Positions 1-64,000 of a DNA stretch of 64,000 nucleotides are shown in pieces. This DNA comes from Methanogenium sp. MK-MG (GTDB taxonomy: Archaea > Halobacteriota > Methanomicrobia > Methanomicrobiales > Methanomicrobiaceae). The translations under genes were made by a program, and so were the position numbers. The notes under the pieces are model-generated. The model had not been told where the DNA came from. It saw nothing but the letters and a program-made list of their open reading frames with translations, and made no database searches. How positions within the stretch are numbered: position 1 is the first letter of the stretch; every line of letters starts with the position of its first letter. The stretch lies in NCBI RefSeq assembly GCF_009914725.1, contig NZ_JAAAWJ010000001.1, positions 1 through 64,000 on the forward strand, given 5' to 3'.

Positions 1-83
1 CACCTACAGGTATCAAGTGCTACATTCAGTCGTGTCTCTGCAACTGGATTTGGATATGCACGATACTTGTAGGATACTATCAT
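1..83 (-). pseudogene. TnpB N-terminus, cut by window edge
   Basis: Reading the minus strand from an ATG at 83 gives a peptide beginning MIVSYKYRAYPN and continuing into an ETRLNVALDTCR stretch. This matches the start of IS605-type TnpB proteins, where a K/RYR.YPN..Q motif leads into ..CR..YN. Only about 27 codons are inside the window, so it cannot be judged whether the gene is intact. Its start follows directly on the stop of a TnpA fragment (TGA then ATG), the usual tnpA-tnpB order of IS200/IS605 elements. Confidence 0.6.
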
Positions 84-236
84 TCATTTCTCCATTTGGA
101 AATTCACATAATGTTTCAGAACATCAGGACTAACCTGTCTGGATGTTGTAAGGAAATATGAGGGAGAACATAACCCATCTCCCCACAACAACTTTATGGT
201 TGCAGGATACTCCTGACGCAATTTGCGTGACGATAC
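84..236 (-). pseudogene. IS200-like TnpA (Y1 transposase) C-terminal fragment
   Basis: On the minus strand this stretch reads through a KLLWGDGLCSPSYFLTT-type segment and ends VNFQMEK followed by a stop. The LW....WSPSYFV..G pattern is typical of the C-terminal part of IS200/IS605 single-strand transposases (REP-type Y1 fold). The frame meets a stop just upstream, near the stem-loop at 259-317, so the catalytic HUH and tyrosine regions are missing and the gene is broken. It sits immediately before a TnpB start on the same strand. Confidence comes from the short but characteristic motif and the genetic context. Confidence 0.6.
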
Positions 237-258
237 ACAATATAATTATCGTAGCGAG

Positions 259-317
259 GAAGGGGCTCTGCTTTCATCCCCGGCCTGAAGACCGGGGACT
301 TCCCGCTCTGCCCCTTC
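259..317. repeat. IS605-type terminal stem-loop remnant
   Basis: A strong stem (CCCCGG at 278-283 with CCGGGG at 292-297) is nested inside outer arms (GAAGGGGC at 259-266 with GCCCCTTC at 310-317). Read on the minus strand, a GGGAAGTCCCC..GGGG pattern resembles the right-end/omega-RNA hairpin of other IS605 elements in this window, but with a different tail. It is probably the end of another element inserted into the TnpA gene next to it. Confidence 0.5.
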
Positions 318-462
318 ACCCCGCAAGTTAAATTTTATAAGGAAAGCGTAAAACCCCCTGGTCTTTAGCCAAGGGGATGTAAGCGTAAATTTGTAGATTT
401 CACCACTCAGATATTGCAATATGGATAAAACATATATTTTGTCAGGTAGTATATTAACCGGC

Positions 463-1575
463 ATGTTGAAAGCCTGCAGGTATCGAATATATCCCAATAA
501 AGAGCAGAGAGAATTGTTCTTTAAACATTTCGGGGCTTGTAGGTTTGTTTACAATTGGGCTTTGGAAAACAAACTGAAATCATATGAATCAGATGGAAAA
601 TCGATTTCAGGATTTTCGTTAAATAAGATGTTACCCGGATTAAAAGACGAACACGTTTGGCTAAAGGATGTGTATTCTCAGTCTTTGCAGGGTGCAACAC
701 TCAATCTTGAGAATGCTTTTACTCACTTCTTCAGAGAGAAGAAAGGTTTTCCAAAGTTCAAATCACGGAAGAATCCAGTTCAGTCATTTTCAGTCCCTCA
801 ACATTATGTTGTGGATTTTGATGCCCATAAGATCAGACTTCCGAAGATCGGTTGGATCAAAACGAAGTTACACCGAAGATATGAGGGTGCAGAGAAATCT
901 GCAACGGTATCAATAACGCCGACCGGCCAATTCTACATCAACATCCTGGTTGATGATGGATTAGATTATCCTGAAAAACAGCCGTTTGACGAGAAGACTA
1001 CCGTTGATATTGATGTGGGTATTAAGGATTTTGCAGTCCTGTCCAGCGGAAAGAAGATCAACAATCCGAGACATCTCAAAAACTCTCTTCTGCGAATGAA
1101 GGCCTTACAGAGACGTTTGAGCAGGAAACAAAGAGGTTCCAACAACAGAGAAAAGTCAAAATTATCAGTAGCGAAACTCCACGAGAAGATCAGCAATCAA
1201 AGAAATGATTTCCAGCATAAGATCTCTTTTAGATTAATATGCGAGAACCAGGCAATTGCGCTGGAAACATTAAATGTTGCAGGGATGTTGAAAAATCATC
1301 GTCTGGCACAACATATCGCGGATGCCTCGTGGAGTTCGTTTGTTACAAAACTGGAATATAAGGCACAACGTCAGGGGAAAAACATCCTGCGTATCGGTCG
1401 GTTTGAACCATCGACCAGGATATGCAGTGTTTGTGGCCATTACAATGGTGGGTTGACTTTGGCCGACAGAGATTGGGTTTGTCCCGACTGTAACACAAAT
1501 CATGACCGGGATGTCAATGCTGCGATCAATATCAAAAAATTCGCACTTGACAGACAAAATTTAATTGGAGTTTAA
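463..1575 (+). CDS. tnpB: RNA-guided endonuclease TnpB
   Basis: A full-length TnpB of 370 residues if started at the ATG at 463, which gives the family-typical N-terminus MLKACRYRIYPNKEQ; an ATG at 421 would add 14 atypical residues. The RuvC-like triad is visible: Asp184 in DIDVGIKDFA, Glu268 in ALETLNVAGM and Asp350 in HDRDVNAAINI. Between the last two is a zinc ribbon (CSVCG at about 321 and CPDC at about 340). All catalytic positions appear intact. TnpB enzymes use an omega-RNA made from the element's 3' end to cut DNA next to a short TAM and thereby help retain the element. Here the putative RNA starts right after the stop codon. No TnpA is next to it on this strand. Confidence 0.93.
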   Translation: MLKACRYRIYPNKEQRELFFKHFGACRFVYNWALENKLKSYESDGKSISGFSLNKMLPGLKDEHVWLKDVYSQSLQGATLNLENAFTHFFREKKGFPKFKSRKNPVQSFSVPQHYVVDFDAHKIRLPKIGWIKTKLHRRYEGAEKSATVSITPTGQFYINILVDDGLDYPEKQPFDEKTTVDIDVGIKDFAVLSSGKKINNPRHLKNSLLRMKALQRRLSRKQRGSNNREKSKLSVAKLHEKISNQRNDFQHKISFRLICENQAIALETLNVAGMLKNHRLAQHIADASWSSFVTKLEYKAQRQGKNILRIGRFEPSTRICSVCGHYNGGLTLADRDWVCPDCNTNHDRDVNAAINIKKFALDRQNLIGV

Positions 1576-1672
1576 CACCTTCGGAACGAGGGGTTGGGCC
1601 TGTGGACTCGCGAACATAAGTTCGGGGTATGAAGCAGGAAGTCCCTGAGTCTTTAGCTCAGGGGTAGTTCAC
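1576..1672 (+). ncRNA. Putative omega-RNA scaffold of the TnpB element
   Basis: The 97 bases from the tnpB stop to the right end are strongly conserved with 34,835-34,931. Both begin CACCTTCGGAACGAGGGG, share GGGCCTGTGGACT and GAAGCAGGAAG, and end in a hairpin plus GGTAGTTCAC. Conservation without an open reading frame fits a structured RNA. By analogy with known TnpB systems the guide would be the sequence just outside the right end, starting TGATGGCGATGTATGA at 1673. Confidence 0.65.
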
Positions 1673-1684
1673 TGATGGCGATGT

Positions 1685-1864
1685 ATGACTATGGCTGAAG
1701 CAATACGTGAAATGAACGATATTCTCTTTCTCCTTCAGAAGATTGAAAGTATCATCGATACACGGCTCATTGGAGAAGTCGAGCCAGATGAAGATGAAAT
1801 CAGCCTGATTGCGGAGTATCAGGATAGAAAAAAGAAAGGAACTCTGAGACTCCATGAAATATAG
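1685..1864 (+). CDS. Small antitoxin-like protein upstream of RelE
   Basis: A 59-residue acidic and helical open frame starting MTMAEAIREMND and ending KGTLRLHEI. It overlaps the following RelE-like gene by 11 bases, the usual arrangement of a type II antitoxin placed before its toxin. The centre carries an acidic EVEPDEDEI run and a basic QDRKKKG segment near the C-terminus, as in short RelB/DUF-type archaeal antitoxins. An alternative start is the ATG at 1691. The protein family is not recognised with certainty; the role is inferred from position and size. The gene begins 12 bases after the right end of the TnpB element. Confidence 0.6.
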   Translation: MTMAEAIREMNDILFLLQKIESIIDTRLIGEVEPDEDEISLIAEYQDRKKKGTLRLHEI

Positions 1865-2117
1865 GATTTTTCTGGAGAAGCGGGCAAAACGGGATCCTGA
1901 ATCAATTGAGGAACCCGATCATACGCACATTTACACCAGGCTTCAGCAATTAAAGGAAGGATTCTCTCCGGATCTCGACATTCGCAAATTAAAAGGGATA
2001 CAGAATACATATCGGCTGAGAGTGGGAACCTGGCGTATTATTTTCGAACTCTGTCCTGATTATCAGATTGTTATCATTGGAATCCGACCAAGAAAAACTG
2101 CTTATAGGGACTATTGA
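1854..2117 (+). CDS. RelE/ParE-family toxin
   Basis: An 87-residue basic protein starting MKYRIFLEKRAKRD. The order of elements fits the RelE/ParE fold: an N-terminal beta strand, two helices, then LDIRKLKG....YRLRVGTWRIIFEL, followed by IVIIGIRPRKTAYRDY. The K-L-K-G...YRLRVG.WRI pattern and the C-terminal I..RK.AYR are hallmarks of this family of mRNA interferases or gyrase inhibitors. The small gene directly upstream overlaps it and probably encodes the antitoxin. The pair lies beside a transposable element, common for such modules. Confidence 0.85.
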   Translation: MKYRIFLEKRAKRDPESIEEPDHTHIYTRLQQLKEGFSPDLDIRKLKGIQNTYRLRVGTWRIIFELCPDYQIVIIGIRPRKTAYRDY

Positions 2118-2269
2118 TATAAATATGACTCTTCTCCATATTTCTGAACCCCAAACTTCACCCTATTTTGTCGCGTTCTAAACTACAGGTGGAGCAAGGG
2201 GGAATGCCTGCCCATTCTCCCTGCGACTCATCACATTTCAGGGGGAGGGGGGCTTCCCCCCTCCCCTGT

Positions 2270-2725
2270 TCATAACCATATGCACTGGTTTAATCCGTAC
2301 ATCTGTCTGATCTTCAAAATGAAATAGTCGGGATCCCTAAATCCAAAAACAGCTCTCTTTATGACATTAATCTTGTTGTTGAAGCCTTCACTTGCAGCGT
2401 TTGTGTATCCAAAGCCGAAGTAATTCACAATTCCCTAAAAGTGACGTTTAATTGTATTTATTATTGGCAAAAACACTTTGATTCCGGATTCCACAACATT
2501 GTCCATCCCGCCCTGAACAGGCGCCGGATATCATCATTTCATTGAGGTTTTGGATGAGGGGATGGATGCGTCAGGACTACCATTTTGAGATTTGTCTGAT
2601 CTTCTTCAGCTGTTACCGTTTGATACCTGCACTGGATTTATGTCCTGCATCAACAATTTTCCGGCTGATTTTGTGAGCTGCTGGTATACACTGATAGTAT
2701 AGCTGAACTTTTTTGAGATATTCAT
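2270..2725 (-). pseudogene. ISL3-family transposase remnant
   Basis: On the minus strand, 2,270 to about 2,440 reads GIVNYFGFGYTNAASEGFNN, then KINVIKRAVFGFRD and a C-terminal IRQMYGLN with a stop. This is the conserved DDE-transposase C-terminus of ISL3 elements (NA.SEG.N..I..IKR...GFR...F). Just upstream the frame is broken by a TAG after LPIINTIKRHF, and weaker, multiply shifted similarity (YLNEYLKKVQLYYQ) extends to about 2,725. The gene is clearly dead. No second intact copy is present in the window. Confidence 0.7.
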
Positions 2726-2829
2726 TCAGGTATGCCTGAAGTTATGCGATGATCCGATCAACATTGTGACCCCCTGTTAAGTATAATCGGGGGGTAAAAC
2801 AGACGTTTTTTGGCTCTTTTCTGACTTCG

Positions 2830-3290
2830 TCTGGATGCCGGGAAAAGACGGCCAAAATGCCTGTTATTTGCTCAGATGACGGTTGATTGCGGACTATTGA
2901 GCGGTCGCTGTTGGCAGGTATTTTGAAAGGATGTGCAGGATGTCTTGGGGTGAGAACGGCCCGCTCTGTGCTTCTGTGTGGATCGGTTTTTCGGGAATTT
3001 TGGCATTTTTTGGGGATATATCTGAGAGTAACCTGGATTGAATTAAGGGTGAATTGGGCTTATTTTTTGTCTTTTCAGGCTCTTTTTTGGTCTCATTTTG
3101 TGTGGCGTAATTTACGGCAGATATGCGCCTTATTTGCCTTATTATTGGTTATTAATGGGTCATTTGACGGACGCTGTTGGGGTGTGTGCTGCAGAGGATG
3201 CATGGCATGTCTTGTGGTGAGATAGGTCCGCTCCGTCCTTCTGTGTGGGTCGGTTTTTGGGGAATTTGGCATTTTTTTGAGTATTTGAGT
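2830..3290 (+). repeat. Two copies of a ~250-bp imperfect tandem repeat
   Basis: Two units in direct order share blocks such as GGTGAGA.....CCGCTC.GT.CTTCTGTGTGG (about 2,950-2,980 and 3,217-3,246), a following GGTTTTT.GGGAAT.TTGGCATTTTTT, and an earlier TTATTTGC segment. The spacing is about 265 bases. The same unit occurs twice more, inverted, at about 26,010-26,530 beyond the other edge of the glycan locus. There is no convincing coding capacity; the open frame through this stretch crosses both units. Confidence 0.6.
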
Positions 3291-3344
3291 GATGGTTATC
3301 CAAAATGGCTGGTGCGGATACCTGAAAATGCAGTGCGGTAAATA

Positions 3345-3410
3345 TGAGAATGGTTCTAATGGTGTATACGGATTCCGTAAACGATTCATCCGTGAACGGA
3401 ACCATTCTCA
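3345..3410. other. Nested stem-loop upstream of glycan operon
   Basis: A perfect 12-bp inverted repeat (TGAGAATGGTTC at 3345-3356, GAACCATTCTCA at 3399-3410) encloses a second stem (ACGGAT at 3368-3373, ATCCGT at 3388-3393). It lies about 140 bases before the first glycan gene and upstream of its TATA-like boxes, so it may be a DNA element or the end of an upstream RNA rather than part of the operon leader. Confidence 0.4.
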
Positions 3411-3498
3411 TGCTGAGCAATCCGTTGCAATGATTTATATGCCATTTATTTTCAGTATATTAACGTTGTTGTAATTTTCCAAACAAATGTGCACATTA

Positions 3499-3528
3499 TT
3501 TATATGAATATTCCAAAAATATATACAG
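3499..3528 (+). promoter_or_regulatory. TATA-like boxes for glycan operon
   Basis: TTTATATG at 3499-3506 and AATATATACA near 3517-3527 lie in an AT-rich stretch. At the usual 22-27 base spacing the first would give a short leader before the GTG at 3551, and the second would give a nearly leaderless transcript. Confidence 0.4.
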
Positions 3529-3550
3529 AATGTTACCATATTGATCTGAG

Positions 3551-4150
3551 GTGCGTATCATCATTTTTGGAACAAATACCATCGGCAACAATACCATATT
3601 ATCGGATAACGTAACGCTTGGCTTTCCCTCACGCGAGCACATGGGCAAAGAAACATTTCCGGGGACGACCATCGGTGTGGACGGGGTGCTCCGGTCTGGT
3701 ACGATCATCTATGCTGACGTAGTGATCGGGAAGAATTTCTCCACCGGACACAATGTGATGATCCGGGAAAAGACGACCATCGGTGACAGCGTCTCCGTCG
3801 GGACGAACACGATCATCGAGGGGAATACCATCATCGGGAGCCATGTGAATCTCCAGAGTCTGGTCTACATACCAACCGGGGTTTTGATAGAGGACAATGT
3901 CTTCATCGGCCCGAATGCGGTGCTCACGAATGATCCCTACCCGCCGCATGGCGGTGATCATCTGAGGGGCCCTGTCATCAGGAAAGGTGCCTCTATCGGT
4001 GCCAACGCCACGATTCTGCCGGGCGTGGAGGTAGGTGCCGGTGCCCTTGTCGCAGCCGGTGCGGTTGTCACGCGGGATGTGCCGGCCCGTATGCTTGCGA
4101 TAGGGAGTCCGGCCCGGTTTAAGGAAATGCCTGAAGGTGCGAAACGATGA
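3551..4150 (+). CDS. WbpD-like N-acetyltransferase (hexapeptide repeat)
   Basis: A 199-residue left-handed beta-helix acyltransferase with GTG start. Isoleucine/valine hexapeptide repeats run through most of the chain (TTIGDSVSVGTNTIIEG, NVFIGPNAVLTND), and the C-terminal half has the nucleotide-sugar N-acetyltransferase signature GASIGANATILPGVEVGAGA followed by VVTRDVPARM. In the WbpD/WlbB family this step adds the 3-N-acetyl group to UDP-2-acetamido-3-amino-2,3-dideoxy-glucuronate. The next genes encode the matching aminotransferase (4-base overlap), 3-oxidase and 6-dehydrogenase, which supports the assignment. It is the first gene of the plus-strand glycan operon. Confidence 0.8.
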   Translation: MRIIIFGTNTIGNNTILSDNVTLGFPSREHMGKETFPGTTIGVDGVLRSGTIIYADVVIGKNFSTGHNVMIREKTTIGDSVSVGTNTIIEGNTIIGSHVNLQSLVYIPTGVLIEDNVFIGPNAVLTNDPYPPHGGDHLRGPVIRKGASIGANATILPGVEVGAGALVAAGAVVTRDVPARMLAIGSPARFKEMPEGAKR

Positions 4151-5232
4151 TCCCGGTCGGACGGCCTCTCGTCGGGGATGAAGAGATTGCCGCTGTTACA
4201 GAGGTGATCCGGTCGGGGATGCTTGCCCAGGGTGCGGTTGTTACCGCATTCGAGGATGAGTTTGCAGCCTACTGCGGGGTACAAGAGGCCGTCGGCACAA
4301 ACTCCGGGACTGCGGCCTTGCATGCCGTTCTTCTGGCGCTTGGTATCAAAGCAGGGGATGAGGTGATTGTTCCTTCATTTACCTTTATTGCAACCGCGAC
4401 TGCGGTGAGCATGTGCGGTGCAACACCCGTTATGGTTGATGTGGAAATGGATACCTATACCATCAACCCGGAGGAAATTGCTGAGCACATCACTCCCCGG
4501 ACGAAGGCGGTCATTGGTGTGCATCTCTTTGGTCAGTCGTTTGATATTCTTCCGGTTGCTGCGATCTGTGATGAACATGATCTCTTTCTGGTTGAAGACT
4601 GTGCCCAGGCGCATGGGGCGCAGTATAATGGAGAGAAGGTCGGCGGGTTTGGCGCTGCCGGGTGTTTCTCGTTTTATCCGACAAAGAACATGACAACTGG
4701 AGAAGGAGGCATGGTCACCACCAATGACCCGGAGCTTGCCGCACGGGTGAGACGGGTTATTAACCACGGCCAGAGTGACAAGTACCTCCACACCGAACTG
4801 GGGTTCAATCTGCGGATGAGCAACCTGAATGCCGCCATCGGCCGGGTTCAGCTTGCGAAACTTGACGGGTTTAATGCACAGAGGCAGGCAAATGCCGCCT
4901 ACTTTAATGAGAATCTAAAGTGTGCGGGGCTTTCCACGCCCTACTGCCGGGATGGTTCAGTCCATGTCTACCACCAGTATGTGGTGGAAGTAGGGGATGA
5001 TTTTGTGATGGATCGGGAGGCCTTTATGGCCTATCTGCGGGAGAAGGAGATCGGATCTGCCGTGCACTATCCGATGCCGGTGCATATGCAGCCGCTTTAT
5101 CGTGATTCCGGGAATGTAGTGTGTCCGGTTTCTGACGCATTGTCTTCCCGTGTGCTGAGTCTGCCGGTGCATCCGGGCGTACGTCTTTCTGATTGCGAAT
5201 ATATCTGTAATATCATAAACGAGGTAGAGTAA
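4147..5232 (+). CDS. WbpE-like DegT/DnrJ/EryC1 aminotransferase
   Basis: A 361-residue PLP-dependent sugar aminotransferase. Family features are the N-terminal VGDEEIAAVTEVIRSGML, GTNSGTAALHAVLLALG for cofactor phosphate binding, VEDCAQAHGA with the PLP-ring aspartate, and Lys180 in SFYPTKNMTTGEGG as Schiff-base lysine. In WbpE/WlbC enzymes it turns UDP-3-keto-GlcNAcA into the 3-amino sugar with glutamate as donor. It overlaps the acetyltransferase by 4 bases and is followed after 2 bases by the oxidoreductase, so the three are probably translated together. Confidence 0.85.
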   Translation: MIPVGRPLVGDEEIAAVTEVIRSGMLAQGAVVTAFEDEFAAYCGVQEAVGTNSGTAALHAVLLALGIKAGDEVIVPSFTFIATATAVSMCGATPVMVDVEMDTYTINPEEIAEHITPRTKAVIGVHLFGQSFDILPVAAICDEHDLFLVEDCAQAHGAQYNGEKVGGFGAAGCFSFYPTKNMTTGEGGMVTTNDPELAARVRRVINHGQSDKYLHTELGFNLRMSNLNAAIGRVQLAKLDGFNAQRQANAAYFNENLKCAGLSTPYCRDGSVHVYHQYVVEVGDDFVMDREAFMAYLREKEIGSAVHYPMPVHMQPLYRDSGNVVCPVSDALSSRVLSLPVHPGVRLSDCEYICNIINEVE

Positions 5233-5234
5233 CA

Positions 5235-6143
5235 ATGGATGTTGGAGTTATTGGTGTGGGTGTCATGGGACAGAATCATGCCCGTGTCTACTCAGAGCTG
5301 AAAGCGGTTGATTCAGTCCGGGTATTTGATTTGAATGAGACTGCCGCACAAAATGTTGCAGCAAAGAACGGTATCGAGTGTGCCGGGTCGATGGAAGAAC
5401 TGCTGCGTTCGGTGGATGCGGTGAGTCTGTGTGTGCCGACTCCCTACCATTATACTACGGCAAAAGCGGTAATTGATGCAGGAGTGCATATGCTGATTGA
5501 AAAGCCCATCTGTCTGACATCACAGGAAGCAGAAGATTTGATACCGCAGATACCTGATGATCTGGTGGTGGGTGTCGGTCATATCGAGCGCTTTAACCCA
5601 ATAATTGCTGAGATTCAGCGAATTGTGAAAGATCCTCTCTATGTGGAGATCAAACGCCACAACCCTGCTTCGGCACGGGTGACCGGGAGTTCGGTTGTTG
5701 AAGATTTGATGATTCACGATATTGACATTGTCTTTAACGCGCTCTTTGACGGCGAGTATTCCATGCAGTCGTTTTGCACCTTTGATATATGCGGGGCGAT
5801 GTTTCAGTTTGAAAAGACGCCGGTCTATCTTTCGGCAAGCCGGAAGTCTTCCAAAAAGATGCGCATGATCCACATCGAAGAGGAGGAATTCACGATTCAG
5901 GGGGACTTTATGACGCAGGAAGTCTATGTCTACAGGAAGCCCGAGCACTATCATGTGGAAGAGCAGCGGTATGTGCAGGACAATATCATCGAGAAGGTCA
6001 TGGTCGGAAAGGTTGAGCCCCTGAAGACCGAGCTGAACACATTTATTGACTGTGTGAAGAAGGGTAATCCGTTCACCGTTACGCCCGAGCAGGGACTGGC
6101 GAATGTACGGGTCTGTGAATCGATTAAAAACGAGATATCCTGA
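5235..6143 (+). CDS. WbpB-like Gfo/Idh/MocA sugar oxidoreductase
   Basis: A 302-residue NAD-dependent oxidoreductase. The Rossmann motif GVGVMGQNHARVY is at the N-terminus, a CVPTPYH segment ends the second fold unit, and the family EKP motif (MLIEKPI) is near residue 90. The middle has GHIERFNP, then VEDLMIHDIDIV with the catalytic-type histidine-aspartate pattern. WbpB/WlbA-type enzymes oxidise C3 of UDP-GlcNAcA, making the substrate for the aminotransferase encoded just upstream. Family is certain; exact substrate is inferred from the neighbours. A 190-base gap follows before the dehydrogenase gene. Confidence 0.8.
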   Translation: MDVGVIGVGVMGQNHARVYSELKAVDSVRVFDLNETAAQNVAAKNGIECAGSMEELLRSVDAVSLCVPTPYHYTTAKAVIDAGVHMLIEKPICLTSQEAEDLIPQIPDDLVVGVGHIERFNPIIAEIQRIVKDPLYVEIKRHNPASARVTGSSVVEDLMIHDIDIVFNALFDGEYSMQSFCTFDICGAMFQFEKTPVYLSASRKSSKKMRMIHIEEEEFTIQGDFMTQEVYVYRKPEHYHVEEQRYVQDNIIEKVMVGKVEPLKTELNTFIDCVKKGNPFTVTPEQGLANVRVCESIKNEIS

Positions 6144-6333
6144 ATGGATTTACAGAGAGGTTCAATGAATTCTCCCCATCCGTTCATCTGATTGCATCGA
6201 CGGAGAGGGGTAGGGAAGTAATTCAATGAATACATACATTCCACATCCCTTTCTCTGAATAAACGGGAAGGACATATTTAATGCATACAATCCAGAATAT
6301 TTCATCAAACAAATCATACGAGGGTCACAATAT

Positions 6334-7893
6334 ATGAACACAAACACCAGCACAAAACTTCAGCAGCTCTTTGAGAAACGCGGGCCGGTCAAGACCATTG
6401 GTGTCATCGGCATGGGCTATGTGGGGATTCCCGCAGCCGTGCTCTTTGCGGATGCATCAGAATTCAGTTTGGTCTATGGGTTCCAGCGGGCATCAAAGAG
6501 TTCCGGGTATAAGATTGGAATGCTCAACTCAGGTGTTAGTCCCCTGAAGGGCGAGGAGCCGGGGCTTGAGGATCTGATTGCAAAGGTTGTGGGAAAAGAC
6601 GGCGGCGAAAATAGTGGCAAACCAAAATTCACCTGCACGTCAGACTTATCGAAGATTGCCGAGTGTGACGCGGTGACGCTTGCCATCCAGACACCGTTTG
6701 AAAATCCCAAAGACCTCATTCCAAACTTCACTCCCCTGATTGAAGGCATACGGAATGTCGGCCGGTATCTCACGCCCGGCACCCTCGTTGTCCTGGAGTC
6801 AACGATCACCCCCGGCACGACCACAGGCATGGCCCGCGAGATTCTTGAAGAGGAGTCCTGGCTTGTTGCAGGAGAAGACTTCGGCCTTGCCCACGCCCCT
6901 GAGCGGGTAATGGTGGGACGGCTCCTGAAAAACATCCGGGAGCATGACCGGATCGTCGGTGGCATAGACAACGTCTCGACCAAGCGTGCGTGTGAACTCT
7001 ACGGCCCGGTACTCACGAAAGGCGAGTTAATCCCGATGAGTGCGACCGCAGCAGAAGTCACCAAGACTGCAGAGAACACCTTCCGTGACCTGCAGATTGC
7101 CGCAGCAAACCAGCTCGCCCTCTACTGTGAGGCGATGGGAATTAATTTCTACGAAGTCCGCACCGGTGTTGACTCACTGAAAGGTGAAGGAATAACTCGT
7201 GCCATCCTCTGGCCCGGTGCCGGTGTCGGTGGGCACTGTCTCACCAAGGACACCTATCACCTGGAACGCGGTGTGGAGCAGTTGGGGCCCGAGGCACTTG
7301 ACTGGCCGGATGACATTGCATCGCTGTATGTTTCATCCCGCCTGATCAATGATTTCATGCCGAGCCACATGCTGCATCTGACGGAGTCTGCTCTTCAACA
7401 GGCAGCTCTCGCTCAGGCTGGCGCAGGTAGGACCGATACTGAAACTATGACTGAGACAGATACCGAAACTAAGACACAGATCCTGAAGGGTGCAAAGATC
7501 GCTCTCCTTGGCTGGGCCTTCCTCAATGACTCAGATGATGCCCGGAACACACCGGCCGAACCGTTCTATCAGGCGGCTATTGCGGCAGGTGCTGAAGTTC
7601 GCATCCATGACCCATGGGTTGACCGGAAGACGGCACCGGATGTGCCGGAAGGTGCGGATATCACCCGTGACCTTGACGCGGTCTTAAGGGGAGCCGATGC
7701 TGTTGTTATCTTTGCTGGTCATAAGGAATACCGGACTCTTGCCCCAGCAGAGGTGAAGGAGCTCTGTGGATGTAGCCATCCGGTGCTTGTCGATGGGAGG
7801 AATGTCGCTGATCCTGATGCGTGGATTGGAGCAGGCTATGTCTATCGGGGAATTGGTCGTGGGGATAAGAACCAGCATCCGCTCGTGGAGTAG
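6334..7893 (+). CDS. UDP-N-acetylhexosamine 6-dehydrogenase (WbpA/WecC type)
   Basis: A 519-residue UDP-sugar dehydrogenase, longer than the usual 420-440. It has the NAD-binding IGVIGMGYVGIP (about residues 22-33), the LESTITPGTT segment, the substrate-binding APERVMVG, a K.AENTFRD motif and catalytic Cys302 in GVGGHCLTKDTYHL. It oxidises C6 of UDP-GlcNAc (WbpA) or UDP-ManNAc (WecC) to the uronic acid. Odd feature: a low-complexity Thr/Glu/Asp insert (about residues 367-382) sits between the central helix and the C-terminal UDP-binding domain that begins LKGAKIALLGWAF. Context with WbpB/E/D favours the WbpA role, with WecC as the alternative. Confidence 0.85.
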   Translation: MNTNTSTKLQQLFEKRGPVKTIGVIGMGYVGIPAAVLFADASEFSLVYGFQRASKSSGYKIGMLNSGVSPLKGEEPGLEDLIAKVVGKDGGENSGKPKFTCTSDLSKIAECDAVTLAIQTPFENPKDLIPNFTPLIEGIRNVGRYLTPGTLVVLESTITPGTTTGMAREILEEESWLVAGEDFGLAHAPERVMVGRLLKNIREHDRIVGGIDNVSTKRACELYGPVLTKGELIPMSATAAEVTKTAENTFRDLQIAAANQLALYCEAMGINFYEVRTGVDSLKGEGITRAILWPGAGVGGHCLTKDTYHLERGVEQLGPEALDWPDDIASLYVSSRLINDFMPSHMLHLTESALQQAALAQAGAGRTDTETMTETDTETKTQILKGAKIALLGWAFLNDSDDARNTPAEPFYQAAIAAGAEVRIHDPWVDRKTAPDVPEGADITRDLDAVLRGADAVVIFAGHKEYRTLAPAEVKELCGCSHPVLVDGRNVADPDAWIGAGYVYRGIGRGDKNQHPLVE

Positions 7894-7930
7894 TGCCCTT
7901 TGGCAGAAAATAGTAGAAGGTAAAATTCAG

Positions 7931-9040
7931 ATGAAGATCGTCACCATCGTCGGGGCCCGCCCCCAGTTTATCAAGTGTGCGCCTGTTTCGCGTGCACTCC
8001 GGACAGAGCATATAGAGATACTCGTCCACACCGGGCAGCATTATGACGCGAATATGTCAGATGTCTTCTTCACCGAACTTGCCATCCCGGCACCGGACTA
8101 TAATCTGGGCATCGGGTCCGGCCCGCAGGGTGAACAGACGGGCAGAATGCTAGCTGAGATTGAAACTGTCCTTCAAAAGGAACAGCCGGATATGGTGCTT
8201 GTCTATGGTGACACGAACTCCACCCTTTCCGGCGCCCTTGCGGCCGTGAAGCTGCATATTCCGGTTGCCCATGTGGAGGCGGGCCTGCGGAGTTTTGACA
8301 GGTCGATGCCTGAGGAGATCAACCGGATTGTCACCGATCACATCTCAGACCTGCTCTTCTGCCCGACCCAGACGGCGGTTGACAATCTCGCAGCAGAAGG
8401 GATCACGAAGGGGGTGCACCTTACGGGTGATGTGATGGTAGATGCCCTGCTCTACAATACTGAGATTGCGGAGCGATCTTCAACAGTTCTTGAAGACTTG
8501 GATCTGGTTGAAGGTGAATATTATGTTGCCACCGTTCACCGGGCATCGAACACAGACACAGAAGAGAACCTGAGAAGTATTGTGGATGCGTTTGGGCAAA
8601 TCGGTGGCCCGATTGTCTTCCCGGCCCATCCGCGGACGGTGAAATACCTGAAAGAGTATGGTCTCTATGACGACCTCCCTGAGAATATTCGTCTGCTTGA
8701 ACCCCTTGCGTATCTGGACATGCTCCATCTTATGAAACATGCGAGGATGATTCTTACTGACTCTGGTGGCGTGCAGAAGGAGGCGTATATCCTGAAGGTG
8801 CCCTGTGTTACGCTGCGGGAGAATACCGAGTGGGTGGAGACGCTGGAAGACGGGTGGAATGTACTTGTTGGGGCTGACCGAGAGAAGGTAGTCAAAATGG
8901 TAAGACAAGCCGTACCTGACGCTCTGCAGTGGGTGGGTCGGTTTGGTGAGGGGAAGAGTGCGGTGCAAATTTGTGATGTTCTTGCGAGTTTTGCTCGTTG
9001 TTCCTCCCCTGTGCCGTTTTCATCGACCCCAATCCTGTAA
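7931..9040 (+). CDS. UDP-N-acetylglucosamine 2-epimerase family (WecB/WbpI)
   Basis: A 369-residue non-hydrolysing UDP-GlcNAc 2-epimerase homologue of normal family length if started at the ATG at 7931 (MKIVTIVGARPQFIK). Hallmarks are VHTGQHYD, LVYGDTNSTLSGALAA, HVEAGLRSFDRSMPEEINR, VATVHRASNTD and the C-terminal DSGGVQKEAY with CVTLRENTEWVET. Such enzymes interconvert GlcNAc- and ManNAc-type nucleotide sugars. With WbpA/B/E/D-like genes upstream it could act as WbpI (on the 2,3-diacetamido glucuronate) or as WecB. It starts 37 bases after the dehydrogenase stop. Confidence 0.87.
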   Translation: MKIVTIVGARPQFIKCAPVSRALRTEHIEILVHTGQHYDANMSDVFFTELAIPAPDYNLGIGSGPQGEQTGRMLAEIETVLQKEQPDMVLVYGDTNSTLSGALAAVKLHIPVAHVEAGLRSFDRSMPEEINRIVTDHISDLLFCPTQTAVDNLAAEGITKGVHLTGDVMVDALLYNTEIAERSSTVLEDLDLVEGEYYVATVHRASNTDTEENLRSIVDAFGQIGGPIVFPAHPRTVKYLKEYGLYDDLPENIRLLEPLAYLDMLHLMKHARMILTDSGGVQKEAYILKVPCVTLRENTEWVETLEDGWNVLVGADREKVVKMVRQAVPDALQWVGRFGEGKSAVQICDVLASFARCSSPVPFSSTPIL

Positions 9041-9169
9041 TTAATAGCGTTTTTGGGATAGAAAGATGTTATTCGGTTATAAATGTGCAACAATTAAGAA
9101 AAGAATTGATCATTAGAATATTAGTTTACCTGGGGTGGATATCAATTATTCTTACAATGAGGCTTTACA

Positions 9170-10723
9170 GTGCAATCAGATTCAGAAACAAATAAGAAGT
9201 TCGCTTCACAGCTCCCGCGAAATCTGGCTGCAAATATTGGGTATTTTCTCGTTAATATTGTTATAGGGCTCCTGCTTGTTCCCTATTTCATCGATACGCT
9301 CGGTGTTGCCGCTTACGGCCTCATCCCGCTTGCAACCTCGGTCACTGGGTATGTGGCCATTTTCATCCATTCGCTCAATACTTCAGTGTCCCGGTTCCTC
9401 ACGGTCGACCTCCGGCGGGAGGATTATGAAGCGGCAAACCGGACATTCAACACGTCGCTTTTTGGGCTCACAGCAGTCATCGCTCTGATGGTCCCCTTCG
9501 CTGTAGTTGTCGCATATTTTATCCCTTTAATCTTCAACGTTCCGGCGGGTCAGGAGAGTGGGGCTCAGCTTCTTTTCCTCGGGGTCTGTGCCGCCTTCTT
9601 TATCAGGGCATGGAGCGGGAATTTCACGGTCCAGCTCTTTGCCTACAATCGGCTTGATCTGCAGAATATTGTCAATATCAGCAACATCATTGTTCAGGTT
9701 GGGCTGATCGTTCTCTTCTTTACACTATTTGGCCCCAGCCTCGTCTTGGTTGGTCTTGCCTATCTGGGGGGTTCTGTTGTATCCTCATGCATCTCTATCA
9801 TATTCGCAAAAAGGGTCTGCCCCAACCTCCAAGTCTCTCTTCATTCCTTCGACCAAAGAAGAGTGAAATCTCTCTGTGGGATGGGCTGGTGGGTGGTGAT
9901 CAACCAGATTGGTTCTCTTCTCTTCCTTCAGGTTGATCTCATCGTTGTGAATATGATATTTGGGGCAGATGCGGGGGGTGAGTACGCAATTGCCCTCCAG
10001 TGGGTTGTGCTCCTCCGGGCAGTTGCAGGAACGCTCTCGGGAGTGTTGACGCCGATGGTTCTCACATACTATGTTCAGAACCGGACTGAGACCCTCATCA
10101 GGGTCACAAAAAGTGCGGTCAAATTCATGGGGCTTGCCATGGCCCTCCCTATTGGTCTTGTCTGTGGGTTTTCCCCGCAGCTCATTACGATCTGGGTCGG
10201 TTCTGAGTTTGCGTTTCTCGCCCCGTTGATGATGCTGTTGACCTGTCATCTTGTCATCAACCTCGCGGTTCTTCCCCTCTTTGCTATCAATGTGGCATAT
10301 AATCGGGTGAGGATACCTGGGATCGTAACATTCTTTATGGGGTTTGCGAATTTTGCCCTTGCAATTGGGTTGTCGATTCTGACCGGGTGGGGTTATTATG
10401 GTGTCGCAGCAGCCGGGGTAATCGTCCTCACCCTGAAAAATACTATCTTTACTCCTTGGTATGCGACACGGGTGCTTGGGGTGAGTGCGTATACTTTCAT
10501 ACGATCCATGGTGCCAGGGATTGTAGCTTTCATTCTTGTATTTTTAGCTGCATCAATTCTTGGGAACTTCCTCTTCCTCAGCACAATTGTTCCACTGGTC
10601 ATTGCTGGCGGTGCGGTTGTTCTTTTTTATGGAATTGCTATCCTGAAATTTGGCCTCAATACGTTTGAACGCCAGCTGTTTTCGTCATATCTGCCCCCTG
10701 GAATAAGGAGGATCCTTGCATGA
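9170..10723 (+). CDS. Wzx-like polysaccharide flippase
   Basis: A 517-residue membrane protein with about 12-14 hydrophobic helices, starting at a GTG. The opening LPRNLAANIGYFLVNIVIGLLLVPYFIDTLGVAAYGLIPLA is typical of the RfbX/MATE-like lipopolysaccharide exporter family, where helix 1 is followed by G...YG. It would flip a lipid-linked saccharide across the cytoplasmic membrane. It lies after the nucleotide-sugar genes and overlaps the next gene by 4 bases (ATGA). No polymerase (Wzy) of clear type is adjacent; the 602-residue membrane protein at 14.3-16.2 kb is a possible partner. Confidence 0.85.
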   Translation: MQSDSETNKKFASQLPRNLAANIGYFLVNIVIGLLLVPYFIDTLGVAAYGLIPLATSVTGYVAIFIHSLNTSVSRFLTVDLRREDYEAANRTFNTSLFGLTAVIALMVPFAVVVAYFIPLIFNVPAGQESGAQLLFLGVCAAFFIRAWSGNFTVQLFAYNRLDLQNIVNISNIIVQVGLIVLFFTLFGPSLVLVGLAYLGGSVVSSCISIIFAKRVCPNLQVSLHSFDQRRVKSLCGMGWWVVINQIGSLLFLQVDLIVVNMIFGADAGGEYAIALQWVVLLRAVAGTLSGVLTPMVLTYYVQNRTETLIRVTKSAVKFMGLAMALPIGLVCGFSPQLITIWVGSEFAFLAPLMMLLTCHLVINLAVLPLFAINVAYNRVRIPGIVTFFMGFANFALAIGLSILTGWGYYGVAAAGVIVLTLKNTIFTPWYATRVLGVSAYTFIRSMVPGIVAFILVFLAASILGNFLFLSTIVPLVIAGGAVVLFYGIAILKFGLNTFERQLFSSYLPPGIRRILA

Positions 10724-12111
10724 ACGTGTTTAATATTACTCAAATCGTAGAAAATGATCTATGCATCGGCTGTGGCCTCTGCGCTGCACTATGCCCACAG
10801 GGTGTCCTGGAGATGCGATGGAACCGCCACGGGGAATACAATCCGGTGGCAATTGCGGAGTGCACCACAGAATGCGGCCTCTGCCTGAAGGTCTGCCCGT
10901 TTGCAGATCATGAAGAGAATGAGGACACGATCGGAAAGGAACTCTATGCTGATGTGCCGGGTATCAGCCATCGCCCGGAGGCTGGTTACTCCCTTGCCTC
11001 TTACGTAGGTTACTCTGATAAACACCGCCCGACAAGTGCCTCGGGTGGTATGGCAACCTGGCTCCTGGAGACGCTGCTCACGGAGGGAATCGTTGACCAT
11101 GTCATCTGCACCGCCCCTACTGGCGATCCTGAGTGTCTCTTCTCCTTCAGGGTCTTTGATACTCCGGAGGGTGTGCGCACCGGGGCCGGTTCAGCTTACT
11201 ACCCGGTGGAGATGTCAGAGGTCATCAGTCATATCCTCGACCATCCGGGGCGGTATGCCATCACCGGTCTGCCCTGTTTCATCAAGGCGATCCGGCTTGC
11301 CCAGCAGAGAAACAAAAAACTCAGGGAGCGGGTTGTCGTCACCGTTGGCCTTACCTGTGGTCAGCTGAAGAGCAGGCATTTTACCGAGTATATCGCTGCA
11401 CTTGCCGGCGTGCGGGGGAAGGTGACGGCGGTGCGTCACCGTGGGAAGAGCAAGGATCAACCGGCGAGTAATTTTCACTTTTCTTTCACGACCGAAGATG
11501 GTGAAGAAAGCAGAATCTTCTGGAAAGAGGGGATTGCTGAGGCCTGGGTGAACCGGTGGTTTACACCGAATGCCTGTAACTATTGTGATGATGTCTTTGC
11601 CGAGTGTGCGGATGTGACCTGTATGGATGCCTGGTTGCCGGGGTATTCGGGGGATAGCAGGGGGTCAAATCTTGTGTTGGTGAGGTCGCCATTACTACAG
11701 GATTTGATTGCTGAAGGAGTCAGGCGAAAAGAAGTAAATCTTGATCCAATTCACGTTGATAAAGTTGTTCAGAGTCAGGCAGGTGTCATTGCATCCAAAC
11801 GACAACACCTTGCACACAGGCTGTATAACGCACAGAAAGAGAATGGGAGGGTGCCAGATAAGCGGGTTCCTCCCAAAAAATTGATGAATCCAATTACAGT
11901 TTCTGAAATATCACTCAAAGATCAGATGCAAATTTCAAGTCGGATGAACTGGTCTCTGGGTTCCGATTCCAACGTAGAAAGCTTCCGAAGAACGCTGAAA
12001 CCCCTCATTAAGAAGTTGAATAATGTAAATCAGGTGAAACGAACTATGCAATTACCGATTTTAAGTATCCGTTATATCCAAAGAAGAATCAGGAGTGCAC
12101 GCCATGAATGA
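10720..12111 (+). CDS. F420-dehydrogenase beta-subunit-like (FrhB/FpoF) protein
   Basis: A 463-residue protein with two N-terminal 4Fe-4S motifs (CIGCGLCAALCP and CTTECGLCLKVCP), then FrhB-like N- and C-terminal domains: SASGGMATWLLETLL, GLPCFIKAIRLA, and a late NACNYCDDVFAECADVTCMDAWLPG cluster with extra cysteines. FrhB domains bind FAD and exchange hydride with F420. In many glycan clusters such a protein stands directly before a pyruvyl transferase, as here, suggesting a redox step on a sugar or its donor. The exact reaction is not known. Its last 100 residues are basic and family-atypical. Confidence 0.8.
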   Translation: MNVFNITQIVENDLCIGCGLCAALCPQGVLEMRWNRHGEYNPVAIAECTTECGLCLKVCPFADHEENEDTIGKELYADVPGISHRPEAGYSLASYVGYSDKHRPTSASGGMATWLLETLLTEGIVDHVICTAPTGDPECLFSFRVFDTPEGVRTGAGSAYYPVEMSEVISHILDHPGRYAITGLPCFIKAIRLAQQRNKKLRERVVVTVGLTCGQLKSRHFTEYIAALAGVRGKVTAVRHRGKSKDQPASNFHFSFTTEDGEESRIFWKEGIAEAWVNRWFTPNACNYCDDVFAECADVTCMDAWLPGYSGDSRGSNLVLVRSPLLQDLIAEGVRRKEVNLDPIHVDKVVQSQAGVIASKRQHLAHRLYNAQKENGRVPDKRVPPKKLMNPITVSEISLKDQMQISSRMNWSLGSDSNVESFRRTLKPLIKKLNNVNQVKRTMQLPILSIRYIQRRIRSARHE

Positions 12112-13366
12112 TGAGAGACCGTTGTTTATCCTTGCCGGAAACGGACCATATACGAACCGTGGGTGTGAAGCGATCGTGCGGGGGACAACGAAGATTCTTC
12201 GGGAGCATTTTGTTAATCCGAGATTCCTGTGCGTCAGTTTTTTCCAAAATGATGCACAATTTGAAGAACAGCGCCACAACGAATATGATGCATCTATAAC
12301 ACATGTGAACTGCCTCAAACTAAATAAGAAGGAGGCTGTATCCCATTTCTGGAAACCAGAAAATATTAGTTATGTTTATAAGCATCTTTTCAACCGGGAT
12401 AAAATAAAATATATTACTTACCAGAAGATGCTTCCCTATCTCAAAGATGCTAGTGCGGTTCTTTCTGTGGGCGGGGATAATTATTCGCTTGATTATGGAG
12501 TGCCGACCAATATTACTGACCTTGACGATATCGTTGTTGAGAACGGGAAACCAATGTTTATCTGGGGTGCTTCGGTAGGTCCATTCAGTGCCATGCCTGA
12601 TTATGAACAGTATATGAGCAACCATCTCAAGGATGTCACAGGAATTTTTGCCAGGGAATCGGCAACTGTTGAGTATCTGAGGAGTATTGGAGTTAGGGAA
12701 AATGTATCCCCCGTGGCAGACCCTGCATTCCTGATGGACGCCGTTAAGCCATCCGGTATTGAGGATGATTTACCGATAGATGATGATTCTCTGGGAATCA
12801 ATCTCAGCCCACTTATGGCTAAGTATGTGACAGGTGGAGATCAAGAGGCATGGAAGGGAATCGCCGCGAAAATTGTTGAAAAAATTGCAAAAAAAACCGA
12901 AATGCCGATTTATCTGATCCCTCATGTAACGAATAGGGGATCAAATGATTATGAATTTATGAGCACATTACTTTCTCTGGTAGGTGACAAGACAGGGAAT
13001 ATTTCACTTGTGTCCCCCCATTATAATGCCGAAGAAACAAAATATATCATCGGTCAGATGTCTCTTTTTGCAGGTGCACGCACTCATTCGACTATCGCGG
13101 CCCTTTCATCCTGTGTCCCGACTCTAAGCTTTGCCTACAGCATCAAGGCAAAGGGGATAAACCGGGATATATTTGGGCACGAGGATTATGTACTGAGTCC
13201 TCTGAATCTTAATGCTGATACAGCGGCTCATATGATCTTATCAATGGTAGAGAATCAACATCAGATCAGGAAGGAACTCGAACAAGCGATTCCATCTGTT
13301 CAGGAATCTGCGATGAAGGCAGGACAGAACCTAAGGAAAATTATTCAGGAGAATTCAGATGCCTAA
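12104..13366 (+). CDS. Polysaccharide pyruvyl transferase family protein
   Basis: A 420-residue protein of the WcaK/CsaB superfamily. Evidence: N-terminal LAGNGPYTNRGCEAIVRGT, central VSVGGDNYSLDYG, FIWGASVGPF, GIFARESATVEYLRSIGV with PVADPAFLM, and the C-terminal GARTHSTIAALSSCVPTLSFAYSIKAKGI. These match the GT-B-like pyruvyl transferases that add a ketal pyruvate from phosphoenolpyruvate to a sugar. The ATG at 12104 overlaps the previous stop; a GTG at 12095 is possible. It overlaps the next gene by 8 bases. Substrate unknown. Confidence 0.85.
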   Translation: MNDERPLFILAGNGPYTNRGCEAIVRGTTKILREHFVNPRFLCVSFFQNDAQFEEQRHNEYDASITHVNCLKLNKKEAVSHFWKPENISYVYKHLFNRDKIKYITYQKMLPYLKDASAVLSVGGDNYSLDYGVPTNITDLDDIVVENGKPMFIWGASVGPFSAMPDYEQYMSNHLKDVTGIFARESATVEYLRSIGVRENVSPVADPAFLMDAVKPSGIEDDLPIDDDSLGINLSPLMAKYVTGGDQEAWKGIAAKIVEKIAKKTEMPIYLIPHVTNRGSNDYEFMSTLLSLVGDKTGNISLVSPHYNAEETKYIIGQMSLFAGARTHSTIAALSSCVPTLSFAYSIKAKGINRDIFGHEDYVLSPLNLNADTAAHMILSMVENQHQIRKELEQAIPSVQESAMKAGQNLRKIIQENSDA

Positions 13367-14276
13367 AGTATCGGTGGTTATTCCTCTCTATAACAAAGAA
13401 CCCCATATTGCAAGGGCGCTTAACTCGGTTTTGAGTCAGACAGTTCAGGACTTTGAGGTGATCGTGGTCGATGATGGCTCAACGGATGGAGGTGCAGAGG
13501 TTGTCAGGTCATTTGACGACCAAAGAATCCGGCTTATTCAGCAGGAGAACCAGGGAGTTTCAGCGGCGAGGAACTGGGGGATTGAGGCGGCTGAGGCGGA
13601 GTTGATCGCGTTTCTGGATGCGGATGATGAGTGGCTGCCAGGTTTTTTGGAGACTATTCAAAGAATGCGAGAAAAATTTGCAAATATTGGAGCATATGCA
13701 ACTGCATATATGATATGTGAAGATAATTTTGAAAAAAGAATTGCTAAATACAAGGGTTTACCTTCCGCACCATGGGAAGGTATAATTCCTAATTATTTTT
13801 ATTCGATGGTTTTTGGAGAACCACCTATTTGTTCCTCGGTTGTTGCAATCCCGAAACAGGTTTTTTTAAATATTGGTTTATTTTCAACTGAAAGTAAAAT
13901 GGGTGAAGATTTGGACATGTGGTTTCGTATAGCTTTGAAATATCCAATCGCCTTTAGTTATAATATCGGAGCAATTTATCATAGGGAAAGTATTAACCGG
14001 GCTTGTAATGATATAAGCAACTTTGAAAAAGGAAGTCCAATAATTGAAACTGCTCAAATTGCATTGAAAGAGGATATTACACCATTAAACAAAGAGTTAA
14101 TTCTTGAATATGTAGCTAAATTAAATATTTATTATTCAATACGTCTAATACGAAGTGGCAATAGGAAAACTGGAAGATTAATACTAATTAACTGTAATAC
14201 TAGATTGTTTTTAAAAAGGAAACTATTATGGATAATATTATCCTTCTTTCCACAGTCAATATTGGATTCTCTGTAA
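13359..14276 (+). CDS. Family 2 glycosyltransferase (composition break inside)
   Basis: A 305-residue GT-A enzyme. The donor half is canonical: KVSVVIPLYNKEPHIARALNSVLSQT, VIVVDDGSTDGG, GVSAARNWGIEAA and the DXD motif FLDADDEWLP near residue 88. A later MGEDLDMWFRIALKYP fits the acceptor/catalytic ED..MW motif. The coding sequence changes from GC-rich to strongly AT-rich around 13,660-13,700, within the codons after the DXD motif. This suggests that the acceptor-specific half was replaced by recombination. It is the last plus-strand gene and faces the minus-strand cluster tail to tail. Confidence 0.88.
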   Translation: MPKVSVVIPLYNKEPHIARALNSVLSQTVQDFEVIVVDDGSTDGGAEVVRSFDDQRIRLIQQENQGVSAARNWGIEAAEAELIAFLDADDEWLPGFLETIQRMREKFANIGAYATAYMICEDNFEKRIAKYKGLPSAPWEGIIPNYFYSMVFGEPPICSSVVAIPKQVFLNIGLFSTESKMGEDLDMWFRIALKYPIAFSYNIGAIYHRESINRACNDISNFEKGSPIIETAQIALKEDITPLNKELILEYVAKLNIYYSIRLIRSGNRKTGRLILINCNTRLFLKRKLLWIILSFFPQSILDSL

Positions 14277-14351
14277 CTTAAGTTTGCCAGTTTTAGTTCA
14301 ATAGGGAATTTGTCTGTTGAACAGGGAGAACAAGTTGCTCAGTTTCCTTGT

Positions 14352-16160
14352 TTAATCATTAATTAAAAACACTAACAAATTGTCGTTAGAATATACCTTT
14401 TTTATTGAGGTGTCTTGATCAATTCTTTCGAAGTCATTAGGGTTATATCGCCATTTATTTTTAAATTCAGGATATAATTTAGGGTAGAACTCAATACCCT
14501 TGCTCGTTAGAATAAAATATTCTGTTCCTATCAATCCTTGGCCCAGAGTTGGATATTTTTGATAATTAAAATGATCTGGGGGACTTAAGACCCCATACCA
14601 CCTAACATTCTGTTGTAATCCGATCTGACCAAACATTGCATGGTAATATCTACGTTGAGATATGCCAAATTCCATTATTTTGAATTGCGTATTTCTGTGT
14701 TCATAAAATTTTTCCATCCCAGAATAGTAACTTTGAGGTACCTGCTGATTTAATCCATTAATTGATGGAGAGAGATGAAGATTAAAAAAAGAAAAATAGG
14801 TTAAAGTAACCACAAATATTATGGCAAAAAATAAATATATTGTTCGAGCATTAAATTTTGAATGTAATTTTAATTGCTTATAATAAAAAATTAATGTGGT
14901 TGGAATCAATATTATTGAAAATAATTGTGCAAATTTATATACTCTCAGGAATCCAAATGCGCCGCTTTTGAAAAGCAAAAATATTGAAAAAATTGAGAAA
15001 AAAAGGAAGCCAACTCCTATGAAAACCAAATCAGTGTTAATTATTAGAAAGTTCTTTTTAATGATTAAAAAACCCATCAATGCTATGCATATAATTGATA
15101 TTGTCCCCAAAAGTATATATTGTCCATATGTTTTAAAGATTAATTTGCCTAGATAGGTATAATCAAGATTTATGTTACTAACTTTTTGTGAATATCCAAC
15201 TAATTCAGAATTTGTTTCAATATTATTTAAAAAACCATTGAGGATTGGTTCAAGAATATTATTAACTCCAAGATTAAGGGAGTCACTCCATATAACAAAA
15301 AATAATAGACCAATTGCTATTGTCGAAAAGTAAAACCATTGAATGGAATACTGTGCTTTGTCATGCAAATAAATTACTGAAATTAATGCCCCAATTACCA
15401 TTAAAAATACTATAAATACGAGTGGATGGAAGAAAACAAGGGAAATTGTAAAAATAGTTAATAATACACAGGGCTGCCAAGTATTAATGTTGTGAAATAT
15501 CTTTAATAGTAAATACATTCCAAGGGTAAAAATGCAGAATGCTTGACCATTTGGAAAAAAAAGAACATTTGATGTACCAAACATTGGTATGGTTGCAAGT
15601 GCCAGTACTAACAACTTTTCTCTTTTTCCAATGTGGAGTTCATTGGCGAATATATATATTAGTAATACCATTATAAGTGAGAATAGGGGAGGAATGATAA
15701 GAGATATTTTAGCATTAGTTATTCCAGTAAAGTATACAATGATATTTCCCAGAATATGATCCATTGGATAACGGTTATCGATAATAAAATGGAATTTCTG
15801 GATATCAATCATATGCCCTATATGAGACAAGATATCCCCGTCTCCATATATATAATACCCTCGAATAGTGGGTAGGAATAACATTATAATGTCGCATAAT
15901 AATATAGGTAACAAAGCCAAAATAATTTGAATTTTGCTTATATTTTCCTGAAAGATTATCAATAATAATATTGTTAAGCCAATGACAAATGTTAAAAATA
16001 TTAAAAATATGCCATTTGGATATGCTTCATATATTGAGAATTCATAACCTTCAGCGGGTGTCGTTTGCCAAATTATTATTAATGCCAAAATGAACAAACA
16101 TACATTGATGAGGATCAATTGCTTTATGGTTCGATTGCCAATTTTATTGATCTGGATCAT
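14352..16160 (-). CDS. Large multi-span membrane protein, GT-C or polymerase-like
   Basis: A 602-residue protein with about 12 hydrophobic spans followed by a soluble C-terminal region of about 110 residues. A YGDGDILSHIGHM segment in the first extracellular loop has the acidic and histidine residues seen in GT-C glycosyltransferase loops. No family could be named from motifs, so GT-C transferase or Wzy-type polymerase are inferences from topology and from being the last gene of the glycan cluster. The sequence is very AT-rich. It overlaps the upstream GT4 gene by 4 bases (ATGA). Confidence 0.75.
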   Translation of the reverse strand: MIQINKIGNRTIKQLILINVCLFILALIIIWQTTPAEGYEFSIYEAYPNGIFLIFLTFVIGLTILLLIIFQENISKIQIILALLPILLCDIIMLFLPTIRGYYIYGDGDILSHIGHMIDIQKFHFIIDNRYPMDHILGNIIVYFTGITNAKISLIIPPLFSLIMVLLIYIFANELHIGKREKLLVLALATIPMFGTSNVLFFPNGQAFCIFTLGMYLLLKIFHNINTWQPCVLLTIFTISLVFFHPLVFIVFLMVIGALISVIYLHDKAQYSIQWFYFSTIAIGLLFFVIWSDSLNLGVNNILEPILNGFLNNIETNSELVGYSQKVSNINLDYTYLGKLIFKTYGQYILLGTISIICIALMGFLIIKKNFLIINTDLVFIGVGFLFFSIFSIFLLFKSGAFGFLRVYKFAQLFSIILIPTTLIFYYKQLKLHSKFNARTIYLFFAIIFVVTLTYFSFFNLHLSPSINGLNQQVPQSYYSGMEKFYEHRNTQFKIMEFGISQRRYYHAMFGQIGLQQNVRWYGVLSPPDHFNYQKYPTLGQGLIGTEYFILTSKGIEFYPKLYPEFKNKWRYNPNDFERIDQDTSIKKVYSNDNLLVFLIND

Positions 16161-17290
16161 TTGGATATCACGTCTGCAATTATTTTTTGATAATTATCCA
16201 AAACCTTTTGATAAGAATATTTTTGTTCCATTAAATAATGTGCTGAGCTGATGATATCATGAGTATATTGGCAATTTAATGCACATAATACATTCTTTGT
16301 GATACATTCAGGAGAATTATCCTTTAGGGAGAAACCTGTCTTTTTGTCTTTTAATAAATCAGGAATCCCTCCTACAGGAGTGGCTAAAACAACTGTACCA
16401 CAGGCCATTGCCTCAAGTACAATGTTTGGCAACCCTTCTTTATATGAAGGTAGGATCAGAAATTTCAATTTAGATAGATACTGAGGTAGATTTTGTTTTT
16501 CAATCCACCCTATATAATTCACCTCTATTTTATAGTTTGATAGTTCTTTAAGTTTGTATTTTAAATTTCCATCTCCAATTATTAACACATTTAAACCAGG
16601 GTGTATTTGTGAAATTTCTTTAAGAGATTCGATAAAATCGCTAAACCCTTTTTCTTCTGAAAATCTCCCAATAAAACCAATATCATATTTTTTTAGATTG
16701 AAATTATTTTTCATGAAAAAGTAATCTTCAACGTACAATGTCCCAATTTCAATTTTTTTAGTATATGGTAACAATTCATAGTAATTTATCATATGCTGAG
16801 CTTCGGATATGATTATATGTGCAAGTGAATAATTTATTCGTTCAATTAATCTATATATTATATATTTTATTGTTCTTTTATTTTTGTATGTGTTTGCAAC
16901 TGAAGGACGAGAATCTGTTCTAATTATTGTTTTTTTGGCAAAAATACGTGAAACTATTATTGGAATCAAAAAGAGATCCGCACCAAAACAGAAAATTATT
17001 ATATCTATTTTTTGGGATAAAATCAATTGGATCATAACAACCGTTACTTTTAATTTGTAGAGTGACGTATACATTTGCTCTAATAAATTTGAATTATTGT
17101 TACTTCTAGATTTTATTACAATTCCATGGTGTTTGCTATTGAAGTTGTTTATTGGAATATTTGATGATATGGTAATAACTTCTTTTGAAATGGGGCACAA
17201 AATATTGAGTAATTTTTCTGCAGTTTTTGAAATTGATTTATTATCGGAATGCCACTTACCGGTTATTGCAATTATTGTTGGTTCGTTCAT
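16157..17290 (-). CDS. GT4-family glycosyltransferase
   Basis: A 377-residue GT-B enzyme. The C-terminal domain is typical of glycosyltransferase group 1: IGFIGRFSEEKGFSDFIESL, VLIIGDGNLKYKL, IGWIEKQNLPQYLSKL, and LPSYKEGLPNIVLEAMACGTVVLATPVGGIPDLL, with the E-x7-E motif. The N-terminal acceptor domain is divergent and AT-rich. It presumably transfers a nucleotide-activated sugar onto the growing lipid-linked glycan on the cytoplasmic face. It is separated by 46 bases from the next upstream GT4 gene. Confidence 0.9.
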   Translation of the reverse strand: MNEPTIIAITGKWHSDNKSISKTAEKLLNILCPISKEVITISSNIPINNFNSKHHGIVIKSRSNNNSNLLEQMYTSLYKLKVTVVMIQLILSQKIDIIIFCFGADLFLIPIIVSRIFAKKTIIRTDSRPSVANTYKNKRTIKYIIYRLIERINYSLAHIIISEAQHMINYYELLPYTKKIEIGTLYVEDYFFMKNNFNLKKYDIGFIGRFSEEKGFSDFIESLKEISQIHPGLNVLIIGDGNLKYKLKELSNYKIEVNYIGWIEKQNLPQYLSKLKFLILPSYKEGLPNIVLEAMACGTVVLATPVGGIPDLLKDKKTGFSLKDNSPECITKNVLCALNCQYTHDIISSAHYLMEQKYSYQKVLDNYQKIIADVISK

Positions 17291-17336
17291 AAATAATTCT
17301 TTAATGATCTGTTTTTCAATTTCGATAATACTTAGG

Positions 17337-18395
17337 TTAAATTAAATGCTGAACATATACGCGCTTAGTCTCTTTTGCAATATTTTTCCATTTAAATTGC
17401 TCTGCGTATGAAAGAATCACATCTCTATCCCATTCCTTGTCCAGTGCTATCAAAATTTTTTCTGATAAATCTTTGTAGTCAGCGGGTTCTACTAACAGAC
17501 CATACTCATTTGAGTTTATGATCTCAGGTATACCCCCAATTATTGTACCCACAAATGGCTTTCCACAGCCAAGGGCCTCGAACATAACTATGGGGTTGCC
17601 TTCTGCCAAACTTGGTAAAACAAAGATATCGCAGGCGTTAATCCATATTGGAATCTGTTCATCGGGTATCCATCCAAGAAATGTAACATAATTTTGTAAT
17701 TGTAATTCACTTACTTGATCTTTTAGCGTGTTTTCAAAATATCCCTTTCCAGCGATATAACATGAGCAATTATTATTTACCGATATCATCTCTCGAATTG
17801 AGGATATCAGGAATTTATGTCCTTTTGACTCGATTAAGTTTGAAATGTTGAATATAATTTTTTTATCAAGTGGCAAATTTAACATATTGCGACATGCCAC
17901 TTTATCCATGGCATAATATAGTGAATCTTTGAATCCATTCGGTAAAACAATTATTTTCTCTGAAATATCTCCATATAATGAGATTACGGCCTCTTCTTGT
18001 TTATGTGAAACCAAGATTAATTTATCCAATTTATTTAATACAAACCCAAAAGCATGTTTATGAACGGTCACAAATCTTTTGGTTTCAGAATTATGAAATG
18101 TAACAATCAACCGCTTATTCAATCCATGAGAAGCTATTGCACCTGTTATTGCAGATATAAAACTAAAAATACCGCCCGAAGCTTGAATATGAATAATATC
18201 ATATTCTGTTCTTTTATTTATCGCTTTAAGCATTAATCCAATTGTTCTTTGATACAATTTTCTAAAGTTTGAACCGGAAAAACTATGCGATATAATCACT
18301 ACACCTAATTCTTCTAATTCTTCAGTAAGTCGTTTTGTATGGGTTGTAACACCGCCAGACGAAGCATCTGGACCACACATTAGTACTTTAATCAT
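17337..18395 (-). CDS. GT4-family glycosyltransferase
   Basis: A 352-residue group 1 glycosyltransferase. N-terminal MCGPDASSGGVTTHTKRLTEEL contains the GG-V..H acceptor-domain pattern. The C-terminal domain has FNISNLIESKGHKFLI, CYIAGKGYFENTL, FLGWIPDEQIPIWINACD and VLPSLAEGNPIVMFEALGCGKPFVGTIIGGIPEII (E-x7-E). Sugar donor and acceptor are unknown. The start overlaps the stop of the toroid-protein gene by 4 bases (ATGA), so the two are translationally coupled. Confidence 0.9.
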   Translation of the reverse strand: MIKVLMCGPDASSGGVTTHTKRLTEELEELGVVIISHSFSGSNFRKLYQRTIGLMLKAINKRTEYDIIHIQASGGIFSFISAITGAIASHGLNKRLIVTFHNSETKRFVTVHKHAFGFVLNKLDKLILVSHKQEEAVISLYGDISEKIIVLPNGFKDSLYYAMDKVACRNMLNLPLDKKIIFNISNLIESKGHKFLISSIREMISVNNNCSCYIAGKGYFENTLKDQVSELQLQNYVTFLGWIPDEQIPIWINACDIFVLPSLAEGNPIVMFEALGCGKPFVGTIIGGIPEIINSNEYGLLVEPADYKDLSEKILIALDKEWDRDVILSYAEQFKWKNIAKETKRVYVQHLI

Positions 18396-19606
18396 AATGA
18401 TTCTCCATTATTTTTTTCAAATATAGTTGCTAGTGCCAACATCATCCAAGCCTGTCCCCACCGCATATGGGGGATTTTGTTGGTAATGATTGGCCATTTT
18501 TGGTAATAAAAATGACCTGAACTGTTTTGCATATTTTTTATTGTCCACATTGCGATTTTATTTGCAAAATCGATATGTTTGCTATCCAAACTACTCAACT
18601 TTGAAAATGTAATAATCCCTTGTGCTTGATTATGGATATCTATAGGATAAGGCATCGGATATCGATAATAGCTACTTCCATTATGACGAAATTGAACATT
18701 TTGATAATAGTGAGATGCTTTTTCAATACAATCTTGGATGTTACCTCGATCATTTGAATAAGGTAGATAGGTCAATAATCCATCGATGATGTATCCTTGA
18801 TGAAAATCTAATTGGATCCTTTTTGTATTGCCGTTATGATATATACTATATACCCACGACCCGTCATCTCTCTGAGTTTTTAGTAATGTATGGGAGATTT
18901 TTTCGCATATTGATTGCAAACAACTATCGTTTTTTAGAGATAGGAACGTCGATATTGCTTCCATAGCTTGGGCCGAAGCATTTAATGTAATGTGGTTAGG
19001 ATTTCCGTTAGATCCAATATATTTAAAAAACGGGAACTCGGTGTCATCGATATACATTTTATTAATGAGATATTTTATTGCACTTGATGCGATTTCCTTT
19101 TCTATAGTGTTTTTTGTAATTTTGTAGGATTCAATCAGAGCAATAATCGCCTGGCTTGTGCCAATAATGTCTGGAGTATCTGTTGACAAAGCCCCCCCTT
19201 GAATGCCCGTGTATGGGTAATAGTGACTTGCCCAGCAATCATACATCTGCTCATTTTTCAAAGATTTCTCTTTGATAAAATGAATTGCCTTTCCCATTTC
19301 ATTACAGTATTTTTGTTCACCTGTAACTTTGTAAAGTGAAGCATATGCCTGAGCAAATATGGCCATTCCTTTCAGGTCAATTCCTTTTTCTATGCCTATT
19401 ATAGGTCTAATGTTGATAGGAGAATACTTGTTGCCCTGTAATACAAGAACTTTAAGAAAGTTTGTCTTAATGTTTTTTGTCAATGGACTGTTTAGACCAT
19501 CATAAATATCCCATCCAGAATATTGTTGATTTATTACCCAACGATGCAATTTTTCAATTGAATCCTTAACTGTGTATTGTGCAATATTAATAACCATGAT
19601 AACCAT
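18392..19606 (-). CDS. Alpha/alpha-toroid protein of glycan cluster, unknown activity
   Basis: A 404-residue soluble protein. Repeating helical pairs with aromatic- and Gly/Asp-rich turns are visible: KGMAIFAQAYASLYKVTGEQKY, CWASHYYPYTGIQGG, HITLNASAQAMEAIS, DGSWVYSIYHNG, LDFHQGYIIDGLL, HNQAQGIITFSKL, HMRWGQAWMMLALA. This periodicity is typical of (alpha/alpha)6 barrels such as polysaccharide lyases, glycoside hydrolases and sugar epimerases. No catalytic set could be assigned. A start 9 bases downstream (MVINIAQ) is equally possible. Its coupling to a glycosyltransferase argues for a glycan substrate. Confidence 0.75.
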   Translation of the reverse strand: MVIMVINIAQYTVKDSIEKLHRWVINQQYSGWDIYDGLNSPLTKNIKTNFLKVLVLQGNKYSPINIRPIIGIEKGIDLKGMAIFAQAYASLYKVTGEQKYCNEMGKAIHFIKEKSLKNEQMYDCWASHYYPYTGIQGGALSTDTPDIIGTSQAIIALIESYKITKNTIEKEIASSAIKYLINKMYIDDTEFPFFKYIGSNGNPNHITLNASAQAMEAISTFLSLKNDSCLQSICEKISHTLLKTQRDDGSWVYSIYHNGNTKRIQLDFHQGYIIDGLLTYLPYSNDRGNIQDCIEKASHYYQNVQFRHNGSSYYRYPMPYPIDIHNQAQGIITFSKLSSLDSKHIDFANKIAMWTIKNMQNSSGHFYYQKWPIITNKIPHMRWGQAWMMLALATIFEKNNGESL

Positions 19607-19698
19607 TATCTGAACTTATTTTTTTCATATGGAGTCTGATGAAGTTGGGAATGAATATTAGATGATTTATGCTAAAACAACTCCTAGAACCTTTGGAC

Positions 19699-20811
19699 CT
19701 ACTGATCATGTTCCATCTCAGGGGTTGTGGTGCAGAAATGCTGCATATCGGGAGCTCCCTTTAGATCAGTAAAACTTTGAGGATAATTTTCGAAGAACCA
19801 GACCAAAAATTTTGTTAAATTAATTTTTTCATTAGTTAATTTTTCACATCTTTTTCTATAGATATCTTTAGTGTCATTATTACTCAATAGTTCACAACAC
19901 TTCTTAACTGCTAGATCTGAATCACTGAAATTATATATTAGATTATATTTATTTTCTAATTCGACAAAGTTCAACATTTCATTATCTGATCCTACCCAGT
20001 CATTACAACGGATAGCAGGAGTTCCCAAAACTGCAGCTTCTGTCGTCATCGTTTGAGAGTCAGTAACTAATAAATCTGCAAAGTATAATGCATCATGTAT
20101 TTTTTCAGGTGGAAATTTTATAACATAATCTTGTAGTTCATGAGGGAGATTCCCTTCACAACTTATAAAGACTTTAGCATATTTACATATCTCCTTCACT
20201 AACCTAATTTTATTTGTTTCACTAAACCCTGAAACTTTTTTATCATGAAGTGCTTTAAATGAAACAAATCTGACCACAACAAATCGTTCTGTCTTTTTAA
20301 AATTCATAAGGTCATAAATATCTGGATTGGGATTAAACACATCTGGATGTAAATAAGCTAATTCTTTAAAACTTGGCACTTTAATTTGTTTTTTTCCTAA
20401 ATTATGGGAAAATGATGTCGGAGTAATTATAGTGTCAGCCCATGGATGTGTTATATATTTATCATATTTAAGATAATTGTCTGTGAATATAATTGATTTG
20501 GCTTTTGTGATCTTTGAAATCTGTGATGCTGTATTACCGCCGATTCCGGTAACGATATCAGAGTTATGATTTATAGCTGCTTTATAAAATTTGTACTCAT
20601 ACTCAAGTTGATTTGTTATGCGTTTTAATCCAGTAGCCATTTTGGTAGAAATAATCTCATATTTAAATCCATAATTGTCTAATAAAGCAATAGATACATC
20701 TTTATTTTTTGTTACAATTTTTATGTCATGTCCCTTTTTTTCCATTTCCCAAATAAAATTCTTGTAAAAATGAACATGTGCTGGGTGTGCTATTCCGATT
20801 AGAATTCTCAT
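19699..20811 (-). CDS. DUF354-family GT-B-like protein
   Basis: A 370-residue protein matching the archaeal DUF354 pattern: RILIGIAHPAHVHFYKNFIWEMEKKGHDI at the N-terminus, then SDIVTGIGGNTASQISK, SIIFTDNY, FNPNPDIYDLM and a C-terminal LLVTDSQTMTTEAAVLGTPAIRCNDWVG. The fold resembles UDP-GlcNAc 2-epimerases and GT-B transferases. DUF354 genes are frequent in archaeal surface-glycan clusters, but no reaction is established to my knowledge. The start overlaps the upstream CapA-like stop by 4 bases. A roughly 90-base gap separates it from the toroid gene downstream. Confidence 0.8.
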   Translation of the reverse strand: MRILIGIAHPAHVHFYKNFIWEMEKKGHDIKIVTKNKDVSIALLDNYGFKYEIISTKMATGLKRITNQLEYEYKFYKAAINHNSDIVTGIGGNTASQISKITKAKSIIFTDNYLKYDKYITHPWADTIITPTSFSHNLGKKQIKVPSFKELAYLHPDVFNPNPDIYDLMNFKKTERFVVVRFVSFKALHDKKVSGFSETNKIRLVKEICKYAKVFISCEGNLPHELQDYVIKFPPEKIHDALYFADLLVTDSQTMTTEAAVLGTPAIRCNDWVGSDNEMLNFVELENKYNLIYNFSDSDLAVKKCCELLSNNDTKDIYRKRCEKLTNEKINLTKFLVWFFENYPQSFTDLKGAPDMQHFCTTTPEMEHDQ

Positions 20812-21887
20812 TGAAAACCTCCATCTGATATATATGACCTAATTTTTTTAGTCCAACGGGAAATTGTATTTATATGAAAGTTGAACGAAAATTTGTGGAT
20901 ATGAAGTATATAATACAATAATATTTCTTTGTTATGTTTTTTATTTAATTGTGAATTTTGTATTTCTAAATTATTGATTGTTTCATTAATATTTGTGGTT
21001 AGGAGTTTATTTTTATATTTCATCATTTCAGAGTCAATTTTAACACTGAACTTGTCTTGAATTGTAGGTATAATGTTTGCCTCTAGATTTTTATTTGAAT
21101 CAATCATTATTTCTAAAATACCTCCCTTTATATTTTCATCACGCCACATGTCAAAGATGAAATTACCCAGACTATAGGCGATGATCTTTCCATTATAAAT
21201 TTCAACATGTTGAAAAACATGTGAATGGTGACCTAAAATAACATCCACGCCCATATCAATAAGTTTGTGGCCTAGCTCAATTTGCTCTTTAGAAGGTATA
21301 AATGAATGTTCCATTCCCCATCCCCAATGTAATGATATAACCAAAATATCAACTAATTGTTTATAATTATTTATGTCGGAATATATGTTTGAATTACTTG
21401 ATTTGTTCCCTTCATCACAGAGGTTGTAGCCCATAAAGCCAATAGTTATATTTTTTACTTTAATTGTTTCAAGATTTGCTTTCGCATGGTTACCAATTAC
21501 TCTAATGTTTTCTTTTTTCAAAAATTGAATTGTTTCATCAAAAACCTCTGTACCATAATCCAATGTATGATTATTAGCTATATTTAAAACATCAAAATTA
21601 CAATATTTAAGTGTGGATACTGCTTCTCCAGGGGCCATTATCAACTTTGGATTATCTAATGAAGCCCAATCAAATTGATTTGAAATTGGAGATTCCAAGT
21701 TGCCAAAAAGGATGTCCTTCTTTTTTAAAGAGGGTAAAATGTCTTTAATAATTGATTTATTATCTTGTAAAATTAGATTAGGGATAGTATTCTTATCAGC
21801 AATTGCGCGTAAAGAAGATATTCCCAACATTATGTCACCAACTGCCAATATTTTAATATTTTCATCATCAGAATATTTATGGTTCAT
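20808..21887 (-). CDS. CapA/PgsA-like metallophosphatase-fold protein
   Basis: A 359-residue protein from ATG 21887 (MNHKYSDDE), which overlaps the upstream stop in ATGA; a TTG at 21899 would add 4 residues. CapA-family blocks are clear: ILAVGDIMLG, DILFGNLESPIS, VLNIANNHTLDYG, GFMGYNLC, ISLHWGWGME and VILGHHSHVFQHVEIYNGKIIAYSLGNFIFD. They form a calcineurin-like metal site. CapA proteins are needed for poly-gamma-glutamate capsules, though their precise chemistry is unclear. Here it is paired with an ATP-grasp ligase, pointing to amide-type linkage in the surface polymer. Confidence 0.87.
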   Translation of the reverse strand: MNHKYSDDENIKILAVGDIMLGISSLRAIADKNTIPNLILQDNKSIIKDILPSLKKKDILFGNLESPISNQFDWASLDNPKLIMAPGEAVSTLKYCNFDVLNIANNHTLDYGTEVFDETIQFLKKENIRVIGNHAKANLETIKVKNITIGFMGYNLCDEGNKSSNSNIYSDINNYKQLVDILVISLHWGWGMEHSFIPSKEQIELGHKLIDMGVDVILGHHSHVFQHVEIYNGKIIAYSLGNFIFDMWRDENIKGGILEIMIDSNKNLEANIIPTIQDKFSVKIDSEMMKYKNKLLTTNINETINNLEIQNSQLNKKHNKEILLYYILHIHKFSFNFHINTISRWTKKIRSYISDGGFQ

Positions 21888-23062
21888 CTTAAATCCCAAC
21901 CTCTGTCGAAAATTATTTTTCGTTTTTCTGAATTAAAAAGAAAACTCAAACTTTGAAATATCATCCCAATCAAGGCCATAGGATCTTTTATAGAAATTAC
22001 GCCATAGCAAGTTTTTTTATCCCAGAAATTTATAAATTCTCTAAATCCCTGAACCTTTTCGGAGGTTTGAGTAAGCCATAATATTTCATTTGGAAATACC
22101 CATCGATATTTTAGACCAATCTCATAAGTATTAACAGGACTGATGTTTTCGTCCATTGCCAAATTATAGATCAAATATGGAAAATCAACACCTGATTTTA
22201 TTGCTAAATTAAGTGGCATCCAAAACCTGGGATTAACTTCGAGCAACAATGGATTTCCATTTTTATCAATTATATATTCAACTTCAGCAACGCCTTTCCA
22301 TCCTATACTTTTCAACAATTTTAATGAATATTTTTTTACAAGTTCATCATCAGAACTTATTCCTACAACAGTTGGACCGCCATTAATGGGATATTCTTTA
22401 ACTCTCTCATAGCTAAAGGAAGCTATTTGTTCTTGATGATCATTTAAAAGTAAACATGCAGTACTATACCCAGATTTAGAAATATATTCCTGAATGATAG
22501 GTTCGCCATATTCGTCTTTTATTTCCTGATAAGCAAGATCAAATTCTGATTGTGATTTTAAATATTTTATACCCCTTGATCCAGAACTTACTCTTGCTCT
22601 TATCAAAACGGGGTACTTAAGATTACTTTTGATTTCTTCCAAATTCATATCTTCAGGAAAAAATGTATCGGGAACTGGAACATTGGCATTTTGAGCTATT
22701 TTAATAGTTTGACCTTTATCTCTGAATTTTTGAATACAATCATAATCTGCAAGATATAAATGGGTATATTTTGAAATTTCTTTTCTATACTTCGACAGAA
22801 GAAGTGTAGTATCATCCCTTACTGGAATAATCATAGCATAATTTTCTGTTTTAGCCAGATCTATGATGAAATTAATAAACTCAGATTCTTGCAAATTTGG
22901 AGTAGGGTATATAATTCTTTTTTTCACATATCTAGAATATGAGGATAAATTTGATTTAAAATCGTCACCACAATGAATTTCAAATCCCTTTTCTCCAAGA
23001 GAACGAATTATAGCTAATGTAGCAAGCGATCTTCCATCTGTAACAAGAATTTTTCCCTTCAT
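21884..23062 (-). CDS. ATP-grasp ligase of glycan cluster
   Basis: A 392-residue ATP-grasp protein. The N-terminal pre-ATP-grasp fold has ILVTDGRSLATLAIIRSLGEKG. The ATP-binding core has YPVLIRARVSSGSRGIKYLKS, EPIIQEYISKSGYSTACLLL, GWKGVAEVEYIIDKNGNPLLLEVNPRFWMP, with the usual E..N.R metal ligands. Such enzymes join a carboxylate to an amine through an acyl phosphate. In this setting it may attach an amino acid to a uronic acid. It lies directly between the acyltransferase and CapA genes. Family is certain, substrate is inference. Confidence 0.87.
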   Translation of the reverse strand: MKGKILVTDGRSLATLAIIRSLGEKGFEIHCGDDFKSNLSSYSRYVKKRIIYPTPNLQESEFINFIIDLAKTENYAMIIPVRDDTTLLLSKYRKEISKYTHLYLADYDCIQKFRDKGQTIKIAQNANVPVPDTFFPEDMNLEEIKSNLKYPVLIRARVSSGSRGIKYLKSQSEFDLAYQEIKDEYGEPIIQEYISKSGYSTACLLLNDHQEQIASFSYERVKEYPINGGPTVVGISSDDELVKKYSLKLLKSIGWKGVAEVEYIIDKNGNPLLLEVNPRFWMPLNLAIKSGVDFPYLIYNLAMDENISPVNTYEIGLKYRWVFPNEILWLTQTSEKVQGFREFINFWDKKTCYGVISIKDPMALIGMIFQSLSFLFNSEKRKIIFDRGWDLR

Positions 23063-23545
23063 TTAATCCTCCAAATCAGGTACATTTTTTATTGGTTTTG
23101 CAGGAACTCCACCAACGACAGTATTCTTGGGAACATCTTTTGTTACGACTGCACCAGCACCAACAACTGAATTTTTGTGTATTGTTACACCAGCCAATAT
23201 AATTGAACCACCGCCAATCCAGACATCGTCCTCTACAGTAATCTTATCAATTTTTCCATACAATTTTGATAACTTTGAATTCTCTGGGTGCATAGAACAA
23301 AAAAATGAAACATTAGGACTTATTGCTACTCTATTACCAATCTCTAAAAAAATAGTCCCTTTTTTCTGTTGAAAATAAGACGCACCCCCTCCAAATGGAG
23401 TGACTGTAATACTCGGACCAAGATAACAATTTTCGCCAATTATTACATAAGATATCCTATTGAGTGCAGACACCCGCATACCGCTAGTGGGAGCACACCG
23501 TGAGAGAATATACCAAAAATACAATGTAAACTTACGAATATACAT
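23063..23545 (-). CDS. Hexapeptide-repeat O-acyltransferase
   Basis: A beta-helix acyltransferase of 160 residues from ATG 23545 (MYIRKFTLYFWYIL); an earlier start at 23590 would overlap the deacetylase gene by 29 bases. It contains the maltose-acetyltransferase/WbbJ signatures: IGENCYLGPSITVTP, IGNRVAISPNVSFFCSMHPENS with the catalytic-type histidine, DDVWIGGGSIILAGVTIHKNSVVGAGAVVTKDVP and GGVPAKPIK. Probably acetylates a glycan hydroxyl. It ends 1 base before the ATP-grasp start, so both are in one operon. Confidence 0.87.
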   Translation of the reverse strand: MYIRKFTLYFWYILSRCAPTSGMRVSALNRISYVIIGENCYLGPSITVTPFGGGASYFQQKKGTIFLEIGNRVAISPNVSFFCSMHPENSKLSKLYGKIDKITVEDDVWIGGGSIILAGVTIHKNSVVGAGAVVTKDVPKNTVVGGVPAKPIKNVPDLED

Positions 23546-23561
23546 ATTCAACCAACCAATG

Positions 23562-24479
23562 TTATATACTTGATAAATTAGACAACTCATTAAAACAAAT
23601 ATTATTCTTAGAAGTCTCTTTTAAAACATATTTGATTCTATTTTCTACTACAGTTCCTTTAATTGCCCAGTATAACGGTCTTCCATTACCTATTTCGGGG
23701 AATTTTTCAAACGAAATATCTATCGGGTGGAAGTAAAAAACTGCATTTCCTCTTTTTAAACTATTTTGAAGACCTTTGAGAATTATGTGTGATCCAAGAA
23801 ACCGGAGCATTGGGCCTCCTGAGGTTGGAATCCTGAAACCAGCTAAGTCATAGTATGCCCAAGGATGCTCTATGATCTTTCTCTTTGGCCCCATCTCAAG
23901 AGAACCATTCAGTGGATAATAGGGATAGGTGGAAACCCCTCTAAGAGGGGAATCTGTTTTATTGTACAAAGAATTTACACATACAGAAGAATCATATTTA
24001 AACCCTATATTCTCAAGAGAATCAAGCATCCAGCCACCAATGAGTGCATTTGGTGCCCTGTAACCTATGACTTTCTGACCGGACGCCTCCTCAAGGATAT
24101 TTCTTGCCTCTAATGTTTGCTTTTCAAATTCTTTAGGGGTCATTAATGGTTCTTTGGTCTTCGGATCAATTTTGCATTTGTGATGAAGTCCATGGCATGC
24201 AATCTCATGCCCTTTCTCAGCAATCGATTCCACAAGACCAGGATAATTCTCAACTACATCGGCAACTACAAAAAAAGTGGCTTTAGCATTAAATTGATCC
24301 AGAAGATTCAACACTCTTTTTGTTGGTTCAGAAAGATAGTCGTATCTGGTATTCCATTTTTCAAAGAACTCATCCACATCTTTGTATACAGAAAATGTGG
24401 ATCCGCAAACAGAAGGAATATGGTACCAGTCCTCAATGTCAACAGTAACTGAGAGACTGGATTTTTCCCCAGCCATCAA
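23562..24479 (-). CDS. Polysaccharide deacetylase (NodB-like, DUF3473 subtype)
   Basis: A 305-residue carbohydrate esterase 4 fold protein. Motif 1 is TVDIEDWYH with the catalytic Asp pair, motif 2 is EIACHGLHHK with the metal-binding histidines, and IGYRAPNA is motif 3. A C-terminal extension with FYFHPIDIS and a late ENRIKYVL matches the group found in exopolysaccharide loci. It would remove N-acetyl groups from a surface sugar. Composition falls from mid-GC to AT-rich towards its 3' end, close to the edge of the AT-rich block. The ATG at 24476 is also possible. Confidence 0.88.
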   Translation of the reverse strand: MMAGEKSSLSVTVDIEDWYHIPSVCGSTFSVYKDVDEFFEKWNTRYDYLSEPTKRVLNLLDQFNAKATFFVVADVVENYPGLVESIAEKGHEIACHGLHHKCKIDPKTKEPLMTPKEFEKQTLEARNILEEASGQKVIGYRAPNALIGGWMLDSLENIGFKYDSSVCVNSLYNKTDSPLRGVSTYPYYPLNGSLEMGPKRKIIEHPWAYYDLAGFRIPTSGGPMLRFLGSHIILKGLQNSLKRGNAVFYFHPIDISFEKFPEIGNGRPLYWAIKGTVVENRIKYVLKETSKNNICFNELSNLSSI

Positions 24480-24506
24480 TTATTCCCCGGAGTAGTTGAT
24501 CGCATC

Positions 24507-25463
24507 TCAATACCATCCATTCGTATTCCGCTCCTGTTCCATATCATATAACATAGCAAACAGCAGGAACATCATTCCCATCATGAATATCAGGAATGAC
24601 AGAATCCCGTGGACAACAAGAACAGGATATCCTGCCACAAACTTCTCCCATAGGGTGCCGATGCCTGCGATGACGCCTACTGCGGTGAGTATTGCTCCGA
24701 AGAAATAGAAGAATACCAGCGGGTGGAAGCCGAGGACGATGTACTTCATCTTCAGGCGCCAGAGGAACTTGCGCAGCAGGAGCCAGGAGAGTCTGCAGAT
24801 GTATGACGAGTAGCGGATGCCGGATGTCTCCCGTCCGTAGCGGGCCGGGTGGGGGACATTCCTCATCTTAAATCCCCAGACATTGAGCTGGACCAGAAGG
24901 TCATTGCAGTAGCCGTAGCGGGGATAGATGCTTTTGAGACTGAGGCGTTCCAGGGCCCTTGTCGATACGGCCGAGTATCCGTTCTGCGGATCCATCATCT
25001 GCCAGTATCCGGATGCAATCTTTGTGAGGAGGGTAAGTATTGCGTTGCCAAAGAAGCGCCACTTGCTCATCTGCTGACGGTACTCCTGGCTCATGAGGCG
25101 GTTTCCAATGGTGTAGTCAACTTTCTTGTCAACAATGGGGTCCAGCAGTTCCGGGAGGAATCCTGGATCCATCTGGTTGTCACCGGCCATGACTGCGGCA
25201 ATGTCCATGCCGTCTTTGAGGGCTTCCTCGTATCCGGTGACAATCGCTGCACCGACACCCTTGTTCACTTCATGCGTCAGAGGGACAACCCTTCCGTCAT
25301 GCTCAGAATATTCCGCGATTATTTCTCCGGTGTGGTCCGGGGAAGCGTCATTTACGACATAGACACGGTCTACATATTCCGGTACGGATTTCAGAGTATC
25401 TTTGATGAGGAGCTCTTCTTTATATGCGGGTACAACTACGCCTATTTTTTTGTCACGATACAA
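24507..25463 (-). CDS. Polyprenol-phosphate glycosyltransferase (GT2) with C-terminal TMs
   Basis: A 318-residue dolichyl-phosphate-mannose-synthase-like enzyme. GT-A domain: KIGVVVPAYKEELLIKDTLKSV, YVVNDASPDHTGEII, VGAAIVTGYEEAL, MAGDNQMDPGFLPEL (DXD-like), and DPQNGYSAVS. Two hydrophobic helices close the chain (about 235-300), the DPM1/GtrB-type membrane anchor. It is the first gene of the minus-strand operon and is GC-rich like the core genome. It may load a sugar onto dolichyl phosphate for extracytoplasmic transfer. Confidence 0.88.
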   Translation of the reverse strand: MYRDKKIGVVVPAYKEELLIKDTLKSVPEYVDRVYVVNDASPDHTGEIIAEYSEHDGRVVPLTHEVNKGVGAAIVTGYEEALKDGMDIAAVMAGDNQMDPGFLPELLDPIVDKKVDYTIGNRLMSQEYRQQMSKWRFFGNAILTLLTKIASGYWQMMDPQNGYSAVSTRALERLSLKSIYPRYGYCNDLLVQLNVWGFKMRNVPHPARYGRETSGIRYSSYICRLSWLLLRKFLWRLKMKYIVLGFHPLVFFYFFGAILTAVGVIAGIGTLWEKFVAGYPVLVVHGILSFLIFMMGMMFLLFAMLYDMEQERNTNGWY

Positions 25464-25900
25464 GTTGGGAATTCCTCCTTGTTGATTTTTGTATGCACTG
25501 AGATTCAGGAAACTGGCTGAATGCCATCGATGTTATATTGAATATTATGTATGGGATACAACCTGAACTCTTATATGTATGTATTCATGTTTTTATTAAT
25601 AATAACTTGCATTTTTATTAATAATGACGGGTGTTTTCATCCATATTTCCTAGATTGTCAGTATTTTGTGATGCCCCATTTGATTTAGTCAGAATTTGAC
25701 AGCATGTGCCACAATCTTCCATCCAATAGTAACTATGTGAGCATATGTGATTTTATGGCTTCCATTTCTGCCCCACATCCGGCTGTGGTCTATACAAATC
25801 ATCTGCCAATGCTTAGATCTGCCGGGTCAGGCGGCGTGCCCCTGCGGCTGAACACTGTGGTTCATGAGATCTGTTTAAACTATGGGATCTGAAATACTTC
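25464..25900. other. Intergenic region upstream of minus-strand glycan operon
   Basis: About 440 bases without a convincing gene. The part next to the operon is AT-rich and holds the promoter elements listed separately. An open frame at 25,704-25,892 on the plus strand shows no recognisable motif or ribosome binding site and is not accepted as a gene. Confidence 0.5.
25571..25625 (-). promoter_or_regulatory. TATA box and 14-bp direct repeats before glycan operon
   Basis: On the minus strand a TATA-like ACATATAA lies at 25571-25578, giving a leader of about 80 bases to the ATG at 25463. Just upstream, TTTTTATTAATAAT (plus-strand notation) occurs perfectly twice, at 25590-25603 and 25612-25625, a 22-base spacing or two helical turns. 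This is a plausible regulator binding site. Confidence 0.45.
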
Positions 25901-26009
25901 CGGTTGCTGCACAGGGGGTGATTTCTTCTGGAATATTACGGTGGGCAATGTGATGATCTGTTTTGGACGTTTAAAATATCCGAAGAAATTCAAAAAAATG
26001 GCCCCGTGG

Positions 26010-26530
26010 TTAAGCAACGCATATATAACCGCCAAAATGGCCCAAAAACCGGAAATCCGCGTCCACACAGAAGCCCGGAGCGGGCTGTTCTCAGCCGAGA
26101 CAATGGATAACATCCTCCAAAAATAATCGTCAATGGCGACCCCTCAGTAGTCTGCAATAATCCTTATTTTTGGCAAATAACAGGCATTACAACCGTATTT
26201 TTCCGGCAGAAAAGATGACCCAAAAATACGTTCATTCTATCCTCCAATCCTCTAACGCAGGGAATAAAAAAGGGTGGAGAATCGTGAAAAAACGTAGAAA
26301 AACGCATCCACACAGAAGCCCAGAGTGACCAGTTCTCAGTTGAGACAAACAATACGTCCTCCTAAAATACCCGTCAATAGCGGCCCCTTATTAGTCTATA
26401 ATTAACCGTCATTATAGTAAATACATGGTAAAATAGCCGTATTTTTCAGGCAGTAAATATGAGCAGAAAATACGTCCATTCTGGTCTCCAATTCCTCAAA
26501 ACAGAGGGTCAAAAAGGGTAGGTGGTGGGA
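26010..26530 (-). repeat. Inverted copies of the ~250-bp repeat
   Basis: Reverse-complement reading gives two units (about 26,220-26,041 and 26,460-26,281) that match those at 2,830-3,290: GACTA.TGAGGGGTCGC, then GGAGGA.GT, TGAGAAC.G..C.CTC.GGGCTTCTGTGTGGA and CGGTTTTT. A partial third unit may extend to 26,530. Together with the left pair they bracket the glycan locus in inverted orientation. Confidence 0.6.
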
Positions 26531-26678
26531 AAAAACAAGGATGGCGCAGTATAATCCCCGCTTCCAATATGATTTTGGACATTCAGGGGGCAATCCACAA
26601 GTCCCTCAACGCCGAAGCTGAAATAAAATCAAAAAATCACCCGGAAAAATACCAAATGATTCACCAAACAAAAATTCC

Positions 26679-26690
26679 AAAAAAAACAAA
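26679..26690 (-). terminator. T-run terminator after tRNA-Arg
   Basis: On the minus strand, 24 bases beyond the tRNA 3' end, the sequence GTTTTTTTTGG provides an oligo-T stretch of the type that ends archaeal transcription. Confidence 0.5.
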
Positions 26691-26713
26691 TCGGGGAATT
26701 CCCGAAAACTGAC

Positions 26714-26784
26714 GCCCCGGCCGGGACTTGAACCCGGGTCAAAAGCTCCGCAAGCTTCTAGGATGTCCACTACCCTACCGGGAC
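26714..26784 (-). tRNA. tRNA-Arg (anticodon GCG)
   Basis: The minus strand folds as a cloverleaf: acceptor GTCCCGG/CCGGGGC, D-arm with GGGT/ATCC, anticodon stem GAAGC/GCTTT with loop TTGCGGA (anticodon GCG, Arg), and T-arm CCGGG-TTCAAGT-CCCGG. No CCA is encoded. It lies in a gene-poor stretch between the glycan-flanking repeats and the lipoprotein gene. tRNA genes are frequent integration sites, but no duplicated 3' end was seen nearby. Confidence 0.85.
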
Positions 26785-27346
26785 ACACAGCGTCGCACAT
26801 CTCTTCTACCGAGGTGCTTACAGAGATTGGTGTTTCTGGATATAATACCTTTGCATTTGTTCCTGTGAATGTGCGGAACGGGATGGGAATGGGCGGGATT
26901 TGATGCATTTTTTGTGGCATTTGCGGGTTTTGGGCGGAGTGAACGGGATGTTGCGGGACGAAACAGTGGTGGAGCGCGGGATGAGACGGGAGCTGGAGTG
27001 ATCTGGCAGGTTTGGATGAGAGAGATGGCGGGGCGAAGGACATATGGAACTCATCACTGTTTTACCAAACCATTTACCCGGCAGGTAAGGCATCTCCTGT
27101 CCTGATAATCATCTCCTGATGCAAGGAAAATGCTGCGGGCCTGCAACATAGACGGGCACGGCAAATACGAACCCTTCACCATGCCAAAAAACAGATTGAA
27201 ATTAATGCGCAGGAGATATCTCCTGCCCGTATTCTTCCCCCCATTTCAGTTCAGTTCATCCAACTTCTCAACTCATCGCGGGCAGTTCATCACGAACCGT
27301 TCATCTCGGCTGATCCTCTTTCTTTCTTCCTCTCTCTCCCTCTCTC
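26785..27346. other. Gene-less stretch with an 18-bp palindrome
   Basis: About 560 bases between tRNA-Arg and the lipoprotein gene. It is partly purine-rich, with a CTCTCTC tract near 27,330. A perfect palindrome GCAGGAGATATCTCCTGC lies at 27209-27226, and two further ATCTCCTG copies stand near 27,089-27,118. No supported gene was found. Confidence 0.4.
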
Positions 27347-27997
27347 TCAGTCCGCCGGGACCAGCGCATCATTATCCGCGACATTTTCTTCAGGGACCGA
27401 TATCGTGATGCCTACATCCACGTTGTTCCCCTCCATCTCAATCTGGTAGAGGCCCGGGTATCTGAGGGTGATGGTCTGCTTTTCGTGCTCCTGGTTGAAC
27501 TGCGCAAAGTCATACTCTTCAACTACATCGCCGGTGGCGCGGTCAAAGATGGTGACGATGAGGTCGGCGCGTGGGTCAGGGTATGTCTTTTTTATGGTGA
27601 TCCATTTTTTGCTGCCATAATTACTGAATACTTCATTCGTGTCTGCGACCATATCCGGATCAATCTTTAGATCAATGATCATTGCAGGCACCTTCAGGTC
27701 ATAGTTGAGCGCTATTACGTCATAGAGCAGGTAGACCTTGTTGGAGTAAATCTCGGTATACACCGGCAGTTCCGGTTCCGGTTCAGCTATGGTCGGAGGT
27801 GTCGTCACCACCGGCTCAGGAGCCCTGATGGGTGTGGCCTCCTGCACCCAGTTCGGCGTTGCTGTCGGGGCCGCCGCCTCCCCTTCCCCCCCTGAACCAA
27901 CGTCACGCCCATCCACCGGCAGCTCTGAGCATCCTGCACATGCAAGCACGAGGACGACGGAGAGAGCGGCTGCTAAAAAAAGCACATGTCTGTTCAT
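27347..27997 (-). CDS. Secreted lipoprotein, unknown function
   Basis: A 216-residue protein with a signal peptide (MNRHVLFLAAALSVVLVLA) and a lipobox-like CAGC near residue 21-23, predicting a lipid-anchored exported protein. A Pro/Thr/Ala-rich linker (about residues 35-75) leads to a beta-rich domain of about 130 residues (YSNKVYLLYDVIALNYDLKVPAMIIDLKI ... YPGLYQIEMEGNNVDVGITISVP). Such linker-plus-small-domain lipoproteins are common in Methanomicrobiales. No enzyme motif is visible. It stands alone, with non-coding DNA on both sides. Confidence 0.8.
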   Translation of the reverse strand: MNRHVLFLAAALSVVLVLACAGCSELPVDGRDVGSGGEGEAAAPTATPNWVQEATPIRAPEPVVTTPPTIAEPEPELPVYTEIYSNKVYLLYDVIALNYDLKVPAMIIDLKIDPDMVADTNEVFSNYGSKKWITIKKTYPDPRADLIVTIFDRATGDVVEEYDFAQFNQEHEKQTITLRYPGLYQIEMEGNNVDVGITISVPEENVADNDALVPAD

Positions 27998-28021
27998 TAA
28001 TAGCTGTATTCTAATAAAAAT

Positions 28022-28448
28022 AATTTAAGCTATGGGTGGTTCCCTCCTGGTAACATTCGGGAATCGGAATGAATTGGCATCACACACAGCAAGAGAGGGG
28101 AAAAGTCCCCCTCCCTGCAGCCCTCCCCCTGATCAGTGACAGGTCATATGGGAGGGATGGACGGGCATCCCTCCTGTTTCCGGGCATGTGTCGTGTGTGG
28201 TGGTGGTGCTGTATGGCGCGGTGTATCTGCTGCGACAAAAACGGTGAAAACCATCGCAATCAGAGGTCAGAAGAAAGGGAGGCGAATCGTAATGTGTCTG
28301 ATCATATCGGTTGGGGTTCATTGGCGACAACACTGCCGCAGTCACACGCACGCAAACCAATCAGAGTCCACACATTAACGCGGCAATCACATCTCATGCA
28401 CATGCAAACCAGTCAGGGCCTGCACACGTTACGCACATTATGCGGCAA
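28022..28448. other. Intergenic region with short imperfect repeats
   Basis: About 430 bases between the M20 peptidase 3' end and the lipoprotein start. From about 28,330 to 28,480 a CA-rich unit recurs: CGCAGTCACACGCACGCAAACCA, then GCGGCAATCACATCTCATGCACAT and GCGGCAATCACGTCTCACGCACAT. The last copy runs into the 3' coding end of the peptidase gene. No gene is supported. Confidence 0.45.
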
Positions 28449-29648
28449 TCACGTCTCACGCACATACGCGGCGATCAGCGATGCATACACATCTGCGGCC
28501 CGCTCCAGCTGGCTGACTCTCACCCGCTCGTCCTGCGCGTGCAGCAGATGAATCTCCCCCGGGCCGTACTCCGCCGCCCGGAACCCTGCCGCCCGCAAAA
28601 ACCGGGCGTCACTCGCCGCCCACTGCAGTATCGGGCGGGCCGGCATATGGTAGACACCCTCAATTGCTGCAGAGAGGCGACGCACCAGGTGGCAGTCCGG
28701 TGACGTGCAGGTCGGCGCAGCGCAGCTCTCTGTAGAGACTGCAGGAGAAGAGACGTCCCTCTCAACTTTCGCCAGCACCGCATCCGGGTTGCAGCCCCAC
28801 GGCAGGCGCATGTCAAGCGCGACCGTGCACTCCTCGGCCACGATATTGGTCCCCTCGCCGCCGGTGATCAGCCCCGGGTTGCAGGTGATGCGGGTCAAAA
28901 GGCGGGCCACGTCGGCGTCCGGGAAGATGGCCGCAATCGCCTCCTCAGAGTTTGCGACAAGCGACTGAACCATCCCCTCCGGGGCATACTCATGTTCAGT
29001 AACGCTCATGATACGCTGGATAAAACCGGACGCCTGCACAATGGCATTCTCACCTGCAAACGGATAGAGCGAGCCGTGCCCCGGCGTGCCCCGGAAGGTC
29101 GCCCGGAAGCGGCACAGCCCCTTCTGGCCCACAGCCGGGTTCAGGCAGGGCGTCGGCTCTGCAATCAGGCAGTCGCACGGCATAATTTCCCGTTCCCGCA
29201 GCAGGTGCTGTACACCGTCCACCCGGCCCGTCTCCTCGTCACAGACAAAGGCCACAGACACCGCACCACACATCTCCGGTTGATCTGATCTGCTCCGACC
29301 ATCCAGCGCCTCCTCCAGTGCTGCAAGAATCGCTGCACACCCGCCCTTCATATCCGTCGAGCCGCGGCCCCAGACGAAGCCGTCCTCAATTGTTCCGGAG
29401 AAAGGGTCATGCGTCCAGCCCTCCTCACCTGCGGGCACCACATCCAGGTGGCCGCAGAAGAGCAGTTTGCAGTCGCGCGGACCGGCACAGACATTCCAGT
29501 GCCCGCCCGGATTTTTAGAAATGCGGGGGCGATACCCCATACTATCGAGCATGCCTGCGACATACTCCACCGCCTCATCCGTTCGTCCCGGCGGGTTTTC
29601 TGTATTAATCTGTACAAGGTCTGAACAGACCTGTGCGACATCCATCAT
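28449..29648 (-). CDS. M20-family metallopeptidase/deacylase (ArgE/DapE type)
   Basis: A 399-residue zinc amidohydrolase. Motifs: LLFCGHLDVVPAGEEGW with first zinc histidine, GRGSTDMKGGCAAIL with the bridging aspartate, VAFVCDEETGR with the catalytic and metal-binding Glu pair, CLIAEPT, and a C-terminal QWAASDARFLRAAG.. AEYGPGEIHLLHAQDERV with the last zinc ligand histidine. The central dimerisation domain has MRLPWGCNPDAVL. It could be a succinyl-diaminopimelate desuccinylase, acetylornithine deacetylase or dipeptidase; the sequence does not decide. The lysine genes at 35-38 kb are not adjacent. Confidence 0.85.
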   Translation of the reverse strand: MMDVAQVCSDLVQINTENPPGRTDEAVEYVAGMLDSMGYRPRISKNPGGHWNVCAGPRDCKLLFCGHLDVVPAGEEGWTHDPFSGTIEDGFVWGRGSTDMKGGCAAILAALEEALDGRSRSDQPEMCGAVSVAFVCDEETGRVDGVQHLLREREIMPCDCLIAEPTPCLNPAVGQKGLCRFRATFRGTPGHGSLYPFAGENAIVQASGFIQRIMSVTEHEYAPEGMVQSLVANSEEAIAAIFPDADVARLLTRITCNPGLITGGEGTNIVAEECTVALDMRLPWGCNPDAVLAKVERDVSSPAVSTESCAAPTCTSPDCHLVRRLSAAIEGVYHMPARPILQWAASDARFLRAAGFRAAEYGPGEIHLLHAQDERVRVSQLERAADVYASLIAAYVRET

Positions 29649-29974
29649 CTCTCCCTCTCCTCAATACATAACTCTACTGTACTTCGGGATAAATTCCCCC
29701 TCTGTACTCAGGGTAGGATTATGCCTGACAACTTTGAGCAGGGGGGATGCCTGCCTGTCCTTTCCCTTGCCTTTTCACTTTATTTGTTTGGAGACTGGTG
29801 GAATTTGTGTGTTCAGGGATCGATTTGTGTAACAAATTGAAACTTTGGCGATTCCATGGTTTCTTTGATCATCACAATGTGCGATCACAGGGTTGTTCGT
29901 ATTCATGAACAGCAAGGGAGGGGGTGCCCCCCTCCTGTTCCAGTGTTGGATTTTCACACAATCCGGCGTAAAAA
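29649..29974. other. Gene-less stretch with G/C palindrome blocks
   Basis: Holds GAGCAGGGGGGATGCCTGCC near 29,741 and a GGGAGGGGG-tg-CCCCCCTCC hairpin followed by TGTTC near 29,910-29,940. Both blocks also occur beside the ISL3 remnant at 2,192-2,272. No gene was recognised. Confidence 0.4.
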
Positions 29975-30187
29975 TTAACGGGGAAAATTGATGCGTGAAG
30001 AGCTGCAGAAAGAAGTCGCTGGTGGGAATTCCGGGGGGGATTTCAGGTGCAGTTCGATTGCTTCTGCGATGTTTTTCTTTGCCTCTTCTTCTGTTCTCCC
30101 CTGAGAGATACATCCCGGAAGGGAAGGGACAGTTGCAGTAAACCATCCATCCTCATCCTTTTCAAGCAATATTCTAAACTGAATCAT
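29975..30187 (-). CDS. Orphan HicB-like antitoxin
   Basis: A 70-residue protein with the HicB partial RNase-H fold signature: MIQFRILLEKDEDGWFTATVPSLPGCISQGRTEEEAKKNIAEAIELHL. HicB normally neutralises a HicA RNase toxin and often has a DNA-binding C-terminus. Here the C-terminus is a short Ser/Pro-rich tail and no HicA-like gene was found on either side. It may be a solitary regulator or a relic. A palindromic G/C block shared with the ISL3 area lies just downstream. Confidence 0.75.
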   Translation of the reverse strand: MIQFRILLEKDEDGWFTATVPSLPGCISQGRTEEEAKKNIAEAIELHLKSPPEFPPATSFCSSSRINFPR

Positions 30188-30381
30188 GGTGTATCCGGTC
30201 CTTTGCCTCTTGATTGAATACTACAGTCTTGCGATTTATCATATATAAATGAATGGAGGGGTATGTTCCGGGAAAAAATGATGAGTAATTGTTTGTATGG
30301 GGATTGTTGCGGCATCCGGCCAGACAATTCCCTGATGGGTCAACCCTCGTGATGAGCCGGTCCCGACGATGAGATTCATAT

Positions 30382-30431
30382 CACGAAGAAAGCAGGCAGG
30401 AAGCCCACGACTTTAGTCTTGGGTAGTTGAC
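30382..30431 (+). mobile_element. IS605-type right-end remnant
   Basis: CCACGAC-tttagtc-TTGGG hairpin (about 30404-30423) followed by GGTAGTTGAC matches the right ends of the TnpB elements. A 37-base stretch at 30382-30418 is identical, in inverted orientation, to 50278-50314. Upstream similarity is weak, so the rest of the element is lost or belongs to another subfamily. It overlaps the 3' end of the minus-strand gene at 30413-30928. Confidence 0.65.
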
Positions 30432-30928
30432 TTCCCAATAAATTCCTGATATAACCTGCCGAGAGAGGCATCCGCATACAGGCTCTTTAAAAATCCCTTG
30501 TCAAAGAACTCGTCAATACATGTGGTAAAGAACTGGACGGGCAGGGGCTTGAGCGCTGCCGGGTCCATGGCAATCCGGAAGGAGCGGTAGGAGGCCGGAC
30601 TCTCTGTGTCATAAATTTCCCGCCAGAGGGTGGGCAGTGCATCAAAGGTCTCGCGGTGGTTTGCCTTCAGCCAGTTGATGAAGGCAGGGAACCGGTCACG
30701 GCCGTCCTTCTTCTCCTCACCGATGCGCCACTTCATGTACTCCATATTCATGATATTTCTCATGGACTGGATATTGTATCCCTGGATACAGAGCGTAAAG
30801 TCAAGGTGGGCAATGGCGTCCTTAAAATAAAACCAGAATACGGGTTCAAACTCGTTTGGTGACTGCAGAATCAGTGATTTCTCATAGAGTTTTTTAAGAA
30901 CCGGAGTATATTCGTTCGTTTCAAGCAT
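30413..30928 (-). CDS. Conserved hypothetical protein, C-terminus altered by IS end
   Basis: A 171-residue soluble protein starting MLETNEYTPVLKKLYEKS; a GTG at 30946 would add 6 residues. Features are an aromatic-rich N-terminal half (FEPVFWFYFKDAIAHLDFTL) and a PLPVQFFTTCIDEFFDKGFLKSLYAD segment. No family is recognised. The last residues (STTQD) and the stop codon come from the IS605-type end, so the original C-terminus has probably been cut. It follows moaA on the same strand after about 44 bases and may be the third gene of an rlmE-moaA operon. Confidence 0.65.
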   Translation of the reverse strand: MLETNEYTPVLKKLYEKSLILQSPNEFEPVFWFYFKDAIAHLDFTLCIQGYNIQSMRNIMNMEYMKWRIGEEKKDGRDRFPAFINWLKANHRETFDALPTLWREIYDTESPASYRSFRIAMDPAALKPLPVQFFTTCIDEFFDKGFLKSLYADASLGRLYQEFIGKSTTQD

Positions 30929-30971
30929 AGTATCAGGTGGTGCCACACCTGAAATAAGTATTTGGAAGGTA

Positions 30972-31853
30972 TCAGCAGTAGTACGGCTGACGAAGCATCA
31001 CTGTCTCTCTGAACGCATCTTCCAGTGCCGCACCCCTGAGTCCGCGGATATTGACATGATTGTCATGGCGCATCAGGCAGGGCTTCAAAAATCCGTCCGA
31101 TGTCACCCGCAGGCGGTTGCAGAAGGCGCAGAATTCGGTGTTGTGCATTGGCCGGACTATTTCAATCTCCGCCCCGTCCAGCAGGTACTTCTTCCGGTGG
31201 TGCATCCGCCGGGTGACCACCGTCTTTGCGATGCGCTGCAGCTCCTCCTCAAGACTGATCAGCTCCATATGGTAGGGGCAGTCCCTGAACTCGTCCATCA
31301 GTTCGATGAACTGTAAAATCAGGTGGTCACGGCTGCGGGCAAACTCAATGAAATCTGCAATCTCATCGTCATTGATGCCCTTCATCAGGACCACATTCAG
31401 CTTCACCGGCGTCAGCCCCGCCTCAATCGCCGCGTCAATCCCGACAAGCACATCCGACAGGCAGTCCTTCCCGGCAATTGATTTATAGCGCTCATGCCGC
31501 AGTGAATCCAGACTGATATTCACCCGTGAGAGTCCGGCATCCTTGAGATCCTGTGCCACTGACTCAAGAATCGTGCCGTTCGTGGTCATGGATGACTCCA
31601 TGCCCTCAGGCACCATCGAGACAATATCGACCAGATCTGTTCTCATCAGCGGCTCCCCGCCGGTGAACTTGATGCTGCGCATATCAAAATGCTTTGCGAC
31701 ACGCATTATTTCCCCGATGTCTTCTGCCGACATCAGGGATTTGGGTGCCACCTCGCCTTCCGCGTGGCAGTAGATGCAGTTCAGATTACATCTCGGCGTA
31801 AGTGAAATGCGCAGGTTTGTGACCGTTCTTCCGTAGTTATCCTTCAGAATCAT
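30972..31853 (-). CDS. moaA: GTP 3',8-cyclase MoaA
   Basis: A 293-residue radical SAM enzyme for molybdenum/tungsten cofactor synthesis. The N-terminal NLRISLTPRCNLNCIYCHAEGE has the CxxxCxxC cluster motif, followed by IKFTGGEPLMR for SAM binding. The C-terminal second cluster is FCAFCNRLRVTSDGFLKPCLM with its three cysteines. This double-cluster plan is specific to MoaA. The chain is somewhat shorter than bacterial MoaA and ends PYYC without the usual GG tail, as is common in archaea. The cofactor is needed for formylmethanofuran and formate dehydrogenases. It overlaps the rlmE gene by 17 bases. Confidence 0.9.
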   Translation of the reverse strand: MILKDNYGRTVTNLRISLTPRCNLNCIYCHAEGEVAPKSLMSAEDIGEIMRVAKHFDMRSIKFTGGEPLMRTDLVDIVSMVPEGMESSMTTNGTILESVAQDLKDAGLSRVNISLDSLRHERYKSIAGKDCLSDVLVGIDAAIEAGLTPVKLNVVLMKGINDDEIADFIEFARSRDHLILQFIELMDEFRDCPYHMELISLEEELQRIAKTVVTRRMHHRKKYLLDGAEIEIVRPMHNTEFCAFCNRLRVTSDGFLKPCLMRHDNHVNIRGLRGAALEDAFRETVMLRQPYYC

Positions 31854-32439
31854 TCCGTCGCCCTTTGAATTTCTTTCCGATTATGTATACTTCAGTGCTT
31901 CCTTTTCGAGCTGCCTCTGAACGGTATACCTTCACGCCATAGAAATTCCGGCGCATTTTATCGAGAATCAGATGAAACATGTCGCCGTGGAAGGTCTTTA
32001 CCACAAAATTGCCGCCGGGTTTCAGGAAATCCACGGCAAAATCACAGGCCTCCTCAGAGAGTCCGACCGAACGGGCCTGATCAAAGCTCTTGTTCCCGGA
32101 GAAATTCGGTGCCGCATCACAGACGATGACATTGACCTCAGTGATCATTGCCCCGACCTTTTCGCGTATATACTCCGTGGTGAAGTCACCTGTAAGTATA
32201 ACGGCGCCCTCAACCGGTGGCACCGGGTTTAAATCAATACCGATCACCTGCTCATCGGTGAGCCCGCGGAGCACCTGCAGCCAGCTCCCCGGGGCGCACC
32301 CGAGGTCTATTACAACATCATCCCTGCGAATGACCTGGAACCGTTTCTGTATGTCTAAAAGCTTGTAGGCCGCACGGGATCGATAACCCTCCGTACGCGC
32401 CTTTCGGTAATATCCGTCTCTTCCCCACTGTGAACCCAT
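31837..32439 (-). CDS. rlmE: 23S rRNA (uridine-2'-O-)-methyltransferase RlmE/FtsJ
   Basis: A 200-residue FtsJ-family enzyme. It starts MGSQWGRDGYYRKARTEGYRSRAAYKLLDI, the conserved substrate-binding N-terminus with catalytic Lys, followed by the SAM motif VVIDLGCAPGSWLQVL, VIVCDAAPNFSG with the catalytic aspartate, and GGNFVVKTFHGD with the second catalytic lysine. Thus the K-D-K-E set is visible. It methylates the ribosomal A-loop. A TATA-like GATATAAA at 32462-32470 (minus strand) lies only about 25 bases before the ATG, so the transcript is probably leaderless. Divergent from pcn. Confidence 0.92.
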   Translation of the reverse strand: MGSQWGRDGYYRKARTEGYRSRAAYKLLDIQKRFQVIRRDDVVIDLGCAPGSWLQVLRGLTDEQVIGIDLNPVPPVEGAVILTGDFTTEYIREKVGAMITEVNVIVCDAAPNFSGNKSFDQARSVGLSEEACDFAVDFLKPGGNFVVKTFHGDMFHLILDKMRRNFYGVKVYRSEAARKGSTEVYIIGKKFKGRRNDSEG

Positions 32440-32510
32440 AATCTAAAATCCTCTGCATGATGTTTATATCACGCAAAAACCTACATATTAATAAAAATTA
32501 TGCCGGTATA

Positions 32511-32520
32511 ACTTATAATA
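32511..32520 (+). promoter_or_regulatory. TATA box of PCNA gene
   Basis: ACTTATAATA at 32511-32520 lies about 27 bases before the ATG at 32543, predicting a very short or absent leader; a GGGG stretch at 32532-32535 may act as ribosome binding site if the leader includes it. Confidence 0.5.
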
Positions 32521-32542
32521 GACTTTGTAAAGGGGTAAAATA

Positions 32543-33286
32543 ATGTTAAAAGCAGCCATTGATACAGATACCTTCAGGGAAACAATAGACGTCATTGCAG
32601 CTCTTGTCACCGAGTGCCGCATGCATGTCGGAGAAGACGGACTAAAGACACGCGCAGTAGACACGGCAAATGTCGCGATGATCTCACTCGCCCTCAGCCG
32701 TGAGGCATTCTCGTCCTTTGTTGCGACAGAGTGTGAGCTGGGCATTGATATCACAAAGATGAAGAATGTCATCGGGATGATGGGAAAAGGGGATGTATTG
32801 TCCCTTGAACTCCCGGAAGACGGGCATAAGATGGAGATGGTCTTCTCCGGCTACCAGTACTCGGTCACCCTTCTTGATGTCAATACCTTAAGAAAAGATC
32901 CCCAGCCGCCGACCATTGAACTGCCGGCAAAGATCCGGATCTCCGGTGCGCTGATCAACGACGGCATCAAGGCAGCCTCGGTCATATCCGACAAGATTGC
33001 ACTGGGTGTGGACGCAGCCACCGGTACATTCTTCATGGAAGCAGAAGGGGACTCTGATCATATCCGGATTGAGCGCGGCGCAGACGAGCTCATATCACTC
33101 GAAGCCACAGACGTACGCTCACTCTTCTCTCTGGACTACCTGCGTGACATCGGCAAGGTGATGGCCCGTACAGCCGAGGTGGATGTGCAGATTGGAAACG
33201 ACCACCCGGTCAGGGTGTCCTTTGACTTTGCAGACGGTCACGGGCATGTTGATTTCCTCCTTGCCCCGCGCATTGAGGCGGATTGA
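32543..33286 (+). CDS. pcn: DNA polymerase sliding clamp PCNA
   Basis: A 247-residue clamp of normal archaeal length. The N-terminus MLKAAIDTDTFRETIDVIAALVTECRMHVGEDGLKTRAVDTANVAMI is the conserved first domain, the interdomain connector follows DVNTLRKDP, and the C-terminus HGHVDFLLAPRIEAD has the LAPRI motif that binds partner PIP boxes. It forms a trimeric ring and tethers polymerases, FEN1 and ligase. The following primase gene overlaps its stop codon by one base (TGATG), linking two replication genes in one operon. Confidence 0.95.
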   Translation: MLKAAIDTDTFRETIDVIAALVTECRMHVGEDGLKTRAVDTANVAMISLALSREAFSSFVATECELGIDITKMKNVIGMMGKGDVLSLELPEDGHKMEMVFSGYQYSVTLLDVNTLRKDPQPPTIELPAKIRISGALINDGIKAASVISDKIALGVDAATGTFFMEAEGDSDHIRIERGADELISLEATDVRSLFSLDYLRDIGKVMARTAEVDVQIGNDHPVRVSFDFADGHGHVDFLLAPRIEAD

Positions 33287-34290
33287 TGCGAAGGCTCGAT
33301 ATCCGAGACCTTGCAAAATATCCATTTTTAAAAGAAGCAAAGGCATACGTCCAGAGCTCCGGCATACCGATTGACTCCCTTGTCTGCAGAGATTCCGGCA
33401 AAGGGGAAGATCTGGTGAAGCTGGCAGCAGACCGCGTGAAGGCTTCACTGCGCCCGCCTGCCTTTGATGACGTCAACACGGCGATCACACATCCCGATGA
33501 CGAAATATACTCCTATGCCATCGCACGACTGCTTGTCTCCTGCATGGACGACACGTCAGTGCTGGACAAACTCGCCCGGTATGAAGCGGAGCGTTCCGCC
33601 TATTTTCTGAAGGCAGAAGATCCGGAGGTAACTGCGTATATTGCGACAGCAGTAAAAATTGACATCACGGCGCCCGACATGAGTGTCAAACAGTATGTCA
33701 GTCTTGTCTCGCGTATGCGCGAACCCCGCTGGCGCCTCGTCAACCGGGATGTCTCGCACGGCCGGGTCGTATGCACACCGGACGATTATGTGTCCATCCT
33801 CAGGGAGCAGATCCGCCAGGACATACGCTCGCCGCTGCCGCTTGCCGTCCCCGGTCCCGTTGCCGTCCGCCTCCGCACGTATGCAGAGGATGTATCCCAT
33901 GTCTACCAGGAGCAGATCCTCGAACAGTATGGCAAGGTGGATGAAGGCTGTTTTCCGCCCTGCATTCGTGCCATCATTGCTGCTGTCACGGACGGCACCA
34001 ATATACCGCATACCGCACGCTTTACTCTGACGGCATTCCTGCATGTCATCGGTCTGGATGAGACCGCGATTGTCGAGGTATTTGCCCGGGCGCCTGACTT
34101 TGACATACAGCGCACGATGTACCAGGTGGAGCATATATCCGGGTCAGGCGGAACAGAGTATGCGCCACCGGGTTGTGCGATGCTGAAGACCTACGGTCTC
34201 TGCGTCAATCCGGATAAATACTGTAAAAAAATCGCGCATCCGCTGAGTTATTACAAATACCTCAAGAAAATACCGGGAAAGAAGGCCTAA
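33286..34290 (+). CDS. priL: DNA primase large subunit PriL
   Basis: A 334-residue archaeal/eukaryal-type primase regulatory subunit, starting MRRLDIRDLAKYPFLKEAKAYV. The C-terminal iron-sulfur domain shows four conserved cysteines: CFPPCIRAII, GCAMLKTYGLC and CKKIAHPLSYY. It partners the catalytic PriS, which is not in this window, to make replication primers. The ATG at 33286 shares its A with the PCNA stop codon. A small minus-strand membrane-protein gene converges on its 3' end. Confidence 0.93.
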   Translation: MRRLDIRDLAKYPFLKEAKAYVQSSGIPIDSLVCRDSGKGEDLVKLAADRVKASLRPPAFDDVNTAITHPDDEIYSYAIARLLVSCMDDTSVLDKLARYEAERSAYFLKAEDPEVTAYIATAVKIDITAPDMSVKQYVSLVSRMREPRWRLVNRDVSHGRVVCTPDDYVSILREQIRQDIRSPLPLAVPGPVAVRLRTYAEDVSHVYQEQILEQYGKVDEGCFPPCIRAIIAAVTDGTNIPHTARFTLTAFLHVIGLDETAIVEVFARAPDFDIQRTMYQVEHISGSGGTEYAPPGCAMLKTYGLCVNPDKYCKKIAHPLSYYKYLKKIPGKKA

Positions 34291-34502
34291 ATGGTCTGCC
34301 GTCCGATGTAATGTCCGCCGGTGCTTATGCAGGCGATGAAGAGGACGATTGCTGCAATATATGCATATGGTGCCGGAAGCAGAACGGGCAGCAGAACAAC
34401 AGCTGCAATCAGCACAATGAGGCTTGTGATGGCTGTTACACTGTCAAGGACGACGGGTTTCATCTGAGTATATTCTCTGTCGTGACGTAAATGTCTATTC
34501 AT
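34287..34502 (-). CDS. Small two-helix membrane protein
   Basis: A probable 71-residue protein starting MNRHLRHDREYTQMKPVVLD, with two hydrophobic stretches (VTAITSLIVLIAAVVLLPVLLP and YAYIAAIVLFIACIS) and a polar tail GGHYIGRQTI. A shorter start, MKPVVLD, is possible. No family is recognised. The frame stays open further upstream to 34709, but that part is antisense to the ThiN-like fragment and lacks coding character. It overlaps the priL stop by 4 bases on the other strand. Probably a real small membrane protein. Confidence 0.5.
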   Translation of the reverse strand: MNRHLRHDREYTQMKPVVLDSVTAITSLIVLIAAVVLLPVLLPAPYAYIAAIVLFIACISTGGHYIGRQTI

Positions 34503-34547
34503 CCCCTGCAATCTCCTTAAACAATCTGAAAAACCGATATGTTCTGT

Positions 34548-34706
34548 ATGCAGACCCGCAAAGAGGTGGCCGCAGCCCTGTGCGAGGCAGCCCTCATCAT
34601 AAGGAAGGCCGATCCGCGATTGATCCCGGACGGGGGCATCAGCATGGGCTATGCCCTCCCCGGTGCCGGCACGCAATATTATTATGCTCTCGGGTTGCAT
34701 TGGCCG
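34548..34706 (+). pseudogene. ThiN-like domain protein, truncated by IS605 derivative
   Basis: The first codons read MQTRKEVAAALCEAALIIRKADPRLIPDGGISMGYALPGA. The LIPD.G.....YALPGA pattern resembles the start of ThiN-type thiamine-phosphate synthase domains found in archaeal regulators and ThiDN fusions. Beyond GA, another frame gives RNIIMLSGCIGRKES, suggesting a shift, and the IS605-derived element begins at about 34,709 and supplies the stop. The 3' part of the gene is absent on the far side, where rps17e begins. Family assignment is tentative; that the frame is interrupted is clear. Confidence 0.45.
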
Positions 34707-34708
34707 CA

Positions 34709-34931
34709 AAGAAAGTGCGTAAATCCCCCTGGTCTTTAGTCAGGGGGATGTAAACGTTTGCTTTCATGGGCATAAATTAAGTATTTGTAATACTAATAAG
34801 AGGGAACCTGATTACGAGATCCAAGTAATCATTTCACCTTCGGAACGAGGGGAAGGGCCTGTGGACTAATGGAGAATACTCCGGAGAATGAAGCAGGAAG
34901 CCACTAAGTCTTTGGCTTTGTGGTAGTTCAC
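34709..34931 (+). mobile_element. TnpB-less IS605 derivative (MITE/PATE-like)
   Basis: A 223-base element with both ends of the family found at 341-1672. The left hairpin is at 34725-34747 (CCCCCTGG-tctttagt-CAGGGGG in context GCGTAAAT..GATGTAAACG). The right part 34835-34931 matches the tnpB-distal 97 bases of the full element and ends GGTAGTTCAC. About 85 internal bases replace tnpB. It sits between a broken ThiN-like frame and the start of rps17e, only 12 bases from the rps17e ATG. Confidence 0.8.
34835..34931 (+). ncRNA. Putative omega-RNA in TnpB-less element
   Basis: Conserved with 1576-1672: CACCTTCGGAACGAGGGG, GGGCCTGTGGACTAATG, a short GGAGAATACTCC stem, GAAGCAGGAAG, and a terminal hairpin at 34901-34923 whose arms differ from the parent element by several base changes. 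The guide predicted from the flank would read AGGAGCATCTGAATGG, that is, the ribosome-binding and start region of rps17e. Confidence 0.5.
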
Positions 34932-34943
34932 AGGAGCATCTGA

Positions 34944-35135
34944 ATGGGAGTCAAACCAACGTACATTAAATCACTGGCCCAGGAATTGATCGTAAAGCAC
35001 GGCAGCCGGTTCACCGGAAATTTTGATGAAAACAAGTGTGCCGTTTCTGAAGTGGCAATTATCGACAGCAAACGCATCAGAAACCGTGTGGCAGGCTATA
35101 TCACGAGAAAGGTAAATAGAAGGAAAGAAATATAA
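34944..35135 (+). CDS. rps17e: 30S ribosomal protein S17e
   Basis: A 63-residue archaeal S17e. It starts MGVKPTYIKSLAQELIVKHG and contains the conserved FTGNFDENK and SKRIRNRVAGYITRKV, ending in a basic tail. It is a structural protein of the small subunit found in archaea and eukaryotes. AGGAG at 34932-34936 is the ribosome binding site and directly abuts the IS605-derived element, so the gene has lost its native upstream region. It begins the rps17e-dapA-dapB-ferredoxin-asd series and ends 7 bases before dapA. Confidence 0.93.
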   Translation: MGVKPTYIKSLAQELIVKHGSRFTGNFDENKCAVSEVAIIDSKRIRNRVAGYITRKVNRRKEI

Positions 35136-35142
35136 TCCTTTT

Positions 35143-36018
35143 ATGTTTGAGGGCGTTTATCCTGCACTTATCACTCCGTTCGAAGATACCGCTGACGCGG
35201 GCCTGAATCTTTTGGGTCTTCGCGCCAACATTGAGTATCTGATTGAAAACGGAGTGCACGGGGTTGTGCCCTGTGGTTCAACCGGTGAGTCAGCAACACT
35301 GACATTTGAAGAGCATGAGATTGTCATTGGAGAGACAATTGATGCCGTCAATGGCAGGGTGCCGGTCGTTGCCGGTACTGGTTCAAATAATACCGCCGAA
35401 GCCCTGCGATTTACCAAATCCGCATCAGATCAGGGCGCGGATGCGGTGCTTGTTCTTTCTCCGTATTACAATAAACCGAACCGTTCCGGTCTTATTAAGC
35501 ATTATACCAGAATCGCAGATATTGGCGTCCCGGTCATCATATACAATGTGCCTTCCCGTACTGGCCAGAACCTGACGCCTGACCTGATCACCGAACTGGC
35601 CGCCCACCCGGGCATCGTCGGTGTCAAAGAGGCGAGCGGCGACATCAACCAGATATCAGAGATCATCGAAGGGACCCGTGACAAGGACTTCTCGGTCTTC
35701 TCCGGCGATGATGCAATGACCCTGCCCGTGCTCGCACTGGGCGGCGCCGGTGTGATTACGGTTACGGCGAACGTTGAACCCGCGCGGTTTGTCGCCCTCT
35801 ATGAGCGCTTCCGTGCGGGCGACTATGCCGGTGCACGGGATATGCATTACGAACTGTCCCCTCTGATGCGTGCCCTCTTCATCGACACCAACCCCATTCC
35901 CGTCAAGCGGGCCGTCGGCATGCGGGGCATGGCCGCAGGACCCCTGCGCCTGCCGCTTGACTCCATGACAGACGCTGCAGAGGCAGAGTTAAAGGAGGTG
36001 TTGTCCCGTTATGACTAA
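35143..36018 (+). CDS. dapA: 4-hydroxy-tetrahydrodipicolinate synthase DapA
   Basis: A 291-residue TIM-barrel aldolase. FEGVYPALITPFED opens the barrel, GVVPCGSTGESATLT carries the pyruvate-binding loop, YYNKPNRSGL and YNVPSRTGQNLTP hold the catalytic tyrosines, and GVKEASGD has the Schiff-base lysine. It condenses pyruvate with aspartate semialdehyde, the first committed step to lysine. It overlaps dapB by 8 bases and lies in one operon with asd, which makes its substrate. Confidence 0.94.
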   Translation: MFEGVYPALITPFEDTADAGLNLLGLRANIEYLIENGVHGVVPCGSTGESATLTFEEHEIVIGETIDAVNGRVPVVAGTGSNNTAEALRFTKSASDQGADAVLVLSPYYNKPNRSGLIKHYTRIADIGVPVIIYNVPSRTGQNLTPDLITELAAHPGIVGVKEASGDINQISEIIEGTRDKDFSVFSGDDAMTLPVLALGGAGVITVTANVEPARFVALYERFRAGDYAGARDMHYELSPLMRALFIDTNPIPVKRAVGMRGMAAGPLRLPLDSMTDAAEAELKEVLSRYD

Positions 36019-36769
36019 AATAGCCATATGCGGGGCCCTCGGGCGCATGGGCACGACGATTGCACACCTCATCAATGAGGCAGACGGCCTGACGTTTGTC
36101 GGCGGCGTGGACATCAGGGATGGCAGCCTCCTGGGGCAACCCGTGTACCCGTCAACAGAAATCCGCACCTTTTTGCAGGAGATGAAACCTGACGTCCTCA
36201 TCGATTTCACGATCGCCCACGCAGCGGTTGAAAATATCATCGCAGGTGCAGAGGCGGGCACAGCGCTTGTGGTCGGCACCACCGGTTTCACCCCTGAACA
36301 GCGTTCGAAGATCGACGAAGCCATCGCTGGCAGTGTCCCTGCGGTCATCTCCAGCAACTACAGTGTCGGCATGAACATCTTCTGGAGACTTGTCCGTGAG
36401 GCGGCACAGCGCCTGGGGGACTATGACATCGAGGTCATTGAAGCCCATCACCGCTACAAGAAGGATGCGCCGTCCGGGACCGCGCGGACCATTCTTGAGA
36501 TTATCGGTGAGGAGACCGGCAGGACGGAATGCCTCTATGGCAGAGAGGGGATGACCGAGCGAAAGGATGAGATCGGGGTGCACGTCATTCGCGGCGGAGA
36601 TATTGTCGGCGACCATACGGTTCTTTTTGCAGCAAACAACGAGACTATCGAGCTTTCCCACCGTGCCTATGATCGGGCGGTCTTTGCCCATGGCGTCATC
36701 CGTGCGGCCCGTTTTGTCACCGGAAAAACGCCCGGCATCTACTCGATGGACGACGTCCTCGGTCTCTGA
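36011..36769 (+). CDS. dapB: 4-hydroxy-tetrahydrodipicolinate reductase DapB
   Basis: A 252-residue reductase. The nucleotide-binding ICGALGRMGTTIAHLI is at the N-terminus, VVGTTGFTPEQ and SSNYSVGMNIFW follow, and the catalytic EAHHRYKKDAPSGTA contains the conserved His pair and Lys. IHVIRGGDIVGDHTV-type and LSHRAYDRAVFAHG segments complete the family pattern. It reduces the DapA product with NAD(P)H. Start ATG at 36011 lies within the end of dapA, showing translational coupling. Confidence 0.93.
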   Translation: MTKIAICGALGRMGTTIAHLINEADGLTFVGGVDIRDGSLLGQPVYPSTEIRTFLQEMKPDVLIDFTIAHAAVENIIAGAEAGTALVVGTTGFTPEQRSKIDEAIAGSVPAVISSNYSVGMNIFWRLVREAAQRLGDYDIEVIEAHHRYKKDAPSGTARTILEIIGEETGRTECLYGREGMTERKDEIGVHVIRGGDIVGDHTVLFAANNETIELSHRAYDRAVFAHGVIRAARFVTGKTPGIYSMDDVLGL

Positions 36770-36834
36770 TACATCCAGACCCAATCGAACCTTTTTTATG
36801 GCTTTTCTGATAACGAGGATAAAGAGGATTACCC

Positions 36835-37008
36835 ATGGTAGCAGTAGTTGATAAAGATAAATGTACCGGCTGTGAAGCGTGTGTTGACATCTGCCCCGCA
36901 GCAGCGATTGAGATGCAGGACGGTATCGCAGTAGTTGACGCTGATCTCTGTATTGACTGTGAATCCTGTGTGGATGAATGCCCGGCTGAAGCCATCCGCA
37001 TGGAGTGA
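36835..37008 (+). CDS. 2[4Fe-4S] ferredoxin
   Basis: A 57-residue ferredoxin starting [21 protein letters not shown]. It has two CxxCxxCxxxCP motifs (residues 10-21 and 39-50) and the pseudo-twofold repeat typical of clostridial-type ferredoxins. It carries low-potential electrons, and methanogens have many such genes. It stands between dapB and asd with short gaps (65 and 43 bases); whether it serves lysine synthesis or just shares the transcript is unknown. A TTTTTTATGG stretch at about 36,791 could be its own promoter. Confidence 0.9.
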
Positions 37009-37051
37009 ACCAAACCTTTTATACCCCCTTCAGCTATAATATAAAATATCT

Positions 37052-38068
37052 ATGATTAATGTAGGTGTGCTCGGAGCTACGGGTGCGGTTGGGCAGAGGT
37101 TTGTAGAACTTCTTGCCAACCACCCGTGGTTCAGGCTCACAACTCTGACTGCGTCTGATCGCAGTGCGGGGAAACGGTATCAGGACGTTGTTAACTGGCG
37201 TCTTGATGTCCCGTTCCCGGAAGAGATTGGGAGCCTTGTTGTGGAACCAACGACGGTGTCGGCAGTGTCAGACCTGGATCTGGTATTCTCTGCGCTTCCC
37301 GCAGATATTGCAACCACTCTTGAAACAGATATTGCTGCTGCGGGTGTCGGTGTCTGCAGTAATGCATCTTCTCACCGGATGGACCGTAATGTACCTCTTG
37401 TCGTGCCTGAGGTAAATCCCGATCATCTCGGGCTCATTGACGTGCAGCGTGACAAGGGCACTGACGGCTTCATTGTTGCCAATCCAAACTGTTCAACCAT
37501 TGTGCTCTGCCTCTCTCTTGCTCCGCTCATGCCGTTTGGGTTCTCAAACCTCACGGTGGCAACCATGCAGGCGATTTCAGGCGCTGGATTTCAGGGGATT
37601 CCCGCCATGGAAATTTATGACAATGTTGTCCCATACATCGGGTCGGAGGAGGAGAAGATGGAGCGTGAGCCACTGAAGATCATGGGGTCATTCGATGGGG
37701 CAGAAGTTCAGAATGCACCATTCCGGGTATCTGCGAGCTGCCACCGTGTGCCGGTCATTGACGGGCACACCATGGCGATCTGGGCAGACACCAAAGCACC
37801 GGTGGCAGATGTCATTGAAGCCTACAGGGCTTACACTCCGCCCATATCGGGGCTTCCCCACCTTCCGGCAGAGTCTGTTCATTATGCCGACGAACCCAAC
37901 CGGCCGCAGCCGCGGCTGGACAGGAATCGCGGCGGGGGGATGACGGTCTCTGTCGGAAGAATGCGTGAGGGTCTGCGGTATGTGGCGATGGGACACAATA
38001 CCATCCGGGGTGCAGCCGGTGCCTCTGTGCTTAATGCAGAACTCATCGTCTCAAAGAAGTACGTATGA
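37052..38068 (+). CDS. asd: Aspartate-semialdehyde dehydrogenase
   Basis: A 338-residue archaeal-type enzyme. VGVLGATGAVGQRFVELL binds NADP, FSALPADIA follows, the catalytic cysteine lies in ANPNCSTIVLCL, and QAISGAGFQGI and RVPVIDGHTMAIW contain the substrate-binding arginine and active-site histidine. It makes aspartate semialdehyde for lysine, threonine and methionine. Its TATA-like AATATAAAATATC at about 37,040 suggests it can also be transcribed separately from the dap genes. Confidence 0.94.
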   Translation: MINVGVLGATGAVGQRFVELLANHPWFRLTTLTASDRSAGKRYQDVVNWRLDVPFPEEIGSLVVEPTTVSAVSDLDLVFSALPADIATTLETDIAAAGVGVCSNASSHRMDRNVPLVVPEVNPDHLGLIDVQRDKGTDGFIVANPNCSTIVLCLSLAPLMPFGFSNLTVATMQAISGAGFQGIPAMEIYDNVVPYIGSEEEKMEREPLKIMGSFDGAEVQNAPFRVSASCHRVPVIDGHTMAIWADTKAPVADVIEAYRAYTPPISGLPHLPAESVHYADEPNRPQPRLDRNRGGGMTVSVGRMREGLRYVAMGHNTIRGAAGASVLNAELIVSKKYV

Positions 38069-38080
38069 GGTGAACAGCAA

Positions 38081-38353
38081 ATGATTAAGGATAACACAGT
38101 ATTCGTCGGAAACAAACCAGTGATGAACTATGTACTGGCAGTCATTACCCAGTTTAACAACGGTGCGGAGGAGGTCTCGATAAAGGCACGGGGGAAGGCC
38201 ATATCGCGGGCCGTTGATACTGCAGAAATTTCACTGAACCGGTTTCTCCAGGATGTCACAAAAAAAGAGATCGTCACATCCACTGAAGTAATCGACACTG
38301 AAAGCGGACAGACCAATGTCTCAAGCATTGAGATCCTGCTTGCACAGAAATAA
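38081..38353 (+). CDS. albA: DNA/RNA-binding protein Alba
   Basis: A 90-residue chromatin protein of normal size. [44 protein letters not shown] is the Alba core, including the acetylatable-lysine region near GNKPVMNYV and the nucleic-acid-contacting KARG loop. It binds DNA or RNA as dimers. It follows asd after 12 bases, so it may be co-transcribed. No unusual residues were noted. Confidence 0.94.
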
Positions 38354-38414
38354 ATCATCTCTTCTTTTTTCCGCGACCATAAAGGCTATAATCATCTCTG
38401 ACAGACAGTGTAGT

Positions 38415-38870
38415 ATGAAACTGCTGCCGGTGATATGTTGCGCTCTTCTGCTCCTTGCAATGATCATACCGGCAGGGGCCGCAGACCCGAACCAGTACAG
38501 CTACATCACGGTAGAGGGCTGCACCATACACCTGAATGACGAGGATGCGGTGATCGACCTCAATTATTCAATAGATGAGGGCATTGTGCTCCTTGTCCAT
38601 CTTCTGGGGAAGTCCGATCTGAAACGCAAACTGGGTGCTATTACAGGGTACCCGGATGCGCGCTACCGGACGATTGATATGGATCACGCGACAATTGTCG
38701 TCAGCAGTGTCTCCCAGGACTATGGGGAAGGGTCATACTGGTTCCCTGCCCATACGTTTGGGATTGAAATGCCCGAGGTGACTGTCATCTCCCCTCAGGT
38801 GAACCGCAGTTATAATCAGACCTCTTCGCTTCCGGGGATGGGCTACTTCGGGACAGCGGGTCAGGCATAA
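38415..38870 (+). CDS. Small exported protein, unknown function
   Basis: A 151-residue protein from ATG 38415. It has a clear signal peptide (MKLLPVICCALLLLAMIIPAGAADP, cleavage likely after AGA). The mature part is beta-rich, with ITVEGCTIHLNDEDAVIDLNYSIDEGIVLLVHLLGKSDLKRKL and a C-terminal ISPQVNRSYNQTSSLPGMGYFG. No domain is recognised. Its stop codon TAA is the first base triplet of an IS605-type right-end remnant, so the 3' end may have been modified. Confidence 0.7.
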   Translation: MKLLPVICCALLLLAMIIPAGAADPNQYSYITVEGCTIHLNDEDAVIDLNYSIDEGIVLLVHLLGKSDLKRKLGAITGYPDARYRTIDMDHATIVVSSVSQDYGEGSYWFPAHTFGIEMPEVTVISPQVNRSYNQTSSLPGMGYFGTAGQA

Positions 38871-38897
38871 TCACGACTTTAGCCGTGGGTGGTTGAC
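38868..38897 (+). mobile_element. Minimal IS605-type right-end remnant
   Basis: CACG-actttagc-CGTG hairpin at 38872-38887 followed by GGTGGTTGAC, the same loop and tail as the right ends at 30.4 kb and 50.3 kb. Only about 30 bases are left. It begins at the stop codon of the exported-protein gene. It could now act as an RNA 3' hairpin. Confidence 0.5.
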
Positions 38898-39177
38898 ACA
38901 ACCACGGCAGACGGCATTTCATGTGCCTGTGAACCTTTTTTCCCGTAAGAACACTTCCCTCCCACTATCTGTCTGTGCTTAGCGCGGGCAGGGCTGATTT
39001 ATTTGTGGTGCGGTCATGCGTCGCCATGAAGAGAACGTTTGCCTGCAGTCTTTTTCTCCGGCATATGGCACACCACTTTTTTGAAAAATGCAGTAACGAG
39101 GGGGACTGCATAATACTGCTTTTCAGGCAGGCATGTGGGCAGAAGATACCCGGATGTACGGCCTGCAAAATAATGGA
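38898..39177. other. Convergent intergenic region
   Basis: About 280 bases between two convergent genes. An open frame from 39,026 (MKRTFACSLFLRHM) of about 50 residues is Cys-rich but lacks a clear ribosome binding site and is not accepted. No other feature was seen. Confidence 0.4.
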
Positions 39178-40320
39178 TTAATGCCGTGAAAACCGTTTGC
39201 TGCTCTTTTCTTTCACTTCCGGTGCGTACTTCTCGACCTTCTGCAGCACCTTCTGGATGTAGAAGCCGATGAACGCCAGTATCAGGCCTGCAATGGTGGT
39301 GAGCATCATGATGCGTAAACCGTCCACACCGTCAATCGGAAAGCCCTCGATAGTGGGGAGGGAGATGACATAGACGGATGCTCCATAGGCAATGAGCCCG
39401 AGACCCGTTACAAAGAACGGCAGTGTGATTGTACGCGGCAGCATCTTCGGTTCATTCTGTATCACATCGATGATCTTGCCGAGAAGGGCAATCAGGATGG
39501 CAGCGACGATGTAGCCGACGGAACCGTAGATGAAGGTGAGCAGATAAAAGAGCACTCCCGCATCAGGAGTATACCATGTGAGGAAACTTGAGAGTCCCAT
39601 GACAATCCCCAGGAGGCCGATGAATATTGAGGCGATGTAACATACAAACGATATTCTGCCGCCGATAAACGATTCCTTCAACCCACGCAGGGCTAAACTG
39701 AAGTATTCATCAATACCCAGTCCCTTAAAGAGCAGGAACACACCAAGCACACCGACCACGATAAATATTGCCAGCTCTGTCGTCCCGAGGAGACTGCCGA
39801 TGGCGAAAATGAGCATCACGAGCCCGACAGGCATCAGGATGGACTGTGCATGCTTCGGGTCGTCAAGGATCTTTTTGATGATATAGTAGGTGCCCTCAAG
39901 GTTTGGCATCTGGTTGACAATGACGCGCTGGACGCTTGAGACCGATACATGTGACTGGATCACAGGCAGAATAAATTCATCCTCTGCACCGTCTGTTACA
40001 AGAATACACTCAGTTACCTCCAGATCCCAGACTATCTTCCTCAGGTCTTCTGCTATCTTCCGGTCGCCGTCAATCGAATTGTAATGATTGCCTGCAATCA
40101 CTGCGATGCGGACATCGTCCCCCTTCTCAAGGCGCTCATCGTATATTTTTATTCCCTGAAAAATTGCATTGACGTCAGAATCTTCCGGATCCTCAAGACC
40201 CAGACGGGTGGCGGCATCAAGACATTCGTCCCTCCCCGTAACCGGGCTCTGGATCCCAGCCTTAAAGCCGATATCATCATCCCTGTCAACACAGAGAATG
40301 AGCATCCGGTCACCTGACAT
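39178..40320 (-). CDS. DUF373 family membrane protein
   Basis: A 380-residue archaeal protein. The soluble N-terminal domain (about 150 residues) begins MLILCVDRDDDIGFKAGIQSPVTGRDECLDAATRLGLEDPEDSDVNA, the DUF373 hallmark, with VIAGNHYNSIDGDRKI and CILVTDGAEDEFILP. About six membrane helices follow, and the C-terminus is basic. The function of DUF373 proteins is not established; the Asp-rich start and GN....D..R pattern hint at a nucleotide- or metal-binding sensor. It faces the coiled-coil gene's 3' side on the same strand. Confidence 0.87.
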   Translation of the reverse strand: MSGDRMLILCVDRDDDIGFKAGIQSPVTGRDECLDAATRLGLEDPEDSDVNAIFQGIKIYDERLEKGDDVRIAVIAGNHYNSIDGDRKIAEDLRKIVWDLEVTECILVTDGAEDEFILPVIQSHVSVSSVQRVIVNQMPNLEGTYYIIKKILDDPKHAQSILMPVGLVMLIFAIGSLLGTTELAIFIVVGVLGVFLLFKGLGIDEYFSLALRGLKESFIGGRISFVCYIASIFIGLLGIVMGLSSFLTWYTPDAGVLFYLLTFIYGSVGYIVAAILIALLGKIIDVIQNEPKMLPRTITLPFFVTGLGLIAYGASVYVISLPTIEGFPIDGVDGLRIMMLTTIAGLILAFIGFYIQKVLQKVEKYAPEVKEKSSKRFSRH

Positions 40321-40380
40321 ATATACATAGAAGTCAATTCGCTTCTATAAAAGTCTGATGAAAGGACTGATAAAAAAAGA

Positions 40381-41244
40381 TTATATGAGTCTTGCACGCT
40401 GCAGAAGCAGAATGTCGTCTGTAGTAAGTTTTTCGCCGGCCCGGAACTGCTGGAAGACCAGTTCTGCTTCCTCTCTGACCGCTTTCTGTTCCTTGTTGAC
40501 CCTTGTCTTCTTACCCTTCTTGCGGATTCCGCCGATCACTTTATCGTAGTCACGGAGTTCCTTCTGGCATGCAATAAACTGGTTGTGCTCAGCATCTGCA
40601 GCCTCCTGTGCCTCAACAAATTTCCGGTGTCCTTCGTCCGCGGCTTCGCGTGACTTGTCGGCATTCCGGTAGCATTCGACCATCAGGTCGTGGTGCTGCT
40701 GGGCAAGTTCTGCCTTCTCGGTAACGGTTGCATGAAACTCTGATGCTGCCCGGCGGAATTCCCGTGCTTCCTGGAGCTTGGTGTGAACTTCCTTGTTCTG
40801 CTCGATCTCCTCTTCCTGCTCTTTGATCTGGAGTCTGAGCTGTTTGATCTGATCAATGAGTTCCCGCTCCTTGTCAGTATTCATGACGCGGGTCTGCTGG
40901 TCCATCTCGAGCTTATCGATTCTCTTCTGAACGTCCTTTATCCCGCGGGAGTTATTGATGGCGCCATGCTCTTTTTTGTATTCATCAATCTCCTCAAAGA
41001 GTGCATTTGCCTTCTCATTGAGCTGGTTGCGCTCAACTTTTATGGACTGCACTGCTTTGTTGTTCTCGTCACGAAGCTCCTTGTGCTTCTGTGCTTCGTC
41101 AACAAATTCACGCGTCTGCCCGTTAAGCTGGTTGCGCTCACGTGCACAGGTGCTTGCAAGAGCGTTCAGTTCATTTCTGTTGTCTTTGTGCTGTTCAGAA
41201 TCTGTCAGCATATTCTTTCTTTTGTCAATAAGTTCAGTCAACAT
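40381..41244 (-). CDS. Archaeal coiled-coil protein (COG1340-like)
   Basis: A 287-residue, almost entirely helical, highly charged protein. Heptad-like patterns run from residue 1 to about 230 (RDENNKAVQSIKVERNQLNEKANALFEEIDEYKKE, KERELIDQIKQLRLQIKEQEEEIEQ). The C-terminus has KKTRVNKEQKAVREEAELVFQQFRAGEKLTTDDILLLQRARL, a conserved short domain seen in archaeal coiled-coil proteins of this group. No enzyme activity is visible. Earlier annotations sometimes call such proteins phosphoserine phosphatase, which the sequence does not support. It precedes the DUF373 gene with a 60-base gap. Confidence 0.82.
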   Translation of the reverse strand: MLTELIDKRKNMLTDSEQHKDNRNELNALASTCARERNQLNGQTREFVDEAQKHKELRDENNKAVQSIKVERNQLNEKANALFEEIDEYKKEHGAINNSRGIKDVQKRIDKLEMDQQTRVMNTDKERELIDQIKQLRLQIKEQEEEIEQNKEVHTKLQEAREFRRAASEFHATVTEKAELAQQHHDLMVECYRNADKSREAADEGHRKFVEAQEAADAEHNQFIACQKELRDYDKVIGGIRKKGKKTRVNKEQKAVREEAELVFQQFRAGEKLTTDDILLLQRARLI

Positions 41245-41686
41245 GCCCTACCTTACCTTTTGTATTTATGGCACAACAATTCATCTTCAGTTGATCCGCA
41301 GGAAACATATGTACAGGATAAACTCCTGATGATAACCATTTCAAAAGAGTTCTTACGAAATCCGGAGAACCGACTTTGTTCATATGGCTGTTCATGATGT
41401 TCAACTCCTGTACGGCCTGTCCATGCGGGCAGGCATTCCCGGGGCCAGTGAAGGGTTCACTGTAGTTCTTTAATATTGCATAGTTGCCGCATATTAATGT
41501 TTCGTAACACAACCCTCTGTTCGGTTGTAAAATGGATAAATTAACAAAATGGGTTGCCTCCCCGCATGCAGGGAGGAGTGTTTTTCCCTATTGTATCGTG
41601 CGGGGACGATTTTTGGGAGTGGGGGTGATTTTTTGGTTTGGTTTGGCGAATGACGGGTAATGATGAGTTGGAATTGTTAGTTTTAA
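41245..41686. other. Intergenic region between coiled-coil gene and ftsZ
   Basis: About 440 bases. It contains a stem ACAACC-ctctgttc-GGTTGT (41509-41528) and a terminator-like CCTCCC-cgcatgca-GGGAGG hairpin (41557-41576) followed by GTTTTT. A minus-strand frame of 53 codons beginning MNSHMNKVGSPDF with a ribosome binding site overlaps the coiled-coil start and could be a small gene, but has no other support. Confidence 0.4.
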
Positions 41687-42850
41687 TCAGCGGATGAAGT
41701 CAATCAGTCCGCCGCTGGTCTGTTCATGGGCCACCTGACGCCCGGAGGATCGCATCAGGCCGGAAACATCCCCACGTCCGACTGACCGGGTCATAGGTGC
41801 TGAAGCTGAGTTTGAAATGTCATAGCTCTGCCCGAGGATCTGTGCGCTCTTCACGCCGGTCATGATGGCCATGACACGTACTTTGCCCTCGTATTCCTTC
41901 TTGACGCGTGCTCCCCAGATGACATCTGCATGTGCATCCAGTTCGTAGGTGAGTGAACTTGCAATCTCTTCGGCATCAGAGAGTGTCAGGTCACTGCCGC
42001 CGGTGATGTGGATGAGGCTGCCGGTTGCGCCGCGGTAGTCAATGTCGAGGAGCGGGTGGTTCAGGCATTCATGAACGACGCTCTCTGCCTTGTTCTGCTG
42101 TTTGCTCTCTCCGACAAGCATGACTGCAACACCGCCCTTGCTCATGATGGCACGGACGTCTGCGTAATCGATGTTGATGAGGGATGGTTCGGTGATGGTC
42201 TCTGATATGCCTTTGACCGTCTCTGCGATGAGCTGGTCCATGACTGAGAACGCCTGTCCGAGGGGCAGGTTTGGCACAAAGCTCATGAGCCGGTTGTTGT
42301 CAAGAACAATGACGGAGTCAGCTGCGTTTGCAAGTGCCTCCAGCCCTTCCTCTGCCCTGAGGAGGCGGGCCTTCTCCACCTGGAAGGGATAACTCACCAT
42401 TGCAACGACGATGGCGCCCTGTTCTTTTGCAATCTGTGCGACGACCGGTGCGACACCGGTACCGGTTCCGCCTCCCATGCCTGCTGTGGCGAAGCAGAGA
42501 TCTGCATCGGCGAGAAGACCCTCAAGGGTGGTGCGGGCCATCTCTGCGGCACGCTTGCCGATATCCGGGAATCCGCCGGCGCCAAGGCCCTTGGTGAGCG
42601 ACTTTCCGACGAGAACACGCTTGTCGGCCTGGATCATCTCAAGGTGCTGTTTATCTGTGTTAACAGCGATGGTCTCCGCACCACTAACCTTCATATGATA
42701 CAGTCGGTTGATGGTGTTGTTTCCGGCACCGCCGCACCCGACAATGACAATCCGGGGTTTCCCGATTAAGTCATCGTCTCCGATGACGCCGCGGGCCACC
42801 TGCTTTTCCTGTTCAGCGTTCTTCAAAGCTTCCTTAATAATAGTCTGCAT
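41687..42850 (-). CDS. ftsZ: Cell division protein FtsZ
   Basis: A 387-residue tubulin homologue from ATG 42850 ([15 protein letters not shown]). A GGAGGT ribosome binding site lies just upstream, whereas an upstream ATG at 42916 lies inside another small gene. GTPase motifs are [38 protein letters not shown] (the tubulin signature) and [11 protein letters not shown] with the T7-loop type aspartates. The C-terminal tail is short (GGLIDFIR), resembling the conserved end peptide. It follows a small gene and a ribbon-helix-helix gene, a configuration like cdrS-ftsZ2. Confidence 0.95.
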
Positions 42851-42851
42851 C

Positions 42852-43010
42852 CTAAACCTCCAGGGTCTGATAAATTTTCTCGTACATGCGAGGAACTGAG
42901 TAGGAATGATTATCAATGGACTGCATCAGTCGCCCAGCATTCTGAAGACCGCCTGTGATAATTCCCTCCAGGTAATTATCGTCGTAGCAGGCATACAGTA
43001 TTCTCTCCAT
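42852..43010 (-). CDS. Small conserved-position protein between cdrS and ftsZ
   Basis: A 52-residue frame not previously listed because of its size: it starts [21 protein letters not shown] and ends [11 protein letters not shown] with a TAG two bases from the ftsZ ATG. Its 3' end contains the ftsZ ribosome binding site (GGAGGT), so translation of the two is probably coupled. The protein is acidic to neutral, without a membrane helix, and has many tyrosines. It lies 14 bases after the ribbon-helix-helix gene. The tight packing argues that it is real. Family unknown to me. Confidence 0.65.
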
Positions 43011-43024
43011 TGTATTTTCCCCCC

Positions 43025-43204
43025 CTAAACCTCAAACGAGATCTGTTCGCTGTCTCTCAGAACACGGTTCGCTTTCTTTTCAATGAGTTCCCGCACTGCG
43101 TATCTCACCGCTTCAGATACGGTTGGAAACTCCCCGGCATCAACAAGTTTTTCGAGCATGGCAATCTGTTGCCGGGGTAAACGAATCGTGATACGCTCCA
43201 TCAT
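43025..43204 (-). CDS. CdrS-like ribbon-helix-helix regulator
   Basis: A 59-residue protein from ATG 43204 (or 43201): MMERITIRLPRQQIAMLEKL, followed by VDAGEFPTVSEAVRYAVREL and a charged tail. This is the CopG/Arc-type ribbon-helix-helix fold: one beta strand (RITIRLP) and two helices. In haloarchaea the short regulator CdrS is encoded in an operon with ftsZ2 and controls cell division genes. The same gene order here suggests a matching role. A frame extending upstream to 43300 is open but unlike the family. Confidence 0.8.
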   Translation of the reverse strand: MMERITIRLPRQQIAMLEKLVDAGEFPTVSEAVRYAVRELIEKKANRVLRDSEQISFEV

Positions 43205-43401
43205 GTAAATCTCCGGTGTCTGACATTTGGCAGCTCCGTGCCATCTATTTGTCTGACATGAAGCTGCTTTATGACAGACTTTTTTCAGACAATCTAACAT
43301 CTATAACCACGTCATATAACCTTTGCGTATTGGTGCGCCCTCATCTGCGGTTTCCGGCAGATGCCCAAATGTTCAATAATTTGTAAAATAAACGAATATA
43401 T

Positions 43402-44400
43402 GTGAGATTTCGGCGGATTGAAAAAACAGAGCATGGCGGGAGAACCCATCTGGTATCGAGCAGCAGTGCTGAGGTCATTCTGGACTTCAGTGAAAATTTA
43501 AATCCTTTTCCGCCGTCCTTTTCCTGGAATCCCGATGGGATACCGGTATCTTCCTATCCTGACAACCGGTATGCCGCCCTGAAGGAACATATTGCGCGTA
43601 TTGAGGAGCGCAGGCCTGATGAGATCTGTGTGGGGAACGGGTCGGTGGAAATTATCCGTTCTTTTTGTCTTGCCGCCCTGAGTCCGGGTGATCAGGTCAC
43701 GGTCCCCCCCCATACCTTTGGGGAATATGCTGTTTCTGTCAGGTGCGCTGGTGGAATCCCCGTTGTCCGGCAGGATGATTGTGTGGCAGAATTCTTCTGT
43801 AATCCCAATAACCCGACCGGATCTCTTCTGCAAAAGAATGCTGTGCTGGAAAAGATACAGAAGCATGAGGATGCAGGGACTCAGCTCTTTATCGACGAGG
43901 CGTTCATTGACCTTGCAGACCCTGCGGAAAGTGTCACCGGCGTACGTTCTGAACATGTCTTTGTCCTCCGTTCTCTCACAAAGGCCTTTGCGGTTCCCGG
44001 CATCCGGTTTGGCTGGGGCGTGGGCAGTCCTGATCTCGTGGCGGCAATTGAGGCCATACGCCCCCCATGGAGCGTGAATGCATATGCGGAGAGCTATGCG
44101 CATGTGGCACTCGACAATGCATACCAGCTGCAGGCATCACGCACACAGATTGCTGAAGAACGGGCTTTCCTTGCAGGTGCACTGGAGATGCGTGGCATAT
44201 CTGTCTGTCCGTCTGCAGTGAACTTCCTGCTTTTCCAGGCTCCTGTCCGTGCATCAGACCTGAAATCCCGTCTCCTCTCCCACGGTATCCTGGTCCGCGA
44301 CTGTGCCTCATTCGGTCTTCCTGAGTATGTGCGTATCGCGGTGCGCACGCGTGATGAGAACTGTATGCTGCTGGAGGCACTGGATGCATGCTTGCCCTGA
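43402..44400 (+). CDS. HisC/CobD-type PLP enzyme, likely threonine-phosphate decarboxylase
   Basis: A 332-residue class I/II aminotransferase-fold protein with GTG start. Motifs: EHGGRTHLVSS near the N-terminus, LDFSENLNPFPPSF, VGNGSVEIIRSF, FFCNPNNPTGSLL (PLP-ring Asn), LFIDEAFIDLA, and SLTKAFAVPGIRFGWGVG with the Schiff-base lysine. HGG...(D)FS.N.NP is typical of CobD, which makes aminopropanol phosphate for the cobalamin side chain. HisC is the alternative. The next gene encodes CobY and overlaps it by 13 bases, which favours CobD. Confidence 0.78.
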   Translation: MRFRRIEKTEHGGRTHLVSSSSAEVILDFSENLNPFPPSFSWNPDGIPVSSYPDNRYAALKEHIARIEERRPDEICVGNGSVEIIRSFCLAALSPGDQVTVPPHTFGEYAVSVRCAGGIPVVRQDDCVAEFFCNPNNPTGSLLQKNAVLEKIQKHEDAGTQLFIDEAFIDLADPAESVTGVRSEHVFVLRSLTKAFAVPGIRFGWGVGSPDLVAAIEAIRPPWSVNAYAESYAHVALDNAYQLQASRTQIAEERAFLAGALEMRGISVCPSAVNFLLFQAPVRASDLKSRLLSHGILVRDCASFGLPEYVRIAVRTRDENCMLLEALDACLP

Positions 44401-44981
44401 TCGTTGCAGGCGGCAGGGGTACGCGGCTGAATATGGGGGAGAAACCGCTGCTGCGCATCTGCGACCGCCCCATGATTGCATACATCACCGATGCCTTTCT
44501 TGCGGCAGGCATTGAACCGGTTGCGGTTCTCTCACCATATGTGCCGCAGACAGGAAACTGGTGCCGGGCAAACGGCATTACCACCTTCCAGGCAGAAGGG
44601 GCGGGATATGTGGAGGACATAACAGCATGCATTGCGATGCTTGACATTACAGAACCGGTCTTCACCTCAGTGAGTGATATACCCTGCCTGACGCCTGAGA
44701 TCATATCGGCAGTGTGGGACACCTATCTGGCGGCCGGAACAGACGCCTGTTCTGTCTGGGTGCCTGCCGCCTTCTGCCGGATGCGTGGGGCAGACCCTGC
44801 CTATGTACAGAGAATAGACGAAACCGATGCCGTGCCATGCGGGATTAATATCCTGAACGGTGCAAAAAACGGTGAGGAGCAACAGGAGACTACCATCCTC
44901 ATGGACTCCCGCCGTCTCGCCGTGAATGTCAATGCGCCGGCAGATATTGCAGCAGCGCAGCAGATTCTTCTCTCCCGCTAA
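44388..44981 (+). CDS. cobY: Adenosylcobinamide-phosphate guanylyltransferase CobY
   Basis: A 197-residue nucleotidyltransferase. LALIVAGGRGTRLNMGEKPLLRICDRPMI is the nucleotide-binding GG.GTR loop. GYVEDITACIAMLDITEPVFTSVSDIPCLTPE and the late VPCGINILNG match archaeal CobY, which adds GMP to adenosylcobinamide phosphate in place of bacterial CobU. It overlaps the CobD-like gene, so both serve nucleotide-loop assembly of the corrinoid needed for methyl transfer. Confidence 0.85.
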   Translation: MLALIVAGGRGTRLNMGEKPLLRICDRPMIAYITDAFLAAGIEPVAVLSPYVPQTGNWCRANGITTFQAEGAGYVEDITACIAMLDITEPVFTSVSDIPCLTPEIISAVWDTYLAAGTDACSVWVPAAFCRMRGADPAYVQRIDETDAVPCGINILNGAKNGEEQQETTILMDSRRLAVNVNAPADIAAAQQILLSR

Positions 44982-45055
44982 CGGATAGATCGCCCGGGTC
45001 CGGGGGTGTGATGCATCAAGCCATTTTTATCATGAGAATTACCAATAGGTATTGT

Positions 45056-46273
45056 ATGGAATATTCTCGGGAGATTGAACTGAAGGGGCACATCATAGAT
45101 TCCGGAATTATGACCCGGGTCTTTGACGCCATCATGGAGATGGGGGGCAATTTCGAGATCACTGTCTTTGATATCGGGAAAAAAAAGCAGGATGAAAGCT
45201 ATGCACGTATCCTGGTCAGTACGGGCGAAGAACCCCTGCTTTTAGAGATCCTGAGCGTTCTTCACCGCCTCGGCGCCCGGCCTCCGGTCGTTGAGGATGT
45301 GGCACTTGCTGAAGCTGAGGCAGACCGTGTCGTTCCCAAGGGATTCTATTCCACGACCAATCACCCGACGATGGTGAAATACGAGGATGAATGGCTGCGT
45401 GTGGAGGCAATCGAGATGGACTGTCTGATTGTCGTCGTTCCTGCAGAGAAACGGGCACTCTGTACGCCGATGTCCAAACTCCGTAAAGGCGACCGGGTTG
45501 TCATGGGTGAAACAGGTGTTCGTGTCGAACCCCCCGAGCGGCCGCGTAAGGTCAGTACATTTGAGTTTATGCATGGCACCGTCTCCTCTGAACGGCCCAG
45601 TGAGACGGTCATATCGCAGATCGCTCAGGAGATGAAGGACATGAAAGCCCGGGGCGGGAAGATTGGCATCGTCGGCGGCCCTGCCATCATCCATACCCGT
45701 GGTGCCCCGGCACTGGCAGAGATCATCCGGGAGGGGTATGTAGACGTACTCTTTGCCGGGAATGCCCTTGCCACCCATGATATTGAGTACGATCTCTTTG
45801 GCACCTCCCTCGGGATGAACCTTGATACCGGGACGCTGGCTGCGGGCGGGCATAAAAACCATATCTATGCCATCAGTGAGATCATTAGGGCAGGTTCTAT
45901 ACGTGCTGCGGTGGAACAGGGTGTGATTAAAAAGGGCATCATGTACGAATGCATCAAAAACGATGTGCCGTTTGTCCTCGCAGGCTCCATACGCGATGAC
46001 GGCCCCCTTCCGGATGTAATAACAGACGTGATGGTGGCACAGGACCGCATGCGTGAATATCTCAGAGACCTTGACATGGTCATCATGATAGGCACTCTGC
46101 TCCATTCAGTTGCCGTCGGCAACTGCCTGCCGTCATACGTGAAGACCATCTGCGTGGACATCAATCCCGCGTCGGTGACAAAACTGATGGACCGCGGGAC
46201 GATGCAGGCCATTGGGGTTGTCAGTGATGCCGGCACATTCCTGCCGATGCTGGCAAAGTATCTTCAAAAATAA
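45056..46273 (+). CDS. TIGR00300/LOR-SDH domain protein, archaeal ornithine cyclodeaminase-like
   Basis: A 405-residue protein from ATG 45056 (MEYSREIELKGHIIDSGIMTRV), the family-typical start; upstream ATGs at 45032 and 45011 would add residues. The N-terminal domain is the lysine-oxoglutarate reductase/saccharopine dehydrogenase bifunctional-type domain (GGNFEITVFDIGKKKQDESYARI). The C-terminal half holds a Rossmann-like region: GGKIGIVGGPAIIHTRGAPALAEIIREGYVDVLFAGNALATHDIE. Relatives in Methanococcus act as ornithine cyclodeaminase, releasing ammonia to form proline. The role here is by family. Confidence 0.82.
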   Translation: MEYSREIELKGHIIDSGIMTRVFDAIMEMGGNFEITVFDIGKKKQDESYARILVSTGEEPLLLEILSVLHRLGARPPVVEDVALAEAEADRVVPKGFYSTTNHPTMVKYEDEWLRVEAIEMDCLIVVVPAEKRALCTPMSKLRKGDRVVMGETGVRVEPPERPRKVSTFEFMHGTVSSERPSETVISQIAQEMKDMKARGGKIGIVGGPAIIHTRGAPALAEIIREGYVDVLFAGNALATHDIEYDLFGTSLGMNLDTGTLAAGGHKNHIYAISEIIRAGSIRAAVEQGVIKKGIMYECIKNDVPFVLAGSIRDDGPLPDVITDVMVAQDRMREYLRDLDMVIMIGTLLHSVAVGNCLPSYVKTICVDINPASVTKLMDRGTMQAIGVVSDAGTFLPMLAKYLQK

Positions 46274-46351
46274 AAATATTATATTTTCTTTGGGGGATGG
46301 CCCCCCTCTGTTCTTTACATACGGGTGGAAAAATCCCGGTATTGTGAATGA
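46274..46351. terminator. Convergent terminator region
   Basis: The 78 bases between two convergent genes contain a TATTTTCTTT pyrimidine run and a GGGGG-atgg-CCCCC hairpin (about 46,293-46,306) followed by TCTGTTCTTT. Probably serves to end transcription from the plus strand. Confidence 0.4.
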
Positions 46352-47335
46352 TTATTTTGTCAGCGGCATGCACCAGGGTTCTTCATTCTCCAGTACATAT
46401 CTCCATTCTTCCACACAGGCACACCCGGCATCCACACACCGCTTCAGGTGAATCTTGTTGCCCGTACGGTTATACTCATTGATGGCATCCACAATCTCGT
46501 AATCACATTCGCCACAGTTGTGCGGCCCCCGCCGTTTGCCTCCGCCGACCGGGTCGCACTGCACGTAGTGGTCTGTGGAGAGCAGTGCATCGAGTGCACT
46601 CCAGAGATAGGGCGGGCGGTACGACCCCTGTCTCCAGTACTGCTCCACTTCGGTGCGTTTCTGGATGGTGCAGAGGTTCATGGAGATGATATCAGAGTAT
46701 GGGATGGCCTCACGGATGGACTGTTTCATGTCACTGAGAGCCTCACGTTCGGTGAGATACGGCGGTTTCATCATCAGGTAGGTCTTGACACCGACATCTG
46801 CCCGTCGGGCCGTCTCTACAGCGTCCTTAAAATCGTCAAAGGTGAGTCCTTTGTGGATGCATTTCTCCCTGATGTAGTCATTGGTGGTCTCAAGACCCAT
46901 CGCCACATAGAGTGCGGCATCCCCGCCTGCCTCCAGTGCCTCCCGGAAGGAGGTGAGCGCGTCCTCTGCCACATATTCCGTTCGTGTCTCGGCGATGACA
47001 ACCTTGCCGGCAAAGAGTGCCGCCACGTCATCCAGAAATGCCGGGGGGACTTCCTGCGGGTCAAAAAATGAGCCTGACGTGAATATCTTCACCATTGCAT
47101 AGGAGTCAGACGGGTAATTCTCTGCCACCCAGCGCAGCTGGCCGCGGAGTTCTGCGAGGATCTCATCACGGTTCCTGCTGTGGGAGCGTTCAAACCGGTA
47201 GCCGCACATCAGGCACTGGTTCCAGCTGCACCCTCCGCTACGGAAGATGACAGTCAGGCAGGGAGTCTCTTCATTCTGATACAGGTCTGTCCCTGTCCAG
47301 CATGCGAGAGGTTTTAGTATTGCGTCTGATATCAT
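46352..47335 (-). CDS. Archaeosine biosynthesis radical SAM protein RaSEA
   Basis: A 327-residue radical SAM protein of the TIGR01210 type. The cluster motif lies in RSGGCSWNQCLMCGY with spacing CxxxxxxCxxC. KIFTSGSFFDPQEVPP, VIAETRTEYV and VGVKTYLMMKPPYLTEREAL are conserved barrel segments. The C-terminus has a cysteine cluster (NCGECDY, CVDAGCACVEEW). In other archaea RaSEA works with ArcS to turn lysine-preQ0 tRNA into archaeosine at position 15. The substrate-binding cysteines and W near the C-terminus match that group. The gene stands alone between convergent and divergent neighbours. Confidence 0.82.
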   Translation of the reverse strand: MISDAILKPLACWTGTDLYQNEETPCLTVIFRSGGCSWNQCLMCGYRFERSHSRNRDEILAELRGQLRWVAENYPSDSYAMVKIFTSGSFFDPQEVPPAFLDDVAALFAGKVVIAETRTEYVAEDALTSFREALEAGGDAALYVAMGLETTNDYIREKCIHKGLTFDDFKDAVETARRADVGVKTYLMMKPPYLTEREALSDMKQSIREAIPYSDIISMNLCTIQKRTEVEQYWRQGSYRPPYLWSALDALLSTDHYVQCDPVGGGKRRGPHNCGECDYEIVDAINEYNRTGNKIHLKRCVDAGCACVEEWRYVLENEEPWCMPLTK

Positions 47336-47362
47336 TAGTGTACAATGATTTGGTATCTGAAT

Positions 47363-48472
47363 ATGAAAAAGGTGGCATGCCTGCTCGGACTTATTCTTCT
47401 CTGTTCGGGGGCGGCGTCAGCCTATGAAATCAAGTGTTCATGCCCGGATGAGGTCTATCGCGGCGACATTGTCACCATCGGGGGGACAAGCACCCTTCCT
47501 CCCGGATACAGCACCTGGATACAGTTGTATGAAGTTCAGCCCATGTCACGTGAACTGACATCGCAGGCCCTTGTCATACAGCAGGACGGCACCTGGTCCA
47601 TTCAGCTCCAGACACTCTCACTGGAAGAGGGGACCTACAAGTTTGAAATTGTTGAGGATGTTATGGACTATCCCCTCAGTTCAGGGTCGGACCGGACAAC
47701 GATGTTTAAGGTCATTGACAGATCCGGTGAGATTACCATTCTCTCTCCTTCCACCCAGACATCACGGGACACACTGTCCATCTATGGTCGTGCCCCTGAC
47801 ATCGGGCCAGCCGGCCTGCAGATTGAAGTGACAGACAGTCGTGGCACGGTCATATACGGGCCGCTCTACATCCGGACCGATGCAGACGGATACTTCTCCA
47901 AGGATGTGCCCGTCCCCGGGCCCGGCCGGTATTACACTGAATTTTCTGACTTCAGGAATAATGAGGCCCGGTTTATTACCTGTGTGAGTTTCACCCTGGA
48001 AGACCCCGGCACGTCTGCAGAGTCCACGCCCACACCGACGGCCCCTGCCCCTGGTCAGACTGTTTCAGCGTCTGCCACCGCGACACGGGACGCACCGGCC
48101 TACTTTATTGTCGATACCCTGCCGGGCAGAGTGGAGGTCACCACGTCCACTGGCACTGACTGGCGCATATATCACACGGACGGAACAGCATCTGCCACGC
48201 GAATCGACGATACCGGCAGCACTGCACCGGAGGTGTTCACCGTGACCTCTCCGGGGGGCATGCTCTACCTGAAGGTTGAGCCTGTGCGTGCCGGTGATGA
48301 AGGCACAGTCACCGTCACTGTGGAAAATGCGAAATCTGTTGCCAGTGGCCCGGCTGCCGCATCCTATTTTGGTGATGTAATTCCTGTTTCTGAGCCCACC
48401 GAGTCGCCATTTCCGCTCGTGATGCTGATCTTTGCACTGCTTGTCATCGGATGCGCAGGGATTCGCAAATAA
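47363..48472 (+). CDS. Exported surface protein with C-terminal membrane anchor
   Basis: A 369-residue protein starting MKKVACLLGLILLCSGAASA, a clear signal peptide. Two beta-sandwich-like parts follow (YRGDIVTIGGTSTLPPGYSTWIQLYEV; GEITILSPSTQTSRDTLSIYGRAP), as in DUF3821-like methanogen surface proteins. Then comes a Thr/Pro/Ala-rich linker (SAESTPTPTAPAPGQTVSASATATRD) and another beta domain. The end is a hydrophobic helix plus basic residues (FPLVMLIFALLVIGCAGIRK). It would be anchored outside the membrane. Ligand unknown. Confidence 0.8.
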   Translation: MKKVACLLGLILLCSGAASAYEIKCSCPDEVYRGDIVTIGGTSTLPPGYSTWIQLYEVQPMSRELTSQALVIQQDGTWSIQLQTLSLEEGTYKFEIVEDVMDYPLSSGSDRTTMFKVIDRSGEITILSPSTQTSRDTLSIYGRAPDIGPAGLQIEVTDSRGTVIYGPLYIRTDADGYFSKDVPVPGPGRYYTEFSDFRNNEARFITCVSFTLEDPGTSAESTPTPTAPAPGQTVSASATATRDAPAYFIVDTLPGRVEVTTSTGTDWRIYHTDGTASATRIDDTGSTAPEVFTVTSPGGMLYLKVEPVRAGDEGTVTVTVENAKSVASGPAAASYFGDVIPVSEPTESPFPLVMLIFALLVIGCAGIRK

Positions 48473-48509
48473 CACCATTTTTTAACCCGGAGCACTGATT
48501 ATTATATGG

Positions 48510-48592
48510 GCCGGGATAGTCTAGCCCGGAAAGGCGGTGGCCTTGAAAGCCACTGGTGTTTCACCTCAGGAGTTCAAATCTCCTTCCCGGCG
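48510..48592 (+). tRNA. tRNA-Ser (anticodon TGA)
   Basis: The cloverleaf has acceptor GCCGGGA/TCCCGGC, anticodon stem GTGGC/GCCAC with loop CTTGAAA (anticodon TGA, Ser), a long variable arm typical of serine tRNAs, and T-arm AGGAG-TTCAAAT-CTCCT. Discriminator base G fits archaeal tRNA-Ser. No CCA encoded. It precedes hypC by about 50 bases. Confidence 0.93.
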
Positions 48593-48644
48593 CTCAATAA
48601 TCATTTTTCATATCACACTACCGGTGTGTTCAGGAGGAGAACAT

Positions 48645-48869
48645 ATGTGCATAGCAATACCGGCTGAAGTGCTCGAAATCAAAGACGGCAACATTGGGGT
48701 TGTTGACTACGGCGACCTGAAACAGGAAGTCCGTATTGACCTTGTTGATGTTGAAGTTGGCGAGTATGTCCTTGTCCATGTTGGATTTGCAATCCAGAAA
48801 CTGAGCAGGGAAGAGGCACTGAAGACGCTCAAGGTTTTTGAAGAAGTGTATGCGGCAATGGAGGAATAA
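48645..48869 (+). CDS. hypC: Hydrogenase maturation chaperone HypC
   Basis: A 74-residue protein with the diagnostic N-terminus MCIAIPAEVLEI, in which Cys2 becomes exposed after removal of Met and carries the Fe(CN)2CO unit. It continues VDYGDLKQEVRIDLVDVEVGEYVLVHVGFAIQKLSREEALKTL. The GGAGGA ribosome binding site lies at 48633-48638. Its stop codon overlaps the hypA start (TAATG), so hypC-hypA-hypE are one unit. The genes serve assembly of the [NiFe] centre of methanogen hydrogenases. Confidence 0.94.
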   Translation: MCIAIPAEVLEIKDGNIGVVDYGDLKQEVRIDLVDVEVGEYVLVHVGFAIQKLSREEALKTLKVFEEVYAAMEE

Positions 48870-49210
48870 TGCACGAGTACACGGTTGCATATGACATATA
48901 TGCAACGGCACGCCGTGCCGCCACCGAGAATGCCGCAACCAGGGTACGTAAGATCTCAGCTGATTTTGGCGAGATGAGTATGATCAACCCGGAACAGGTC
49001 GAATTTCTGTTTTCTGCCCTCTCTGAGGAGGATGAACTGTTTCAGGGCGCAGTGCTTGAATATCGGAATATTCCGGTGAAGACTGCCTGTTCATGCGGAT
49101 ATGAAGGCAATGAACGGTATGTCTGTCCGAATTGTGGAAAACTTCCGAAGATTGTTTCAGGACGTGAAATATCTGTGACAAATATTGAGATAGAAGTTGA
49201 TGACGAATGA
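48869..49210 (+). CDS. hypA: Hydrogenase nickel-insertion protein HypA
   Basis: A 113-residue HypA. It starts MHEYTVAYDIYATARRAA, with His2 as nickel ligand (usual start MHE.S). The zinc site is CSCGYEGNERYVCPNCGKLPKIVSGRE, which retains four cysteines; the first is CSC rather than C..CG in its usual spacing. The C-terminal beta strand EISVTNIEIEVDD is conserved. It works with HypB to insert nickel into hydrogenase. It overlaps hypE by 4 bases. Confidence 0.92.
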   Translation: MHEYTVAYDIYATARRAATENAATRVRKISADFGEMSMINPEQVEFLFSALSEEDELFQGAVLEYRNIPVKTACSCGYEGNERYVCPNCGKLPKIVSGREISVTNIEIEVDDE

Positions 49211-50205
49211 AAGTCAATTTGATGCATGGCGCCGGCGGCGCAGTCTTTTCTGAACTGCTTGGTGAGACGCTAACAAAGTATACCCATAATAACGCAGGCG
49301 GTATCGGGCTGGAGGCACTCGACGATGGTGCGGTGATTCCCCTTGGGGACACCAATCTGGTATTTACCACAGACAGCCATGTCGTAAAACCACTCTTTTT
49401 TCCCGGTGGCGATATCGGGAGAATTGCGGTGTCCGGCACCGTAAACGATCTGGCGATGATGGGTGCACGGCCGGTGGCCCTCTCCTGTGCGATGATCATC
49501 GAAGAAGGGTTTGACATTGAAATCCTCGAAAAAATCGTCGCGTCGATGGATACAGCCCTGGGCGAGTGCGGTGCAGCCATTGTGACAGGCGACACCAAAG
49601 TGCTTGAGCGGGGTGCGATAGATGGTATTGCCATCAACACCGCAGGTGTGGGTGTGGCTGAAAAACCGGTGCGTGACTGCGGCCTTCAGCCGGGTGATGT
49701 GATCATTGTGAGCGGCACGTTAGGCGATCACGGCATGGCGATCATGGCCCACCGTGAGGGCTTTGATCTCGGTGAGCAAATAGTATCAGACGTTGCCCCA
49801 CTCTGGCCGCTGGTAAAAGCCGCCCTTGCGGCAGGTGACATTCACGCAATGAAAGATCCGACCCGCGGCGGGTTCTCCAATGCCATCAATGAGATGGCAG
49901 AGAAGTCCGGTGTGCAGGTGCGCATCAAAGAAGATGCCCTCCCCATCCGGCGCAGTGTGAGAAGCGCCTCAGAACTGCTCGGGATAAACCCCCTCGATGT
50001 GGCAAATGAAGGCAAGGTCGTGATGGGTGTCGCACCGGAAGATGCAGCAGCCATCCTCGCTGCCATCCGGTCACACCCGGAGGGCAGGGATGCGACCATT
50101 ATAGGCGTTGTGAAAGAGGGCACATCCGTTATTCTTGAGACCTCTATTGGTGGAGAACGCTTCATCGAGGCACCCATCGGCGATCCTGTCCCGCGGGTCT
50201 GCTGA
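49207..50205 (+). CDS. hypE: Hydrogenase maturation protein HypE
   Basis: A 332-residue PurM-like ATPase. It starts MKVNLMHGAGGAVFSELL and has LDDGAVIPLGDTNLVFTTDSHVVKPLFFPGGDIGRIAVSGTVNDLAMMGARP, the ATP/Mg binding region, and IHAMKDPTRGGFSNAINEMA. HypE dehydrates the carbamoyl group received from HypF on its C-terminal cysteine; the chain ends PVPRVC, so the essential terminal Cys is present. HypF, HypD and HypB are not in the window. Confidence 0.95.
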   Translation: MKVNLMHGAGGAVFSELLGETLTKYTHNNAGGIGLEALDDGAVIPLGDTNLVFTTDSHVVKPLFFPGGDIGRIAVSGTVNDLAMMGARPVALSCAMIIEEGFDIEILEKIVASMDTALGECGAAIVTGDTKVLERGAIDGIAINTAGVGVAEKPVRDCGLQPGDVIIVSGTLGDHGMAIMAHREGFDLGEQIVSDVAPLWPLVKAALAAGDIHAMKDPTRGGFSNAINEMAEKSGVQVRIKEDALPIRRSVRSASELLGINPLDVANEGKVVMGVAPEDAAAILAAIRSHPEGRDATIIGVVKEGTSVILETSIGGERFIEAPIGDPVPRVC

Positions 50206-50264
50206 TACATCCCTTTTTTTTATATTTCTGCTGAATCTATTCCGGCAGAATGAAGAAATCCGGC

Positions 50265-50314
50265 GTCAACTACTCACGACTAAAGTCGTGGGCTTCCTGC
50301 CTGCTTTCTTCGTG
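50265..50314 (-). mobile_element. IS605-type right-end remnant (minus strand)
   Basis: A perfect hairpin CACGAC-taaa-GTCGTG at 50275-50290 is followed on the minus strand by GAGTAGTTGAC. 50278-50314 is identical in reverse complement to 30382-30418 (37 bases). It joins directly to the DUF2156 fragment at 50,314, so it marks the point where that gene was cut. Confidence 0.65.
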
Positions 50315-50505
50315 AAGGCAATTACAAGGTGATCAACCAGGAGACGGCCCGCTACCTTGAAGAACATAAGGGATATGCCTTCATCAACCGTGAATCAGAC
50401 CTCGGGGTGCCCGGTCTCAGGGAGGCAAAACTCCGGTATTACCCGCACCATTTTGCAGAAGTATGGTATGCAGAAAAAAAAGATATCCTGCGTGCCCCTG
50501 AATGA
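50314..50505 (+). pseudogene. DUF2156 (LPG synthase C-terminal-like) gene fragment
   Basis: The frame reads EGNYKVINQETARYLEEHKG, then YAFINRESDLGVPGLREAKL, RYYPHHFAEVWYAEKKDI and a TGA. The INRE.DLG..GLR.AK..Y.P......Y pattern is the conserved C-terminus of DUF2156/phosphatidylglycerol-lysyltransferase-like GNAT proteins. Only about 63 codons are left, with the remainder replaced by the IS605-type end at its 5' side. No start is expected. A dead fragment. Confidence 0.65.
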
Positions 50506-50542
50506 GGAACAATGACTTATGAGAACAACCAGAGTATAAATA

Positions 50543-51832
50543 ATGTCTTCTGACGCTGAACTGGTGCTGAAAGGGGCACTTTTGCCTGACGGGAGAGTGG
50601 CGGACATCTCCATTGCGGGCGGCAAAATAATTCATGTCGGGGCTGCCCGCCGGGCCGACCAGACGATTGACTGCACAGGCCAACTCTGTCTCCCCGGTGC
50701 TGTTGATATGCATGTGCATATGCGGGGCGGGGCAACACAGGGATACAAGGAGGACTGGGTGTCCGGGTCACAGAGTGCGCTTGCAGGGGGAGTGACTGCG
50801 GTCGTCGACCAGCCGAATACCATCCCGCCCCTGACCGGCACCGATGCATTCGGGGCACGTGTGGCAGAGGCCACGCGGGATGCATACTGCCGGTTTGGAA
50901 TAAACGGGTATGTCTCGGGCGAATCGGATATCACCGGCCTCTGGGAGGCAGGCGCCCTCGCCTTTGGCGAGACCTTCGCTGCCGCCTCCAGTTATGGAGG
51001 TGCCGTCTCTCCCAAAGAGCTTGCACAGGTATTCCCCGTTATTGCAGACCTGGGCGCGCTTGTCACGCTTCACTGTGAGGATGTGCTCCCCGGGGATGAC
51101 ACCTCACTTGCAGCGCATGCAGCGCTCCGCCCGGAGGAGGGTGAAACAACATGTATGGAGATGGTGGCAGCACAATTCCCCCCGGGTTTGTCCGCCCATT
51201 TCTGCCATCTCTCCTCCCCTCTGAGTGCGGCGGCGGCCATGACGGCTCTGCCGGCATCCTTTGAGGTGATGCCCCACCACCTCTTTCTCTCCATTGAAGA
51301 GCACGGCACGGTTCCGGAGGGGTGCTGCAAGGTAAACCCGCCTGTTCGTTATGAAAAGACCCGCAAGGCGCTCTGGGAGATGTGGGATGCCATACCTGTC
51401 ATTGCATCCGACCATGCGCCCCATACCGCAGAGGAGAAGTCGCAGCCGTTTTCTGCGGCGCCCTCCGGCATTCCGGGCGTAGAAACGCTGGTGCCGCTCC
51501 TTTTGGCACAGGTATACCGGGGCAGAATTGCCCTCTCCTCGCTCCTCGAGAAGGTGGTGTATACACCTGCACATCTGCTGGGCATCCCCGTATCAACACT
51601 GTTGCCCGGCGCTCCCGCAGACCTGGCCCTCTATCCCCGGCAAAAGACCGAGACTATCACGGCAGACCTGCTCCATTCCCGCGCCGGCTGGACACCCTAT
51701 GAAGGAATGCAGGGGGTATTTCCCGGTATCACGTGCGTTGGCGGCCACCTCTCCTACCGGCGCAACGAATTTTCCCGTAGAGACGACCTGTGGCTACCCG
51801 GCAGAGGTTATAAGTGCACACAGGCAGAATAA
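50543..51832 (+). CDS. pyrC: Dihydroorotase
   Basis: A 429-residue amidohydrolase. VDMHVHMRGGATQGYKEDW contains the metal-binding HxH motif; VDQPNTIPPLTG, LVTLHCED, and AHFCHLSSPLS carry further metal ligands; IASDHAPHTAEEK has the catalytic aspartate; and PSGIPGVETLVPLLL is a substrate loop. This is the class I dihydroorotase of pyrimidine synthesis. The ring-opening metal bridge lysine normally used in this class is not obvious; residues around ESDIT/FGET would need alignment. pyrE lies at 57.3 kb. Confidence 0.9.
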   Translation: MSSDAELVLKGALLPDGRVADISIAGGKIIHVGAARRADQTIDCTGQLCLPGAVDMHVHMRGGATQGYKEDWVSGSQSALAGGVTAVVDQPNTIPPLTGTDAFGARVAEATRDAYCRFGINGYVSGESDITGLWEAGALAFGETFAAASSYGGAVSPKELAQVFPVIADLGALVTLHCEDVLPGDDTSLAAHAALRPEEGETTCMEMVAAQFPPGLSAHFCHLSSPLSAAAAMTALPASFEVMPHHLFLSIEEHGTVPEGCCKVNPPVRYEKTRKALWEMWDAIPVIASDHAPHTAEEKSQPFSAAPSGIPGVETLVPLLLAQVYRGRIALSSLLEKVVYTPAHLLGIPVSTLLPGAPADLALYPRQKTETITADLLHSRAGWTPYEGMQGVFPGITCVGGHLSYRRNEFSRRDDLWLPGRGYKCTQAE

Positions 51833-52026
51833 TAGTTAGCTGACACACTGCACATCAATAGGTCCCCGGGTGATCGATTGGCAAAGTTCTGGATATGATC
51901 CATGGGACAACCCAGGTGTGCAACAGGCGGCCTGACAATGGGTTTAGAACAGGTGATGGACGGCGCATGCCACATATGATCCATGTTTGTTAATGTCAGG
52001 TCACAATTTACATATATTTGATTTTT
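51833..52026. other. Intergenic region
   Basis: About 190 bases downstream of pyrC. A TTTACATATATTTG stretch at about 52,007-52,020 is a likely TATA region for the DUF167 gene. Nothing else was recognised. Confidence 0.35.
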
Positions 52027-52341
52027 ATGACATCAGCAGCATGTGCCATGGAGAACGGGGATGGCTGTGTCTATTGCATGCTTGATGTGCATGCAGGTGC
52101 CAAAAGGGACGCATTTCCCGCGGGAGTAAATGTCTGGCGTTCTGCTGTCGGATGCAGTATTCGTGCGCCGCCTGTTGAAGGTAAAGCGAATAAAGCGATT
52201 GTAAAACTTGTTTCATCTGTTCTTGGTATCCCAAAGTCGTCCGTCACCATCGTCAGCGGCCAGACGTCGTCTGTGAAACGGGTCTGTATTACAGGCATGG
52301 ACAAAGCTGCGCTCGTGAAGACTCTGGACAACCGTCTTTAG
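52027..52341 (+). CDS. DUF167/YggU family protein
   Basis: A 104-residue protein starting MTSAACAMENGDGCVYCMLDVHAGAKRD; the ATG at 52048 gives a more compact form. The family signature is DVHAGAKRDAFPAG......I.APPVEGKANKAIVKLVSSVLGIPKSSVTIVSGQTSSVKRV, the YggU/UPF0235 fold with its conserved APP..GKAN motif. The function is unknown in all relatives. It stands alone, with about 260 bases before the dnaG frame. Confidence 0.88.
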   Translation: MTSAACAMENGDGCVYCMLDVHAGAKRDAFPAGVNVWRSAVGCSIRAPPVEGKANKAIVKLVSSVLGIPKSSVTIVSGQTSSVKRVCITGMDKAALVKTLDNRL

Positions 52342-52499
52342 CTGATGTGGGATGGTTGTGTGCGCGGGCCCGAACATTACCTGATCCGGTGGTTCCTTTC
52401 TCTGGTCTCATTTATCTGAAGTATTTTTCTGACCCATACGGACTACATACACAGTATCGACCATCTGCGTGACACATCTTTGTATCAGATTTCAATTCA

Positions 52500-52507
52500 T
52501 TTATATA
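52500..52507 (+). promoter_or_regulatory. TATA box upstream of dnaG
   Basis: TTTATATA at about 52499-52506 gives a leader of roughly 70-75 bases to the dnaG ATG at 52600. That leader contains a GGAGG ribosome binding site at 52589-52593 and a short open frame from 52530 that runs past the dnaG start. Confidence 0.4.
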
Positions 52508-52599
52508 GCGGCGGACAGTAATTACAAATATGCTGACGCAGTCGCTACCGCAGGACTACGCAGACATGGCATTTTCATTATTATTCGGAGGATTATTCA

Positions 52600-53463
52600 A
52601 TGCATTCACAGGATACAACAAAGTATCTCATACACATGAAGCTCGAAGCAGAGGGGGTGGTGCAGAAGTCTGATGTTGTCGGCGCCATCTTTGGCCAGAC
52701 GGAAGGCTTGTTGGGAGAGGAACTTGACCTCCGTGAGCTTCAGCGCACCGGCAGGATGGGACGGATAGACGTCCAGATAGCGAGCGTAAAAGGTGATACG
52801 AAGGGGGATATCCACATGGCCTCATCCCTTGACAAGGCCGAGACTGCCATTGTCGCGGCATCCCTGGAGACCATTGACCGTGTCGGACCCTGTTTTGCAC
52901 GGGTAAATGTTGACCGTATCGAAGATATCAGGGTCACGAAACGCCAGAAAATCATCAGCCGTGCCAAGGAACTCTTAATTGAATCATTTGATGAAGGGTC
53001 TATTAACACAAATGAGATTATGGACTCTGTCCGGGAGTCCTCACGTATAGAGAAAATAATCGAAGTAGGTGAGGAGAAACTGCCTGCAGGTCCCAATGCG
53101 CCGGGTTCCGATGCCATTATTGTGGTCGAGGGGCGCGCGGACGTCATCAATCTCCTGAAATATGGGATAAAGAATGCGATTGCAGTTGAAGGAACCAATG
53201 TTCCGGAAACAATTATCAGTCTCTGCAGCCAGAAGACGGCAACGGCATTTGTCGATGGTGACCGGGGCGGCGACCTGATTCTCAGTGAACTGGTGCAGGT
53301 GGCAGAAATTGATTTTGTCGCCATCAGTCCGCGGGGCAGGTCTGTGGAGGATATGTCCAGAAAAGAGATCATCAAACCTCTGCGTAACAAGATACCGGTT
53401 AATATATCAGCAATAAAGACGGTGAGGTGGACATCCCTGAACTGCATCACAGGATGGATATGA
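52600..53463 (+). CDS. dnaG: Archaeal DnaG primase, N-terminal and Toprim part (frame-shifted)
   Basis: A 287-residue frame of archaeal DnaG. It starts [56 protein letters not shown]. The Toprim domain has [28 protein letters not shown] and [19 protein letters not shown] with the EG and DGDRGG metal motifs. After LRNKIPV the frame drifts into an unrelated tail ending NCITGWI, while the true C-terminus continues in another frame. Archaeal DnaG associates with the exosome and binds poly-A RNA and can act as primase. The break is either a mutation, a sequence error or, less likely, recoding. Confidence 0.9.
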
Positions 53464-53804
53464 TCGATTCGGGCACGCGGGAACGGGCACGCAGGCACAG
53501 GGAAGAGGTGCGAATCCAGAAACAGCCAGGGTCCATGGAGTGGCATATGGCAGAGGTAAAAGAAAAACATACTGCCCGGATTCTCTCGGAAAAACGGGAT
53601 ATTCTTAAAGAATCAGATGCGGATCTCGTTGATGATCTGCTCATGCACATACCTCCTGACGGGCATGGCCTGATCATTGACCGGATGGTGGATCAGAAGA
53701 TCGTTGATTATGCGTTTTCTGCTGATCTGGAATACATTGCAGCACCGGATTTTTCCGGGATTGTTAAAAAGCCGGTGTCCATGAAACTGATAAAAATCTC
53801 CTGA
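53427..53804 (+). CDS. dnaG: DnaG C-terminal part in shifted frame
   Basis: This frame, read from [19 protein letters not shown] (about 53,412) onwards, encodes the remainder of DnaG. Its end, [41 protein letters not shown], matches the family C-terminus (..R.VD.A....V.YI.A....I.KKPV..KI). The segment in between is rich in Arg, Glu and Lys. It starts internally at an ATG at 53,427 with no clear ribosome binding site. The reading frame is offset by one base from the upstream part, and the switch must lie between about 53,400 and 53,425. Confidence 0.75.
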
Positions 53805-53989
53805 TCACGGGTCATTTATTGTTGAATTGGCTTAATCTGCCGGTTCTGTCCTTTTTTTGTCATGCTCCAATACCTTAAATGCATAAACAGAGATACAGTA
53901 TACTACATGACCGGTGGCAGAAAGTCATCCCTTCATGGATGATTTCTTTGTGATGCATCAGTAAGATTGGACGGGTGAGTGAGAGACAA

Positions 53990-54274
53990 GTGCACAAGGA
54001 AGAGTTAATCAGGCTCCACAAGATTATGGCAGAGATTCGGGACAGTTTCGAGGAAGATAATCCTGAGAATGATTTTTCGGAATATTACGCCCTGAAAATT
54101 GATCCCAGTCAGGTTCATAAAAGCAAAATGGAGCATAAACACGCAATCTTTATTCTCGGCCAGGAGATTGCAGAGATTATGAAAGACAATGAACATTCAG
54201 CTCCGAACCGTATCGCTGCACGCATGCGTGAACTGGCACAGCGGACGGAAAAAGAGATTGATTCTCTCTCCTGA
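53990..54274 (+). CDS. UPF0058 family protein
   Basis: A 94-residue helical protein from GTG 53990 (VHKEELIRLHKIMAEIRD), the usual family start; a GTG at 53975 would add 5 residues. Family features are YYALKIDPSQVHKSKMEHKHAIFILGQEIAEIM and the C-terminal IAARMRELAQRTEKEI. UPF0058 proteins are small, all-alpha and restricted to archaea; no function is established. It converges with the MptN-like gene, with only 5 bases between the stops. Confidence 0.87.
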   Translation: MHKEELIRLHKIMAEIRDSFEEDNPENDFSEYYALKIDPSQVHKSKMEHKHAIFILGQEIAEIMKDNEHSAPNRIAARMRELAQRTEKEIDSLS

Positions 54275-54279
54275 ATCAG

Positions 54280-55071
54280 TTATTTTTTTATATCTTCTCC
54301 AATGAGGTATTCTGCGAGAAGGGCGGGTATGGGTGCTTCCATACAGTGCCAGTTCGGCGTGCCGTTGACTTCAAGAACTGTATAGCTGTTGCCCCGTTCC
54401 AGCAGATCGACACCGCAGTAGTCAATTCCGACTGCCCGGGCAGCAGCTCCTGCAACCTCTTTCATCGCATCCGGCAAATCCATCAGTGCAGCCCCTGTCC
54501 CGCCCTGGTGGATATTGTGGGCAAAGGTGTCAGAGACACGGACAATGGCACCGACAGCAACGCCGTCAATAACAAATACCCGATAATCACGGTCATTTTC
54601 TATGTATTCCTGAAGATAATATGGCCCTTCAGGGAGTTCACTTGTGTCGGTGAACGGGAATATTCCATTCCCGTCATACCCGTAGAGGGGTTTGTAGACT
54701 GCCATTTTATGACGGGAAAGAAACCGCTCTGCCTCAGTGAGTGAACCGGTGAATATGGTCTTTGGTGTCGGGACACCTGCCGCCAGCAGACGGGCGGTGG
54801 TCTGTGCCTTGCTTGCACACACTGCAATTGCGTACGGGTCGTTAACCATTCTGTTTGTAAGCCCAAGAGCGCTGATGACTTCAAACTGGACTCCGTCCTG
54901 TCTGATGCCGCAGACCCAGACCGTTTCTCCTGAAATTTCATGTGAGAAGGGGTCTGTCGTGTCCAGATCAAGCAGTGCATACGGGTAATCCCGCTCTTTC
55001 AGTGCGCGAATGACCATCCCGGTGGAGTTGTCTTCCGGCGTGTCGGTTGGTTTTGGAACAATGTATATCAT
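54280..55071 (-). CDS. RimK-like ATP-grasp ligase, probable MptN
   Basis: A 263-residue ATP-grasp enzyme from ATG 55071 (MIYIVPKPTDTPEDNS). RimK-type features: NDPYAIAVCASKAQTTARLLAAGVPTPKTIFTG, AVYKPLYGYDGNGIFP for ATP binding, YYLQEYIENDRDYRVFVIDGVAVGAIVR, and GIDYCGVDLLERGNSYTVLEVNGTPNWHCME with the metal-binding E..N. In Methanocaldococcus the glutamate ligase MptN (MJ0620) that turns tetrahydromethanopterin into tetrahydrosarcinapterin is encoded next to the radical SAM gene MJ0619. The same neighbour occurs here, 61 bases upstream, so MptN is the best guess. Confidence 0.75.
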   Translation of the reverse strand: MIYIVPKPTDTPEDNSTGMVIRALKERDYPYALLDLDTTDPFSHEISGETVWVCGIRQDGVQFEVISALGLTNRMVNDPYAIAVCASKAQTTARLLAAGVPTPKTIFTGSLTEAERFLSRHKMAVYKPLYGYDGNGIFPFTDTSELPEGPYYLQEYIENDRDYRVFVIDGVAVGAIVRVSDTFAHNIHQGGTGAALMDLPDAMKEVAGAAARAVGIDYCGVDLLERGNSYTVLEVNGTPNWHCMEAPIPALLAEYLIGEDIKK

Positions 55072-55132
55072 CGGTGTAGTCCGTGTGATAGAAAAAAAAG
55101 AGTTTTTTCGTCCTTGTGTGGCGCCTGTTTCT

Positions 55133-56635
55133 TTAGATGATGGTGTCAGGATCAACAATTTCATCTGTTGTGACGATGGGCTGTGCATATCTTTGCCATA
55201 TTTCTTCCCGGTATACAGGACCGCTGTTGTAGGTGCAGAAGGGAATAAGTGTCCCGTCCGGGGTGGCATAATGGATACAGCAGCGCTGCACACGTGCCGT
55301 GTCGTAATTGAAGTTATCCATGAAATGCATGGTGCCTATAAAAAGAGCATTCAGGTGGAACTTTCGCAGTGCCGCAAAATCATGCTTGACAAGAGTCTGT
55401 GCGATTATTTTCCAGAAAAGGGTGTTGCTGCTGACTTTGTTGTCTTTGAGAGAGACTCTCATGTCATTGATGCCTTCGATGAGGGTCTTGTACTTGTTCA
55501 GTGACCCGTCACCGTGGTTCAGTTTCTCTTCCATATGTCTGACGGCATCAAAGAATTCGTCCACATCAATCATTTCATTAATCGGAATAATTCCATCTTC
55601 TGTGACAAACCCATAGGTGGCAGCCCCGCAGTGCTGGTGGGTGGTGAACCTCACCTGTGGCTCACCGGTATAGGTCTCGATCAGATCAGAGAGTGGCAGC
55701 ACACAGGGCACCGGGTAGAAGTAATCCTTTTTAATTACCCCCCCTGTCTGTTCCTCGATTCTCTCGACAAGGTCGGGGATGGTCACCCGTTCCTTTGCCA
55801 CATTCTCTGCCGAGGCAGCACCGGTGAATGCCACCGGCTGATAATTTACGCCACGGACAACATCGACATTGTCTGCTGCAAACCGTATGATGTCTCCGAC
55901 TTCGTGATCATTTCTGCCGTTGATGATGGTCGGTACCAGCACAACCCCCAGATTTGCTTTCCTGCAGTGTTCAATTACTTTTTTGCTTATTTTTATAAGT
56001 GGATTCGTCTGTCGGGTGACCCCGTCAAAATGCAGATAGAGGGTGCTCGTTCCTGCTTCAGCAAGATCTGCTGCGTACTGCGGGTTCTGTGCTATTTTGA
56101 TACCGTTTGTGGCAATCTGTATCTGGCTGAATCCCATCTCTCTTGCTTTTTTAATAATTGCAAAGAGATCATCCCGCATGGTAGGTTCGCCACCGGAGAA
56201 CTGCACCGCCGGAGCCGGCACCGGTTTCTGGTCCCGCAGCATCTGCAGCATGCTCGTCACCTCATCAAAGGATGGTTCATAGACATAGCCGCAGGCATGG
56301 GCGTTTGCAAAACAGAAATCACAGGCAAGGTTGCAGCGGTTTGTCAGGTCAATATTTGCAAGCAGGGTCCCTGATTTATGGTTGCTGCACAGGCCGCAGT
56401 CCAGCGGACACCCGTCTGCCGCTTCTTTCTGAGGATTGTCGATGCCAGGTCCTATTCCCTCGAAGAGATCAAATTTCTTATACATCTCTGCATCGGACCA
56501 GTAGAGATCTTTACTGACGCCATGTTCAGGACATTCCCGCACGATGTATATCATTCCATCCTCTTCTATTACATCTGCCGGCAGGATTGCCCCGCATTTC
56601 GGGCACAGGCTTGTTGTTTGTTTTAATGCCACCAT
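55133..56635 (-). CDS. tes: Tetraether lipid synthase-type radical SAM protein (MJ0619 family)
   Basis: A 500-residue protein with several cysteine clusters. An N-terminal zinc-ribbon-like LCPKCGAILPADVIEE...ECPEHG, then CPLDCGLCSNH, and the radical SAM motif LTNRCNLACDFCFANAHACGYVYEPSFDEV are followed by AVQFSGGEPTMRDDL. The C-terminal region has QRCCIHYATPDGTLIPFCTYNS. This is the plan of the MJ0619/Tes family, which couples archaeol tails to form tetraether lipids; an older proposal was methylation of methanopterin. carS lies divergently upstream. A TATA-like TTTAAATAAAT sits about 25-30 bases before the ATG. Confidence 0.87.
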   Translation of the reverse strand: MVALKQTTSLCPKCGAILPADVIEEDGMIYIVRECPEHGVSKDLYWSDAEMYKKFDLFEGIGPGIDNPQKEAADGCPLDCGLCSNHKSGTLLANIDLTNRCNLACDFCFANAHACGYVYEPSFDEVTSMLQMLRDQKPVPAPAVQFSGGEPTMRDDLFAIIKKAREMGFSQIQIATNGIKIAQNPQYAADLAEAGTSTLYLHFDGVTRQTNPLIKISKKVIEHCRKANLGVVLVPTIINGRNDHEVGDIIRFAADNVDVVRGVNYQPVAFTGAASAENVAKERVTIPDLVERIEEQTGGVIKKDYFYPVPCVLPLSDLIETYTGEPQVRFTTHQHCGAATYGFVTEDGIIPINEMIDVDEFFDAVRHMEEKLNHGDGSLNKYKTLIEGINDMRVSLKDNKVSSNTLFWKIIAQTLVKHDFAALRKFHLNALFIGTMHFMDNFNYDTARVQRCCIHYATPDGTLIPFCTYNSGPVYREEIWQRYAQPIVTTDEIVDPDTII

Positions 56636-56756
56636 TGAACATCACACTGGGTTATCATTTATTTAAAATTAACCAACATTCTCTATTATCCATCCCGTCT
56701 GTATTAAGGATTGTTTTTCAGACAATTTCTGTGTTTAACAGAGATCCGATACATTA

Positions 56757-57344
56757 ATGATCTCTTTCAGTCTTATATTCTTGTACTTCCGGGGAGGTAT
56801 TGGCATCGGTATATATGACATTCTGTTTCCTTTACTCCTCGCTTTCTGGATTATGATTCCTGCCTATGTCCCGAATTCGGCGGCTGCTGTGTTCGGCGGC
56901 GGAAGACCGATTGACGGCGGGAGGAACTGGCGTGACGGGAGACGAATGCTGGGCGATGGAAAGACCTGGCGGGGTCTTTTTGGCGGTGTAATGTCCGGAA
57001 TCTGTATCGGGATGATTCAGGTGGCAGCTGAGCCCTGCCTTGGCCTCTCGCTTCTGACACCCCCGGTGGTGGTCTGCCTTGCCGCAGGCGCGCTCCTGGG
57101 GGATATGGTGAAGAGTTTTGCCAAACGGCGTCTCAACAAGACCCGCGGAGAGGAATGGCTGATTGCCGATCAGTATGATCTCGTTTTCGGGGCATTTGCC
57201 CTGCTTTTGATCGTTAACTTTGAGTGGGTCATCTCCACTATCACCCCTCTCATACTGGTCTGGATCATCATCCTGACTCCGCTTCTGCATCGCGGAGCAA
57301 ATATTATTGGCTATCTCATAGGAGTGAAAGACGTACCATGGTAG
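56757..57344 (+). CDS. carS: CDP-archaeol synthase CarS
   Basis: A 195-residue integral membrane enzyme with about five helices. The conserved region is AYVPNSAAAVFGGGRPIDGGRNWRDGRRMLGDGKTWRGLFGGVMSG, followed by LGDMVKSFAKRRLNKTRGEEWLIADQYDLVFGA, the CarS/CdsA-like active-site loops. It makes CDP-archaeol from the unsaturated archaetidic acid analogue and CTP. It is divergent from tes, placing two membrane-lipid genes together, and overlaps pyrE by 7 bases. Confidence 0.93.
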   Translation: MISFSLIFLYFRGGIGIGIYDILFPLLLAFWIMIPAYVPNSAAAVFGGGRPIDGGRNWRDGRRMLGDGKTWRGLFGGVMSGICIGMIQVAAEPCLGLSLLTPPVVVCLAAGALLGDMVKSFAKRRLNKTRGEEWLIADQYDLVFGAFALLLIVNFEWVISTITPLILVWIIILTPLLHRGANIIGYLIGVKDVPW

Positions 57345-57853
57345 ATAATGCAGTGAAAGAATCCCTGATAAAATACGGGGCAATACAGTTCGGTGAGTTT
57401 ACGCTCGCTTCCGGAGCAAAGAGTTCGTATTATATTGACATAAAAGAGGCAGCGACCCAGCCCGCACTGCTTGCGGCAATCGGCTGTGCCATATCAGAGC
57501 AGGAATCATTTGACTGTGTCGCGGGTGTTGCGGTCGGTGCGGTGCCCATTGCAGTGGCCGCATCCCTGGCGTCCGACAAACCCTATGCCATCATACGCAA
57601 GGGGGAGAAGGAGTATGGCGTCGGCGGCACCATCATTGGTGATGTGAAAGGGAAGCATGTGTTGCTGGTGGAGGATGTGACAACCTCCGGTGGCAGTGTC
57701 ATCTACGGCATCGGTGCACTGCGTGCTGCCGGTGCAGTGGTCGAGACTGTCGTGACCGTTGTGGATCGTGAACAGGGGGCATCCGCCCGTCTGGCTGATG
57801 CCGGAGTGACCCTGGTCCCGCTCGTCCGTGTCTCTGACCTTCTCCGTCAATAA
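57338..57853 (+). CDS. pyrE: Orotate phosphoribosyltransferase
   Basis: A 171-residue enzyme from ATG 57338 ([36 protein letters not shown]), the family-typical start. It contains [35 protein letters not shown] and the PRPP-binding [16 protein letters not shown]. It forms OMP from orotate and PRPP. It overlaps carS and is followed by purD after 34 bases, so nucleotide and lipid genes share this operon. Confidence 0.93.
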
Positions 57854-57887
57854 TAACCTTTTAGCAGTCTGCTATGCAATGATAGGT

Positions 57888-59174
57888 ATGAAAATTCTTG
57901 TTGTGGGTGGAGGTGGCAGAGAGCATGCGCTGGCTGATGCCCTTTCACGCAGCAGCAACGTTGAAATCTATTCTGTAATGAGGAAGGAAAACCCCGGTAT
58001 CGCTGCACTCTCTGCAGATGTGTACATCTGTACAGAGACGGACATCCACCGGGTTGCTGACTATGCAGAGGCGCATGGGATTGAATACGCGGTTATCGGT
58101 CCTGAGGCACCTCTGGAGGCAGGCCTCGCCAATGAACTGACTGCCCGCGGCATCTCCTGCATTGGTCCACAAAAGGAAGCCGCACGGCTTGAGACAGACA
58201 AGGAGTTCTGCCGGAACCTGATGCGCGACCATGGGATTGAGGGTTGTCCGGGATATCAGGCATTCCATGACCCCGGGGAGGCATGCAGGTATATTGATGC
58301 ACATGATGCAGACCTTGCCATAAAGCCGATTGGCCTGACCGGTGGCAAAGGGGTGAAAATAATGGGTGAACACCTCGACTGCGCGGGTGCAAAGGCCTAC
58401 ATCCGTGAGATTGGAGGAGAGGTGGTACTCGAAGAGCGGCTCATCGGAGAAGAGTTCACCCTGATGGCGTTCGTTGACGGCACGCATCTTGTGCCAATGC
58501 CCCTTGTCCAGGACCACAAACGAGCGTATGAAGGGGATGTCGGTCCAAACACCGGTGGAATGGGATCGTACTCCATGGAAGATCATTCGTTCCCGTTTGT
58601 CACTGATGCAGACCGGAATCGGGCATTTGCCATTATGGAGAAGGTCATTGCTGCGCTGAATGCAGAAGGTCTCCCCTATGTCGGTTTCCTGTATGGTCAG
58701 TTCATGAATACAACAGACGGGCCAAAGGTGATTGAGTTCAATGCACGGTTTGGTGACCCCGAGGCGATGAACCTGCTTGCGCTTCTGACATCTGACTTTG
58801 CAGAGATACTTGTCAAAATGGCAGCGGGCACACTTACACCGGCTGACGTCTCCTTTGCACAGCAGGCATCGGTCTGTAAATATCTGGTGCCGGAAGGCTA
58901 TCCTGACGCGCCGCAGAATGGGCAGCGCCTCAGCATTGGTGATTATGGGGATGCGAAACTATTTTTTGCAAATATTTCCCTTAAAGAGGGCGTCTATTAT
59001 ACCCAGACGTCCCGGACTCTTGCGTTTGTCGGCCTCGGTGACAGCCTTGCAGAGGCTGAGATGCAGGCACAGCAGGCCGCAGAGTCGGTAACAGGTGCTG
59101 TCCGCTACCGCCGCGATATCGGTACCCTGGAAGTCCTTGAGAAGCGGATTTCCCACATGAGGGATATCAGATGA
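57888..59174 (+). CDS. purD: Phosphoribosylamine-glycine ligase
   Basis: A 428-residue ATP-grasp enzyme from ATG 57888 ([19 protein letters not shown]); an ATG at 57879 is possible. Motifs: [83 protein letters not shown], and [24 protein letters not shown]. These are diagnostic for PurD of purine synthesis. The end overlaps argF by 4 bases (ATGA). Confidence 0.94.
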
Positions 59175-60076
59175 AACGCGATGTCCTCTCCATCCGGGAT
59201 CTCTCCCGCACTGAACTGCATAAGGTTGTGGATCAGGCTATCCATCTCAAAGCCCTGCGCAATGCAGGTACTGATCATGCTCTTCCCCGGAAGAACACAT
59301 TGGGTATGATCTTTGAGAAGGCGTCCACCCGGACGCGCATATCCTTTGAAGTGGGGATGTTTGAACTGGGAGGGCATGCCCTTTTTCTGAACCCGAATGA
59401 TATGCAGCTGGGTCGTGGGGAAGAGGTGCGGGACACCGCCCGTGTTCTCTCACGGTATCTCTCCCTCATCATGATCCGTTCCTACCGGCATGAGACGGCA
59501 GTTGAACTGGCAAAGTATGCTGATATTCCGGTCATAAACGGCCTGTCTGACCGCGAGCACCCCTGTCAGATCCTGGCAGACATTATGACGATGAAAGAGG
59601 AGTTCAAAACAACTGAAGGCCTCCGGGTGGCCTACATCGGTGACAGCAATAATGTCTGTAACTCCCTTCTCCTCGCAGCACCGATGGCAGGCTATGAACT
59701 GGCAGTTGCATCCCCGGACGGATTTCAGCCGAAAGAGGAGATACTGCATGAGGCAGATCGTGCGGGAGTGCGGTATGAAGTATATACATCTCCTGAAGAG
59801 GCAGCGTCAGGTGCGGATGTCATATATACAGATACCTGGGTTTCAATGGGGAGTGAAGGCGAACATGATAAACGGCTTCGCGCCTTTGCGGGGTTCACTG
59901 TGGACAAGGCACTGATGCAGAAAGCCGCTGACCATGCAAAGGTGATGCACTGTCTGCCTGCCCATCGGGGAGAGGAGATCTCCGGTGCAGTGATGGACGG
60001 GCCGTCCTCACTCATATGGAATCAGGCTGAGAACCGTTTACATGCTCAAAAGGCACTCATCATGATGCTTCTCTGA
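59171..60076 (+). CDS. argF: Ornithine carbamoyltransferase
   Basis: A 301-residue enzyme. Carbamoyl phosphate is bound by [64 protein letters not shown] contains the HPCQ motif; [15 protein letters not shown] and [19 protein letters not shown] (SMG loop) bind ornithine; [12 protein letters not shown] holds the catalytic cysteine. It makes citrulline, the substrate of argininosuccinate synthase, encoded 2 kb away on the other strand. Confidence 0.95.
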
Positions 60077-60091
60077 GTAACAGTTCTTTGG

Positions 60092-60373
60092 TTAATAATC
60101 CAGCAGCTTCATAAAATCAATAATCGGCCAGTCACCGCTTTTTTTTGCATCCTCAATGATCAGGATCATATCTTCCAGGATTTCATCATCCCCCCTGGGT
60201 GACGTGCCCTGCAGAATGTTTTCCAGTGCCTTATGCTGGTATATCTTGTGCTGAAGCCTGACATCACGGTGGCCGACTACTGCCACAAATGCATTGCACT
60301 TCGTGTCAAAGGTGATTGAGATGATGGCGTCGACGTTGACATAATTATTTTCGATAGACTTTACCCACACCAT
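60092..60373 (-). CDS. Hypothetical protein
   Basis: A 93-residue soluble protein starting MVWVKSIENNYVNVDAIISITFDTKCNAFVAVVG and ending IIEDAKKSGDWPIIDFMKLLDY. The first half is probably a small beta barrel and the second half helical. No domain is recognised. It converges on argF with a 15-base gap. The start ATG has an adjacent TATA-like AATTATTTT region; codon use looks like that of neighbouring genes. Accepted as a gene because of its length and intergenic position. Confidence 0.6.
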   Translation of the reverse strand: MVWVKSIENNYVNVDAIISITFDTKCNAFVAVVGHRDVRLQHKIYQHKALENILQGTSPRGDDEILEDMILIIEDAKKSGDWPIIDFMKLLDY

Positions 60374-60435
60374 TATGAACAGAGTATTCGGGATGCAGAA
60401 TAATAGGGTTTTGGAATTTGTTTTAAAAAAAATAC

Positions 60436-60672
60436 TCAGTCGGTCCCTGATATATAGGCTTCCAGCCGGTTATAAAGGTCTTCCTGCACTTTTTCGACGA
60501 CTTCCCGTGTACCACGGAAGGCAAGCAGTTCCCGGGTGTCCCCTTCCATGTTTGCAAAGTAGAGCTGCCGTTTTCTCATGACCACTTCAACGTCATACTG
60601 TTCTTTAATTTCATAGATCATGCTGCGGGGAACGCCCGGAGGTATGATAAGGTCAAATTTATCGTCTGTCAT
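60436..60672 (-). CDS. Small conserved protein downstream of marker-14-like gene
   Basis: A 78-residue protein from ATG 60672 (MTDDKFDLIIPPGVPRSM); an earlier ATG at 60696 overlaps the upstream gene by 11 bases. The sequence IYEIKEQYDVEVVMRKRQLYFANMEGDTRELLAFRGTREVVEKVQEDLYNRLEAYI suggests an alpha/beta KH- or ferredoxin-like domain. The family is not recognised by me. The tight link to a gene resembling methanogenesis marker 14 suggests a methanogen-specific role. Confidence 0.7.
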   Translation of the reverse strand: MTDDKFDLIIPPGVPRSMIYEIKEQYDVEVVMRKRQLYFANMEGDTRELLAFRGTREVVEKVQEDLYNRLEAYISGTD

Positions 60673-60685
60673 GGTATTTTTCCAT

Positions 60686-62179
60686 TCACTTTCCAATCTT
60701 CATGCGTCTGTTCATGATACACGGCCCGCCGCGTACTCCCCCAATTGGTTCTTTGGGTTTCCCGAGGGAGAGCATGCAGCGTCCCATAAGTGCCGCACCG
60801 CGTGCCAGACCGTCATCAACAAAGATGACATGGTCATCAGGTTTTTCAAAGAGACCACGTGCTGTGATCCCTTCCATAATGATCTCCGGCTTTCTGCCGG
60901 ATATCGCTGCCCGCCCGGTGAATCCGATGGATGCGTTCGGGGGTATCAGATTCTCTTCTGCTGCGACATCCACGAGGCGCAGGGCCATTCGTGCACAGAC
61001 ATGGTCGATAATCTGTGTAAGGACATCTTTCCCATGATTTCTATATATATCTGCCCCAATTTCTTCCAGTATGTCTTCTCCGCTGTAATCTCTGCCGCAG
61101 TCACAGCCGATCATCGCGATGCCGGATTTCATGGCAATGTCAGCACAGACCGGCACCTTGCCGAAGTGGTTGCGATCAGGTGGGACAATCCGGATGTCAA
61201 TATTTTCATGGATCTGTCTCTCATATTCCAGGACTATCGCGGTCTTTTTCCTGGAGAGACCACCTACAATGCTCTTTTCTCCAAAGAGGTCAAGGGCCGT
61301 TCCCTTCCCTTCCTCTACCAGCCCGGTGCCGCGGACGATTGCGTCGGGGATGGCGCCTGCAAGACCGCAGAAATTGCCGATGGTCCGCGCAAAGGGATAT
61401 TCGGCCTTTGGATCGACGTAACCGGTGATTCTGCCGTCCAGAGTGGTGCCGAAATCAATGGAGAGACAGGGATTTCTGAAGTCAACAGAGGTCCATTTTG
61501 CACCTTCCTTCATTCCTGCCATCGCGAGTTCCCCCTCCATCTCGTTTGCAACCAGTTCAACTCCTGATGAACCGATGGGGGGAGTGACGCCTGCCACCGT
61601 ACCGCAGAAGGTTACTTTGTCTGCAAAACTGAATGCCTGCAGTTTTTTCGGGAGATTCTCTTTTGACATGGGGGGGGTCATCTTCTTTGGCGGTACGCCT
61701 GCCATCAGACACCCGTTTGCCAGTGACTTAACAAAGTCACCGACCTGGTCAGGGGAATCCATTGCGGCGACCACACCTGTTGAGCGCACCACAAAGTCCA
61801 GATCATCCTGTATGGAGAGTCCTGCGTCTTTATGGCATTTAATCAGGGTATCCCTGACGAGTTCTGCGACAGACTCTTTTGTGATAGGCGTCCCGACAAG
61901 GGTCGTACCAAATACCTCTTCTCCGGGTTTGGGCAGCCGGACGTCACGGCTCATCGATACCGTTTTATGAATAATATAGGAACGCCCGGTCTCCATGTTT
62001 GTGCCGGTCAGGATGCATTTGGTGGTGGTATTGCCCATTTCAACAGATGCAACGATAAAATATGGCTTCACGCGGTATTCCGGTTTCTGAAGCCCGGCAC
62101 CCTGTCCAGACACCGGCGGAGGGGGGCTCTCAACAATATTTGGTGTTGGTTTTTTAAACCGGTCGAAAAAGGCACACAT
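60686..62179 (-). CDS. Probable methanogenesis marker protein 14 (ASKHA-like)
   Basis: A 497-residue protein from ATG 62179 (MCAFFDRFKKPTPN); an ATG at 62224 would add 15 residues. ASKHA-fold motifs are visible: YFIVASVEMGNTTTKCILTGT (phosphate 1 type), CLSIDFGTTLDGRITGY (phosphate 2 type) and late VFVDDGLARGAALMGRCM. GCDCGRDYSG carries two cysteines. Relatives include reductive activators of corrinoid proteins. I recall this plan as methanogenesis marker 14, known only from methanogens, with unknown function. It lies 87 bases after argG. Confidence 0.75.
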   Translation of the reverse strand: MCAFFDRFKKPTPNIVESPPPPVSGQGAGLQKPEYRVKPYFIVASVEMGNTTTKCILTGTNMETGRSYIIHKTVSMSRDVRLPKPGEEVFGTTLVGTPITKESVAELVRDTLIKCHKDAGLSIQDDLDFVVRSTGVVAAMDSPDQVGDFVKSLANGCLMAGVPPKKMTPPMSKENLPKKLQAFSFADKVTFCGTVAGVTPPIGSSGVELVANEMEGELAMAGMKEGAKWTSVDFRNPCLSIDFGTTLDGRITGYVDPKAEYPFARTIGNFCGLAGAIPDAIVRGTGLVEEGKGTALDLFGEKSIVGGLSRKKTAIVLEYERQIHENIDIRIVPPDRNHFGKVPVCADIAMKSGIAMIGCDCGRDYSGEDILEEIGADIYRNHGKDVLTQIIDHVCARMALRLVDVAAEENLIPPNASIGFTGRAAISGRKPEIIMEGITARGLFEKPDDHVIFVDDGLARGAALMGRCMLSLGKPKEPIGGVRGGPCIMNRRMKIGK

Positions 62180-62265
62180 GACAGACCGTTTCCGGTTATC
62201 TGATGTTATATTTATCGATACCACCGGGCAGCAGGTGAACCAAAGAAAAAAGAAGAAGATTTGAG

Positions 62266-63450
62266 TTATTTTCTGAGCTGTGCGAGTAATCTGGCCTGGA
62301 AACCATAGTAGGCAGAGAAGCCGACTGCATCATTCTGGTCAATTGTCGTACTCTCAAAGGATACGAGATCATCAGAATAGATGGCTTCCTTTGCGCTTCT
62401 TCCGACAACCGTCACACTGCCTTTATAGAGCACGACGTCAACGGTGCCGGTGACCCGTTCCTGTGTCTTGTCGACAAAGGCGGAGAGTGCCGGGAAGAGC
62501 GGTTCATCCACAAGACCCATGTATCCCAGTTCAGACCATTTTTCATCCACTATCGACTTGAATGCCAGTTCCTGCCGGGTCAGAACCAGGCGTTCAAGGT
62601 CAGCGTGCGTTTTCAGAAGCACCGTTGCTGCCGGGTGTTCATAGACTTCACGGGCCTTGATACCTAAAATCCGGTCTTCTATCATGTCATTTCTGCCGAC
62701 ACCGCAGGCACCTGCAATATCATTCAGTCTCCTGATGAGTGCATACCCGTCAAGGCGTTCGCCGTCCAGTGAGACGGGCACACCGTTCTCAAAGCCAATC
62801 GCCAGTTCGCGTGGTTCATCGGGTGCTGCAGAGGCCGATACGGTCCATGCATAGATGTCTTCGGGGGGATGAAATGCCGGGTCTTCCAGCTTTCCGCCTT
62901 CAATGGACCTGCTCCAGCAGTTCTCATCGACGGAATATGGTTTATCCTTTGCGACGGGTACCGGAATGCCGTGCTTTTCAGCATATTCCATCTCCCATTC
63001 ACGTGTCAGGTTCATCTCACGCATTGGTGCGATGATATCAAGACCTGCCTTGCGGAAGATAAAGTCAAACCGCAGCTGGTCATTGCCCTTCCCCGTACAG
63101 CCGTGGGAGACGGTGGTCGCCCCTTCTGCCCGGGCGATTTTTACGATTTCTTCGGCTATAAGCGGGCGTGCAAGGGCTGTTCCCATCGGATAGCCTTCAT
63201 ATGAACCGTTTGCCTTGATTGACGGGAAGAGCTGTTCTGTAACAAACCGCTCTTTGATGTCTATGGTGTAGTGCTTGTCTGCAATGAGTTCACCTTTCTC
63301 GGTTGCCATCCGGATGTCCTTTTCCGGCTGACCCACATCGACTGCAACGGTAACAACGGTGTCAAACCCATACTGTTCTTTGAGGAGGGGTACACAGATT
63401 GATGTGTCAAGGCCTCCGGAAAATGCAAGAATTACTGTTCCCTTTCCCAT
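62266..63450 (-). CDS. argG: Argininosuccinate synthase
   Basis: A 394-residue enzyme. It starts [46 protein letters not shown], with the ATP-pyrophosphatase loop [27 protein letters not shown] and the substrate-binding [20 protein letters not shown] are conserved, and [27 protein letters not shown] closes the active site. It joins citrulline and aspartate. It is followed by the marker-14-like gene on the same strand. Confidence 0.95.
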
Positions 63451-63785
63451 GATTGTATTCTCCTGTATATCTTAAATGAATGATTCTGCTTCTATATTAT
63501 GCGTCAGAATGTGTATAAAGTCATATCATTCCTGCGGATTATTTTCTTCATCCTCCCAGAGACGAAATCCACGAAGATACGGCAGTATTGGTATGCATCC
63601 GGCAGGTTTTCCGGGGAAACCGCACCAGTTTTCCTGTAGCCTCTTCTTCCGTGTGAGAGAGAGAGAGAGAGCCCTGTGGCACACCTCCCCGGATGCCGGG
63701 AGGGGCGGGAGATGATCTGGTGCCATGTGGACACACGCATACTGAGGAGGTATGTCCCATTACTCCCGGTCACCGGGGTACTGGA
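63451..63785. other. Intergenic region
   Basis: About 335 bases with no supported gene. It has a GAGAGAGAGAGAGAG tract near 63,656-63,671 and a CCCCGGATGCCGGGAGGGG hairpin near 63,687-63,706. Several overlapping open frames run through both strands, none with a motif or ribosome binding site. Confidence 0.4.
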
Positions 63786-64000
63786 TCAGGGTTCATACAC
63801 ATTCCGCCTGAACTTCATCCCGGATGAGAAGGCCCTGCCTGCAGGTTCCCCGATGTTGTAATAGGTCTTCTTCTGTGAATCATACAGAAGCGGCCGGACC
63901 AGACTGATATCCGGGATTCCGTCTTCCCCGCAGGCATCCTCATCTGCGAGTATCGAGAGAATTTCACCGACAATAAGGGTGTGCGAACCGATGGGCACCA
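63786..64000 (-). CDS. Flavin reductase-like domain protein, C-terminal part
   Basis: The last 70 codons of a gene that continues beyond the window. The sequence PIGSHTLIVGEILSILADEDACGEDGIPDISLVRPLLYDSQKKTYYNIGEPAGRAFSSG matches the end of FMN-binding flavin reductase-like domains (G.H....GEV......D......D......P..Y......Y...G...G.AF..G). Such small flavoproteins are common in methanogens, where some bind FMN for electron transfer. Confidence 0.75.
   Translation of the reverse strand, partial: VPIGSHTLIVGEILSILADEDACGEDGIPDISLVRPLLYDSQKKTYYNIGEPAGRAFSSGMKFRRNVYEP

What the first reader, a model, noticed from the sequence alone, without database searches (positions are those of the whole stretch)
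34709..34931. TnpB-less IS605 derivative with a preserved omega-RNA, parked 12 bases before rps17e
The 223-base element keeps both terminal hairpins and the 97-base RNA-like 3' region of the TnpB element at 341-1672, but tnpB itself is gone. The RNA region is conserved apart from changes in stem arms. Its putative guide is the Shine-Dalgarno and start region of rps17e. An intact TnpB is 33 kb away and could act on this RNA in trans. Such a guide could protect the element's own site, or act as an RNA regulator of a ribosomal gene. Internal AT-rich bases may now supply the rps17e promoter.
Basis: partly seen in the sequence, partly recalled or inferred. Interest (0 to 1): 0.75.

Follow-up and report, generated by a model that had tools for sequence, protein, structure and literature searches.

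The report
RNA-only transposon in a ribosomal-gene leader
A 223-base piece of DNA in front of a ribosomal-protein gene of a methane-making archaeon is a tiny mobile element that carries only a guide RNA and no protein gene; it belongs to a small family of such RNA-only elements and now looks stuck in place, where its RNA is probably made as the start of the ribosomal gene's message.

Summary
Window 34709-34931 is a protein-free IS200/IS605-type element (left hairpin, AT-rich interior, extra 5' hairpin, 97-nt omega-RNA scaffold, right end TTCAC) 12 bases before rps17e. It is not the 341-1672 element minus tnpB. It belongs to an RNA-only lineage: seven other copies in this genome, about ten in a Methanogenium relative, single copies in a second genus. 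Its extra hairpin covaries and is absent from 18 tnpB-element right ends examined. The omega fold is conserved by covariation. Five of seven Methanogenium genomes show the empty site TTTAT|A, which proves insertion and motif; one relative shares the rps17e insertion, most likely from one old event. The element sits inside the rps17e 5' leader: a promoter-like block just upstream is conserved in 25 of 26 family genomes, including this one, and is lost only in the relative that also carries the element. "Guide protects its own site" is not supported here today: the TTTAT motif has decayed, a 2-nt deletion shifts the guide, and no motif-plus-guide target exists in the genome. Regulation of rps17e through TnpB is untested speculation. 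Best reading: a PATE-like element that kept a full omega-RNA, now immobile and tolerated as a leader.

The parts
34674..34686 (+). Native rps17e promoter-like block (CAATATTATTATG), upstream of the element
   Evidence: AATATT[AC]TTA[TA] lies 53-60 nt before the rps17e ATG in all 24 family genomes without the element at this site, 269 nt before it here, absent only in G005; kept here although the upstream ORF is deleted and out of frame
34704..34708 (+). Position of the ancestral TTTAT insertion motif (TAM), now CCGCA
   Evidence: Five empty-site relatives read TTTAT|A at this point; other copies are preceded by TTTAT or close variants
34709..34931 (+). RNA-only IS200/IS605-type element (whole)
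   Evidence: Alignment of copies and empty sites
34717..34757 (+). Left-end hairpin, loop GTCTTTAG
   Evidence: Fold z = -4.7; shared with tnpB elements at 346-386 and C59
34771..34791 (+). AT-rich TATA/BRE-like box, candidate internal promoter
   Evidence: Best score AAGTATTTGTAAT at 34779, top 0.2% of the window; a comparable box (top 1%) in the other copies with an intact left end. Consensus match only
34809..34831 (+). 5' hairpin specific to RNA-only copies (TGATTAC...GTAATCA)
   Evidence: 3 of 7 pairs with compensatory changes in 12 copies; motif only in RNA-only elements, 4 of 199 order genomes
34835..34931 (+). Omega-RNA scaffold with stem 1, pseudoknot, stems 2-3 and guide-proximal stem; right end TTCAC
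   Evidence: Covariation and pseudoknot counts; model score 110 bits
34932..34947 (+). Putative 16-nt guide = rps17e leader with AGGAG Shine-Dalgarno and ATG
   Evidence: Position next to the right end; guide length by analogy with ISDra2 TnpB (PMC8612924); not tested
34944..35135 (+). rps17e
   Evidence: Pfam PF00833
463..1575 (+). Intact TnpB gene, possible trans partner
   Evidence: Pfam and PDB matches, RuvC residues aligned to 8bf8

Best explanation
The element is a non-autonomous, RNA-only IS200/IS605 element (a PATE that kept a complete omega-RNA). Steps 1-2 rest on sequence comparison; steps 3-4 are inferred. (1) It inserted after a TTTAT motif at the stop codon of the ThiN-domain gene upstream of rps17e, 14 nt before the rps17e start codon; empty sites in relatives show this. 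(2) It belongs to a lineage that spread as RNA-only copies with their own 5' hairpin, so it must have used a TnpA in trans. (3) While mobile, its omega-RNA, with the right flank as guide, loaded into a TnpB in trans and had the re-formed TTTAT site cut, so that excised copies were restored. (4) At rps17e it is now immobile (motif lost) and lies in the 5' leader; its omega-RNA is made as the front of the rps17e message, from the native promoter in this genome and probably from the element's own box in the relative that lost the native one. In this genome it is most likely a tolerated leader insertion whose protective role has lapsed.
For: Family of RNA-only copies in own genome and a relative. 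Empty sites TTTAT|A in five genus members. Omega fold kept by compensatory change, and a pseudoknot in the ISDra2 position with 98.7% of cells paired (architecture in PMC10097598). RNA-only hairpin with covariation, absent from 18 tnpB-element right ends. Three intact cognate TnpBs. One intact TnpA whose element has a similar left hairpin and the same GGTAGTTCAC right end. Native promoter-like block conserved in 25 of 26 genomes. The copy shared with G005 has 53/58 identical interior bases and an AAGTGC left end not seen in other copies, against 68% identity at four-fold sites.
Against: No transcript data. Trans use of TnpA and TnpB is inferred from similarity. The two rps17e copies are split over the species tree (G000 and G005 carry it, their sisters G001 and G003 do not), so two independent insertions or a transfer are not excluded. 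The omega halves of the two copies have different nearest relatives (G005 copy 93/97 to another G005 copy), which suggests gene conversion and weakens any claim of selection in place.
Confidence: 0.72

Rival explanations
1. The omega-RNA at rps17e is still an active selfish guide: TnpB in trans cuts element-free alleles of this locus in the population, driving the element to fixation.
For: Intact TnpBs and an intact scaffold. In G005 the guide matches the sister genome G003's empty TTTAT site in 14 of 16 positions, the first ten all matching.
Against: In this genome the guide start is shifted by a 2-nt deletion and matches the comparable empty alleles at only 4-5 of 16 positions; the left motif is lost, so excision is unlikely, and there is no TTTAT+guide site in the genome.
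Confidence: 0.1
2. The element has been taken over by the host as the rps17e leader: its box supplies the promoter, and TnpB binding or an alternative fold of the omega-RNA hides the Shine-Dalgarno and tunes rps17e.
For: G005 lost the otherwise universal promoter-like block. The AAGTATTTGTAAT box is identical in both rps17e copies. With the guide included, CCUGUGGACU pairs with AGUUCACAGG and covers part of the SD.
Against: Native block intact in this genome. Leader fold z = -2.6 only. The alternative pairing uses bases that hardly vary, so there is no covariation support. Sister species do without the element.
Confidence: 0.1
3. A dead fossil: no functional RNA is made or used; conservation only reflects recent descent or gene conversion from mobile copies.
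For: Motif decayed in both carriers; G005 left hairpin has mismatches; omega half chimeric.
Against: It lies downstream of a conserved promoter-like block, so some transcription is expected, and the scaffold pairs as in mobile copies.
Confidence: 0.2

Closest known systems
PATEs (palindrome-associated transposable elements) of Haloquadratum walsbyi (PMC3119063) and the PATE-like copy of Halanaerobium hydrogeniformans (PMC7290912)
   Same: No coding gene, near-terminal palindromes related to IS605 ends, no target duplication; the Halanaerobium copy keeps the last 58 nt of tnpB and the whole right end
   Different: Here a full omega-RNA with pseudoknot and an added covarying 5' hairpin is kept through a multi-copy lineage; both papers predate the discovery of omega-RNA guides
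ISDra2 TnpB omega-RNA/reRNA (PMC8612924, PMC10097598)
   Same: Stem 1 whose loop pairs with the UUC near the guide (pseudoknot), guide-proximal stem with UUUA-type loop, guide from the right flank, motif at the left flank
   Different: TTTAT instead of TTGAT; scaffold about 97 nt; encoded without tnpB
Haloarchaeal sotRNAs / omega-RNAs (Rfam RF02656, RF02657; PMC12558985)
   Same: Archaeal IS200/IS605-associated RNAs at the tnpB 3' end
   Different: No Rfam match here even at E<=1; no overlapping tnpB
TldR (nuclease-dead TnpB regulators; PMC13418256)
   Same: RNA-guided control of a host gene is the analogue of the regulatory reading
   Different: The TnpBs here have the RuvC catalytic residues, and no motif-flanked guide target exists in the genome

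Membership tests
PATE / non-autonomous IS200/IS605 element | Too short to code for a transposase or TnpB | tested here: met
   No ORF of 45 aa or more inside
PATE / non-autonomous IS200/IS605 element | Near-terminal palindromes related to IS605 ends | tested here: met
   Left hairpin and right end shared with tnpB elements and similar to the tnpA-bearing C67 element
PATE / non-autonomous IS200/IS605 element | Insertion 3' of a fixed motif without target duplication | tested here: met
   Empty sites TTTAT|A in five relatives
PATE / non-autonomous IS200/IS605 element | Copies at several unrelated sites | tested here: met
   Seven other RNA-only copies in own genome, about ten in G005
PATE / non-autonomous IS200/IS605 element | Mobilised by TnpA in trans | not testable with these tools
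   One intact TnpA with similar ends; transposition not assayed
TnpB omega-RNA | Conserved scaffold fold with covariation | tested here: met
TnpB omega-RNA | Pseudoknot between stem-1 loop and bases just before the guide | tested here: met
   98.7% of cells paired, mostly invariant
TnpB omega-RNA | Bound and used by TnpB | not testable with these tools
   Scaffold 79-82% identical to those of the three intact own tnpB elements
TnpB omega-RNA acting as retention guide at this site | Motif-flanked target matching the guide exists (own genome or empty alleles) | tested here: not met
   No TTTAT+guide site in this genome; guide shifted relative to comparable empty alleles
TldR | RuvC active site lost | tested here: not met
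   D/E/D residues aligned with ISDra2 TnpB

The most novel reading that the evidence does not exclude
An RNA-only lineage of IS605 elements that parasitises TnpA and TnpB in trans has been turned, at rps17e, into a leader RNA: TnpB bound to the nascent omega-RNA covers the Shine-Dalgarno (the guide) and so ties ribosomal protein synthesis to the cell's TnpB level.
Probability: 0.05. Interest if true: 0.85.

Novelty: new variant of a known kind. Interest (0 to 1): 0.45.

Why it matters
It shows omega-RNA inheritance uncoupled from tnpB: a lineage kept the RNA fold, has its own hairpin and a promoter-like box, and spread without a protein gene. That makes trans use of TnpB a testable prediction in archaea. 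The rps17e case also gives a natural experiment within one genus, with empty, filled, promoter-intact and promoter-lost alleles.

Tried and rejected
Rfam scan of 34500-35200: no match even at E<=1. Exact omega pattern in viral contigs and similarity search in phages: none; plasmids gave only two Methanosarcinaceae omega-RNAs, one next to an annotated tnpB. The idea that the element derives from the 341-1672 copy was rejected: its scaffold is closer to the C24 and C97 copies (88 and 87 of 97) than to that copy (79%), and it has a hairpin that tnpB copies lack. 'Guide protects the site' was rejected for this genome. In the first scaffold alignment some rows were on the wrong strand; it was discarded and redone. 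A likely literature precedent (Meers et al. 2023, on TnpB and non-autonomous copies in Geobacillus, from memory) is not held and was not read, so the degree of novelty is partly uncertain.

Full report
OBSERVATION. It has a strong left hairpin (z -4.7), an AT-rich interior, a second hairpin at 34809-34831 and a 97-nt right region ending in TTCAC. No ORF lies inside. The genome search gives 16 matches. They come from three intact tnpB elements (C1, C59, C56; TnpB 79-100% identical), one with only the last 54 codons of tnpB (C3), and RNA-only copies. Of the RNA-only copies, C97, C14, C75 and the rps17e copy have both ends; C24 and C64 lack the left part; C125 is interrupted; C94 is a degenerate solo scaffold.

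IDENTITY. An exact 26-base scan for the interior sequence shared by the two rps17e copies hit a Methanogenium MAG contig of the same length (40470) as G005 contig C48, so the genus is Methanogenium (the genus label of the window follows from the shared genus group g1). The relative G005 has about ten RNA-only copies, six of them more than 92% identical over their length, i.e. recently spread. Single RNA-only copies occur in two genomes of a second genus (G011, G016). These copies share a 5' hairpin with a CGA[GT]AACCAAG-like loop. Three of its seven pairs change in a compensatory way in a 12-copy alignment. A strict pattern for it is found only in RNA-only elements and in 4 of 199 genomes of the order; the right ends of 18 tnpB elements examined lack it. 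This points to an old RNA-only lineage rather than repeated loss of tnpB.

RNA. In 26 scaffolds (with and without tnpB) 97.5% of pair cells are standard pairs; slid controls give 33-54%. 42 cells have both sides changed against 14.5 expected from shuffles. A three-pair pseudoknot between the stem-1 loop (GAA/GGA) and the UUC before the guide is paired in 98.7% of cells, as in the ISDra2 structure (PMC10097598); it is nearly invariant, so it is consistent with, not proved by, covariation. A covariance model (R1) finds the RNA in 49 of 199 genomes of the order. Rfam has no matching family.

INSERTION AND HISTORY. Five of the seven genus members have an empty site, e.g. ...CCAGTTTAT|AGAGGAGTATCTGA-ATG. 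The motif TTTAT ends at the stop codon of a ThiN-domain gene upstream (Pfam PF10120 in G006). The window holds 229 TTTAT sites on both strands, so a second independent hit on the same site is unlikely but possible. The rps17e copies of G000 and G005 are closest to each other in the interior (53/58) and share an AAGTGC left end that no other copy has. Yet G001, sister of G000, and G003, sister of G005, are empty (tree). The simplest readings are one old insertion with two clean excisions, or a later transfer; I favour the first. Four-fold sites between G000 and G005 are 68% identical, so the interior is better conserved than neutral sites. The omega halves of the two copies, however, have different nearest neighbours (G005 copy 93/97 to G005_C42; G000 copy 87-88/97 to C97 and C24), which suggests gene conversion, so I do not claim selection in place.

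PROMOTER. A block AATATT[AC]TTA[TA] lies 53-60 nt before rps17e in all 24 family genomes without the element at this site. In this genome it is kept, 269 nt before the ATG, although the upstream gene has lost about 330 nt and the block is out of its old reading frame. It is therefore very likely the rps17e promoter, and the element sits in the 5' leader just downstream of it. In G005 alone the block is gone (ACGATTCGTATG), so there the element's own AT box (AAGTATTTGTAAT, identical in both copies), or read-through, must serve. The box is a consensus match only.

FUNCTION. When mobile, such an element would be moved by TnpA in trans; one intact TnpA is present, in an element whose right end has the same AATGAAGCAGGAAGCC...GGTAGTTCAC. 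Its omega-RNA could load into TnpB, which is known to trim the 5' side of its RNA (PMC10278001) and is proposed to cut motif-flanked donor joints (PMC8612924). At rps17e in this genome that role has lapsed: the motif is CCGCA, a 2-nt deletion shifts the guide (4-5 of 16 matches to the comparable empty alleles of G001, G003 and G006), and no TTTAT+guide target exists in the genome. In that comparison the script mis-placed the site in G002, and the site of G004 is one base shorter, so these two are not counted. The G005 guide still matches the G003 empty site at 14 of 16 positions.

LIMITS. No expression or binding data. Trans activity, leader transcription and any effect on rps17e are inference. 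An alternative fold that pairs CCUGUGGACU with AGUUCACAGG and hides part of the SD is possible but has no covariation support.

Noticed in passing
window 1-332: A degraded IS200-like tnpA remnant (Y1_Tnp positions 70-120 with a stop) that recurs in several other contigs of this genome and in G005 at 84-94% identity: a separate repeated tnpA-fragment family.
   Followed up: partly
window 34539-34700: The ThiN-domain gene upstream of rps17e has lost about 330 nt here compared with G001, leaving only its start and the promoter-like 3' block.
   Followed up: partly
window 34674-34686 and L062-L067, L120-L138: A promoter-like block for rps17e nested in the 3' end of the upstream gene, conserved in 25 of 26 family genomes including third codon positions.
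   Followed up: yes
L202 (Methanosarcina barkeri plasmid, 2501-2597): An omega-RNA match downstream of an annotated tnpA with no annotated tnpB in between; may be an unlisted or broken tnpB.
   Followed up: no
window 34858-34867 with 34925-34934: CCTGTGGACT is complementary to AGTTCACAGG; the 2-nt deletion after the right end creates the full 10-bp match and covers part of the rps17e Shine-Dalgarno.
   Followed up: partly
L028 left end (G005): Left-end hairpin of the G005 rps17e copy has two mismatched pairs while its omega scaffold pairs normally.
   Followed up: no
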